Positions 1 through 43,809 of a stretch of DNA of 43,809 bases are shown in pieces (the stretch's first letter is position 1; every line of letters begins with the position of its first letter). Source of the stretch: Campylobacterales bacterium. GTDB lineage: Bacteria > Campylobacterota > Campylobacteria > Campylobacterales > Sulfurospirillaceae. The notes below the pieces were generated by a model, which saw only the letters and a program-made list of their open reading frames with translations, was not told where the DNA came from and searched no databases. The position numbers and the translations under genes were made by a program. Location of the stretch: the NCBI GenBank assembly GCA_016930915.1, contig JAFGFU010000010.1, positions 1-43,809 of the forward strand, read 5' to 3'.

Positions 1-160
1 ATATCGAACTTTCAGCCACTTTGTCGGGCAAAATCACACTACTTATTATTTTATCTATCACTTGTTTACTCGTTTCAGGCTTTATCGCGATGTATTTTTG
101 TGTTGTTTCTATATGCGTGTGACCTAAAGTATGGAATATGCTCACATGTGTAAACACACG
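1..160 (-). pseudogene. Tyrosine recombinase (phage integrase) C-terminal remnant
   Basis: Read on the minus strand, this stretch is open from the window edge back to an in-frame TAA at 161-163. It encodes a segment with LGHTHIETTQKY, the last catalytic block of phage-integrase-type tyrosine recombinases: the box-III histidine of LGH and the nucleophilic tyrosine of QKY. The rest of the catalytic domain, with the two arginines and the first histidine, is missing because the stop lies only about 12 codons before the motif. The C-terminal tail leaves the window on the left. I therefore read it as a decayed 5'-truncated fragment, with its 5' end facing the start of ybaK. It may mark the edge of an old integrated element lying to the left of the window. 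That it is a remnant is clear; its parent element is unknown. Confidence 0.7.
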
Positions 161-219
161 TTATATATTTCAAATTGAAACATTTTTTGCTACCATTCTT
201 AAAAACTAAAGAGAAGAAA

Positions 220-699
220 ATGAGCCTTAAAAAAACAAATGCAGCGCGGTTTTTGGATACGCTTAAACTGCCCTACGAGATGAGTTCGTATGAGGTAGAT
301 GAGGAGGACTTAAGTGCAACACATGCGGCGGCATCGCTTGATGTGGATGCTTCGTGTGTGTTTAAAACGTTAGTGGCGAGGGATGATGCTAAGCGAATTT
401 TAGTGGCGTGCATTCCAGCAGCAGAAGAGATCGACCTGAAGGCTTTAGCGAAAGTAGCACAGGCTAAGCGGTGCGAGCTTGTGGCTGTGAAAGAGCTTTT
501 AGGGCTTACGGGCTACATTCGAGGGGGCTGTTCACCGCTTGGAATGAAAAAACAGTATTTAACCTTTATTGACGCATCGGCTTTGCAACAGGAAAAGATT
601 TATGTAAGTGCTGGGCTAAGAGGTGTGCAACTTGTTCTTGCCCCCTCCGTGCTCATCCAAGCCACACATGCGCAATGTGAACCTCTTATAAAACATTAA
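220..699 (+). CDS. ybaK: Cys-tRNA(Pro)/Cys-tRNA(Cys) deacylase, YbaK/EbsC family
   Basis: This 159-residue protein belongs to the YbaK/ProX-like family of trans-editing factors that hydrolyse mischarged Cys-tRNA(Pro) in the cytoplasm. Family hallmarks visible are the N-terminal KKTNAARFLD, the central VFKTLVA with the conserved lysine of the substrate pocket, and the GYIRGGCSPLGMKK loop near residues 108-121. Length matches the family (about 155-160). The start at 220 is chosen because it begins MSLKKTNAARFL as in homologues and has a GAGAAG ribosome-binding site a few bases before it; a start at 175 would add an unrelated 15-residue extension. It appears to be a single gene, followed by 83 bases holding the promoter of the next gene. 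Confidence 0.93.
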   Translation: MSLKKTNAARFLDTLKLPYEMSSYEVDEEDLSATHAAASLDVDASCVFKTLVARDDAKRILVACIPAAEEIDLKALAKVAQAKRCELVAVKELLGLTGYIRGGCSPLGMKKQYLTFIDASALQQEKIYVSAGLRGVQLVLAPSVLIQATHAQCEPLIKH

Positions 700-749
700 A
701 AATTCTTTAAAAAAAGAGGTTATGCAACGCATTTATCACGCTTATGTTA

Positions 750-755
750 TACAAT
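750..755 (+). promoter_or_regulatory. Probable -10 element for the FIST-kinase operon
   Basis: TACAAT lies 28 bases before the chosen start of the FIST gene. Transcription from it would begin near 762, which leaves room for the GGGAG ribosome-binding site at 772-776 and rules out the in-frame ATGs at 744 and 759 as starts. Confidence 0.45.
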
Positions 756-782
756 AGCATGATAAAAGTATGGGAGTGTCGG

Positions 783-1838
783 ATGTTTGAACATGTCTCT
801 TTTTATAAAACACTAGAGAGCTTCGAAAAATCAGTTAAATCTGGAACATACCTTCTGATGATTGCGCAGGAAACACTTTTTTTAGAACTTCCCAAAAAAG
901 AGGGTTTGGTATATGCAGGGGCTATTTTTCCAAAAATTATTTTTAAACAAAAAACTTATAGCAGTGGTCTTATTGCTGCTAAGCTTTCCAAAACATCTAC
1001 ATTGCATATTATGGATATCCATAAAGAATGTAAACCCCTTTCTTCTATTCACAATAGTCATTCTATTTTTACAATTGTGGATGGCTATTCAGCTGCTATT
1101 TATGATTTTTTAGAAAATCTCTATACGCTCATTCCAGAAACATGTAAAATTATAGGTGCGGGTTCTGGAAAAAATACGCTGATTCAAGAGCTAACGATTT
1201 TTGATCAAACACGTTTTTATCTGGAGAGTGCTATTGTTATTGCCTCTCAAAAGAATATTGGCTTAGGTGTAAAACATGGATGGAAACCTTTACATGGTCC
1301 ATTAATTATTTCTCAATGCCATCATACAACCATCGAAAAAATGAATTATGAAGATGCCTTTGAGGTGTATAAAAATGCTATAGAGGCTCAAAGTACTTTA
1401 CGTTTTGATACCACACCATTTTTCAAAATTTCACAACACTATCCTATAGGACTTGTTCGCTACAATCAAGATTTTCTTGTAAGAGAACCTGTTTCAACCG
1501 ATGGGAAAAGTATTAAGGTAGTCGGTAAACTTGAGCAAAATTCTATTGTTTGCATTCTTACATGTAAAGAAAATGAGCTAATTCAAGCAGCCCATGAAGC
1601 AGCTATACTTTCACGTGAAAGCAAGGAAAATGAGGCTATTCACTCTGTAATGGTTGTTGATTGTATTTCACGATTTTTGGTTTTGGATAAAAAGTATTCT
1701 CAAGAACTCAAAGCCATTGCAAAAGCGTATGAACCGAAGACCTTACTATGGGGTGTGCTCTCAGTAGGAGAAATTGCCAATGCCAATCAAGAAGGCATTG
1801 AGTTTTACAACAACACGTGCGTCATTGGAACACTCTAA
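783..1838 (+). CDS. FIST domain (FIST_N + FIST_C) signal sensor protein
   Basis: This 351-residue soluble protein has the two-part FIST architecture: an N-terminal domain (roughly residues 20-190, including the glycine-rich AGSGKN segment) and a C-terminal domain (roughly 205-350) ending with the typical GEIA...G.EFYNNT...GTL pattern. FIST domains are predicted small-ligand (possibly amino-acid) sensors and are commonly encoded beside histidine kinases or c-di-GMP enzymes. The context here agrees: it is followed after 31 bases by a soluble histidine kinase, then a second kinase and a REC-GGDEF-EAL protein on the same strand. No signal peptide or membrane segment is seen. The start at 783 has GGGAG six bases upstream. 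The ligand cannot be inferred. Confidence 0.85.
   Translation: MFEHVSFYKTLESFEKSVKSGTYLLMIAQETLFLELPKKEGLVYAGAIFPKIIFKQKTYSSGLIAAKLSKTSTLHIMDIHKECKPLSSIHNSHSIFTIVDGYSAAIYDFLENLYTLIPETCKIIGAGSGKNTLIQELTIFDQTRFYLESAIVIASQKNIGLGVKHGWKPLHGPLIISQCHHTTIEKMNYEDAFEVYKNAIEAQSTLRFDTTPFFKISQHYPIGLVRYNQDFLVREPVSTDGKSIKVVGKLEQNSIVCILTCKENELIQAAHEAAILSRESKENEAIHSVMVVDCISRFLVLDKKYSQELKAIAKAYEPKTLLWGVLSVGEIANANQEGIEFYNNTCVIGTL
1557..1568. repeat. Near copy (11/12) of the TTTACATGTAAA palindrome
   Basis: CTTACATGTAAA inside the FIST gene, read in the T-C-K frame (LTCKE). Confidence 0.7.
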
Positions 1839-1869
1839 GCTACGCATTTAGTAGAAAGGATTTTAAGCA

Positions 1870-3096
1870 ATGCGCCACTTAAACGAACAGCTCTTCATTG
1901 CTTTTGAGTGTATCAGCGCTATTGGTACCTCTTTGGATTTAAAAATAATGGTCGAACATTTTCAAAAAGTCTTTGCACGAAAAACAGGTGCTTTAGCTTC
2001 AAGTTATTGGCGTTATGACGAAGAACAACATACTTATACACAGCTCACATTTCAAGGTAAAAAAGCTTTTTTACCTCTGTTTAAAACACCCTCAACATGC
2101 ATGCCTTACCCTATTCTTTCTTTAGATCAAACAAAAACAAAAAATCTTTTACATGTAAAGATTGATGAGGATTGGATGATTTTTTTATTTCATGCTCCCT
2201 ATACAGAAATTGAACTCATTAAAAATATGCTTGAATCGTTTAAAGAGAAGCTTGAAAATGCTGTACATGGATGTAAAAATCACTCAGAAATTATAGAAAT
2301 CAATCAAAAATTAGAGCGCCTGATTCAAGAAGAAGTGGCAAAAAATAGAGAGAAAGATCAGCATATTTTACAACAATCTCGTTTGGCACAAATGGGTGAA
2401 ATGATTAGCATGATAGCCCACCAATGGCGCCAACCTTTAAGCTCCATCTCAACCGTAGCGGCATCCATTAAACTGAAACTCTCCCTCAATCGTTTTGATT
2501 ATACAACCAAAGAGCAAGAAGAGGCCAACAAGCTTTTTTTACAAGAGAGCATGAACAAAATTGAATCGTATGTACGCTTTCTTACGCACACAATCGATGA
2601 TTTTCGTAACTTTTTCAAGCCCAATAAACAAAAAGAGAGCGTAACACTCTCTCAGCTTGTTAACCGTACACTGGGTATTATTGGCAAAGCCTTAGAAGTC
2701 AACGGAATTACCCTTCATGTTCAAACCAACACAACCCATGAAGTTTTAACCTATGCTAATGAAATGACACAAGTGATTTTAAATATTCTCAAAAATGCAG
2801 AAGATATTATTAAAGAGCGTAACGTCAAAAATCCACAAATTCACATTACGCTAAGCTCAGATAAAACATGGCAAATCATTACCATTGAAGACAATGCTGG
2901 AGGAATTAAAGAAGAGATTCTTCCCCATATTTTTGCTCCCTATTTTTCAACAAAAACAGAAAAAAATGGAACAGGACTTGGACTTTATATGTCTAAAACC
3001 ATTGTTGAAGAGCATTGCGGTGGGCAAATTATGGCAAGCAATGGAGCACAGGGAGCTCTTTTTACCATCAAGCTGAAAGAAGATGCTACCCCATGA
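1870..3096 (+). CDS. Soluble sensor histidine kinase
   Basis: This 408-residue cytoplasmic histidine kinase has no membrane span. Residues 1-135 form an unrecognised, possibly GAF-like sensory region. A coiled coil (about 145-165) leads into a HisKA-like dimerisation helix with phospho-acceptor His184 in MIAHQWRQP, and then the FRNFF segment common in Campylobacterota kinases. The HATPase_c domain shows the N box (ILKNAED, about 307), the G1 box (EDNAGG, about 340) and the G2 box (GTGLGLYM, about 367). Its kinase core is closely related to the next gene, with which it shares a 50-base identical block. The stop overlaps the next start as ATGA, so the two are probably translationally coupled. 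The FIST protein just upstream may supply or modulate its input (inference). Confidence 0.9.
   Translation: MRHLNEQLFIAFECISAIGTSLDLKIMVEHFQKVFARKTGALASSYWRYDEEQHTYTQLTFQGKKAFLPLFKTPSTCMPYPILSLDQTKTKNLLHVKIDEDWMIFLFHAPYTEIELIKNMLESFKEKLENAVHGCKNHSEIIEINQKLERLIQEEVAKNREKDQHILQQSRLAQMGEMISMIAHQWRQPLSSISTVAASIKLKLSLNRFDYTTKEQEEANKLFLQESMNKIESYVRFLTHTIDDFRNFFKPNKQKESVTLSQLVNRTLGIIGKALEVNGITLHVQTNTTHEVLTYANEMTQVILNILKNAEDIIKERNVKNPQIHITLSSDKTWQIITIEDNAGGIKEEILPHIFAPYFSTKTEKNGTGLGLYMSKTIVEEHCGGQIMASNGAQGALFTIKLKEDATP
2148..2159. repeat. TTTACATGTAAA palindrome, perfect copy
   Basis: Lies inside the first histidine kinase gene, read as L-H-V-K (LLHVKID) in the sensory region, away from any conserved motif. 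Confidence 0.9.
2380..2429 (+). repeat. 50-base direct repeat shared by the two histidine kinases, copy 1
   Basis: This block around the phospho-acceptor His codon is identical, base for base, to 4548-4597 in the next gene; identity stops at c2430 (t in the other copy). Third-codon positions are also identical, which protein constraint alone would not require. Confidence 0.9.
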
Positions 3097-5279
3097 AGCA
3101 AAACACCCTTTCAAAACTGCTCAAAAAAGAGTACCTTACATCCATCATTTTACCGCTTTTACTCATTGAAGCTATGCTACTTTTAGCCTACTTTTGGAGC
3201 AATGCTTATGTTAATGAAGCTTCGAAACATGCTTTAATTGAAGAAACAAAAATACACATTAAAGAGATTAGTAAGCGCTCTGCTACCCTTATCAATAACG
3301 AATTTAAAACACTTTCCAATCTAACCATGCTTATGCAAAAGCAACATGAAACTTTTTTTGAAAACTATAACCCTTTACATGTAAAAGAGATCAAGCCTAC
3401 TTACCGAATGCTAAAAGATGGTGTCATTACCAATACCAAAACAAATGAAAATTCTTGTAGCCTCTTTTTCTCTAATGCAAAACAAAACAACCCTTACCGT
3501 ATGGAAAAAGCCATTGCCACAGAAATCCTCGATTCATTTTATAATGCCCTGATACACAGTAATGAAAACATTGCGCAAGTCTACTTTAATTCCTACGACT
3601 CACTGAATAGACTCTGCCCTTTTATGCCCGATGCACTCAGCCAATATCCACATAACATGGATATTCCCACCTATAATTTTTACTATTTGGCCGACACCAA
3701 ACACAACCCTTTAAAAAAAGTAATCTGGACAGATGCCTACCTAGACCCTGCGGGACAAGGATGGATGATTAGCGCTATTGCTCCTGTGTATAAAGGTGAT
3801 TTTTTAGAGGGGGTTGTTGGGGTTGATGTGACAATTAATCAATTGATTCGTAACATTCTTACGATTAAACTTCCTTATGAATCCATGGCAATGCTTGTCG
3901 ATGAAAACGGACATATTTTAGGCATGAGCGAAGCGTTAGAACCTCATCTTGGCATTAAAGAACTAACAGCCCACACCTACCATGCACCCATTGAGGCAAC
4001 CATTTCAAAACCACAAAATTTCAATCTTTTTACACATAAAAACAATGCCCTTGCGCGTTTGCTGACACAGATGCTAGAAACTAATAATGATATTTCAGAG
4101 TTTGGTGAGGCACAAACACATTTTATTATTACGCAAAATGCCATTTCCCAAACCAAATGGAAATTTGTTCTCTTACTTGATAAAGATGACCTTTTATCCA
4201 ATAGCACAACACTCAAAGAAAAAACCGATACCATTGGCTATATTGCCTTAGGATTTATGGCACTTTTTTATCTGATTTTTCTTTTCCTTCTGCTCAAACG
4301 AGCACAAACATTTTCTAACGAAATTTTAACACCATTGTATGAACTCATCGAAGCAACAAAAGTGCTCAAAAATAAACTCGCTACGCATACCATTCAACAC
4401 TCTAATATTATAGAAATCAATACCCTCTTAGATAATTTTACGGCAATGAGTCATGAGCTTCAAGAGCTTTATGATTCAATGGAACGTAAAATCAAAGAAG
4501 GTGTTACCCAAAAAATGGAAGCACAAAAAATGATGATTTATCAATCACGTTTGGCACAAATGGGTGAAATGATTAGCATGATAGCCCACCAATGGCGTCA
4601 ACCCTTAGGTTCCATTGCCGCACTGGCTGCGAGCATCAAGCTCAAAAACGATTTGAAAAAATCTGATCTTAATAGTGAGCGTGGAAGGGCTGAGCAAGAA
4701 AAGTTTTTAAACACTTCTGTGCAAAAAATTGAGCATTACATTCTTTTTTTAACCACTACGATTGATGATTTTAGAAACTTCTTTAAACCCGACCAACAAG
4801 CCAAAGAGACATCACTGGCGCAAACAATAGAAAAAGCCTTGAATATCCTTTCAAAAAGCCTTGAAGAACATCAGATTGTTTTACATGTAAAGATCACTTC
4901 AACAACGCTCTTTAGCTCTTATGAAACCCAAATAGTACAAGTGCTCATCAACCTTTTAAAGAATGCACATGATGTGATTATAGAGCGTAAAATCGCACAG
5001 GGTGAAATTTGGATTCATGCGTATGAAAAAAAAGAGAGCGAAGAGACTTTCTTTATAGTTGAAATAGAAGATAATGCAGGAGGCGTAAAACCATCTATTA
5101 TGGATAAAATTTTTGACCCCTATTTTTCAACAAAATTAGAAAAAAATGGAACTGGATTAGGACTCTATATGGCAAAAACAATTATTGAAGAACATTGCCA
5201 TGGAAGTCTTGATGTAGAGAACACTCAAAAAGGGGCAAAATTCACCCTAAAAATTCGTGGAGAAGACCATGTCCATTAA
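3093..5279 (+). CDS. Membrane-bound dCache sensor histidine kinase
   Basis: This 728-residue kinase has a transmembrane helix near residues 16-36, a periplasmic sensor of about 340 residues with dCache-like features (WTDAYLDPAGQGWMIS, then GVVGVDVTINQL), a second helix near 379-402, a HAMP-like linker and a coiled coil. The HisKA helix follows with His499 in MIAHQWRQP, and then a HATPase_c domain with N box, EDNAGG and GTGLGLYM. The start at 3093 overlaps the previous stop (ATGA); an upstream in-frame ATG would lie deep in the previous gene. It presumably phosphorylates the REC domain of the next gene, which overlaps its end by 11 bases. dCache domains usually bind small organic ligands such as amino acids or carboxylates; the ligand here is unknown. 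Confidence 0.92.
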   Translation: MKQNTLSKLLKKEYLTSIILPLLLIEAMLLLAYFWSNAYVNEASKHALIEETKIHIKEISKRSATLINNEFKTLSNLTMLMQKQHETFFENYNPLHVKEIKPTYRMLKDGVITNTKTNENSCSLFFSNAKQNNPYRMEKAIATEILDSFYNALIHSNENIAQVYFNSYDSLNRLCPFMPDALSQYPHNMDIPTYNFYYLADTKHNPLKKVIWTDAYLDPAGQGWMISAIAPVYKGDFLEGVVGVDVTINQLIRNILTIKLPYESMAMLVDENGHILGMSEALEPHLGIKELTAHTYHAPIEATISKPQNFNLFTHKNNALARLLTQMLETNNDISEFGEAQTHFIITQNAISQTKWKFVLLLDKDDLLSNSTTLKEKTDTIGYIALGFMALFYLIFLFLLLKRAQTFSNEILTPLYELIEATKVLKNKLATHTIQHSNIIEINTLLDNFTAMSHELQELYDSMERKIKEGVTQKMEAQKMMIYQSRLAQMGEMISMIAHQWRQPLGSIAALAASIKLKNDLKKSDLNSERGRAEQEKFLNTSVQKIEHYILFLTTTIDDFRNFFKPDQQAKETSLAQTIEKALNILSKSLEEHQIVLHVKITSTTLFSSYETQIVQVLINLLKNAHDVIIERKIAQGEIWIHAYEKKESEETFFIVEIEDNAGGVKPSIMDKIFDPYFSTKLEKNGTGLGLYMAKTIIEEHCHGSLDVENTQKGAKFTLKIRGEDHVH
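3374..3385. repeat. TTTACATGTAAA palindrome, perfect copy
   Basis: In the periplasmic sensor region of the membrane kinase gene, read as L-H-V-K (PLHVKEI). Confidence 0.9.
4548..4597 (+). repeat. 50-base direct repeat shared by the two histidine kinases, copy 2
   Basis: Identical to 2380-2429 over 50 bases spanning the His499 codon, with divergence immediately outside. Confidence 0.9.
4880..4891. repeat. TTTACATGTAAA palindrome, perfect copy
   Basis: Read as L-H-V-K (VLHVKIT) in the membrane kinase. The paralogous site in the first kinase reads LHVQ with different codons and lacks the DNA word. Confidence 0.9.
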
Positions 5280-6993
5280 CTTACAAGAACTGCTTGCATT
5301 AACCTCTCATCTACGCGTTCTCTATGCAGAAGATGACACGGTTTTGAGAGAAAATACGGTCTTGCTCCTTCAAGACCTTTTTTTTAAGATTGATGAAGTC
5401 AGTGATGGACTAGAGGCACTTGAACACTACGAGACACATTTAAATGATTACGATATTGTCATTACCGATCTTAATATGCCCAATATGAGTGGCATGGAGT
5501 TAGTACGTCATATTCATCGTATGAATCCCAAACAGCCTGTAATTGTTATTTCTGCACACAATGAAACAGAATTTTTTTTAGAGAGTATTCGTAACAATGT
5601 TGTCGGCTACATTTTAAAACCGATTGATTTTGACCAACTGATAGAAACACTCTACAAAACAGCCATCTTCATCCAAAAGCAGACAGAAGAAAAAAATCAC
5701 CAAAACCATCTTGAACAAAAACTCCAAGAACAACATCAAGCACTTGAAAAACACGCTGAAGTCATGAATGAATTTTTAACCCTTGATAGCATTACAAAAC
5801 TTGAAAATGCCACTATGCTCTCCTCTTTTTTAGAAACACTCAAAGAGGATCATGCCATTACAATCATGCTCTATAATATTGATAATTTTAGCTTTATTAA
5901 TCAAAAATACGGTGTTGAATTTGCAGATGAAACGTTGCGTAAAGTAGCTGAATTTTTACAATTCAGCCTTTTAGATGATGCCCGTATCTACCGCTACAAT
6001 TCTGACGAATTTGTCATTATTTTCGATCCATATCTTTCAGATCCTGAGTCAATCGCCATTCAAACACAAGCTCTTTTTCGTGAGACGCCTATTGGAGAAA
6101 TGGAAAATAAATCTGTTTATATTACCCTTTCCTGTGGCATTGCAACATCAAAAAATCCAGCTTCACTTCTACCCAATGCCCGTATGGCTCTTCGTGAAGC
6201 ACGTATGAAAAATCTTCCAAATCAGTACACCATTTACAACGCTCCTGAACTTTTTGAGCAACCATCCATCAGTGATAACGAATGGATTCAAAAATTTCGT
6301 CTTGCCCTAGAAGAAGATCGCCTGATTCCTTTTTTTCAGCCCATTGTTGATGCTACTACCCAACAAATTGTAAGCTATGAATGTCTTGCTCGCATTGAAG
6401 AAAATGGTCAATTTATCGCCCCTTTTGAGTTTCTTGAAGCTGCAAGACGCAGTGGATTAATGAGCAATCTTACACGGGTCATGATTCATAAGGCATTTAA
6501 ACTATTTTCAAACAATAGTGCGAGTTTCTCTATTAATATCTCCAATGAAGACCTACTCACGCAAGATTTTATTAATTTTCTTATTCATAAACAAAAAAGT
6601 ATTCCCATAGATCCTCACCGTATTACTTTTGAGATTTTAGAAGACATTATCATCAGCGATGCCAACCATGTACCACTTCAAAATTTACATATTCTTAAAG
6701 CAATGGGGTATCGTTTGGCACTGGATGATTTTGGAAGTGATCGTTCTAACGTTAACCGTTTAGAAAATATTGGTGTAGATACACTAAAAATTGATGGACA
6801 ATTTATTAAAAACATTTGCCATACACAACGTAATCAAGATATCGTTGAATCCATTACAGTCATGGCACATAAGCTCAATATTAAAGTTGTTGCAGAGTTT
6901 GTTTCGACACAAGAAGAGTTCGCACTTCTAAAAGAACTGGGGGTTGACTACATACAAGGACACTTTTTTAGTGATCCTTTGCACACGCTGTAA
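5269..6993 (+). CDS. Response regulator with degenerate GGDEF and intact EAL domain (c-di-GMP phosphodiesterase)
   Basis: This 574-residue protein has an N-terminal REC domain (1-130, phospho-acceptor Asp67 in ITDLNMP, conserved Lys in LKPID), a coiled coil (about 145-175), a GGDEF domain (about 180-325) and an EAL domain (about 340-574). The GGDEF signature is N244-S-D-E-F, so both glycines are lost and cyclase activity is unlikely. The EAL domain keeps the key acidic residues: Glu371 in YECLAR, FEILED, LALDDFGS, LKIDGQF and AEFV, so it probably hydrolyses c-di-GMP to pGpG. The ATG at 5269 is preferred because GGAGA lies six bases upstream; the GTG at 5257 lies before that site. It is the natural output of the two kinases upstream. 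Its last 26 bases overlap the 3' end of the broken regulator on the other strand. Confidence 0.92.
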   Translation: MSINLQELLALTSHLRVLYAEDDTVLRENTVLLLQDLFFKIDEVSDGLEALEHYETHLNDYDIVITDLNMPNMSGMELVRHIHRMNPKQPVIVISAHNETEFFLESIRNNVVGYILKPIDFDQLIETLYKTAIFIQKQTEEKNHQNHLEQKLQEQHQALEKHAEVMNEFLTLDSITKLENATMLSSFLETLKEDHAITIMLYNIDNFSFINQKYGVEFADETLRKVAEFLQFSLLDDARIYRYNSDEFVIIFDPYLSDPESIAIQTQALFRETPIGEMENKSVYITLSCGIATSKNPASLLPNARMALREARMKNLPNQYTIYNAPELFEQPSISDNEWIQKFRLALEEDRLIPFFQPIVDATTQQIVSYECLARIEENGQFIAPFEFLEAARRSGLMSNLTRVMIHKAFKLFSNNSASFSINISNEDLLTQDFINFLIHKQKSIPIDPHRITFEILEDIIISDANHVPLQNLHILKAMGYRLALDDFGSDRSNVNRLENIGVDTLKIDGQFIKNICHTQRNQDIVESITVMAHKLNIKVVAEFVSTQEEFALLKELGVDYIQGHFFSDPLHTL

Positions 6994-7669
6994 GTTTATA
7001 GCCTCTATTTTTTAAATTAATAATAGATTCAGGATAACCCAACTTATCACGAACACGTTTAATCAGTGCACGCAGTGTAGAATTATTGACTTCATCACTG
7101 TGCCAAATTTCTTGAGCAAGACGTTCCGTTCACACAAACGTATTGGCATATTTTACTAAAAGTGCCAAAAGTAACTCTTCTTTAGCTGTTAATTCTTGCT
7201 CAACACCCTTTACATGTAAAACATTCTTTCCAAGATCAAAGCTAACACCTTCATACAATAAAACCGTTGTTGTAGGCTCTTTTATCCCTTCTTTTTGACG
7301 TAATTTTGCCGTTGCTTTTACGAGGGTATTAATGAGCAGTTGTGAATCAAACGGTTTTGTGAGAAAACTATAAATGCCCAATTCAATGCTTTTAAGAAAA
7401 TACTCCGTCTCCTTATATGCAGACATAACAATGACCATTTGCTCGGGATTTTTTTTCTTTATTTTTTCAATTAACGCTAAACCATTGGTGTGAGGTAGCT
7501 GAATATCACTCATCACCAAATCATACGAAGCGTTTAAGTACTGCGTATAGGCTTCTTCTGCTGTAAAAAAAGGGTCAATCACTTCAAAAAAATCGCTTAA
7601 AAAAAGCACCAATTCTTCTTGCAATGAAGGGTCATCTTCAATTAAAAGTAAACGTAAAGGTTTATTCAC
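6968..7669 (-). pseudogene. OmpR/PhoB-family response regulator interrupted by an in-frame TGA
   Basis: From a GTG start at 7669 (GGGGAAG just upstream) the frame encodes a REC domain with Asp55 in MSDIQLP and Lys in LTKPFD, then the first half of a winged-helix DNA-binding domain. It stops at TGA (7130-7132) after 179 codons. The same frame continues without interruption for 53 more codons to a TAA at 6968-6970. That downstream part is the rest of the winged helix: TERLAQEIW, the recognition-helix region STLRALIKRVRDKLG and the wing INLKNRGYKL. Treated as one protein it has the normal 233 residues, so a single base change explains the break. It could be a nonsense mutation, a sequencing error or read-through. 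As it stands the product is a receiver with no recognition helix. Confidence 0.85.
7209..7220. repeat. TTTACATGTAAA palindrome, perfect copy
   Basis: In the interrupted response-regulator gene, read on the minus strand as L-H-V-K (VLHVKGV). Confidence 0.9.
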
Positions 7670-7760
7670 TCTCTTCCCCAAAATAGACGTTAGTGTCACA
7701 ATACAGCGAATATAGAAGCAGTATATCGAAAAATATAACACAAATACAACGCCAAAGGTA

Positions 7761-7766
7761 TATAAT
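7761..7766 (+). promoter_or_regulatory. -10 element of the single-domain receiver gene
   Basis: Perfect TATAAT, 28 bases before the ATG at 7794, in an AT-rich context typical of Campylobacterota housekeeping promoters. Confidence 0.55.
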
Positions 7767-7793
7767 AAACTTCATTTGAGATGGAGAAACCTA

Positions 7794-8219
7794 ATGAAAA
7801 ATCCAATTCAAGAACTCGCAGAGTGGGGCAAAACATTAAAGATTTTATACGTTGAGGATGATGATGCACTGCGTCAAGAAATCAAACTTTTTCTCAGTGA
7901 TATTTTTGAAGAAATTGATGAAGCCTGTAATGGGCAAGAGGGCTTAGACAAACTGTCTACCAAAACATATGATTTGGTTATTTCTGATATTCGTATGCCT
8001 GTGATGGATGGCATTGAAATGATTAAACACATTAAAGAACGCTATCCTAAACAGCCTATTTTAGTCACTTCTGCCCATAATGAAGTTGCATCCCTTGTCA
8101 AATTAATCAACCTTGATGTTGAAAATTTCATTACAAAGCCACTTCAAGGAGAACACATTTTACGTGTTTTACATCATGTTATTAAGCGTATCCTTATAGA
8201 AAAGGAGCACGAGCGTTAA
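7794..8219 (+). CDS. Single-domain response regulator (CheY-like receiver)
   Basis: This 141-residue protein is a stand-alone REC domain. The acidic pocket (YVEDDD) is at about residues 20-25, the phospho-acceptor is Asp65 in ISDIRMP, the conserved Thr/Ser is in LVTSAHN and the Lys is in ITKPLQ. There is no output domain. Its N-terminus and receiver resemble the REC domain of the REC-GGDEF-EAL protein (both have EELxxxxxxLxxLYxEDD-type starts), which suggests they take phosphate from related kinases. The start at 7794 has GGAGAA six bases upstream; the ATG at 7776 lies before this site. It may act as a phosphate sink or a protein-binding output for the kinase pair (inference). Confidence 0.88.
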   Translation: MKNPIQELAEWGKTLKILYVEDDDALRQEIKLFLSDIFEEIDEACNGQEGLDKLSTKTYDLVISDIRMPVMDGIEMIKHIKERYPKQPILVTSAHNEVASLVKLINLDVENFITKPLQGEHILRVLHHVIKRILIEKEHER

Positions 8220-8268
8220 AGCTTACTTGCACAGAGCGAAGTTAATGGTGCTTATAGGAATCGCTTGT

Positions 8269-8274
8269 TATAAT
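8269..8274 (+). promoter_or_regulatory. -10 element of the cyclophilin gene
   Basis: TATAAT in the context TTGTTATAATC, 33 bases before the ATG at 8308. Confidence 0.55.
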
Positions 8275-8307
8275 CATTTTTTAACTTAATTCAAAAGGTT
8301 CCAACCC

Positions 8308-8802
8308 ATGAGTAAACTCAAAACATACGACTACACTAAAGAGCAGTTAGCTGCGTTTCAATATGCCGTTATTAAAACAGAAAAAGGTGATATTGTTATT
8401 AAATTAAACCCTGAAGAGACCCCTATTGCCGTAGCAAACTTTGCAACCCTTGCCAATGATAAATTCTACGATGGTCTTATTTTCCACCGTGTTATTCAAA
8501 ACTTTATGGCACAAGGAGGATGTCCAAGCGGTAGAGGTACAGGAGGTCCAGGCTGGAATATTGCGTGCGAATGCCGTGGTCAAAAAAGTAAACATAAACG
8601 AGGAAGCCTCTCGATGGCACATGCAGGTCCAAATACAGGCGGAAGTCAATTTTTTATCTGCTTTGTAGACTGCCCTCACCTAGATGGCGTTCACACCGTT
8701 TTTGGTGCAATTGACAAAAACGATAAAGAGAGCTTTAAAGTCCTTGATAGCATCACTCAAAACGATAAAATGCTTACCATCGAAATCAAAGAGACACTCT
8801 AA
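8308..8802 (+). CDS. Peptidyl-prolyl cis-trans isomerase, cyclophilin type
   Basis: This 164-residue cyclophilin has no signal peptide and is therefore a cytoplasmic PpiB-like enzyme that isomerises Xaa-Pro bonds. The core signature FHRVIQNFMAQGGCPSGRGTGGPGW (about 56-80) includes the catalytic Arg of FHRV and the Gln of FMAQGG. SMAHAGPNTGGSQFFICF (about 111-128) and LDGVHTVFG follow as in the family. The start has AAAGG eight bases upstream. It has its own promoter and a terminator directly after its stop, so it appears monocistronic. Confidence 0.95.
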   Translation: MSKLKTYDYTKEQLAAFQYAVIKTEKGDIVIKLNPEETPIAVANFATLANDKFYDGLIFHRVIQNFMAQGGCPSGRGTGGPGWNIACECRGQKSKHKRGSLSMAHAGPNTGGSQFFICFVDCPHLDGVHTVFGAIDKNDKESFKVLDSITQNDKMLTIEIKETL

Positions 8803-8808
8803 TATATC

Positions 8809-8820
8809 TTTACATGTAAA
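8809..8820. repeat. TTTACATGTAAA palindrome, perfect copy
   Basis: Intergenic, seven bases after the cyclophilin stop. It forms the left arm of the terminator hairpin, and its centre is 22 bases from the next copy. Confidence 0.92.
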
Positions 8821-8830
8821 GCCAAAACGC

Positions 8831-8842
8831 TTTACATGTAAA
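8831..8842. repeat. TTTACATGTAAA palindrome, perfect copy
   Basis: Right arm of the cyclophilin terminator. It also ends 21 bases before the -10 element of the next gene. Confidence 0.92.
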
Positions 8843-8863
8843 CCCTCTTTTTCTCACTTCTGC

Positions 8864-8869
8864 TATAAT
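8864..8869 (+). promoter_or_regulatory. -10 element of the BASS transporter gene
   Basis: TATAAT preceded by TGC (extended -10 like), 36 bases before the ATG at 8906. Confidence 0.55.
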
Positions 8870-8905
8870 TTCATCTTTTGTTAAGAACTTTTTCAAAGGA
8901 TACTT

Positions 8906-9811
8906 ATGATTAATCGTATCAATACCCTTTTTCCTCTTTGGGCTTTACTCTTTTCTATGGCTGCGTATGGTCTGCCTGAATATTTTGTGCCTTACAAATC
9001 TTACATTACGCCTCTACTGGTGGCTATCATGTTTTTTATGGGCATAACACTGCGTTTAGAGGATTTTTCACGTGTTTTAAAAAAACCAAAACCTATTATT
9101 CTAACCGTAATATTACAATTTACCATCATGCCTCTTGCTGCTCTCTTGCTTTCTAAAGTCTTAGGGTTTTCAACAGAACTTCTCATTGGAATGGTACTCG
9201 TAGGAGCAGTCTCTGGCGGTACAGCATCCAATGTTATTACCTATTTAGCTAAAGGCGATGTCGCACTTTCTATTACTATGACCATCACTTCAACGCTACT
9301 CTCCATTATAGCCACACCCTTTCTTACTCTCATCTATGTCGGTCAAAGTGTACCTGTACCTGCAAGTGCCATGTTTTTAAGCATTTTACAACTCGTTCTT
9401 GCTCCTGTATTGACTGGTGTTATTGTTAATTATTTTCTTCATCATTTTATTAAGCGTTATGAGCCTTATTTGGCGACACTTTCAATGCTTGCTATTGTTT
9501 TAATTATTGCTATTGTTGTTGCACTAAATCAAGGACGCATTGCGACCATTGGACTCATGAGTGTTGCAGGAATCATTTTACACAATTTAACAGGGCTAAG
9601 CAGTGGTTATTGGGTAGCACGATTGATGGGATTTGAACATAAAATTTGTAAAACCATTGCTATTGAAGTGGGTATGCAAAACTCTGGCTTAGCCGTTGCT
9701 CTTGCTATGAAATACTTTACCCCTCTTAGTGCTCTACCTGGAGCCATTTTTAGTGTTTGGCATAATATTTCAGGCGCTCTGCTTGCAGGGTACTGGTCTC
9801 GTAAAAAATAA
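8906..9811 (+). CDS. Bile acid:sodium symporter (BASS) family transporter
   Basis: This 301-residue inner-membrane protein has about nine to ten hydrophobic helices and the BASS-family pattern: FFMGITLRLEDF (about 42-53), MPLAALLLSKVLG, GAVSGGTASNVITYLAKGDVALS (about 100-122) and EVGMQNSGLAVALA (about 252-265). The family moves organic anions or vitamins, often with sodium; the substrate of this member cannot be read from sequence. AAAGGA precedes the start. It converges on the S24 repressor gene, with only 36 bases between the stops. Confidence 0.9.
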   Translation: MINRINTLFPLWALLFSMAAYGLPEYFVPYKSYITPLLVAIMFFMGITLRLEDFSRVLKKPKPIILTVILQFTIMPLAALLLSKVLGFSTELLIGMVLVGAVSGGTASNVITYLAKGDVALSITMTITSTLLSIIATPFLTLIYVGQSVPVPASAMFLSILQLVLAPVLTGVIVNYFLHHFIKRYEPYLATLSMLAIVLIIAIVVALNQGRIATIGLMSVAGIILHNLTGLSSGYWVARLMGFEHKICKTIAIEVGMQNSGLAVALAMKYFTPLSALPGAIFSVWHNISGALLAGYWSRKK

Positions 9812-9828
9812 TTTAAACGTTCTAATGA

Positions 9829-9853
9829 GTGTGGCGTTTTAAAGACGCTACAC
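9829..9853. terminator. Weak bidirectional hairpin between BASS and repressor genes
   Basis: GTGTGGCGT and ACGCTACAC pair over nine positions with one G-U wobble around a seven-base loop. No clear T-run follows on either side, so termination is only suggested. Confidence 0.35.
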
Positions 9854-10507
9854 ATTGGTAGAGAGTTTTCCAACCACTTTACCCAAAACGTTTACATCCT
9901 CTGCTTGCATCACTTCAGGCACATAGGCTTCATTGTCTGAAACCAATGCCACTGTACCATTGGCATGTAATTGTAACCGCTTAATAAAAAGCCCAGCAGG
10001 CGTTGAAACAACATAAATACCCGATTTTCGTGCATTAATATACTCCTTGTGAATAAACACAACATCACCACTAAAAAGTGTAGGCTCCATGGAATCGCCT
10101 AAAACATTAATCGCTTGAATGTGCTTAATCATCCCAAGACCACCTAATTTTTGGACAATTTCTTCATCCAAATACATCATTTCGCCCTCTTCTTCTTCAT
10201 TCAAAGCACCTCCACCTGCGGAGGCATAAATGTCTCTAAAATAATGCACTCTAGCAAATTTATCGGTTTGGGCTTGTAAACTCTCAACAAATTGATCAAA
10301 CAAGAGCCAATTAATCGAAATTTTACGTTTCGCACAAAACTCTAAAATCTCTTTATAGGGAAGTTTTGCACGGTTTTTCATCGTAGCAAGGGTAAGTTGA
10401 TTAATCCCCAAAGCTTCGGCTACATCTTTATCAAACACTTTTCGCTCACCTAACTCTTCAGAGAGAATATCTTTAATCTTTTGCAAAACATTCAAAATAT
10501 CTGGCAT
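9848..10507 (-). CDS. S24 (LexA/CI-like) self-cleaving transcriptional repressor
   Basis: This 219-residue repressor has an N-terminal CI-type helix-turn-helix (about 20-70, with KDVAEALGINQLTLATMKNR) and a C-terminal S24 peptidase domain. The catalytic Ser139 lies in GDSMEPT and Lys176 in LFIKRL, with a likely Ala97-Gly98 cleavage bond in YASAGGG. Such proteins repress their targets until RecA-stimulated self-cleavage after DNA damage. No phage genes surround it. A palindrome over its own transcription start suggests autoregulation. TAGGAG provides the ribosome-binding site. Alternatively it could act as the host SOS regulator or as a domesticated prophage repressor. Confidence 0.88.
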   Translation of the reverse strand: MPDILNVLQKIKDILSEELGERKVFDKDVAEALGINQLTLATMKNRAKLPYKEILEFCAKRKISINWLLFDQFVESLQAQTDKFARVHYFRDIYASAGGGALNEEEEGEMMYLDEEIVQKLGGLGMIKHIQAINVLGDSMEPTLFSGDVVFIHKEYINARKSGIYVVSTPAGLFIKRLQLHANGTVALVSDNEAYVPEVMQAEDVNVLGKVVGKLSTNV

Positions 10508-10519
10508 TTTTGCTCCTAA

Positions 10520-10536
10520 TATTTCATTTTGAAATA
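10520..10536. promoter_or_regulatory. Candidate repressor operator
   Basis: TATTTCA-TTT-TGAAATA is a perfect inverted repeat with 7-base arms and a 3-base spacer, centred over the expected transcription start of the S24 repressor. It is the best dyad between the repressor and the divergent small ORF. Confidence 0.5.
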
Positions 10537-10538
10537 AA

Positions 10539-10544
10539 ATTATA
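10539..10544 (-). promoter_or_regulatory. -10 element of the S24 repressor gene
   Basis: TATAAT on the minus strand in the context TGCTATAAT (extended -10), 32 bases before the ATG. Confidence 0.6.
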
Positions 10545-10597
10545 GCATAAATAATTTTTTTATTACACTATGGAAAATTTATAAAAAGAGGTGTGCG

Positions 10598-10702
10598 ATG
10601 AAAAGTTTAATATGTACCCTAAGTGAAACCAAAAAAGTCTATGACGAATTGATGAGTCGTTTTGAGCAAAAGATGCTCATCATTAGCAATAAAATTTTTT
10701 AG
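10598..10702 (+). CDS. Small 34-residue protein, divergent from the S24 repressor
   Basis: An ATG at 10598 with AAGAGG seven bases upstream opens a 34-codon frame ending TAG at 10702. The product begins MKSLICTLSETKKVYDEL and is probably one amphipathic helix; it ends MLIISNKIF. It fills most of the 225-base gap between the repressor and the DedA-like gene. It could be a genuine small protein controlled by the repressor, or the start of a decayed gene. I recognise no family. The good ribosome-binding site and the divergent position are the only support. Confidence 0.45.
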   Translation: MKSLICTLSETKKVYDELMSRFEQKMLIISNKIF

Positions 10703-10732
10703 ATCTAAACGTATCAAGAGTAAAGAAGCGCC

Positions 10733-11296
10733 TTAGCGCTTCTTTTGTGTAGCTTTTTGAAAATAAAACCAAATAAGCCCTAAAATAGAGAAGAGAATAA
10801 CAGGTGCCATGAAAGTATTGTCTGAGAAATAAGCCGCAATACGCATTAATAGCTCACCCGCCAAATAACTCCCAACACCTAAGATGAGCGCCCATAAAAA
10901 AGCGGATATCGTATTGAGTGTATGAAATTTTACTTGTGGGTATTTGGTTAACCCAATAGTTAAAGGGACTAAAGTTTTAAGCCCATAAATAAATTTTTGA
11001 ATAAAAATAATTTTATCCCCATACTTTTTCATCAATAAATGACTCAGTGCTAATTTTCGACGGTGCGCTTTAATATAAGGCATAAATGTTTGTTTATTAT
11101 AACGCCCCATATAAAATAAAAAAGCACTACCAATCGTATTAGCAAGAGAGGCAACAACAATAGATGTTGCTAAGTCCATCTTCCCAGTATAAGAGAGAAC
11201 ACCTGCTGCGATAATAGCAACCATGCCACCCCCAAAAGAATAAAGAAACAAAATAATGTAACCATAGGTTGAAAGTGAACTAAGAATATCTTCCAC
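10733..11296 (-). CDS. DedA-family (VTT domain) membrane protein
   Basis: This 187-residue inner-membrane protein has four to five hydrophobic segments in the DedA/VTT arrangement: an N-terminal pair of helices, a central re-entrant segment with GSAFLFYMGRY (about 57-67), and KFIYGLKTLVPLTIGLTK (about 101-118), where the family carries its conserved FxR/Yx-P motif before the last helices. DedA proteins take part in polyprenyl-phosphate or phospholipid translocation and membrane homeostasis. It lies eight bases after the SYLF gene on the same strand, so the two are probably co-transcribed with the ABC exporter upstream. Confidence 0.85.
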   Translation of the reverse strand: MEDILSSLSTYGYIILFLYSFGGGMVAIIAAGVLSYTGKMDLATSIVVASLANTIGSAFLFYMGRYNKQTFMPYIKAHRRKLALSHLLMKKYGDKIIFIQKFIYGLKTLVPLTIGLTKYPQVKFHTLNTISAFLWALILGVGSYLAGELLMRIAAYFSDNTFMAPVILFSILGLIWFYFQKATQKKR

Positions 11297-11304
11297 AAAA
11301 ATCC

Positions 11305-11976
11305 TTAATGACTTAGTTGTTGTATGCTTTTTAAAAATTCATCAATTGCATACGAAGAGAGCAATCCATCGGATTGAATAATTTGATTTGGCATCACATT
11401 ATTCCCATAGAGCTCAATATTTTGATCATAATCATGATTCATCACAGAACCATCAAACGAAACACCTACAAAAGCACCTTGTGTTTTGGTATAAGTATAG
11501 ACTTCCGAAGAAAAATCCACTTCGCTTCCTCTACCAATACTATCGCCAGCAGGCCCTGCAGCAACAGAAGCATCCACACCCAGTGTCATTTTGTTATTGG
11601 AAAGCTTTTGAACAATATCACGGCTTTTAAAGAGCATTAAAATATCTTTTTTCTCAACCCCTACTTGAAATCCAAGTCCAGCACCACCCAATTTTACAAA
11701 AAATGGGTAACTCCATGAACCATCGCTGCGTTTTACCACCATTACTCCGTTGCCTGTCTTTCCCCCTAAAAATAAACTAATTTCAATCGTCGCAGGAAAA
11801 ACTGCAATGGCTTGTGCATTGGCTAAAATACGTGGCGGTATCTTTATTTTTGAATCACGCATCATATTTTTAAGTACATTAGATGCATCCAGTAACTTCT
11901 CTTCAGCAGAGCCATAAAGTGCGCTAAAAAGTGTCATGCTCAGTAAACAACTTATCCATAATCTTTTCATTCTCAT
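11305..11976 (-). CDS. Exported SYLF (YSC84-like) lipid-binding domain protein
   Basis: This 223-residue protein has an N-terminal signal peptide (basic MRMKR, hydrophobic core, likely cleavage after YGSA near residue 24) and a SYLF domain: ANAQAIAVFPATIEI..GGKTGNGVMVVKR, WSYPFFVKLGGAGLGFQVGVEKKDILMLF, and a C-terminal ASVAAGPAGDSIG...YTYTKTQGAFVGVSFDGSVM. SYLF domains bind phosphoinositides in eukaryotes; bacterial exported members are uncharacterised. The ATG at 11976 or the one two codons later could be used. It sits between the ABC exporter and a DedA protein, which hints at an envelope-lipid theme (inference). Confidence 0.88.
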   Translation of the reverse strand: MRMKRLWISCLLSMTLFSALYGSAEEKLLDASNVLKNMMRDSKIKIPPRILANAQAIAVFPATIEISLFLGGKTGNGVMVVKRSDGSWSYPFFVKLGGAGLGFQVGVEKKDILMLFKSRDIVQKLSNNKMTLGVDASVAAGPAGDSIGRGSEVDFSSEVYTYTKTQGAFVGVSFDGSVMNHDYDQNIELYGNNVMPNQIIQSDGLLSSYAIDEFLKSIQQLSH

Positions 11977-11986
11977 CTCTCCTTTT

Positions 11987-13759
11987 TTACGATAAAAGTT
12001 TATAATTAAAAAATGCGCCTTCTTCGCGCATTAATGCCTCTTGCGTTCCTGATTCTAAAATCTTACCTTTTTCAAGAACATAGATATAATCGGCCTTCTT
12101 AATGGTGCTTAGCCTATGTGCAATAATAATAGTTGTCTTACCTTCCAAATAAGCTTCAAGCTCACTAAAAAGCTTTGCTTCTGTATGGACATCCAGTGCA
12201 GAGGTGGATTCATCTAAAACAACCACATTTGGATTTTGAAGTACCATCCGAGCAATGCTAAGTCGTTGCCTTTGTCCACCTGAAAGCTTTATACCGTGTT
12301 TTCCAATTTGGGTATTAAGACTTTCTGGCAATTCATTCACAAAGTTCTCAAGCTGTGCAATATGCAAGGCTTTTTTAACCAATTCCTTATCCGTTTTTTC
12401 ATCAATCATTAAATTTTGTGCCATAGAAGCATTAAAGAGTTGGGGATTTTGCAACACCAAAAAAACATTATCTCTTACCACATCTAAGCCTATTTCTCTA
12501 GTAGAGATACCATCGACTAGAATATCACCTTGCGTGAGTGGATAAAGCCCTACTAATAAATGTGCTAAAGTCGTCTTACCGCTACCACTTGCTCCAATAA
12601 TAGCAATTTTAGAACCTTTAGGGATATGCATATCAATCTCTTCTAAAATTTTCTTCTCACCATCGTAACTAAAACTTACCCCTTTAAGCTCAATGGCATT
12701 GGTACTATTTTTCATAAAAGGATTCTTTACATGTAAGCCTCTTTCTTCGGTTTTAAGGCTTAAAATTTCATTGATTCTATCCAATGCTTTTTGGGCATTA
12801 TGATAAGAATATTGTATATTCAAAATATCCTGAATAAGAGGCATCATCACCCAAAGGTAACCAAAAATAGCCAACATCAGCCCAATACTTAAATCGCTGT
12901 AGGCTACCACAAAAATACTCGCAGCTCTAAAAAGCTCAAACCCTGAGAGAAAAATCAAAAAGGAAAGACGATTGGCACCATCGCTTTTATAACCAAAAAT
13001 AATAGAACTCTCTTTAATACGCTTTGCACTCTCTTGTACACGGTCAAAAAAAAGCCTCTCTTTATTGGTTGCACGAATTTGGACAAACATGTCCAGTGCT
13101 TCTAGGAGCGATTCTTGAAAAAGCTCAAATGCACTGTTTTGCTCTTTTTTAAGCTTTGCTACTTTTTTTGCCATTTTTGTTGTAATTAAAACAACCATTG
13201 GATTAAGAATTAAAATAAAAAGTGCAAGTTGCCAATGAATCATCAACAACACAGCCCCAACCCCAATAATTGTTAGCAAAGAGATAATTAAACGACTGAC
13301 AAATACCCCTAAAAAATTATCAATCGTTTCAACATCTGTGACCATCAAAGAAGCAACTTTGCCTGAACCAAAAAATTCAAACTGATTCATAGAGACTCTG
13401 CTTAAATGCTCTAAAACATTCTCTCGAATTTTAAACGCAATATTTTTTGACACAATTGTAAAAAGTTTTGTCTGCATATAATTCAATAAGAAGAAAAGAA
13501 CCCTTAACAAAACCACAATCAATAAAGCTATTAAAATATAAATATACGCAGGGTTTTCACTACCTAAAAAAGTATCGATGGTCGTGGTGAAAAAATCTCT
13601 TTTCTGAAGTAAAACTTCATCAACTAATATGGGCATTAACAAAGGTACTGGGGTATGAATCACAACAGCAAGGAAAGCTATTACATTTGCTAATATAAGC
13701 TCTTTTTTATACCGTTTTATCTCATAAAAAAGGGTTTTGAAAGTATAAAGTGTATGCAT
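11987..13759 (-). CDS. ABC transporter, fused permease and ATPase (exporter type)
   Basis: This 590-residue half-transporter has an N-terminal six-helix ABC_membrane domain (about 20-310) and a C-terminal nucleotide-binding domain (about 345-590). The nucleotide-binding domain has Walker A GASGSGKTT, signature LSGGQRQR, Walker B VVVLDEST and the switch histidine in IIAHRLST. It should work as a homodimer exporting a lipid, peptide or drug; the substrate is not predictable. It follows rny after 57 bases holding a hairpin, and the SYLF gene follows it after 10 bases. A near copy of the dispersed palindrome lies at 12726. Confidence 0.93.
   Translation of the reverse strand: MHTLYTFKTLFYEIKRYKKELILANVIAFLAVVIHTPVPLLMPILVDEVLLQKRDFFTTTIDTFLGSENPAYIYILIALLIVVLLRVLFFLLNYMQTKLFTIVSKNIAFKIRENVLEHLSRVSMNQFEFFGSGKVASLMVTDVETIDNFLGVFVSRLIISLLTIIGVGAVLLMIHWQLALFILILNPMVVLITTKMAKKVAKLKKEQNSAFELFQESLLEALDMFVQIRATNKERLFFDRVQESAKRIKESSIIFGYKSDGANRLSFLIFLSGFELFRAASIFVVAYSDLSIGLMLAIFGYLWVMMPLIQDILNIQYSYHNAQKALDRINEILSLKTEERGLHVKNPFMKNSTNAIELKGVSFSYDGEKKILEEIDMHIPKGSKIAIIGASGSGKTTLAHLLVGLYPLTQGDILVDGISTREIGLDVVRDNVFLVLQNPQLFNASMAQNLMIDEKTDKELVKKALHIAQLENFVNELPESLNTQIGKHGIKLSGGQRQRLSIARMVLQNPNVVVLDESTSALDVHTEAKLFSELEAYLEGKTTIIIAHRLSTIKKADYIYVLEKGKILESGTQEALMREEGAFFNYKLLS
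12726..12737. repeat. Near copy (11/12) of the TTTACATGTAAA palindrome
   Basis: TTTACATGTAAG in the ABC transporter gene, read on the minus strand as L-H-V-K (GLHVKNP) in the linker between permease and ATPase. Confidence 0.75.
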
Positions 13760-13782
13760 TAGTTTCCCATCAAAATACGCAG

Positions 13783-13807
13783 CATGTAGAGAAAAAATCT
13801 CTACATG
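13783..13807 (-). terminator. Hairpin between rny and the ABC transporter gene
   Basis: CATGTAGAGA and TCTCTACATG form a perfect 10-bp stem around a five-base loop. There is no T-run on the minus strand, so it may attenuate or stabilise rather than terminate. Confidence 0.5.
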
Positions 13808-13811
13808 TAAA
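13800..13811. repeat. Near copy (11/12) of the TTTACATGTAAA palindrome
   Basis: TCTACATGTAAA, overlapping one arm of the rny downstream hairpin. Confidence 0.65.
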
Positions 13812-13816
13812 AAGGT

Positions 13817-15373
13817 TTAGCGTGCAAAATCCACAGCGCGAAGCTCTCGGATGACATTGACTTTAATTTCACCAGGGTATTGAACCTTGCTTTCAATCTC
13901 TTGGGCAATCTCTTTGGCTAGTAAAACTGCCTCATCATCATTAATCAGTTTTGCATTGGCAATAACACGAATCTCACGACCCGCATTAATCGCATAAACT
14001 TGCTTAATACCTTGTTTGTTTTTGGCGATATCCTCTATGTCTTGAACCCGTTTTAAGAAGCTTTCCAATACTTCTCGACGTGCACCTGGACGAGCAGCAG
14101 ATAGGGTATCTGCTGCACACACGGCTGCTGATTCAACAGACGTTGGCTCTTCATGACCATGATGTGCAAAAATAGCATTGATGACCACATCATGCTCTTT
14201 ATAACGACGGCAAATCTCCGCACCCAAATCAACATGGCTTCCCGCCGTCTCATGCGTGAGCGCCTTACCAATATCATGTAAAATTCCCGCTCGACGAGCC
14301 AAGAGTACATCTCCCCCTGTTTCAGCAGCAATAATACCTGCTAAGTGCGCTACCTCCAAAGAGTGTCCCAACGCATTTTGACCATAACTGGCACGAAATT
14401 TTAAACGACCAATAAGCTTAATTAATTCAGGATGCATTTTAGAAAGACCTAAATCAATAACAATATTTTCCCCTTCTTCCATTAAACTTTGATCAAAATC
14501 CTCTTTTACTTTTTCATAAATACCTTCAATGCGTGCAGGTTGGATGCGTCCATCTTGAACCAAAAGTTCGATCACTTTCGTTGCAATGGCACGACGGTAG
14601 AGGTTAAAACTACTTAAGATAATCGCATTTGGTGTATCATCAATGATAATATCTACCCCTAAAAGCATCTCTAAGGTCTTGATATTTCGACCCTCTTTAC
14701 CAATAATACGACCTTTAAGTTCATCATCCTTAATATTGACCACATTAATCAAACGCTCAGCTGCAAACTCACCTGCAAAACGAGTCGTCGCTTGTGCTAA
14801 AATGTAATTCACTCGACGCTTAATATCTTGCTTTGCCTCTTCTTCAAGTCGTCTTACCGTATGGGCAATTTCCGCACGAGACTGCTCTTCTACTTTAGCC
14901 AAAACAATCTCTTTGGCTTCATTTTGCGTTAAACCAGAAGAACGTTCAAGCACGACAAGAGCCTCATCTACTTTAGCACGATACGTCTCTTGAAGATTTT
15001 TACTCTCTTCAAAAAGAGCAGTTGCACTGTTTTGAAGCGTTTGAATCTCTTCACGCTCTTTAGTGATTTTTTTTAACTCATCTTTATATCCACGCTCTTT
15101 TTTCTCAAGTTCAAGCATCTTTTCTGAATGCTCTTTTTTAAGTGTAATCGTGCGGTCTTCATACTTACGCTTCGCTTCAAGCTCAGCTTCTTTTACTTTA
15201 ATATTACTATTGCTTAAAACCAACTCCGCTTCATGCTCAATCGCCTTTGCTTTCGCTTTGGCTTGCGCAATATGAACCTCATAATTCGCAGCTTCCATTT
15301 TTTTGGCGATAAAAAACCCCGCAACGCCGCTCACCACCGCGGCTCCTCCAACGGCTAATGACTCTAGAACCAT
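13817..15373 (-). CDS. rny: Ribonuclease Y
   Basis: This 518-residue membrane-anchored endoribonuclease initiates mRNA decay. It has an N-terminal transmembrane helix (about 5-24), a long charged coiled coil (about 28-200), a KH domain with GKEGRNIKTLE (about 225) and an HD domain with the metal-binding ILHDIGKALTHE motif (about 363-374). Length and order match the family. The start is preceded by AAGAGGGA; the first 95 bases lie inside the end of the cyclo-ligase frame, so translation of the two is likely coupled. Confidence 0.96.
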   Translation of the reverse strand: MVLESLAVGGAAVVSGVAGFFIAKKMEAANYEVHIAQAKAKAKAIEHEAELVLSNSNIKVKEAELEAKRKYEDRTITLKKEHSEKMLELEKKERGYKDELKKITKEREEIQTLQNSATALFEESKNLQETYRAKVDEALVVLERSSGLTQNEAKEIVLAKVEEQSRAEIAHTVRRLEEEAKQDIKRRVNYILAQATTRFAGEFAAERLINVVNIKDDELKGRIIGKEGRNIKTLEMLLGVDIIIDDTPNAIILSSFNLYRRAIATKVIELLVQDGRIQPARIEGIYEKVKEDFDQSLMEEGENIVIDLGLSKMHPELIKLIGRLKFRASYGQNALGHSLEVAHLAGIIAAETGGDVLLARRAGILHDIGKALTHETAGSHVDLGAEICRRYKEHDVVINAIFAHHGHEEPTSVESAAVCAADTLSAARPGARREVLESFLKRVQDIEDIAKNKQGIKQVYAINAGREIRVIANAKLINDDEAVLLAKEIAQEIESKVQYPGEIKVNVIRELRAVDFAR

Positions 15374-15947
15374 TTTTCCCTCTTTTAATAATAGTTTTAT
15401 TTGGGGTTAAATAAATATCTGCTCCAATATCATGTGCTTCGGACAAAAGACTCTGTGTCATACAAAACTCCTTTTGAACAAATACTATTGGAGGTTTTGG
15501 TTTAAGTAATGCAAAAAAACGATCGTACATCCCTTTTCCAAAACCAATTCTTTTAAGTGCTCCATCAACCCCGATGACGGGCACTATGGCTAAATCAATT
15601 TTTGGTTTAACAGCAAATGAGTTTTTCGGCTCTTTGATGTTAAAAATTTTTCTTTCTAAAGGCAGTCTCCATTGTACCATCTTGAAACTAATACCTTCCA
15701 TAAACGGAACATAAACCTTTAGCTTTTTACGCCGACATGTAGCTATTAGTGCGTTAGTATCTACTTCAAGAGGTAACGAAACATAGAGTAAAAGTGAACG
15801 AACTTTTGTGTGACAAACCAAATCAAAAAGTATATTTTTCATTTTTTTATTACGACTATATGCATGACGAACATTAGCCAATTTATCTTTAGCATATGCT
15901 CGAAATTCTGATTTTGTTTTAAACTTAATTTTTTTCATTGTTGTCAT
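15279..15947 (-). CDS. 5-formyltetrahydrofolate cyclo-ligase
   Basis: This 222-residue enzyme of the 5-FTHF cyclo-ligase family converts 5-formyl-THF to 5,10-methenyl-THF with ATP. Family features are the basic N-terminus, SLPLEVDTNALI (about 58-69) and the conserved IGFGKGMYDRFFA (about 137-149). The usual C-terminus would fall near TPNKTIIKR. Here the frame runs on for about 32 residues of arginine-rich sequence that entirely overlaps the start of rny in another frame. This tail is probably non-functional and may reflect loss of an earlier stop. The start at 15947 has AAGAAGG upstream. Confidence 0.88.
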   Translation of the reverse strand: MTTMKKIKFKTKSEFRAYAKDKLANVRHAYSRNKKMKNILFDLVCHTKVRSLLLYVSLPLEVDTNALIATCRRKKLKVYVPFMEGISFKMVQWRLPLERKIFNIKEPKNSFAVKPKIDLAIVPVIGVDGALKRIGFGKGMYDRFFALLKPKPPIVFVQKEFCMTQSLLSEAHDIGADIYLTPNKTIIKRGKNGSRVISRWRSRGGERRCGVFYRQKNGSCEL

Positions 15948-15964
15948 TTTAAGCCTTCTTTGAA

Positions 15965-15970
15965 TACAAT
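15965..15970 (+). promoter_or_regulatory. Probable -10 of the TlpA-like lipoprotein operon
   Basis: TACAAT 32 bases before the ATG at 16003, in the divergent gap with the cyclo-ligase gene. Confidence 0.35.
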
Positions 15971-16002
15971 CATAGCTATTTTAGTATAAAAAAAGGATCA
16001 TA

Positions 16003-16554
16003 ATGAAGTTTTGGCTCACACTGTTCGTCTCATGTTCCATCCTCTTTTTTCAAGGATGTTCTTCCGATAAAAAAGGGAAAAACGAAGATAAAAACATGAG
16101 TTCTTCTGAAACATTGAAACGTGAAAAAATCACACTCAATGATGTCGATGGAAAAGCCATTATTGTTACTTCAACCGAAAAGGGATTTACATTTTCTGGT
16201 TTTGAAAATAAAGTTATCTTAGTTAATTTTTTCACCACATGGTGTCCACCTTGCAAAGCTGAAATTCCTCATCTTATTAATCTTCAAAAGAAGTATAAAG
16301 AGAATTTTGTCATTATTAGTGTTCTTTTAGAAGAGAATAAATCCAACGAAGAGATGCAAAATTTTATGAAATTTAATGCGATTAATTATATTATCACCAA
16401 TGGTACTGAAAACTTCGAATTTGCAAAAAATGTTGGAGGCGTAAAAAATATTCCTTTAATGTTTCTCTATGATAAAGAGGGAAACTATTCAACGCATTAT
16501 GTTGGCGCAATTCCTGAAGAGATGATTGATGCTGACATTAAAAAAGTACTCTAA
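16003..16554 (+). CDS. TlpA-like thioredoxin-fold lipoprotein
   Basis: This 183-residue periplasmic lipoprotein has a type II signal peptide ending FFQG-Cys19, a charged linker, and a thioredoxin domain with the active site C81-P-P-C84 in FFTTWCPPCKAEIP. The cis-proline appears in GGVKNIPLMFLYD. TlpA/ResA-type proteins reduce disulfides in the periplasm, for example for cytochrome c maturation. It carries two D/E-x-N-x-S/T glycosylation sequons (DKNMS, EENKS). Its stop overlaps the ftsY start by one base (TAATG), so it heads an operon with ftsY and radA. Confidence 0.9.
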   Translation: MKFWLTLFVSCSILFFQGCSSDKKGKNEDKNMSSSETLKREKITLNDVDGKAIIVTSTEKGFTFSGFENKVILVNFFTTWCPPCKAEIPHLINLQKKYKENFVIISVLLEENKSNEEMQNFMKFNAINYIITNGTENFEFAKNVGGVKNIPLMFLYDKEGNYSTHYVGAIPEEMIDADIKKVL

Positions 16555-17438
16555 TGTTTAGTTTTATTAAAAAAGGTCTTGATAAAACCTTAGGGGCGAT
16601 TAAAGAAATTTTACCTGAGAAAGTCGAAAAAATCGACAAAACTATTTTAGAGGAAATTCTTATTGAGTCTGACATTCCTTATGAATTAGTTGAAGAAATT
16701 ATGTATTATTTACCACCTTCCCCAACGGTTGCACGGGCAGATGTAAAAAGAGTCCTTGAATCTTACTTTATGTATGAAAACACTAACATCAACTCATCAC
16801 AAAAACCCTTTGTTGAACTTGTTATTGGTGTCAATGGGGCAGGTAAAACCACCACCATTGCTAAACTAGCACATACCTATAAAAAAGAGCATCAAAGTGT
16901 CCTGTTAGGTGCGGCAGATACCTTTAGAGCTGCGGCTATTGAACAATTAAAAAGCTGGGCTGAGAAAATTGATGTGGGTATTATTTATACGCAACAAGGG
17001 CATGATCCCTCCGCAGTTGCTTACGATACGATTAGTTCTGCGGTAGCTAAAAAACTTGACCATGTGATTATTGACACAGCAGGCAGACTACACAATCAAG
17101 TCAATCTCTCCAATGAATTGAAAAAAATTGTCCGCATTTGTGATAAAGCACTACCGAGTGCACCTCATCGTAAAATTCTGATTTTAGATGGCACACAAGG
17201 AAGCTCTGCTATCAATCAAGCCAAAGCCTTTCATGAAATGATAAACATTGATGGCATTATTATTACTAAGCTCGATGGCACCGCTAAGGGTGGTTCACTT
17301 TTTGGGATTGCAAAAGCTTTACAACTGCCTATTTTGTATGTGGGCGTTGGTGAAGGACGAGATGATTTAATTGCTTTTAATCCTACGGATTATATTGATA
17401 CCATACTAGATTCTATTTTCACCCCAACAAATGGCTAA
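16554..17438 (+). CDS. ftsY: Signal recognition particle receptor FtsY
   Basis: This 294-residue SRP-receptor GTPase targets membrane proteins co-translationally. It has an N-terminal helical N domain (about 1-80) and a G domain with G1 GVNGAGKTTT (about 92), DTFRAAAIEQL (about 122), G3 DTAGRLHN (about 172) and G4 TKLDGTAKGG (about 240). It lacks the long acidic A domain of E. coli FtsY, as is usual in this phylum. It overlaps the lipoprotein stop by one base and the radA start by eight bases. Confidence 0.97.
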   Translation: MFSFIKKGLDKTLGAIKEILPEKVEKIDKTILEEILIESDIPYELVEEIMYYLPPSPTVARADVKRVLESYFMYENTNINSSQKPFVELVIGVNGAGKTTTIAKLAHTYKKEHQSVLLGAADTFRAAAIEQLKSWAEKIDVGIIYTQQGHDPSAVAYDTISSAVAKKLDHVIIDTAGRLHNQVNLSNELKKIVRICDKALPSAPHRKILILDGTQGSSAINQAKAFHEMINIDGIIITKLDGTAKGGSLFGIAKALQLPILYVGVGEGRDDLIAFNPTDYIDTILDSIFTPTNG

Positions 17439-18783
17439 AAAACAGATTTTATTTGAGTGTCAAGCCTGTGGACACCAAAGTGCAAAATGGCTTGGAAAAT
17501 GTCCAAACTGTGGGGCATGGGATGAATATATAGAGCTTTCACAAAACCAAATTGAGGTTTTAAAAGAGATTAATTCTAACCCCTCATCTACACAAGGTAA
17601 TGCTATTCCTATTACGGAAGTCAGTTTTGAACAGGTTGAACGCTATAGCTCTGGAGATAATGAATTAGACCTTGTCTTAGGTGGAGGTATTGTTCAGGGC
17701 AGTCTGACGCTGATTGGGGGTAGCCCAGGCGTTGGCAAATCAACCTTGCTCCTCAAAATTGCGGGAAACTTAGCCCGTGAAGGTAAAAAAGTTCTCTATG
17801 TGAGTGGAGAAGAGTCTTCCAGCCAAATTAAAATGCGTGCGAACCGTGTCGATAGCAATTATCCTAACCTCTATCTTCTCTCTGAAATCAGACTGGATAC
17901 CATCTTTAAAGAACTAGAAAAACATGCCTTTGAAGTCCTTATTATTGACTCTATTCAAACCATTTACAGTGAAAAAATTGCTTCAGCTCCAGGGAGTGTC
18001 TCACAAGTAAGAGAGATTACTTTTGAATTGATGCGCTTTGGTAAAGAAAAAAACATTGCTACCTTTATCATTGGGCACATTACTAAAGAAGGCTCTATCG
18101 CAGGGCCTCGCGTGCTGGAACATATGGTAGACACAGTACTTTATTTTGAAGGAGACTCTTCAAGAGAACTTCGTCTTCTACGTGGCTTTAAAAACCGTTT
18201 TGGAACAACCAGTGAAGTAGGTATTTTTGAGATGACAAAAGTGGGCTTAGTCAGCGCAAAAGACATCTCGAAAAAATTCTTTACCCGAGGAAAAGCGCAA
18301 GCAGGCTCTGCCATTACCGTTTTAATGGAAGGCAGTCGTCCCATTGTCTTAGAAGTTCAAGCGCTGGTATGTGATAGCGGATACCCCAATCCAAAACGCA
18401 GTGCGACAGGGTATGAACTTAATCGATTGACAATGCTTCTTGCTCTTTTAGAACGTAAGCTTGACCTTCCTTTTAACCAATACGATGTTTTTATCAACAT
18501 TGCAGGGGGAATTAAAATTAGCGAAACTTCGGCTGATTTAGCCATTATTGCTGCCATTATTAGCTCATATCGAAATCGTCCCATTAGCAAAGATACGATT
18601 TTTATTGGAGAAGTCTCTTTAATTGGGGATGTACGAGATATTTTCAATCTTGATTTACGTCTTAAAGAAGCAAAATCACAGCAGTTTGAAAAAGCTGTTG
18701 TTCCCTCATTACCGCTTGAAACGATTCATGACTTAAAATGCTATGCCATTGATGAAGTCTCAAAATTGATTGAGTGGATGTAA
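17431..18783 (+). CDS. radA: DNA repair protein RadA (Sms)
   Basis: This 450-residue branch-migration and recombination ATPase has the N-terminal four-cysteine zinc finger (CQACG...CPNCGAWDEY, residues 9-32), a RecA-like core with Walker A GGSPGVGKST (about 96), the RadA-specific KNRFG motif (GFKNRFGTTSEVG, about 251) and a C-terminal Lon-protease-like domain (about 300-450). It starts eight bases before the ftsY stop. Confidence 0.97.
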   Translation: MAKKQILFECQACGHQSAKWLGKCPNCGAWDEYIELSQNQIEVLKEINSNPSSTQGNAIPITEVSFEQVERYSSGDNELDLVLGGGIVQGSLTLIGGSPGVGKSTLLLKIAGNLAREGKKVLYVSGEESSSQIKMRANRVDSNYPNLYLLSEIRLDTIFKELEKHAFEVLIIDSIQTIYSEKIASAPGSVSQVREITFELMRFGKEKNIATFIIGHITKEGSIAGPRVLEHMVDTVLYFEGDSSRELRLLRGFKNRFGTTSEVGIFEMTKVGLVSAKDISKKFFTRGKAQAGSAITVLMEGSRPIVLEVQALVCDSGYPNPKRSATGYELNRLTMLLALLERKLDLPFNQYDVFINIAGGIKISETSADLAIIAAIISSYRNRPISKDTIFIGEVSLIGDVRDIFNLDLRLKEAKSQQFEKAVVPSLPLETIHDLKCYAIDEVSKLIEWM

Positions 18784-18807
18784 ATTTTTCACAAAAATAA
18801 ACGATAT
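18781..18807 (+). promoter_or_regulatory. Candidate sigma-28 (FliA) promoter of fliL
   Basis: TAAATTTT, 11 bases, then AACGATAT. The FliA consensus is TAAAGTTT-N11-GCCGATAA, so spacing is exact and 7 of 8 upstream plus most downstream bases match. It overlaps the radA stop and lies just before the flagellar gene. Confidence 0.5.
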
Positions 18808-18845
18808 ACACCCAAATAGACTATGTATATGTAAAAGGATAACAA

Positions 18846-19385
18846 ATGGCTGGTAAAAAACCTGAAGAGAATGATGGATCAGTAGAAAAAAAACCAAAAG
18901 GCAATATGGTACTCATCATAGTCATCGTTCTTTTAGTTGTTTTACTCATTGGTGGGGGAGTTGCGGCATTTTTAATGTTAAGTGGTGGTCATGAAGAAGA
19001 AGCAACAGCCACTGCACCACAAACACCTTCTAGCACTGCAGAAAAGAAAAAAGCACCTAAACGCTCAACGGATCATTTAGTGGTAGGCCCTATGTACCCT
19101 ATGGCGCAATTTGTCGTTAATTTACTGAGTGAAAGTGGTAACCGTTTTTTAAAAGTTGCTATTGATTTAGAACTCAGTGATGCAAAATTACAACCCGAAA
19201 TTGACCACAAAAAATCTTTGATTCGTGATATTATCATTCGCACATTTTCATCAAAAACATTTGAAGAGATTAGCACCATTAAAGGTAAAGATAAACTCAA
19301 AGATGAAGTGCTCGATAAAATTAATGAGAATCTCTCCGATGGCTATATTAAAAATATCTACTTTACAGATTTTGTCGTTCAATGA
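18846..19385 (+). CDS. fliL: Flagellar basal body-associated protein FliL
   Basis: This 179-residue inner-membrane protein has a lysine-rich cytoplasmic N-terminus, one transmembrane helix (about 20-46), an Ala/Thr/Pro-rich linker and a periplasmic FliL domain (about 80-179: YPMAQFVVNLLSESGNRFLKVAIDLEL ... RDIIIRTFSSKTFEEI). FliL rings surround the stator units and support torque. AAAAGGA precedes the start. A candidate sigma-28 promoter lies upstream. Its stop overlaps the acpS start by four bases (ATGA). Confidence 0.94.
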   Translation: MAGKKPEENDGSVEKKPKGNMVLIIVIVLLVVLLIGGGVAAFLMLSGGHEEEATATAPQTPSSTAEKKKAPKRSTDHLVVGPMYPMAQFVVNLLSESGNRFLKVAIDLELSDAKLQPEIDHKKSLIRDIIIRTFSSKTFEEISTIKGKDKLKDEVLDKINENLSDGYIKNIYFTDFVVQ

Positions 19386-19756
19386 TTGGTGTTGATATTG
19401 TCAGCATTGAGCGCATTTCTAAGCTAAAGGAGCGCTTTGGAGACAAGGCGCTTTTAAAATTTTTATCTCCGCAAGAATTTACATTGGTTAAAAGTGATGC
19501 TACTGCTGCTGGATTTTATGCCGCTAAAGAAGCTATTTCTAAAGCGTTAGGGATTGGAATTAGTGAAACATGTGGATTTATGGATATACAGCTCTCTAAA
19601 GATGCGAGAAATGCCCCCTCTTTTACCCTTTCACGCCATTTAATTGAGTCATATGAAATTACAGATATGGCACTTTCCATTACGCATGATCATGGTTTTG
19701 CAATTGCAGTTGCAGTTATTGAAGGTCAAAAAAAAGCAAAACAACTTTGGCATTAA
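19382..19756 (+). CDS. acpS: Holo-[acyl-carrier-protein] synthase
   Basis: This 124-residue phosphopantetheinyl transferase converts apo-ACP to holo-ACP using CoA. It has the family start MIGVDIVSIERI with the Mg-binding Asp5, the FYAAKEAISKALG motif (about 46-58) and the SITHDHGFAIAVAV end. It overlaps fliL by four bases. Its TAA shares the palindrome TTAA with the thiS stop on the other strand. Confidence 0.95.
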   Translation: MIGVDIVSIERISKLKERFGDKALLKFLSPQEFTLVKSDATAAGFYAAKEAISKALGIGISETCGFMDIQLSKDARNAPSFTLSRHLIESYEITDMALSITHDHGFAIAVAVIEGQKKAKQLWH

Positions 19757-19950
19757 CCGCCACCGACAAACTGTAAAAACTCAACTTTATCATTTTCACT
19801 TAGGCTAAAGCTGTTCCATAACTCTTTCTTAATCACATTCATATTGACAGCAGCTGCCATGACTTTACTCTCTATGCCTAATTCATCTAAAAGTTCTTGA
19901 ATAGTATTTGCGATACAGACTCGTTTCTCACCATTTACAATCAATATCAT
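19753..19950 (-). CDS. thiS: Sulfur carrier protein ThiS
   Basis: This 65-residue ubiquitin-fold protein starts MILIVNGEKR and ends VEFLQFVGGG, the C-terminal glycine tail that is adenylylated and thiocarboxylated to donate sulfur for the thiazole ring of thiamin. The VGGG ending is usual for ThiS. No thiF, thiG or thiH lies in the window. It overlaps the MidA-like gene upstream by four bases, so it is the last gene of the argD-midA-thiS run. Confidence 0.9.
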   Translation of the reverse strand: MILIVNGEKRVCIANTIQELLDELGIESKVMAAAVNMNVIKKELWNSFSLSENDKVEFLQFVGGG

Positions 19951-20975
19951 TTTATTTCTCCTTTTCGAAAACAGGCCATTTTAAATCGTTCTCCCATAAA
20001 AGAAGGGTCTATGAGTGTTTTAATACGATTCATCTCTTGTTCATAGACCTTTGGTGATACTTTATTGGCAAAAAGCTCTAAAAGTTCAATAAGTCCAAAA
20101 TCAACCAAAGCTTTCATCTGTGTACTGTACGCACAAAGCCTCATACCAGAGCTTTCAAATGATTGAAAAAGATGGCTAAAAGTGACATCGTACGTTATAT
20201 CGCTCTTTTGAAACAGGGCATCAAAAGGGAGTGGTTCTCGAAGGCTTGCTTCTACTAAATCTGTTAAGCCAAAAAAAGGATAGGTTTGATGTTTTGCATA
20301 GACTCTCAGCGAAAAATCTCCTCTTGCTTCTTTATCCCCATAATCAAACGTGATAAATTCAAAACGCTCTGCGCTCTTTGCCATAGCCTTTGCAAAAGAT
20401 TCATAGCCTAAACAAAGCTCTCCTTTACGCACACCATACGCTTCTGCTTTTTTACATGTAAACGAATCCATAGCGGCAAAAAACGCTTTTCCCTCTTCGA
20501 TAAAAAGCATCTCATTTCCATAAATGACTTCACACGCAAACGCATCAAAAATCTCATTAGCAACAAAAAAAGCTTCTTTACATGTAAGCTCTTCTAAATT
20601 TTTTACATGTAAAAGATCTATTGCATCCCCAAACGCCTCTTCAAAATACTTTTTTTGCATCACTTGATTGACAGAGAATGGCTCAACAATGACGAACGTC
20701 AATGTTTTGAGCCATTCAGGTTTGAGGGTATAGATGAACTGAATCATATCGGCTAGCAAATACCCTTTATGCGCACCAATTTCAACCACGTATGTATGAG
20801 GGCTTAAAAAACCCTCTTCAATGGTAGAAAGAAGGCGTTTTGCAATGCTTCCACCAAAAAACATACTCGTACTCACAGCGGTGTAAAAATCGCCCTCTTT
20901 TCCGATGGTTCGCACATTGCTGTAGTAGCCCTCTTTTCCATAGAGCCACTCATGCATATATTCACTAAATTTCAA
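19947..20975 (-). CDS. SAM-dependent methyltransferase, MidA/NDUFAF7-like (COG1565)
   Basis: This 342-residue protein matches the COG1565/DUF185 family: an N-terminal YYSN...IGKEGDFYTAVSTSMFFGGSIA (about 17-45), the SAM-binding EIGAHKGYLLADMI (about 65-78) and an ANEIFDAFACEVIYGNE segment (about 138-154). Mitochondrial NDUFAF7 dimethylates an arginine of complex I; bacterial targets are unproven. It lies three bases after argD and overlaps thiS. The gene holds three palindrome words within 170 bases (two perfect, one near). Confidence 0.88.
   Translation of the reverse strand: MKFSEYMHEWLYGKEGYYSNVRTIGKEGDFYTAVSTSMFFGGSIAKRLLSTIEEGFLSPHTYVVEIGAHKGYLLADMIQFIYTLKPEWLKTLTFVIVEPFSVNQVMQKKYFEEAFGDAIDLLHVKNLEELTCKEAFFVANEIFDAFACEVIYGNEMLFIEEGKAFFAAMDSFTCKKAEAYGVRKGELCLGYESFAKAMAKSAERFEFITFDYGDKEARGDFSLRVYAKHQTYPFFGLTDLVEASLREPLPFDALFQKSDITYDVTFSHLFQSFESSGMRLCAYSTQMKALVDFGLIELLELFANKVSPKVYEQEMNRIKTLIDPSFMGERFKMACFRKGEIK
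20451..20462. repeat. TTTACATGTAAA palindrome, perfect copy
   Basis: In the MidA-like gene, read on the minus strand as F-T-C-K (SFTCKKA). Confidence 0.9.
20578..20589. repeat. Near copy (11/12) of the TTTACATGTAAA palindrome
   Basis: TTTACATGTAAG in the MidA-like gene, read as L-T-C-K (ELTCKEA). Its centre is 24 bases from the next copy. Confidence 0.75.
20602..20613. repeat. TTTACATGTAAA palindrome, perfect copy
   Basis: In the MidA-like gene, read as L-H-V-K (LLHVKNL). The symmetry extends to 14 bases here (TTTTACATGTAAAA). Confidence 0.9.
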
Positions 20976-20978
20976 AGC

Positions 20979-22166
20979 TTATCCAAGTGTTTTACATGCA
21001 CTTTCTAAACGCTTAAAGCCCTCATCCATCTCCTCTTTAGAGATAGTAAGTGGAGGGAGAAAACGAAGGGTATTGTTGCCTGCTTTTAAGACTAAAACAC
21101 CATTTTCAAAAGCTTTTTTAATGATATTACCCAAGATGTCACCACTTTTACAACGAATCCCTCGCATTAATCCTAAACCCTCAACACTTTCAAATAACGA
21201 AGGAAATGCCTGCGCTAAGGCTTTGAGTTTAGTATCAAAATAAATCAAAGCTTCATCTAACATACCACTTTGCTTATACTCATCTAAAATCGCCAATGCT
21301 TCTAGCCCTGCTCTGGTTGAGAGAAAATTACCTCCAAAGGTGCTTCCATGATCACCTGCTTCAAAAATATCTTTGTGCTTCGTTACCACCGCACCAATAG
21401 GCACACCGCCTGCTAAACCTTTGGCAAGGGTGATAATATCAGGCTCAATCTCATACAAAGAGGTGGCTAAAAACTCACCGCTTCTAAAAATACCTGTTTG
21501 CACTTCATCAATGATGAGTAAAATGTCTTTCTCTTTTAAAAAAGTAGCTAAGGCTTGAATTTCCGCTTTTGGAAATGCTTTCACCCCACCCTCACCTTGA
21601 ACCAATTCTATCATCACCGCTACGGTTTCATCATCAATACTGTGATACAAATCAGCAATGGCTTTGGTATAGGAGAATCCTTCAGGATAAGGAGAAAAAG
21701 CACTTTGTTGAAACTTCTCTTGACCCGTAGCCTTTACCGTTGTGATGGTTCTTCCATGAAAAGAGTGCTCTAAGGTTAAGACTTTATAGCGTTTTTTTGC
21801 AAATTTTTTCTCACCGTATTTACGGGCCAATTTAATGGCTCCCTCATTGGCTTCCGCCCCTGAATTGCCAAAGAAAACGGCTACATCAAAACCTGTGAGT
21901 TCATTGATTTTTTTAGCTAACTTAGCTTGTGGCTCAATCAAATAAATATTTGAGGTATGTATCAGATTTCGAGCTTGATCGCTAATCGCATCGGCTAATC
22001 GTTGATTGCCATGTCCCACACTTACCACACCAATACCACTGGTAAAATCAATATAATCCCTGCCCTTATCATCAAAAAGAGTGGCATTCACACCGTGTTT
22101 AAAATTGACATAATTACGTGCATAGGTCTGCAACACATACGTTTTATCCATTGTTTCAAAATCCAT
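20979..22166 (-). CDS. argD: Acetylornithine aminotransferase
   Basis: This 395-residue class III PLP-dependent aminotransferase makes N-acetylornithine in arginine synthesis (and may serve succinyl-diaminopimelate). Visible features: GIGVVSVGHGN near residue 45, GNSGAEANEGAIKLARKY (about 100-117), SFHGRTITT (about 135), IDEVQTGIFRSG (about 218) and the PLP-lysine in ITLAKGLAGG (about 245). AAGGAG precedes the ATG. It leads the argD-midA-thiS group on the minus strand. Confidence 0.94.
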   Translation of the reverse strand: MDFETMDKTYVLQTYARNYVNFKHGVNATLFDDKGRDYIDFTSGIGVVSVGHGNQRLADAISDQARNLIHTSNIYLIEPQAKLAKKINELTGFDVAVFFGNSGAEANEGAIKLARKYGEKKFAKKRYKVLTLEHSFHGRTITTVKATGQEKFQQSAFSPYPEGFSYTKAIADLYHSIDDETVAVMIELVQGEGGVKAFPKAEIQALATFLKEKDILLIIDEVQTGIFRSGEFLATSLYEIEPDIITLAKGLAGGVPIGAVVTKHKDIFEAGDHGSTFGGNFLSTRAGLEALAILDEYKQSGMLDEALIYFDTKLKALAQAFPSLFESVEGLGLMRGIRCKSGDILGNIIKKAFENGVLVLKAGNNTLRFLPPLTISKEEMDEGFKRLESACKTLG

Positions 22167-22206
22167 TGATTACTCCTTAAAAAATGCAATTATAGCGAAA
22201 AAAGAT

Positions 22207-22815
22207 TTACCCAATTTTAGGTAAATTCCACTGTTTATAGTAGGCCAAAAGCCTCAAGCCAACACCAAAAACAAAGACAGCCATCAAGGGCAAATAGCCA
22301 CTCACATCAAACCGTGCAAACAAGTATAAACAGAGCCCTACCAACAGAGAAACCGTACCATAAAATTCACTGGTTAAAAAGAAAGGAACACGGTTAAGCA
22401 AAATATCTCGTACGACACCTCCGCCTATGGCAGTAATGAGTGCTAGCAAAATCACACCAAAGACGTTAAAGTCTGCTTGTAAACCAATGAGTGCTCCTGA
22501 AATAGAAAAAGAGACGAGACCTAGCGTATCACTCACAATAAAATAGAACTTTTTTTCAATCTCATCCTTATGGTGCAACTTCAATAAAATACTCAAAAAG
22601 ACAACGCCTAAAACCAATAGAGTTGGCATTAAATTGGTAAAGGTATACGGCGCTCTATCAGCGAACATATCTCGCACCAGTCCACCCCCAAGAGCCGTTA
22701 AAAATGAGGCAATAAAAACACCCAATAAATCAAGTTTTTCTTTGACTGCTACATAAAAACCACTGAGTGCAAATGCAAGTGTACCAATAATCTCAGCCAC
22801 CATTAATTCAACCAT
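22207..22815 (-). CDS. TRIC-family (UPF0126/YicG-like) membrane channel protein
   Basis: This 202-residue inner-membrane protein is an internal duplication of a three-helix unit. The two glycine-rich motifs are GGGLVRDMFADRAPYTF (about 43-59) and GGGVVRDILLNRVPFFL (about 129-145), typical of UPF0126. Bacterial homologues are trimeric cation channels related to eukaryotic TRIC. It overlaps the ruvX end by 13 bases, so the two are co-translated. Confidence 0.9.
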   Translation of the reverse strand: MVELMVAEIIGTLAFALSGFYVAVKEKLDLLGVFIASFLTALGGGLVRDMFADRAPYTFTNLMPTLLVLGVVFLSILLKLHHKDEIEKKFYFIVSDTLGLVSFSISGALIGLQADFNVFGVILLALITAIGGGVVRDILLNRVPFFLTSEFYGTVSLLVGLCLYLFARFDVSGYLPLMAVFVFGVGLRLLAYYKQWNLPKIG

Positions 22816-23216
22816 GACGTTCCTTTTTGTGCATCCAAATAACGCTCTAAAATCACTTTTGCCGCGATAGAGTCAATTCTGCCATCTCTTTTTTGTGTGA
22901 TGACTCCTTGCATCATCTCTTTAGCCTCATTACTTGAGCCATACTCATCTTGATAAACGACCTCTCCACTAAATTGAAGCAAACTCACAAAGTGTTTAAT
23001 ACGCCGCTCCATCTCTTCACTACTGCTTCCACCCTTAGGCAAACCTACTACCAAAAGCTCAATACCCCACTCTTTTAAAAAGGTATCAATATCACGAGCT
23101 GCTTGTTCACGATTTTTACGCAAGATTGCTTCTTGTGGATTCACAAGACCTTCCATTAAACATAAAGCCACACCAATACGCTTAAGACCAATATCTATAC
23201 TGGCTATTTTTTTCAT
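22803..23216 (-). CDS. ruvX: Putative pre-16S rRNA nuclease / Holliday junction resolvase, YqgF/RuvX family
   Basis: This 137-residue RNase H-fold protein has the first acidic motif SIDIGLKRIGVALC (residues 5-18), VVGLPKGGSSSEEMERRI (about 56-73) with the conserved GLP, and DEYGSSNEAKEMM (about 90-102) followed by the last acidic residue in GRIDSIAAKVIL. The family processes the 16S rRNA 5' end and was earlier proposed to be a resolvase. A near neighbour of dprA, as in Campylobacter. Confidence 0.93.
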   Translation of the reverse strand: MKKIASIDIGLKRIGVALCLMEGLVNPQEAILRKNREQAARDIDTFLKEWGIELLVVGLPKGGSSSEEMERRIKHFVSLLQFSGEVVYQDEYGSSNEAKEMMQGVITQKRDGRIDSIAAKVILERYLDAQKGTSWLN

Positions 23217-23238
23217 CCAATACTCTTCTTTTTTTATC

Positions 23239-23250
23239 TTTACATGTAAA
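23239..23250. repeat. TTTACATGTAAA palindrome, perfect copy
   Basis: Intergenic, directly after the TSUP permease stop and 22 bases before the ruvX start (both minus strand). Confidence 0.9.
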
Positions 23251-23252
23251 CA

Positions 23253-24056
23253 TTACAGCACGGATGTTAACATCTTAATGCTAAGAAACATAAGTAATAA
23301 GGCAAAGATTTTTTTGAGTTTTGCAACAGGTAAATTATATGCCATCTTAGCCCCTAAGGGTGCCGTAAAATAGCTCATAATCGAAATGAGCAATACCGCT
23401 GGAACGTAAACAAATCCTACCATCATTTCAACCCCATGAGAAGATTGAAGCAAGCCATTCACCATATATCCTACGGTACCAGCAATAGAAAGAGGAAAAC
23501 CAATAGCAGCAGAAGTCGCAATGGCTTTTTTCAAATCAACATTTTGCCATACCAAATATGGCACAGTTAAAGAGCCGCCCCCAATGGATACCAATGCAGA
23601 GATAACCCCAATAAAAGAGCCCGCACCAAAAAGAGAGGGAGGGGATGAAAGAGAACGTGTGGGTTTTGGTTTTTTATCGATTGCCATTTGAATGGAAACA
23701 TATGCCATAAACAGAGCGAAGAAAAGAGCCAAATGAGATGATTTCATGGAAGAAGCTAAAAAAGTGGCTGCAAATGTTCCTAAAATGACACCTCCTGCCA
23801 TGTATTTTACAACATTCCAAAGGATTGCACCTTTTTTATGGTGTGCTCTCATACTTGAAAAAGAAGTGACAACAATAGAAGCCATTGCCGTTCCTAGTGC
23901 CATATGTACTACCTGTTCAACAGGAATACCTTGCGCTAAAAAAATAGAAGTGAGCACAGGCACCATAATGCCACCACCACCAATGCCTAAAAGACCTGCC
24001 ATAAAACCAACCACAATGCCCAAAATTAAAAAGGCAATAACCCATTCAACACCCAT
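23253..24056 (-). CDS. TSUP-family (TauE/SafE) permease
   Basis: This 267-residue inner-membrane protein has seven to eight helices and the duplicated TSUP motif: GLLGIGGGGIMVPVL (about 22-36) and SIGGGSLTVPYLVW (about 157-170). TSUP proteins move sulfite, sulfoacetate, thiosulfate or other small anions out of or into the cell; the substrate is unknown here. It lies nine bases after dprA, as part of the long minus-strand run. Confidence 0.9.
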   Translation of the reverse strand: MGVEWVIAFLILGIVVGFMAGLLGIGGGGIMVPVLTSIFLAQGIPVEQVVHMALGTAMASIVVTSFSSMRAHHKKGAILWNVVKYMAGGVILGTFAATFLASSMKSSHLALFFALFMAYVSIQMAIDKKPKPTRSLSSPPSLFGAGSFIGVISALVSIGGGSLTVPYLVWQNVDLKKAIATSAAIGFPLSIAGTVGYMVNGLLQSSHGVEMMVGFVYVPAVLLISIMSYFTAPLGAKMAYNLPVAKLKKIFALLLMFLSIKMLTSVL

Positions 24057-24065
24057 TTATTTCTC

Positions 24066-24836
24066 CTAAGTGCACGTAACGCGACCGTGTTCAACCTTTA
24101 TTTTTCCTAAACACTCATACTCAAAAACAGTATCGCCAAACTTTTCTACGGCATCATGATAAAGTGGTTGCAAGGCACAATAATTTAAAAATTCATCTTT
24201 ACATGTAAACGTATTGACACCAAATTTTTCCACAAATGCATCTATATCATAAATAGCCGTAGCCAATCCTTTTGCAAGCAATAAAGAAGTCCCCTCAGAC
24301 TCACCCAAACGATGGGGTAACACGTAAATGGGTTTGCCCATTTTTAAAGCAAATTCAACGCTGTGCATCGTGCCACTTTTAAGATCCGCTTGTGTAACAA
24401 TGAGCACATCTCCAAGAGCGACTACAAGCTCATTTCGTTTGGGAAAATTCCATTTTGTTGAGGGTTTTCCTGCTTCAAATTGGCTCAAAACCAATCCCTC
24501 TTTTTCGATACTTTCAATCAGAGTTGAATGAAGCGTAGGATAACGAATATCCAATCCTGTACCTGCAACCATAATGGTATTATTAAAGCCTGCTCCATGA
24601 TGTACTAATCCATCTACCCCCTGTGCACCACCACTTACAAGACAAATACCTGCAAAAGAGAGTTTATGTGCTAAAAGTTGGGTGAATGTTTTCGTATAGG
24701 AAATGGGATGGCGAGTACCTACTATCGAAATTTTAGAGCGCTTTAAAAGGGCAGGATTTCCAAGATAATAAAGGATAGAGGGGTAAGATTTCATACGTTC
24801 CAATTCAGGAATATGAAAATCTACCGTTTTAATCAT
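24066..24836 (-). CDS. dprA: DNA-processing protein DprA (short form)
   Basis: This 256-residue Rossmann-fold protein loads RecA onto incoming single-stranded DNA in natural transformation. It has ISIVGTRHPISYT (about 36-48), LVSGGAQGVDGLVHHGA (about 66-82), the GTGLDIRYPTLHSTL loop and SGTMHSVEFALKMGKPIYVLPHRLGESEGTS (about 154-184). It lacks the C-terminal winged helix of longer DprAs, as in Campylobacter and Helicobacter. It overlaps the upstream deacetylase stop by one base. Its presence suggests competence. Confidence 0.94.
   Translation of the reverse strand: MIKTVDFHIPELERMKSYPSILYYLGNPALLKRSKISIVGTRHPISYTKTFTQLLAHKLSFAGICLVSGGAQGVDGLVHHGAGFNNTIMVAGTGLDIRYPTLHSTLIESIEKEGLVLSQFEAGKPSTKWNFPKRNELVVALGDVLIVTQADLKSGTMHSVEFALKMGKPIYVLPHRLGESEGTSLLLAKGLATAIYDIDAFVEKFGVNTFTCKDEFLNYCALQPLYHDAVEKFGDTVFEYECLGKIKVEHGRVTCT
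24198..24209. repeat. TTTACATGTAAA palindrome, perfect copy
   Basis: Inside dprA near its 3' end, read as F-T-C-K (NTFTCKDE). Confidence 0.9.
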
Positions 24837-25975
24837 TATAGCTCTTTTAGGTAGACCATCTCCACACCCTCTAAAAGTGCTTTTGAGTCTCTTAAAACCT
24901 CTAATGTATTTTTGTGTGGATGACCAATAGCAATAGCATACCCATGTTTTTTGGCTTTCGAAACAGCCTCTTTGAGTTGCTTTTGAATAGCAGTTTTTTC
25001 CAATGAGTTATCTAAAAAAATATCACGTGAATATAAAAACATATTATACTTTTTAGCGACCTGTGGTGCTTTAGAATTTCCAATAGTACGACTATCCACA
25101 AAACTTAAATTATGATCTTTCATAACTTTGATTAAACGATCCATAGCACCATAATCTGCTGTAAAATAGCCTCCAGTGTGATTATTATAATAGACAATAT
25201 GAGGAAACCACCCCTTAATACGTTTAATTCTTTTTTCAATCACTTCAATTGAATCCGTGGTATTTAAGGTATCTTCTTCAGGACGAGAGTAATACTTTGC
25301 TTCCAAAGGAAGATGCACCATAGCAAAAGGGAACTCATGCGATAATCGTACCGTTTCAGGATGTCCTTTTGTGGGTGGAAAAAATGCGGGTGTTACCTTA
25401 TAAGGAATTTCCTTCATCATCCGTGCTTGCCAAGGGAAAGAGACATCATCAATAATAATGGCTAATTTAGGAGTTGTACCTGATGGATATTTTTTACGAA
25501 CCACATCATGCGGTTTTGCTTTTTCTCCACTCTCTTTAAGACTTTGTTGATACTCATGCACCTCTGAAAGTTCCTGTTTTTTTGAAGAATTTTCTTCAAG
25601 AACAACCAAAGGTTGAGAACTATTCTCTTCAAAAACTCTTGGTTCAATGGCAGGAATAACCGTAGGTTGTTGCTTTGAAAGGTTGCTCTCAGGTAAAGGA
25701 GGCAAAGAAGATTGACGTAATTTTTCATCCTCAAGCATTTTTTTCATTTTTTGCATTAAGACATCTGTCGAAACAACACTTTTTTCATTCAAAGGTGTAA
25801 CAACATGAGGACGGACTAACGCATGAGTTATATACCAATAAGCACCCATTCCAAAGGCTAAAAGCAGTATAAAAACGATAATCCATACACTATACTGTTT
25901 TAAATTAGATGAGGCTTTTTTTCTAGTGGGAGCTATCTTAGGCTTGCTCTGTTTTTTTCGTGTTTTTTTTACCAT
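24836..25975 (-). CDS. Divergent polysaccharide deacetylase (YibQ/DUF610 family)
   Basis: This 379-residue protein has a lysine-rich N-terminus, one membrane anchor (about 30-50), a long low-complexity periplasmic linker rich in Glu/Ser/Pro (about 65-165), and a C-terminal divergent polysaccharide deacetylase domain (about 168-379). That domain has LAIIIDDVSFPW, AFFPPTKGHPE, MVHLPLEAKYYSRPEEDTL, YYNNHTGGYFT and IAIGHPHKNTL. The family has a carbohydrate-esterase-4-like fold; its substrate is not established. It lies between minE and dprA, a cell-division and DNA-uptake neighbourhood seen in Campylobacter. Confidence 0.87.
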   Translation of the reverse strand: MVKKTRKKQSKPKIAPTRKKASSNLKQYSVWIIVFILLLAFGMGAYWYITHALVRPHVVTPLNEKSVVSTDVLMQKMKKMLEDEKLRQSSLPPLPESNLSKQQPTVIPAIEPRVFEENSSQPLVVLEENSSKKQELSEVHEYQQSLKESGEKAKPHDVVRKKYPSGTTPKLAIIIDDVSFPWQARMMKEIPYKVTPAFFPPTKGHPETVRLSHEFPFAMVHLPLEAKYYSRPEEDTLNTTDSIEVIEKRIKRIKGWFPHIVYYNNHTGGYFTADYGAMDRLIKVMKDHNLSFVDSRTIGNSKAPQVAKKYNMFLYSRDIFLDNSLEKTAIQKQLKEAVSKAKKHGYAIAIGHPHKNTLEVLRDSKALLEGVEMVYLKEL

Positions 25976-25987
25976 AAATGCCGTTAA

Positions 25988-26227
25988 CTACTTTCCTAAA
26001 ATAACTTCTACTTCGAGCAGTTCAAGATTTTGATTATTGTGTGATGTAATCTTAACATCTTCAACTTTGGTATATTTTTTAATGACATTAATCAAATCAT
26101 TGCGTAAATCATCCAAATAGGGTAACTTACAACTTGCTCTCTCGTGAGAGAGCATAATGGTTAATCGATTTTTGGCCACATCTGCGGTGCTTTTTTTCTT
26201 TCCAAAAAAAGTATCAAAGAGGCTCAT
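25988..26227 (-). CDS. minE: Cell division topological specificity factor MinE
   Basis: This 79-residue MinE begins [11 protein letters not shown] (membrane-targeting helix), followed by the MinD-binding segment [13 protein letters not shown] (about 19-31) and the dimerisation domain ending LEVEVILGK. It stimulates MinD ATPase to place the division site at mid-cell. It overlaps minD by four bases. No minC lies beside it. Confidence 0.95.
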
Positions 26228-27033
26228 TTGAAGATTCCTTTCAGCGTAGAGAGAAAGCCTTTTTTTGACTTTATATCTAAAAACTCTACCTCTTCGCCTA
26301 AGATACGGCGGGCAATATTACGATACGCTTCTGCTGAGAGTGATTTCTCTTTTGTCACAATAGGCGTTCCTGTATTGGTTGAGGTGATAATATCTTCATC
26401 ATCTGGCACAATGCCAATGAGTGGAAGCGCTAAAATACTGAGGACATCCTCAACACTGAGCATATTTCCTGCTTCAACCATTTCAGGTTTAATACGGTTA
26501 ATAATAATATGTTTTTCAACCTCTTGTCCATTTTTAGCACGCTCACTCTTCGCATCAATAATACCAATAACCCTATCCGCATCACGCACAGAACTCACAT
26601 CAGGTGTTGAGACAATGAGTGCTCGGTCTGCTAAAAAAATAGAGTGTTCAAAACCACTTTCAATACCCGCTGGAGAATCTAACATAACAATATCAAAACT
26701 CTCTTTGAGGTTTTCAATCAATGCTTTGACTTTCTCTTTATTCAAAATATCTTTATCTTTGGTTTGACTCGCAGGTAAAAAGTAAAGTGATTTGGATTTT
26801 TTATCGTTAATTAACGCTTGTGCAAGGTTACAACGTCCTTCCATCACATCAACGACATCGTATACAATACGATTTTCAAGACCCAAAATCATATCAAGAT
26901 TTCTAAGTCCTATATCAAAGTCAATGGCAACGACTTTTTTACCCAAATTTGCAAGTCCAACGGCGAGATTTGCGGTGGTGGTAGATTTACCTACCCCACC
27001 TTTACCTGACGTTACGGTGATAACTATACCCAT
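26224..27033 (-). CDS. minD: Septum site-determining protein MinD
   Basis: This 269-residue deviant-Walker ATPase has [22 protein letters not shown] (signature lysines of GKGGVGKS near residue 10), [24 protein letters not shown] (about 39-62), [12 protein letters not shown] (about 117-128) and a C-terminal amphipathic helix ([13 protein letters not shown]) for membrane binding. With MinE it restricts Z-ring placement. It lies 20 bases downstream of ilvC. Confidence 0.97.
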
Positions 27034-27053
27034 ATAACCTCTTTAGTACGATT

Positions 27054-28079
<1,026 letters not shown>

Positions 28080-28137
28080 TTAATCCTTACATGTAGTATT
28101 AAATCCCGCCATTGTACAAAAGAGTTACTTAAAAACT

Positions 28138-28149
28138 TTACATGTAAAG
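28138..28149. repeat. TTTACATGTAAA palindrome, perfect copy
   Basis: In the divergent gap between ilvC and the HDOD gene. It ends 14 bases before a possible TATAAA -10, so it covers that promoter's -35 region; a poorer copy (CTTACATGTAGT) lies at 28087. Confidence 0.9.
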
Positions 28150-28163
28150 GGTGTAAAGCAAAC

Positions 28164-28169
28164 TATAAA
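28164..28169 (+). promoter_or_regulatory. Possible -10 of the HDOD-RNase R-HolA operon
   Basis: TATAAA, 48 bases before the ATG at 28218, is the best -10-like word in the gap. Confidence 0.35.
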
Positions 28170-28217
28170 CCAACAGCAGATAGAATTAGTCTACCAACAC
28201 ATCACGAGGAATAAACC

Positions 28218-29030
28218 ATGGATGAGAACATTCTAAAAAAAATCAAATCACTTCCCCCACTCGATGACACGGTTTTGAAAATCCAACGTATTTGTGTCGA
28301 TAAAAACAGCTCTTTGGCTGATTTGGTCAAAGTGGTTGAAAGTGACCCAATGCTTACAGCTAATATTTTAAAATCTTCAAATTCTCCACTGTATGGCTTT
28401 AGCCGAGAAATTAAAAATATCGCACACGCTGTCTCACTCTTTGGTATGGCAACGGTGCGTGGTTTTGCGCTTTCTAGCGCCATTAAACAAAATATTAAAA
28501 TTAATTTAGAACCTTACAATATTAGCAACAATGACTTTTTAGAAATTAGCACTTTACAGAGCACCTTTATGTTCAAATGGTATTCCAAAGTTGACAAAAC
28601 GATGCTTGATGTCTTACAACCTGCTGCTTTCATGATGGAAGTAGGAAAAATCATTATTGCGCACGAACTTTTAGAACAAAACAAAGATGAAGCCTTTAAG
28701 CTTGCCCTTTCCAAAATAAAAACGCCTTATGAACTCTCCGTCTTGGAAAGAGAGTATGTCGGTTTTTCTAATGAAGAAATTACAGCTAAAATTTTTGAAC
28801 AATGGAATTTAGAGAGTGAGCTAGTCGAATCTATCGAATTTTCCAATTATCCATCCGATGCACACGTTTCTATTCAACCTTATGCTGCGGCACTGAATAT
28901 TGTGAAGCAAAGCATTAATATTTTTGGTCACTTTACTGAGGAATTTATTGAAAAAGCTCTCAAACTTTTAGATGAGCATGAACTACACCATGCTCCTTTT
29001 TTAGAGACAGTTGAGCAATTTAAACAGTGA
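28218..29030 (+). CDS. HDOD-domain signalling protein
   Basis: This 270-residue protein is almost entirely an HDOD domain, a metal-dependent-HD relative without catalytic residues used in signalling. Visible features are KIKSLPPLDDTVLKIQRIC (about 6-24), VVESDPMLTANILKSSNSPLYGFSREI (about 36-62) and HAVSLFGMATVRGFALSSA (about 67-85). The HD-like pair is absent, as expected for HDOD. It precedes rnr with a four-base GTGA overlap and so may regulate or accompany RNA turnover (inference only). Confidence 0.88.
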   Translation: MDENILKKIKSLPPLDDTVLKIQRICVDKNSSLADLVKVVESDPMLTANILKSSNSPLYGFSREIKNIAHAVSLFGMATVRGFALSSAIKQNIKINLEPYNISNNDFLEISTLQSTFMFKWYSKVDKTMLDVLQPAAFMMEVGKIIIAHELLEQNKDEAFKLALSKIKTPYELSVLEREYVGFSNEEITAKIFEQWNLESELVESIEFSNYPSDAHVSIQPYAAALNIVKQSINIFGHFTEEFIEKALKLLDEHELHHAPFLETVEQFKQ

Positions 29031-30973
29031 AAAATTTTCTTTTAAGTCTTAATGAAGGGGTAGCAGAAAAAGATATTCCTTCTTCTTTTTTACCTCACTT
29101 TAACACACTTCTTCAGCTCAAAGCAATTGTTTTAAAAAACAATCTTTATCGTTTTGAGGATGGCTATTGTGCCGGAAAACTCGATGTCTCTTTTAGCGGT
29201 ACAGGTTATTTATCATCTCTGCTTCCAACTCCTTTAAAAGATATTGTCATTGAAGCCTCAGGACTGCATGGAGGAATGCGTGGCGATCTCGTAGTCGCAA
29301 AGCGCATTGCGAATAAAAAAAGCCGCCGTATCAAAGCTGTTATTGTCTATATTGCCCAGCGTGCTTTTGCTAAAAGTATTGTTTATACGAAAATGAGCAA
29401 AGGCAAGGTCATCGGTGTTAATATCAAGAATGAATCCTTATTTGAGATTACCGCAAGCCAAAAATCACTCAAACAACTCCCTTTAGGAAGCGTTTTAAAA
29501 ATAGACAATGTAAGCAATGTTATTGAAGAAGTTTTAGGTGTGCTTGATGACGCAACCATCGATGAAAAAATTTCTTTAGCGCTCTTTGATAAAAAAGAAT
29601 TTTTTAGCAAAGAAGCAGAAGCAGAAGCAAAAAGTCATGGAGATTATGTTGAAAAAAGTTATTACCCCAAGCGTATTGATTTAACAGATCTTCCATTTTG
29701 TACCATCGATCCTGTCGATGCAAAAGATTTTGACGATGCCATTTATTTTGACGTAGAAAACCACGTACTCTACGTTGCCATCGCTGATGTCAGTGAATAC
29801 GTTTATTCGATGGGGCACATTGATAAAGAAGCAATTGAGAGGGGATTTTCCATCTACTTTCCACACAAATCAATTCCCATGCTTCCTCGATCACTTAGTG
29901 AAAATATCTGCTCCTTAAAGCCAAATGTTGATCGTCTTGCATACACCTTTAAAATCACACTAGACCCTTTTACATGTAAACCTCTAAAAGAAGAACTTTT
30001 TGAGAGTGTAATTCACTCGGTAAAACGCTATACCTATGAAACTATCGACCTCTTTTTAGAAGGAAAGACCAACGAAGTAGATGCGGTAGATAAAACCATT
30101 CTAGCATACCTTTTGCCATTGCACGAACTCACGCAAAAATTACGTGACATCCGACTAGAGAATGCCTTTTCATTTCGCTCTTCAGAAGTCAGGATGAGAG
30201 TGGATGAAAACCAAAACTTACTTGCAACCACCATTGAAGCAGAGACTCCATCGCACGGACTTATTGAAGATTGTATGCTTCTTGCTAACAAAGCAGCAGC
30301 CAAAAAACTAGGTTTTGGAATTTTCAGAACCCATGAAAGCCCTTCATTTGAGCGTATGGAAGCACTGCTAAATGATTTAGCACTGATTGGGATTCATGTC
30401 AAATTGCGTGCAGATCTTCCTAAAATGATTCAAGAAATCCAGCAAAAAGCAGATGATTTAGGGCTTAGAGAAGAAGTCGATAAATTAATTATTAAAAGTC
30501 AGAAAAAAGCTATTTATGAGCCTGAAAATAAAGGGCACTTTGGATTAGGGTTTGACATGTACACCCATTTTACCTCACCCATTCGTCGTTACAGCGACCT
30601 TACCCTGCATCGTCTCCTTAAAGCCAAAGTAGCACACGATGAGAAAAAATTGGCTTTTTTATTGAAAGATATTGATCCTTTGTGTGAAAAAATCAGTGCT
30701 TTAGAGAGAGAAAGTGATAAAGTCGCATGGGATTATATGGACCGAAAATTTGCACGGTATATGGCATTACATGTAGGCGATAATTTCAAAGCCATTGTCG
30801 TTGAAACAGAACAAAATCCTGTGGCAAAATTGGATGATGAACTCAAAGGTGCACGTATTTTTTTACTTGATAATAATGTACATTTATTAGAGAGAGTAGA
30901 AATCAAAATTGTTGAGAGCAATATAGCAACAGCACGTATTTACGCAAGAGTAAGCAGGAGTTTGGATGTATAA
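29027..30973 (+). CDS. rnr: Ribonuclease R family 3'-5' exoribonuclease
   Basis: This 648-residue RNase II/R enzyme has N-terminal cold-shock-like domains (about 50-200), an RNB catalytic domain with the acidic motif TIDPVDAKDFDDAIYFD (about 226-242), IEDCMLLANKAAAKKLG (about 411-427) and HFGLGFDMYTHFTSPIRRYSDLTLHRLL (about 504-531), and a short C-terminal S1-like segment. It degrades structured RNA. The GTG start overlaps the HDOD stop as GTGA; no ATG nearby gives a better fit. Its end overlaps the holA start by eight bases. Confidence 0.94.
   Translation: MKNFLLSLNEGVAEKDIPSSFLPHFNTLLQLKAIVLKNNLYRFEDGYCAGKLDVSFSGTGYLSSLLPTPLKDIVIEASGLHGGMRGDLVVAKRIANKKSRRIKAVIVYIAQRAFAKSIVYTKMSKGKVIGVNIKNESLFEITASQKSLKQLPLGSVLKIDNVSNVIEEVLGVLDDATIDEKISLALFDKKEFFSKEAEAEAKSHGDYVEKSYYPKRIDLTDLPFCTIDPVDAKDFDDAIYFDVENHVLYVAIADVSEYVYSMGHIDKEAIERGFSIYFPHKSIPMLPRSLSENICSLKPNVDRLAYTFKITLDPFTCKPLKEELFESVIHSVKRYTYETIDLFLEGKTNEVDAVDKTILAYLLPLHELTQKLRDIRLENAFSFRSSEVRMRVDENQNLLATTIEAETPSHGLIEDCMLLANKAAAKKLGFGIFRTHESPSFERMEALLNDLALIGIHVKLRADLPKMIQEIQQKADDLGLREEVDKLIIKSQKKAIYEPENKGHFGLGFDMYTHFTSPIRRYSDLTLHRLLKAKVAHDEKKLAFLLKDIDPLCEKISALERESDKVAWDYMDRKFARYMALHVGDNFKAIVVETEQNPVAKLDDELKGARIFLLDNNVHLLERVEIKIVESNIATARIYARVSRSLDV
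29969..29980. repeat. TTTACATGTAAA palindrome, perfect copy
   Basis: Inside rnr, read as F-T-C-K (DPFTCKPL). Confidence 0.9.
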
Positions 30974-31952
30974 AAGAGAGTTTGACACTATTTTAAAGAC
31001 AAAAAAAGCTCCAAAATCAACATTTTTATATGGCATGTGTTCGTATCAAAACAATCTTCTCTCGCAGCAACTTTTAACACTTCTTAATGCAGGAAATGAA
31101 GAAAAAGTTATCATGTATTATGATGAGTATGCTTTTAATTCAGCTAAAAATTTTCTTGCTCAATCTTCGCTTTTTGGTGATCGCAATATTTTAATCATTA
31201 AAACCGACAAAAACATTCCAACAAAAGAGCTGGAAAGCTTAATTGGATTGTGTGCTAAAAATGATTCTAGCTACTTCATTTACCAATATTTTGGAGAAGA
31301 TAAAAAAGCAACCCCTGTAAGCAAACTTTTTGACAAAAGTAAAGAAGCCGTTTTTGTTCGTCTTTTTAAAGCTGAATTTAATGAAGCCATGCAACTGCTT
31401 CAAAATCACGCACAAAGTATAGGATTAATGATTGATCGCTATGCCCTTCAACATCTTTATATGATTCACATGGAAGATCTTGCTTTGTGTATTAATGAAT
31501 GTGAAAAGCTCTTAATTTTGAATAAAGAGATAGTCATCAACGATATTAATGCTTTAGTGTATGGTTTAGGCTCTGTTTCGATGGACCATTTTATTACAAA
31601 GCTTTTAGAAAAAAAAGATATTAAAGAGGAATTTGAACGCCTGATTGAAGGTGATGGAATCGAAGAAATTCGTATTATTAATGCTATTCAAACACACGTA
31701 ACACAACTTTTTTTATTTCATGTGTACATTAAATTGCATGGAAATTTTGATGCCAAAGCCATTTTAGGATATCCTCTGCCTCCACATATTGCAAACCAAC
31801 GCTCTGCACACTCTATTAAAATTGATCTTTCAACCTACAAAAGCCTACTTTCTTTGCTTCTTCAAGCAGAATACCAGTTAAAAAAAGTCAGTAATAGTGA
31901 TAAAACAAGCTATCTTCTTTCTTGCTTAATAAAACTTCAAAGTTATTTATAG
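30966..31952 (+). CDS. holA: DNA polymerase III subunit delta
   Basis: This 328-residue clamp-loader subunit begins with the P-loop-like but non-catalytic FLYGMCSYQNNLL region (about 20-32), followed by the domain with SLFGDRNILIIKTDK (about 72-86) and the C-terminal collar domain (about 205-328). Similarity to Campylobacterota HolA is judged from order and these segments. It overlaps the rnr stop by eight bases and precedes rpsF by 74 bases. Confidence 0.85.
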   Translation: MYKREFDTILKTKKAPKSTFLYGMCSYQNNLLSQQLLTLLNAGNEEKVIMYYDEYAFNSAKNFLAQSSLFGDRNILIIKTDKNIPTKELESLIGLCAKNDSSYFIYQYFGEDKKATPVSKLFDKSKEAVFVRLFKAEFNEAMQLLQNHAQSIGLMIDRYALQHLYMIHMEDLALCINECEKLLILNKEIVINDINALVYGLGSVSMDHFITKLLEKKDIKEEFERLIEGDGIEEIRIINAIQTHVTQLFLFHVYIKLHGNFDAKAILGYPLPPHIANQRSAHSIKIDLSTYKSLLSLLLQAEYQLKKVSNSDKTSYLLSCLIKLQSYL

Positions 31953-31953
31953 T
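31948..31953 (+). promoter_or_regulatory. Possible -10 of the rpsF-ssb-rpsR operon
   Basis: TATAGT, overlapping the holA stop. It would give a leader of about 65 bases before the rpsF ATG. Confidence 0.35.
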
Positions 31954-32026
31954 AAAATCTGCCTCTATTCTAAAAAATCCTTACTCAGATATTAATCTAT
32001 TTGGGTGAAATCCATAAGGAGAAATG

Positions 32027-32431
32027 ATGCGACATTATGAGTTGCTTGTTGTAGTAAAGCCTACATTAACCGTAGAAGAGCTACAAGCAAAATTGAGTTT
32101 TCTAAAAGAAATTTTAGAGAAAAATGGTGCAGTTATTGCTGCAACACTAGAAATGGGTACACGCAAACTTGCGTATCAAATCGATAAATTTGAGCGCGGT
32201 ACTTACGTTGTATTTTACTTCACTGCCCCTACAGCTGCTATTGCAGAAGTTGAGCGTTTAATTCGTATTACTGAAGAATTTATTCGCTTTATGACTGTAA
32301 AATTTGAAAATCAAAAAGAGCTTAGATTCTGGAACAAACAAGTTGAAAAAATCACTAAAAAAAGTGATGTTGCGCCTGTTGTTGAATCTAAAGAAATTGT
32401 TGAAGAGCAACAAGCTACAACTGAAGCCTAA
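32027..32431 (+). CDS. rpsF: 30S ribosomal protein S6
   Basis: This 134-residue protein starts [14 protein letters not shown], the usual S6 beginning. It includes the S18-contacting region ([23 protein letters not shown], about 44-66) and has a long acidic C-terminal tail. The second of two adjacent ATGs is chosen because AAGGAG (32016-32021) is five bases from it but only two from the first (32024). It leads the conserved rpsF-ssb-rpsR operon. Confidence 0.96.
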
Positions 32432-32444
32432 TTAAGGAGCCATT

Positions 32445-32945
32445 ATGTTCAACAGAGTCGTTATGCTTGGTAACCTCACGCGTGATTGTGAACTTCGGTA
32501 TCTACCCAATGGTGGTGCAGTTTGTACAACAGGTCTTGCAACCAATAGAAAGTTTAAAAAACAAGATGGCAGTCAAGGAGAAGAGGTTTGTTTTATTGAC
32601 ATTACCTTTTTTGGTAGAACTGCTGAGATCGCCAATCAATACTTGAGCCGTGGCAAAAAAGTCTTGGTTGAAGGTCGTTTAAAACTCGATCAATGGACAG
32701 ACCAAAGTGGTGCAAAACGAAGTAAACATTCTATTACCGTAGAGACACTTCAAATGATCGACTCACGTGGTGGACAAGAAAGTGGTAGCGCTGATATGGG
32801 GGGAAACTATGGAGAAAATACTTCTTCTATGGGATATAATCAAAATCAGCAAAAACAAACCTCTTATCCAAAACAATCAGCTCCTGAATATAGTGGTCAT
32901 GACATTCCGGACATCGATATTAACGATGATGAAATACCGTTTTAG
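32445..32945 (+). CDS. ssb: Single-stranded DNA-binding protein
   Basis: This 166-residue SSB has an OB fold (about 1-108: MFNRVVMLGNLTRDCELRYLPNGGAV, FIDITFFGRTAEIANQYLSRGKKVLVEGRLK), a Gly/Asn/Gln-rich linker and the acidic protein-interaction tip DDEIPF. It binds single-stranded DNA as a tetramer in replication, repair and transformation. It lies 13 bases after rpsF with AAGGAG upstream. Confidence 0.97.
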   Translation: MFNRVVMLGNLTRDCELRYLPNGGAVCTTGLATNRKFKKQDGSQGEEVCFIDITFFGRTAEIANQYLSRGKKVLVEGRLKLDQWTDQSGAKRSKHSITVETLQMIDSRGGQESGSADMGGNYGENTSSMGYNQNQQKQTSYPKQSAPEYSGHDIPDIDINDDEIPF

Positions 32946-32963
32946 TAAATAAAAGGATAAAAA

Positions 32964-33230
32964 ATGGCAGAAAAAAGAAAATTTGCACGTAAATACTGCA
33001 AATACTGTGAAGCAAAAGTAGAATATATTGATTATAAAGATGCAAAAATTTTAAGACACTCTCTTTCTGAGCGTTATAAAATTATGCCACGTCGTTTGAC
33101 AGGTAACTGCAAAAGACATCAAGAGATGGTAGAACTAGCAATCAAACGTGCACGTGCGACTGCAGTGATTCCTTACATCATTGACACACAAAAAGTTGTA
33201 GCAGTTCCTTTCGAGCAATTGCAACAATAG
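32964..33230 (+). CDS. rpsR: 30S ribosomal protein S18
   Basis: This 88-residue small-subunit protein has the N-terminal [18 protein letters not shown] with a C-x2-C pair, [25 protein letters not shown] (about 31-54) and a basic helix. The four zinc-type ligands (C, C, C, H) mark it as a zinc-binding form. It is the last gene of the operon and is followed by a strong terminator. Confidence 0.97.
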
Positions 33231-33231
33231 T

Positions 33232-33243
33232 CTTACATGTAAA
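33232..33243. repeat. Near copy (11/12) of the TTTACATGTAAA palindrome
   Basis: CTTACATGTAAA, immediately after the rpsR stop and overlapping by two bases the terminator stem that follows. Confidence 0.75.
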
Positions 33244-33277
33244 GCTAGATGGTTTTCCATCTAGCTTCTTTCTTTTT
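33242..33277 (+). terminator. Intrinsic terminator of rpsF-ssb-rpsR
   Basis: AAGCTAGATGG, loop TTTT and CCATCTAGCTT form a perfect 11-bp stem followed by CTTTCTTTTT. It lies between the convergent rpsR and lon genes. Confidence 0.9.
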
Positions 33278-33279
33278 AC

Positions 33280-35700
33280 TTATACTAGCGCAAATTCCAA
33301 TACTTCTTCAATACGAGACACGGGAATTATTTTCATTTTTTCTTTCACTTCTTCAGGAATTTCATCCAAATCTTTTTCATAATTTTTCTTTGGAATCAGC
33401 GCTGTTTTGATTTTTGCTTTATATGCTGCAATTAACTTCTCTTTTAACCCACCAATTGGCAATACTTTGCCACTTAAAGTCAGCTCTCCTGTCATTGCCA
33501 CATCATTTTTTACTTTTTTATCTGAAAGAATGGATGCAATTGCTGTTGCCATGGTAATACCAGCACTTGGACCGTCTTTAGGCGTTGCCCCTTCTGGAAC
33601 GTGAATATGCAAATCATAACGTCTATAGACATCGCTTGGCTCTATTTTTTTTGAACTCTCTTCTTTATCAAGACCTGCTACTGGAATAATGGAGAGTGGA
33701 ATTTTAACTTTATCATTATCAATTAAAACCTTAACAACACTCAAAGCAATTTTGGCAGATTCTTTCATAACATCACCCAATGAACCTGTAATTTGGATAC
33801 CACCCTTTCCTTGAATACGAATTGCCTCAACTTTTAAAACATCCCCTCCAACACTTGTCCATGCTAGACCATTGACAATACCCACGCTGTTCTCTTTATC
33901 AACTTCATCAATCTCAAAAACAGTCTTTGGTAAATACTCTTTGAGATTTGTGTTAGTAATACTCAGCTTTTCAAGCTTAGGATTCATTAAAAGTTGTTTA
34001 GCTACTTTACGTAAAATATCAGCAATCCTACGGCGTAAATTTCTTACACCTGATTCTCTCGTGTAGTTAGAGATAATCAATTGCAATGTCGGTTTTGAAA
34101 TCGCAACTTCACTGTTTTTCAAACCATGCTTTTTCAACTCTTGAGGAATCAAATATTTCTTTGCTATTTCATACTTCTCTTGAGGTGTGTATGAATTTAC
34201 AAAAATAAACTCCATTCTATCTCGAAGGGGAGCGGGAATAGAGCCTACTTCATTCGCCGTTGCAATAAAAATAACCTTACTCAAATCGATGTTAAAGTTC
34301 AAATAGTAATCTCTAAATTTATTGTTTTGCTCAGGGTCTAAAACCTCTAAAAGCACAGCAGTTGGATCACCCCTAAAACTACGTGCTACTTTATCGATTT
34401 CATCAAGCACAACCACAGGATTCATTTCCCCTGCTTCAATAATTCCCTGAACAATGCGTCCTGGCATTGCGCCAATATACGTACGTCTATGCCCTCTAAG
34501 TTCATTTACATCTTCTAATCCACCCAGCGCAATACGAACTAATTTGCGTTTTAATGCCTTTGCGATAGAGTTTGCCAAAGAAGTTTTACCCACACCTGGA
34601 GGGCCTGCAAAACACAAAATTGCACCATTAGCTGACTTATCGCCAATGCCTCGTTTATCTAAAAGTTCACGCACCGCAAAATACTCTTCAATACGCTCTT
34701 TAGGTTTTTCAAGGGAATAATGGTCTTTATCAAGTTGTGATTTCACCTCTAAAACATCTAAACTTTTTTTTGCGAGTTTGCCAAAGGGAAGCTCAATAAC
34801 CCAATCAAGATAACTCTGAATCAAATTGGCATCCGCAGAGTCTGGATGCATGCGTGAAAGCTTATCAATCTGCTTTTTAATCTCTTTATAGGCATCCTCT
34901 TCCATATGCTCTTTTTTAGCTTCTAGCTTTTTGCGATACTCTTCTATCTCTTCTTCACGTTGATTATCCGTACCTAGCTCTTTTTGAATCTGTTTCAGTT
35001 GTTCTTTTAAAAAATACTCTTTATTGACTTTCTCTATTTGTGAGTGCACTTTACTTTTAATCTCTTTTTTAAGCCTGCTTGACTCAATCTCTTCAATAAC
35101 ATAATCAATCAATTGCAACAGTCTTGATTCATCATCAACTTCCACAAATAGCTTATACGCCTGCTCTTTTTTGAGTTTCATACTACTGGCAACCAAATCC
35201 GTAATACGATGAACATCACTATTATCTTCAATGGTTTTAATCAAATCTGGAGGAAACTGTCCTCCCAATGAACCCAATTGTGCTACTTTTTCACGCAATA
35301 CAGAAAGTGTTGCTTCTACTTTTACTGCTTCTGAGCGTTCTGTTTGAATCATATCAATTGTTCCACGAAGCGGAACAGTAGAAAGCTCTTTTAAAATTTT
35401 CCCTTTTTGCATCCCTTGAAAAAGTATTTTCACACGACCATCAGGCAAATCCACTTTACGCATAATAGAGCCAATAACGCCTGCTGGATAAATAGCATTA
35501 AAATCACGTTTATGCTCCTCCCCAACTCTTGCAGTACACACCATAACCAATGAGTTATGCTCCAACGCATCATTGGCCGCTTTTATATTCTCTTCATCGG
35601 CTAAAAAAAGTGGTGAAATCATAAAAGGATATAAAAAAAGATTGTCTTCTACGATAATTGGAATGTCCGCAGGAAACGCAGTATAATCGCTTAGTTTCAT
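33280..35700 (-). CDS. lon: ATP-dependent protease Lon
   Basis: This 806-residue LonA protease has an N-terminal substrate domain (about 1-200), a coiled-coil region (about 200-310), an AAA+ module with Walker [10 protein letters not shown] (about 366) and Walker [10 protein letters not shown] (about 430), and a C-terminal protease domain. The catalytic Ser lies in [10 protein letters not shown] (about 704) and the Lys in [14 protein letters not shown] (about 745). It degrades misfolded and regulatory proteins. It lies downstream of bamD, with a hairpin and a palindrome copy between them. Confidence 0.97.
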
Positions 35701-35734
35701 CTCTATCTCCGTTATAGTCTTATTTTTAAATTAT

Positions 35735-35746
35735 TTTACATGTAAG
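35735..35746. repeat. Near copy (11/12) of the TTTACATGTAAA palindrome
   Basis: TTTACATGTAAG between bamD and lon, one base from the hairpin that follows bamD. Confidence 0.75.
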
Positions 35747-35747
35747 A

Positions 35748-35770
35748 GCATAAGAGCTTAGCTCTTATGC
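35748..35770 (-). terminator. Hairpin after bamD
   Basis: GCATAAGAGC and GCTCTTATGC form a 10-bp stem with a three-base loop, 43 bases after the bamD stop. The following minus-strand sequence (TCTTACATG...) is only weakly T-rich. Confidence 0.6.
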
Positions 35771-35813
35771 AATGATTAGATTATATAGTAAAGAAGTAAA
35801 TAAAATTTTGTAC

Positions 35814-36461
35814 TTATTGCTTTTCAAACCATGAACGATACCAAGGAATCGTTGGTTCTACAATTTTTGCCTCTTTTACAGAAGAGTTATTAAGTTTTTC
35901 TTCATAGACTTTTGCCACTTCTGGCTTATCTATACGTGTATAAAGAGAATGGATATTTTCATCTAAAAAATACTCACCCATTTGTAAACGCACCAACATA
36001 GTTTGTGCTAAAGGGGCAAATTTTGAATGAGGATATCGCACTAAAAAATCTTTGGTTTGAACAATCGTATCTAAAAGTAATTGCTGATTACGATTTGGAT
36101 TTGGAAACGCTTCATAATTGGCTTTAATTTTCATATAACGAACATGGTCAGCATTTTCTTTGTTTCCATAACGTCTCAAATATTCATCAAGATAAAAATT
36201 GGCAAGTAAATACTCTTCATCTTGAGAGTGTGCATTGGCTAACATCATCATTGCTTCAGGCAACAATGGAGACTCAACATGTTCACTGGCTAAAGACGTA
36301 TAAAGTGAATCTGCTTTCTCTAAATCTTGGTTTTTAATCTCTTTAGCAATTTCTTCATACCAGTAGGTTGCTGGCATATTAAAAACTTCTTTATCTTTAG
36401 AAGCACAACCACTTACAAACGCTACCAATGAGGCGGCTACAAGAACATTTGCTATTTTCAT
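35814..36461 (-). CDS. bamD: Outer membrane assembly lipoprotein BamD
   Basis: This 215-residue lipoprotein has a signal peptide with lipobox VSG-Cys19, followed by TPR-like helical repeats (about 30-170) typical of BamD/YfiO. These include ATYWYEEIAKEIKNQDLEKADSLYTSLASEHVESPLLPEAM and RYPHSKFAPLAQTMLVRL. It is an essential partner of BamA in inserting outer-membrane proteins. The start is preceded by AAAGGA and a TACAAT box. Confidence 0.9.
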   Translation of the reverse strand: MKIANVLVAASLVAFVSGCASKDKEVFNMPATYWYEEIAKEIKNQDLEKADSLYTSLASEHVESPLLPEAMMMLANAHSQDEEYLLANFYLDEYLRRYGNKENADHVRYMKIKANYEAFPNPNRNQQLLLDTIVQTKDFLVRYPHSKFAPLAQTMLVRLQMGEYFLDENIHSLYTRIDKPEVAKVYEEKLNNSSVKEAKIVEPTIPWYRSWFEKQ

Positions 36462-36489
36462 ACAGACTATCCTTTATGTTAAAAGAATT

Positions 36490-36495
36490 ATTGTA
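36490..36495 (-). promoter_or_regulatory. -10 element of bamD
   Basis: TACAAT on the minus strand (GATACAATAAT), 28 bases before the ATG. Confidence 0.45.
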
Positions 36496-36589
36496 TCTTC
36501 TTTTTTGTTATCTTAAAATAAAAGAGAAAAAATTACACGCTTAACAAATTTTCAATTATTTACAGTGATACATTTAATTTACAAAATGC

Positions 36590-36595
36590 TACAAT
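36590..36595 (+). promoter_or_regulatory. -10 element of fliW
   Basis: TGCTACAAT (extended -10), 34 bases before the ATG at 36630. Confidence 0.5.
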
Positions 36596-36629
36596 GAAAA
36601 AAGTTGTTATTTTTTTAAAGGAATAAAGT

Positions 36630-37025
36630 ATGATTTTCTCTGTAAAAGCTCCCATCCCTGGCTTTGAAGCCATTAAAGAAGTTGAACTTGAAAAGATTGA
36701 TGAATTTTTTATTAAATTTATTTCCAAATCAGACGCTACCACATTTACGCTAATTAATCCGCTTATGCTTCGTTCCTATGAATTTGAAATTCCAGAATAT
36801 TTCAGAATACTCCTTGAAATCAATGAAAAATCAAACATTCTTATTCTTAATATTATGATTATCGCAACCCCTATTGAGACTTCAACTATTAATTTTATTG
36901 CACCTTTAGTCTTCAATGTTGACACAAAAAGTGTTGCCCAAGTGATTTTAGACGCTAACCAATATCCGAAATTTGGACTAATGGAGAGTATTTCGACCTA
37001 TTTAAATAAAGAAAAGTCTGAGTAA
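36630..37025 (+). CDS. fliW: Flagellar assembly factor FliW
   Basis: This 131-residue protein has the FliW pattern: an N-terminal PIPGFEAIKEVELEKIDEFFIKF (about 8-30), LINPLMLRSYEFEIP (about 42-56) and INFIAPLVFNVDTKSVAQVILDANQYP (about 89-115). FliW binds flagellin and CsrA and couples flagellin synthesis to secretion. AAAGGA precedes the start. It lies 51 bases before the large surface-protein gene, with no terminator I can see, so read-through is possible. Confidence 0.92.
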   Translation: MIFSVKAPIPGFEAIKEVELEKIDEFFIKFISKSDATTFTLINPLMLRSYEFEIPEYFRILLEINEKSNILILNIMIIATPIETSTINFIAPLVFNVDTKSVAQVILDANQYPKFGLMESISTYLNKEKSE

Positions 37026-37076
37026 AGTGATTTATCACAATAGAAATTTAAATATTTAGTCTAAATAAGGAGAAAA

Positions 37077-40000
37077 ATGTATACGCTATTTCGTTTTTTT
37101 CTAATAATAATCTTTTTTAATACTTTTATGTTTGCGGTAGCAACATATACTTCTGGTTCTAATGCTACACAACTTGCTACTGCTATACAAGGAGAGGGAT
37201 TAACCATAACAAATCCTGTTTTAAGACGGGGAAATAGCAATCAAGCAGGAACATTTTCAAATGGAATAGCAGGAGCCAACCTTCAAGTTAATCAAGGTAT
37301 TATTCTTACGACTATGAGTGTTGCCGAATCGTTTACAAGTAATAATAGCATACAACGTACCGTTGATAACCCTGACACCTATCAAGATGCTGATTTACGT
37401 GCAATTGACACACTTGCACGATATGACACTATTATTTTTGAATTTGATGTTACACTAGACTCTAACACCAGACTTCTTCTGGTTGATTATCAATTTGCAT
37501 CAGAAGAATATCATGAGTATGTAGGCTCAAGATATAACGACGCTTTTGGTTTTTTTATTTCAGGAGGAGATTTAAACCAAACCTATAACATTGCACGTGT
37601 TGTTGATAGTAATGTTCAAATTACAACAGAAAATATCCAAAATTATGCTACCGTCACCGTTAATAATGTCAACAATGGTAGTGTCGGTTACTACAATGAC
37701 TCCACCCCAGAAATTCTTACAAATTCAGCCTATTTTATTGATAATAATCAAAATAATGAGGGAGGAACTTCTCCTGTTATTGTAGAATATGATGGTCTTA
37801 CAAAACGACTACAAGCTGCCATTGACAATCTAACGCCTGGCGTTACCTACCATTTTAAAATGGCAATTGCAGATACTGGAGACTCTCAGCTAGATACGGG
37901 AGTTTTTGTTTCAAAGATAGTCGGTGTAAGAGAGCCTGTTTTTTGTTACGACTATGCGTACCATCAAAATAAGCGCTATTTTACACAGAATAATGACGGG
38001 ACATCTCAGCCTTACATTCAAGGAACGATTATTCCAAATGAAGATATCAATGTTTCACTTTACATCCGTAACGAAGAGACATCTGATGTTTTAGCAAAAA
38101 ACATTACCCTTGATATTCAAGATATTAACACAACACAAGCTATTTATACATCCGAGAGTGTTTTTGTTATTAATTATGGAGAAATCCTTCCTACACATAT
38201 TTCAGATGGGGCATTAACCTCAACGAGCAATTCTGACGTTATTGGTATACCCATCAACAATCTTGGTGACCAACAATCTGCCTATGCCTACTACTCACTC
38301 ACGCCTCAAAACAGTATATCAGATATCAATATTTCTTTAAATGCTTATTTTAACTACTCTGTTACTTTTGATATTGGTGGTGGTATGACCCTGAATAAAT
38401 CATACCGTACCAAACTAGGCAGTAATTCTCTTCCAATGTGTTCAGGTGATAACACACGCTATGAACCTAGCTGGGGAAGCTTTAATGTTGATGCCAAAGG
38501 TATTTATACTGCTTCCAATCCAAAATTCAATCTTCCTACCCAAGTCGTGCGTAGAGCAGGAGGGTTTCTTGTCACAGCACACGATGCTAATAGTACGCCT
38601 GTTCCTTATGTTGACGAACTAAAAGCATCCACTGTTGTTGGTGTTGAACTAATTGATGCAGGAAAATTTCACAGTACCAAAGCAAGCTGTGATGAGCCTT
38701 CTAGTGCTATTACTGAACGTGTTTGGATTCCGTTTGTTGATGCAACAGGAACAAAATCACAAGTTGATTTTACAACAGCGCTTCAAAATGCTATTGATGA
38801 GGGTACGATTTCTATTACGAATATTAAAGATTACTTCAATGAAGCTCGTAAAAATACCGCTTTTAGAATACAAGTCAATGAACTCAACGATGATAATAAT
38901 ACAGTTATTCAGTACCAATATAATGCAGCAACAAAAAAATATGTTATCACTAATTTTACAGATTTAGTTCAAGTCTACGGTACATGTAAACAGCCTGTAC
39001 GTAAATTTCCGTATGGACACAATAATACAAGCACAACCATGCAGGTAGCAGAAGCATGTGGAAATGCAGGGAGCACAGGTGTTGATTTTTTTACACTCAG
39101 TAAATGTAACGAATGTATTTTAGGCTACAACACTGTCTACATCTGTTCACGGGATAATTTTGCTACACGCCCTGAGAGTTTCAACATAAAACTAAGTGAC
39201 TTAAACCAAACCAATAAAATACAAAAAGTACGTTTTGCCGATGATAGAACGGGTGTTGTCACAACGGGTGAGCCAAATTCTGCTCCAGTACATATCGCTA
39301 CTGGGTATAGTTACGGATTTGATATCAATGCAACAACCCATGACGACAATAATAACTCATCAGGCTATATAGCATTTTTCACTACATCGTCGACCAACGA
39401 TAGGAATATCTCTTTTAACTGGAACCCTTCAATCATTAACCCCTCTTTATGCAATGACACAACGAGTAAATCACTCACCTTCAGTATGGTTAATGGTACC
39501 GTATCAAGTGAAGCAAACATTAGCAATGTCGGAGAATACCTTTTAGGTATGATTGATACAGAATGGACGGTTGTGGATAACAATCTTTCTCGTATGAGCC
39601 ACCATAAATCTGTCAAAATAAATAATACAACTTATAATGTAAGCAATTATTTTGTGGGTTCAGGCAATGCACTTGATTGTCTTAGTAGTAGTGCGATTGT
39701 GCAAGGAACAAGCACACTCCCTTCTATTTCAGGAAGCTCTTTGATACGTATTAATGGTTGTTGGATTAGCAGTGAACATAACAATACCGATGAAAACCTC
39801 AAATACCGTGATTATAATATTACAGCACATCCTTATCATTTTTTAATGCCCATTATTCCCTCACATGGCACGAGTGAAGACACGAACTTTACCGCTGCCT
39901 GGGTTTATATGAATAATTTAAATGATACGAATGATCTAACTAAAATTGCTGATATTAATGAGTCCATGCATTTTAGAGGTGATATTATTGCTGCAGGTCA

Positions 40001-40931
40001 TGACAATACTACCATGACAAACTTTGTTAAAGGATGCTACGCCAAAGATGTCAATCTTACCTTAGATCATAACTTTTCAAGCGTACCGCCAGTGGCATAC
40101 AACTATCGACTTTTTGATCTTAACAATAGTAATGAGGTTATTAGTGTAGTTCCTCCTCAAACAGAAAGTCCTGGTCTTGCTAGTGCAATAGAAATTTTAG
40201 ATGATGGCAATTTCACAAAAGATCTTATTGGTGCTGCTCGTATTAACCTTAATTTAAATTTTGATAGGAACCTTTCGTTACCTATTAATCCCATTATCGT
40301 CACATATAAGAGTTTAGATGTACAATGTAAAAATGATGCGGATAACAATTGTACCATGCAAGCTGATTTGAAAAGCAATCACACTACTGAGGGTAATTTA
40401 ACTATGGAAGATAATTTAACTATGGAAGATACAAATCTTACCCATTATTACGGTCGTGTTTTTTCGACTGATTATAAAGGAGAAAGCCCCATTGTAACAA
40501 CGATTCGTTATGAAGTGTATTGTGACCAAAATTGTAATCCTGATGATTTTAATATTACAGTAGTACAAAGTCCAACTTCTCTTCGATGGTATCAAAATAC
40601 TTTACATGTAAATGATGATGGCAATGTGACAACCAATGGATTTACCTCTGTTGGTACGACATTAATTAATAATGCAAACGCCGAAACATCAGGAAATATT
40701 GCCGATGGAATTGAAAACAATACGTTAAGCAATGCATTTGCTCCTTACACCGACCGTATTCAAATGCAACCCTCTTCATGGCTTTTGCATAACCTCTACA
40801 ACCCAAATGCGACTACCAATGATTTTAATGTAGAGTTTATTCAACGTGGAAATTGGGCAGGACAAGGGCAACTAGGAGAAACCGTTGATGTCAATACCTC
40901 AACACGAACGAATCGTAGGATGGAGTGGTAA
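37077..40931 (+). CDS. Exported choice-of-anchor-L / MshQ-like surface protein, sequon-rich
   Basis: This 1284-residue protein begins with a signal peptide (hydrophobic 5-20, likely cut after MFA). Residues about 25-285 match the choice-of-anchor L domain: ATQLATAIQGEGLTITNP, QGIILTTMS, the acidic FEFDVTL, YQFASEEYHEYVGSRYNDAFGFFISG and PGVTYHFKMAIADTGD. Near 676-760, CNECILGYNTVYICSRDNFATRPESF followed by GYSYGFDINATTHD resembles the DUF6701/MshQ-type domain of pilus-linked proteins (similarity by eye). There are 16 cysteines, and 28 bacterial N-glycosylation sequons D/E-x-N-x-S/T, most in the C-terminal two thirds. No membrane anchor, LPxTG or autotransporter end is seen. AAGGAG precedes the ATG. 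Its stop overlaps the first pseudopilin start by one base (TAATG), implying a joint function with the three pseudopilins. Probably a pilus-tip or surface adhesin; the role is inferred. Confidence 0.8.
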   Translation: MYTLFRFFLIIIFFNTFMFAVATYTSGSNATQLATAIQGEGLTITNPVLRRGNSNQAGTFSNGIAGANLQVNQGIILTTMSVAESFTSNNSIQRTVDNPDTYQDADLRAIDTLARYDTIIFEFDVTLDSNTRLLLVDYQFASEEYHEYVGSRYNDAFGFFISGGDLNQTYNIARVVDSNVQITTENIQNYATVTVNNVNNGSVGYYNDSTPEILTNSAYFIDNNQNNEGGTSPVIVEYDGLTKRLQAAIDNLTPGVTYHFKMAIADTGDSQLDTGVFVSKIVGVREPVFCYDYAYHQNKRYFTQNNDGTSQPYIQGTIIPNEDINVSLYIRNEETSDVLAKNITLDIQDINTTQAIYTSESVFVINYGEILPTHISDGALTSTSNSDVIGIPINNLGDQQSAYAYYSLTPQNSISDINISLNAYFNYSVTFDIGGGMTLNKSYRTKLGSNSLPMCSGDNTRYEPSWGSFNVDAKGIYTASNPKFNLPTQVVRRAGGFLVTAHDANSTPVPYVDELKASTVVGVELIDAGKFHSTKASCDEPSSAITERVWIPFVDATGTKSQVDFTTALQNAIDEGTISITNIKDYFNEARKNTAFRIQVNELNDDNNTVIQYQYNAATKKYVITNFTDLVQVYGTCKQPVRKFPYGHNNTSTTMQVAEACGNAGSTGVDFFTLSKCNECILGYNTVYICSRDNFATRPESFNIKLSDLNQTNKIQKVRFADDRTGVVTTGEPNSAPVHIATGYSYGFDINATTHDDNNNSSGYIAFFTTSSTNDRNISFNWNPSIINPSLCNDTTSKSLTFSMVNGTVSSEANISNVGEYLLGMIDTEWTVVDNNLSRMSHHKSVKINNTTYNVSNYFVGSGNALDCLSSSAIVQGTSTLPSISGSSLIRINGCWISSEHNNTDENLKYRDYNITAHPYHFLMPIIPSHGTSEDTNFTAAWVYMNNLNDTNDLTKIADINESMHFRGDIIAAGHDNTTMTNFVKGCYAKDVNLTLDHNFSSVPPVAYNYRLFDLNNSNEVISVVPPQTESPGLASAIEILDDGNFTKDLIGAARINLNLNFDRNLSLPINPIIVTYKSLDVQCKNDADNNCTMQADLKSNHTTEGNLTMEDNLTMEDTNLTHYYGRVFSTDYKGESPIVTTIRYEVYCDQNCNPDDFNITVVQSPTSLRWYQNTLHVNDDGNVTTNGFTSVGTTLINNANAETSGNIADGIENNTLSNAFAPYTDRIQMQPSSWLLHNLYNPNATTNDFNVEFIQRGNWAGQGQLGETVDVNTSTRTNRRMEW
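38979..38990. repeat. Degenerate copy (10/12) of the TTTACATGTAAA palindrome
   Basis: GGTACATGTAAA in the large surface-protein gene, read as G-T-C-K. Confidence 0.5.
40394..40429 (+). repeat. Tandem duplication of an 18-base unit
   Basis: AATTTAACTATGGAAGAT occurs twice with no base change, encoding NLTMED twice (about residues 1107-1118) and followed by a third NLT. Each unit adds a glycosylation sequon. Confidence 0.92.
40611..40622. repeat. TTTACATGTAAA palindrome, perfect copy
   Basis: In the large surface-protein gene, read as L-H-V-N (NTLHVNDD). Confidence 0.9.
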
Positions 40932-41602
40932 TGCGTTTAGGTATGTCCATGATAGAACTAGTTATTTCCATCGTCGTTATGGGTATTGTAGTGATGAGTT
41001 TACCCTTGATTCTCACACAAGTACAAAATAACAATGCTTTTGCTCTTCAACAAGAGGCTATTTTAGCGGCAAAAACGAAAATAGGAAATATCCTCACCCA
41101 TGAATGGGATGATGCAAGTTATAGTGTTGCAGCTGGTAGTTCTTTTGTTTTAGATACAGCAAATGGAGATAGTGAGCTAAACCCAATGGCGGGAACGCCA
41201 AGAAGAGTTGGTCATATAGATACTGATTATCGCAGAAAATTTTTTCCTGTACCAACCAATGCTACCAATATTGCGACCCATGGTACGAGTGACGTCGATA
41301 TGTTTCACAACAAAAATATCGCTCTGAGTGTTGCACCCAATGGAGAAGGGGCTGGAGCACTGAGTTATATTTTCAATCTTAGATTAGACCCAACTATCGT
41401 CTATATAAGCGATACTGCAACCTACAGCAATGATCCTCTGACCTTTACGTTTGGGGTAAATGCCGCAGCAGGAACGACCAATATTAAACGCATTGCAGTT
41501 CAAGTACGCGATACGGACGCAAACACCCTTATCACAACGCTTCGAGCCTTTACATGTAACATTGGAGAGTCTCCTTCACTTCCTTCAAGGCCTTATCGAT
41601 GA
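40931..41602 (+). CDS. Minor pseudopilin, prepilin-type N-terminus (PilV/MshO-region type)
   Basis: This 223-residue protein has a very short prepilin leader, MRLG, then M-S-M-I-E5-L and a hydrophobic helix (about 5-27): cleavage after Gly4 puts Glu at +5, as needed for pilin assembly. The rest is a polar domain with one cysteine near the C-terminus. The ATG at 40931 fits the leader and overlaps the previous stop; the GTG at 40925 would add two residues. It overlaps the next gene by four bases. It contains no D/E-x-N-x-S/T sequon. It is likely a minor pilin priming or capping a type IV pilus or type II-like pseudopilus; no assembly ATPase or prepilin peptidase lies in the window. Confidence 0.82.
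   Translation: MRLGMSMIELVISIVVMGIVVMSLPLILTQVQNNNAFALQQEAILAAKTKIGNILTHEWDDASYSVAAGSSFVLDTANGDSELNPMAGTPRRVGHIDTDYRRKFFPVPTNATNIATHGTSDVDMFHNKNIALSVAPNGEGAGALSYIFNLRLDPTIVYISDTATYSNDPLTFTFGVNAAAGTTNIKRIAVQVRDTDANTLITTLRAFTCNIGESPSLPSRPYR
41549..41560. repeat. Near copy (11/12) of the TTTACATGTAAA palindrome
   Basis: TTTACATGTAAC in the first pseudopilin gene, read as F-T-C-N (AFTCNIG); it supplies the only cysteine of that protein. Confidence 0.75.
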
Positions 41603-42552
41603 AAAAACGCTCCGCTTTTACATTAATTGAATTGGTTATGGTGATGGTTGTTTTTGGTATTGTCGCAGGTATTGGTGCAGATATTATTGCGAGTCTTTAT
41701 GAAAACTATTTACGAACACGTGCGATTAATCACCTGCAAAGTCAAACTGAAATCACCTTAGAGCAGATTGCCAAACGACTACAGTACCGTGTTAAAGATA
41801 GTGTTCGTGCGAGTAATAATAACGGAGGAGCATGGACAGCTCTTCCTGGTGCAACGGCTGGTTTTAACATCATCGAATGGATAGGTGTGAGCAATGAGAG
41901 TCTACTCGGTGAAAATGGTCTGCCTGGTTGGAGCGGGTTAATCGATATGGAAAGTAATGAAACGCTTTTAGCAAATCGAACCCTTGAAACACCTGGAAGC
42001 AGACTCGATTATGCGAGGGATACCATCTTTGAATTAACATCAGGTTACGCCAATGGTGCTGTTGATATGAACGATGCTGATGGCAAACTCCCCGCACTGA
42101 TTTTTAAAGGGCCTAAAGCTTCAACGGCAACATTAGCCTACGATGTGGATAATTATTACTCGCAAGGTGGCAATAACTACACCGTAAGAGTTGCTAAAGT
42201 TGCAGGTACGAATACCCGTTTAGTCATTCCCGCTGATGATAACCTGACCGATTTTAATGGAGATGGTTTTGGCGACCTTTTTGAGCACTACGTCCTCTCT
42301 CACAGCGCTTACGCTCTTGTTCCTGTAGGTACAGCCAATGATTTCAACTTAACACTTCGATTTAATTACCAACCATGGAACGGAGAAAACTATGATGCAG
42401 GCGACACACCCTCTTTTGTCCTTGCTGAAAATGTAAGTACCTTTAGAATTCGTCAAGATGGTGATGTCATTCGCATCAAACTCTGCATTCACGACAACAA
42501 TCAAAGCGGTGATTTTGATTTTAGTGCGTGTAAAGAAAAGGTGATTTACTGA
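41599..42552 (+). CDS. Minor pseudopilin, PilW-like
   Basis: This 317-residue protein has leader MKKRSA and mature start F-T-L-I-E5-L followed by a hydrophobic helix (about 7-30). The residue before the cut is Ala rather than the usual Gly, which prepilin peptidases of this phylum appear to tolerate since such leaders are common there. Size and position second in the set recall PilW/MshO. The body is Asn/Asp/Gly rich, with four D/E-x-N-x-S/T sequons (ESNET, DDNLT, DFNLT, DNNQS). It begins four bases before the previous stop, and its own last base is the first base of the next start. Confidence 0.85.
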   Translation: MKKRSAFTLIELVMVMVVFGIVAGIGADIIASLYENYLRTRAINHLQSQTEITLEQIAKRLQYRVKDSVRASNNNGGAWTALPGATAGFNIIEWIGVSNESLLGENGLPGWSGLIDMESNETLLANRTLETPGSRLDYARDTIFELTSGYANGAVDMNDADGKLPALIFKGPKASTATLAYDVDNYYSQGGNNYTVRVAKVAGTNTRLVIPADDNLTDFNGDGFGDLFEHYVLSHSAYALVPVGTANDFNLTLRFNYQPWNGENYDAGDTPSFVLAENVSTFRIRQDGDVIRIKLCIHDNNQSGDFDFSACKEKVIY

Positions 42553-43013
42553 TGCGTAGCGGATTTTCTTTGATTACAGCGATTATTTTTATCGTTTTGG
42601 TGGCAACACTCTCAATGCTAGCGCTCTCACTTTCGAGCTTTACAACCAAACAAACGAGTGATCTTTTTCTTCGTGAACAAGCGGAACTTCTGCTTCAAAG
42701 CGGTACTGAATTTGCTCTTTTAGCCATCAGTGGGCATGAAATTAACGCTGCCAATGGTTGTCTTAATCAGATAAATTCGCAATACCCAGAAGCAGGTGCG
42801 AATGCTATTTTTGATATCAATGTGACCATTCATTACATGGGAAATGGACTCAATGCCGCCTCTGGAGGCAATTGTAATCTCTTAAGTGATATCGTTGATA
42901 CGAATGAATCCAATGTCACCGTTATCATTGATACGATTGTGGAAACGACCCCTGATCATAACATCTCCACTGAGCCGATTCGTCTGCACCGTCGCACCAT
43001 TCAAAAGCCTTAA
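42552..43013 (+). CDS. Minor pseudopilin, PilX/MshP/GspK-like, lacking Glu5
   Basis: This 153-residue protein has leader MRSG and mature start F-S-L-I-T5-A, then a hydrophobic helix (about 8-30). Threonine stands at +5 where other pilins have Glu; GspK/PilX-type tip subunits share this loss, which fits a tip position because no later subunit neutralises it. The mature domain carries two cysteines and four glycosylation sequons (DINVT, DTNES, ESNVT, DHNIS) in about 120 residues. It ends the cassette; hpf follows 89 bases later with its own promoter. Confidence 0.8.
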   Translation: MRSGFSLITAIIFIVLVATLSMLALSLSSFTTKQTSDLFLREQAELLLQSGTEFALLAISGHEINAANGCLNQINSQYPEAGANAIFDINVTIHYMGNGLNAASGGNCNLLSDIVDTNESNVTVIIDTIVETTPDHNISTEPIRLHRRTIQKP

Positions 43014-43055
43014 TTTCAGGCTTTAAAACTCCTTTTCATTTAAGGTTTTATTTGT

Positions 43056-43061
43056 TATACT
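43056..43061 (+). promoter_or_regulatory. -10 element of hpf
   Basis: TATACT in the context TTTGTTATACTGA, 41 bases before the ATG at 43103. Confidence 0.5.
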
Positions 43062-43102
43062 GACCTTACAAACCCTTAAAAAGGGAAGGAAAAGGAGACA
43101 AG

Positions 43103-43618
43103 ATGAACACAAGTATCGTAGGAAAACAATTTGATTTGACCGAGCCCATTAAGGCTTATATTGAAGGGGCTGTTGATGCTCTTGGCAAATACAATTTAGA
43201 TATTATCTCTGTGCGAACTGTGATCTCAGCAGATGAAAAAAATGGCAAAAAAGGCTTTAGTGTTGAATTTGCTATTAACATGGCGCATAAAAACACCGTT
43301 GTTATCCAACAAAAAGACAAAGATGTCTATGCTGCGGTTGATTTAGCGATTGAGCGTGCGAAAAAAGTCCTCCGCCGTCACCACGACAAGCTTAACAGCC
43401 AGAAAAAAGTGGAAGAAACACTTGAAGTGGTTGAAAACAGCGAGGGAAGTGATGATGAAATCGTTCCTATGCGTCCTGATTATTTCAAACCAATGGAAGT
43501 GGAAGATGCCATGAACGAACTTAAAGAATCCGATAAAAAATTTATCGTTTTCCATGACATGGAAGACAAATTTAGAGTCATGTATAAAAAAACCGACGGA
43601 CGTTTTGGTCTTTATTAA
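43103..43618 (+). CDS. hpf: Ribosome hibernation-promoting factor, long form
   Basis: This 171-residue protein has the N-terminal RaiA/YfiA fold (about 1-100: MNTSIVGKQFDLTEPIKAYIEGAVDALGKY, VEFAINMAHKN, KDVYAAVDLAIERAKKVLRRHHDKL), an acidic linker and a C-terminal dimerisation domain (about 115-171: RPDYFKPMEVEDAMNELKESDKKFIVFHDMEDKFRVMYKKTDGRFGLY). The long form allows 100S ribosome dimers on its own in stationary phase. AAGGAG precedes the start. Confidence 0.95.
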   Translation: MNTSIVGKQFDLTEPIKAYIEGAVDALGKYNLDIISVRTVISADEKNGKKGFSVEFAINMAHKNTVVIQQKDKDVYAAVDLAIERAKKVLRRHHDKLNSQKKVEETLEVVENSEGSDDEIVPMRPDYFKPMEVEDAMNELKESDKKFIVFHDMEDKFRVMYKKTDGRFGLY

Positions 43619-43629
43619 GAGGGTGTCGT

Positions 43630-43650
43630 GAGGGAACTTTATGTTCCCTC
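43630..43650. terminator. Hairpin between hpf and the convergent partial gene
   Basis: GAGGGAAC and GTTCCCTC form an 8-bp stem around TTTAT, 12 bases after the hpf stop. It overlaps the stop of the minus-strand gene. The T-run (CTTTTT) on the plus strand is displaced by about eight bases. Confidence 0.5.
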
Positions 43651-43809
43651 AACCCTGCTTTTTGCCTCTTTTAATATTGCTTCATCGCTACTCATATCAA
43701 ACCAAACCAATTTTTTACCACTTTGAATCACACCACCTACCACATCTCCTCCTTGACGATACTCCAAATCAAGCTCTGCAATTTCAAAACCATCCAATGT
43801 TTGAGAAAA
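43639..43809 (-). CDS. Unrecognised protein, C-terminal 56 residues (partial)
   Basis: The minus strand is open from the right edge to a TAA at 43639-43641, encoding 56 residues that include LDLEYRQGGDVVGG and KLVWFDMSSDEA and end KSRVEGT. The base composition and lack of stops argue for a real gene whose start lies beyond the window. It converges on hpf. I do not recognise the family. Confidence 0.6.
   Translation of the reverse strand, partial: FSQTLDGFEIAELDLEYRQGGDVVGGVIQSGKKLVWFDMSSDEAILKEAKSRVEGT

Follow-up and report, generated by a model that had tools for sequence, protein, structure and literature searches.

The MSHA cluster of Vibrio ends with its large gene, which encodes MshQ, and PglB of Campylobacter jejuni prefers Asp to Glu and Thr to Ser in its acceptor sequon. 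MshQ has been described as a putative MSHA adhesin, the loss of which lowers piliation and pilus production (PMC7096442). Arg331 of PglB has a proposed role in acceptor-site selection, and is kept also in relaxed enzymes (PMC4894442). Among other filament systems, PilY1 and minor pilins form a priming complex in Pseudomonas and Myxococcus (PMC7541494), and in Archaea AglB is responsible for the N-glycosylation of pilins and S-layers (PMC2952790). A literature search covering largely open-access papers returned nothing relevant on N-glycosylated MSHA or type IV pili in the present group or on an excess of sequons in Campylobacterota, and no description of a pilus adhesin saturated with PglB-type sequons.

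The window analysed here, a stretch of 43,809 nucleotides from a Campylobacterales bacterium (GCA_016930915.1, contig JAFGFU010000010.1), carries a cassette of one large gene and three minor-pilin-like genes. The organism belongs to the genus Sulfurospirillum, as judged from a match of 86% identity to a named MAG. From its sequence it is best read as an MSHA-type cluster of minor pilins and tip adhesin, with MshQ-, MshD-, MshO- and MshP-like members. We consider it probable that these proteins form a pilus tip complex in which the adhesin and two minor pilins are modified by PglB, and that selection has favored a dense glycan coat.

A probable cassette of MSHA type

The large gene (37077..40931, + strand, as for all cassette features below) encodes an MshQ-like exported protein of 1284 residues with an N-terminal signal sequence, a putative pilus-tip adhesin. 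Residues 32–279 (37170..37913) form a choice-of-anchor L domain, matching NCBIfam NF038133 with 178 bits against a cut-off of 27 (E 1.4e-52). Residues 942–1284 (39900..40928), delimited by alignments and an AlphaFold model, make up a conserved C-terminal region of two predicted beta-sandwich domains, which ends in NRRMEW. The large reading frame overlaps the first of the pilin genes, which encodes a PilV/MshD-like minor pilin of 225 residues (40925..41602) with a prepilin motif and a TIGR02532 score of 15.6 bits, just below the cut-off. It is followed by genes for a PilW/MshO-like minor pilin of 317 residues (41599..42552; PF07963, E 6.6e-07) and a PilX/MshP-like minor pilin of 153 residues (42552..43013), which has a weak match to GspK (E 3e-4) and an N-terminus and position that are kept in relatives. 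Scans for promoters and terminators gave values near shuffle level and were uninformative.

Homologous cassettes were found in most genomes of the GTDB family. Their large proteins carry variable N-terminal modules on a common C-terminal region, which often ends in the same NRRMEW; the modules are choice-of-anchor L, Calx-beta, or DUF11 arrays with a concanavalin-like module within the family, and Big_9/cadherin-like in other families. The gene order large-PilV-PilW-PilX is common to nearly all relatives, so that the large gene adjoins MSHA-type minor pilins, as is expected of an mshQ gene. DUF6701 (PF20419), a region known from MshQ, scored above its gathering threshold of 27 in homologues (L073, 31.4; L148, 32.2; L141, 29.7) and was detected at E ≤ 0.01 in 10 of 45 members, the window's own protein giving no direct match. 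An MSHA-type biogenesis locus lies on contig C7 of the window's genome (G000). It includes an MshL equivalog (TIGR02519, 271.4 bits against a cut-off of 250.2), an AAA ATPase, a TPR-like protein, an extension ATPase and a GspF-like protein. Because homologues are related to DUF6701, the genome has an MSHA locus, and the description of MshQ fits, the cassette can be read as encoding an MSHA-type pilus tip complex; the preliminary description had suggested a fibre or adhesin, which is thereby made more specific. The large protein would be located at the tip by analogy with MshQ and PilY1. Membership in the PilY1 family itself was rejected, since a Pfam search of the large protein gave no match at E ≤ 1, and so neither a PilY1/Neisseria PilC family domain nor a beta-propeller.

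The AlphaFold model of the C-terminal region had a pLDDT of 76 and a pTM of 0.74. With this model Foldseek found nothing at E ≤ 0.001, and the best VIA-align result (Z 8.0 over 95 residues of a beta-galactosidase domain) reflects a common arrangement only; a PDB sequence search with the profile of the region gave only chance matches to antibodies. The model is compatible with a long extracellular protein that glycans would protect and solubilize. In the complete genome of a sibling (G014), two prepilin genes (L104, 16447-17416, - strand) may encode major pilins; one product has a single extended sequon and the other has two, and given these the pilus shaft may be glycosylated too.

Sequon excess and conservation

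The large protein has 28 D/E-x-N-x-S/T sequons, their Asn codons running from 37575 to 40893, against 2.67 ± 1.62 expected, and none of 1000 shuffles reached 28. Four are present in the PilW-like protein (ESNET, DDNLT, DFNLT and DNNQS; 0.36 expected) and four in the PilX-like protein (DINVT, DTNES, ESNVT and DHNIS, of which DTNES/ESNVT overlap; 0.23 expected), and there is none in Lon, a BamD-like protein, FliW or an HPF-like protein, which served as controls from the window. The preliminary description had counted the 28, the two sets of four and the zero in cytoplasmic Lon correctly, with an expectation for the large protein of about two. It had also called the cassette saturated; the PilV-like protein, which it did not mention, has no extended sequon, and the cassette as a whole is therefore not saturated. 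Elsewhere in the window, a membrane-anchored protein of 379 residues (24836-25975, - strand) has four extended sequons against about 0.1 expected; three are found in the related protein of the sibling (L110, 18842-19984).

The excess in the cassette is not chance. Asp or Glu at -2 and Ser or Thr at +2 of Asn co-occur (odds ratio 9.1, p 8e-8), so composition alone does not account for it, and the reversed motif S/T-x-N-x-D/E, used as a control, was flat. After D/E-x-N, Thr was enriched 4.1-fold and Ser 3.3-fold, and no other residue was, including Asp, Asn and Gly, which rules out Ca2+-binding loops as the source of the motif. Thirteen of the sequons lie in the C-terminal 343 residues, eight in the preceding 220 and one in the choice-of-anchor L domain. 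Three are in a repeated stretch, EGNLTMEDNLTMEDTNLT (40389..40442), of which the sibling has one repeat, and hence one sequon, less; one of the 28 thus arises from an 18-bp repeat missing in the sibling.

The window's own family supplied 29 homologues of the large protein, which together had 749 sequons against about 90 expected, with an excess in every one, and those of five further PglB-bearing families of Campylobacterales (f4, f6, f7, f17 and f19) showed a 7.6- to 10.4-fold excess. Two of the three minor pilins are enriched in nearly all cassettes. Within the sequons of the 29 proteins Asp and Glu stood at 641:108, compared to 2927:1238 overall, and Thr and Ser at 459:290, compared to 4910:3893 overall. 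Against an orthologue with 60% identity (L054), sequon Asn was kept at 0.88 and other Asn at 0.51 (p 4e-4), and sequon Asp at 0.81 and other Asp/Glu at 0.44 (p 5e-4). At 50% identity the positions turn over, Ser/Thr of sequons being conserved no better than other Ser/Thr, yet the counts hold at 19–23, as expected if number or density is selected more than exact position. Two homologues of 4000 residues (L073 and L078) have 67 and 73 sequons; in the former, DUF11 is repeated 19 times and accompanied by a concanavalin-like domain. In one genome the large protein occurs twice, the second copy (L063, G019 C2:712500-722500) with no prepilins detected directly downstream.

PglB and the sequon-rich proteins

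Outside the cassette, the proteome background was estimated from sampled stretches of about 0.4–0.6 Mb per lineage, with exported proteins recognized by a crude hydropathy rule. In these stretches exported proteins of the window's genus had 47 sequons against 20.8 expected (2.3-fold, odds ratio 2.05, p 2e-4), those of two other PglB-bearing genomes 37 against 19.9 (G283; 1.9-fold, p 0.002) and 24 against 16.8 (G139; 1.4-fold, p 0.09), and those of a PglB-less genome (G069) 22 against 19.9 (1.1-fold, odds ratio 1.00). Cytoplasmic proteins were not enriched in any sampled lineage. Selection for PglB-type sequons in the tip adhesin, as proposed in the preliminary description, is thus well supported at the sequence level by the orthologues, by conservation, by the preference for Asp over Glu and Thr over Ser, and by a signal confined to exported proteins in PglB-bearing genomes.

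The C-terminal region of the cassette is present in 246 of 399 Campylobacterales genomes, and PF02516 in 296. All of the roughly 78 cassette-bearing genomes of ten or fewer contigs have PF02516 when the lists are compared by hand, a raw number that shared ancestry weakens. Sequon density in orthologues was above chance in f1, f4, f6, f7, f17, f19 and f22, but at chance level in f11, a family termed Campylobacter-like here by inference from family structure. Two f11 cassettes (L159 and L160) in the presence of PglB have 0 sequons against 2.2 expected and 2 against 1.3; exported proteins in the one f11 genome sampled are nonetheless enriched. The presence of PglB is thus not enough to impose the pattern, and was rejected as a sufficient cause of the excess. 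In two f22 genomes, both drafts, the cassettes (L141, L142, L145 and L146) are enriched 4- to 7-fold and PglB was detected by neither of two models; this may reflect either gaps in the drafts or a different oligosaccharyltransferase.

The window's own assembly gave no pglB match with either PF02516 or a PglB-specific model, and PglB is present in 22 of the 23 other genomes of the genus. In the sibling G014, whose large protein is 94% identical, the gene order is prmA-cheY-hisA-hisH-pglB. Contig C34 of the window's genome (20,701 bp) matches the sibling to its last bases, just short of this block, and contig C13 starts on the far side, about 30.6 kb on in the sibling (G014 C1:1791885-1822504). 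Missing along with pglB are prmA, cheY, hisA and hisH, the search for hisA yielding only a weaker relative, presumably hisF, and pglB is not among the sugar-gene pieces on contigs C4 and C12. Since the neighboring genes are missing together with pglB, and the contigs end within and resume beyond the syntenic block, a true loss was rejected in favor of an assembly gap, and the pglB of this species most likely sits in the unassembled stretch. A pglB search had been proposed as a check on the preliminary description; it found no gene in the assembly, and its expected place is the gap between C34 and C13. To trust this absence would have been to dismiss the glycosylation reading wrongly. The genome was scored 99% complete with a stretch of about 30 kb containing its glycan locus unassembled, and such loci are easily mistaken for gene losses. 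Similarly, a genome without PglB by PF02516 (G106) proved to have a C-terminal pglB fragment when the second model was used, which indicates that absences of pglB in drafts are unreliable. The alignment of the sibling PglB with that of C. lari (5ogl; E 2e-159) extends from end to end, and the WWDYG motif and the equivalent of Arg331 are kept. Since relaxed enzymes retain this Arg too, we infer, rather than read off, the specificity of the sibling enzyme.

Several other explanations can be weighed against this evidence. A structural or metal-binding role for the motif, capping strands or holding Ca2+ in beta-sandwich repeats of the adhesin without glycosylation, would suit a beta-rich protein with relatives that have Calx-beta and cadherin-like modules. 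It is highly unlikely in our estimation: the enrichment after D/E-x-N is restricted to Ser and Thr to the exclusion of Asp, Asn and Gly; the excess is seen also in two pilins of another fold and, weakly, in exported proteins generally; neither cytoplasmic proteins nor the PglB-less genome show it; and the f11 homologues have kept the C-terminal region but not the motif. The sequons in the C-terminal model, moreover, occur in strands and loops as well as in short helices. Very little probability attaches to the view that the sequons are relics of local duplication or codon bias, rarely or never used, in a strain that has truly lost pglB. The one sequon from the 18-bp repeat and the lack of pglB in the assembly are in accord with it, but the 28 sites span 1100 residues in differing sequence contexts, Asn and Asp stand above background conservation at 60% identity with counts held at 50%, and the missing block contains hisA, hisH, cheY and prmA as well, which speaks for a gap.

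Finally, the large protein might be a glycosylated secreted or surface adhesin unrelated to pili, with minor pilins belonging to a type II-like secretion system. GspK is the best model for the PilX-like protein, and choice-of-anchor domains are frequent in surface-anchored proteins. Set against these are the overlap of the large ORF with the first pilin gene, the gene order kept in nearly all relatives, the MSHA-specific secretin in the genome and DUF6701 in homologues, which together make this quite improbable. In the preferred reading, that of a PglB-modified MSHA-type tip complex, the adhesin and minor pilins would be exported by Sec, and in the periplasm PglB would act on D/E-x-N-x-S/T sites of the adhesin and of two minor pilins before the tip is assembled. 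The assembled complex would then be driven out through MshL by an MshE-like ATPase. Use of the cassette sites by PglB is likely. Long-term selection would keep about 15–35 sites per adhesin, and more than 60 in the two homologues of 4000 residues, giving a pilus end dense in glycans if the sites are occupied. The benefit would most likely be to shield a long extracellular beta-sandwich protein from proteases and aggregation.

Relation to known systems

The role of general N-glycosylation in bacteria outside Campylobacter is a question for which this MshQ-like class offers a concrete client. Dozens of selected PglB sites are kept across many environmental families of Campylobacterales; Campylobacter-like relatives either lost them or never acquired them, which provides a natural contrast. 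If the reading is true, the MSHA tip would be a naturally hyper-glycosylated bacterial adhesin. A further idea, which we put forward tentatively and hold to be unlikely, is that the tip is a principal and ancient N-glycosylation client in Campylobacterales, that its coating is a main reason why environmental species keep PglB, and that Campylobacter-like lineages have shed the sites.

With the MSHA/MshQ clusters of Vibrio, Shewanella and Aeromonas the cassette shares a large variable exported protein, a DUF6701-related C-terminus in homologues, PilV/W/X-type minor pilins and an MSHA biogenesis locus. It differs in that the large gene comes first here and last there, and in the choice-of-anchor L module, the saturation with PglB sequons and the lack of a direct DUF6701 match in the window's protein. 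The PglB system of C. jejuni and C. lari has the same sequon with the same preferences, a restriction to exported proteins, and an enzyme that aligns throughout, including Arg331; here 28 candidate sites are on one protein, and the neighbors of the sibling pglB are a Wzz-like gene and a large cluster of sugar-nucleotide genes. In the PilY1 complex, too, a large protein resembling an adhesin is encoded alongside minor pilins, but the beta-propeller family to which PilY1 belongs was not detected here. In Archaea an STT3-family enzyme also places N-glycans on surface filaments, at a shorter N-x-S/T sequon and on main subunits as opposed to a tip adhesin. Glycosylation by PglB and MSHA pili are each known separately; the apparent concentration of PglB-type N-glycosylation on a pilus tip is what we judge to be new.
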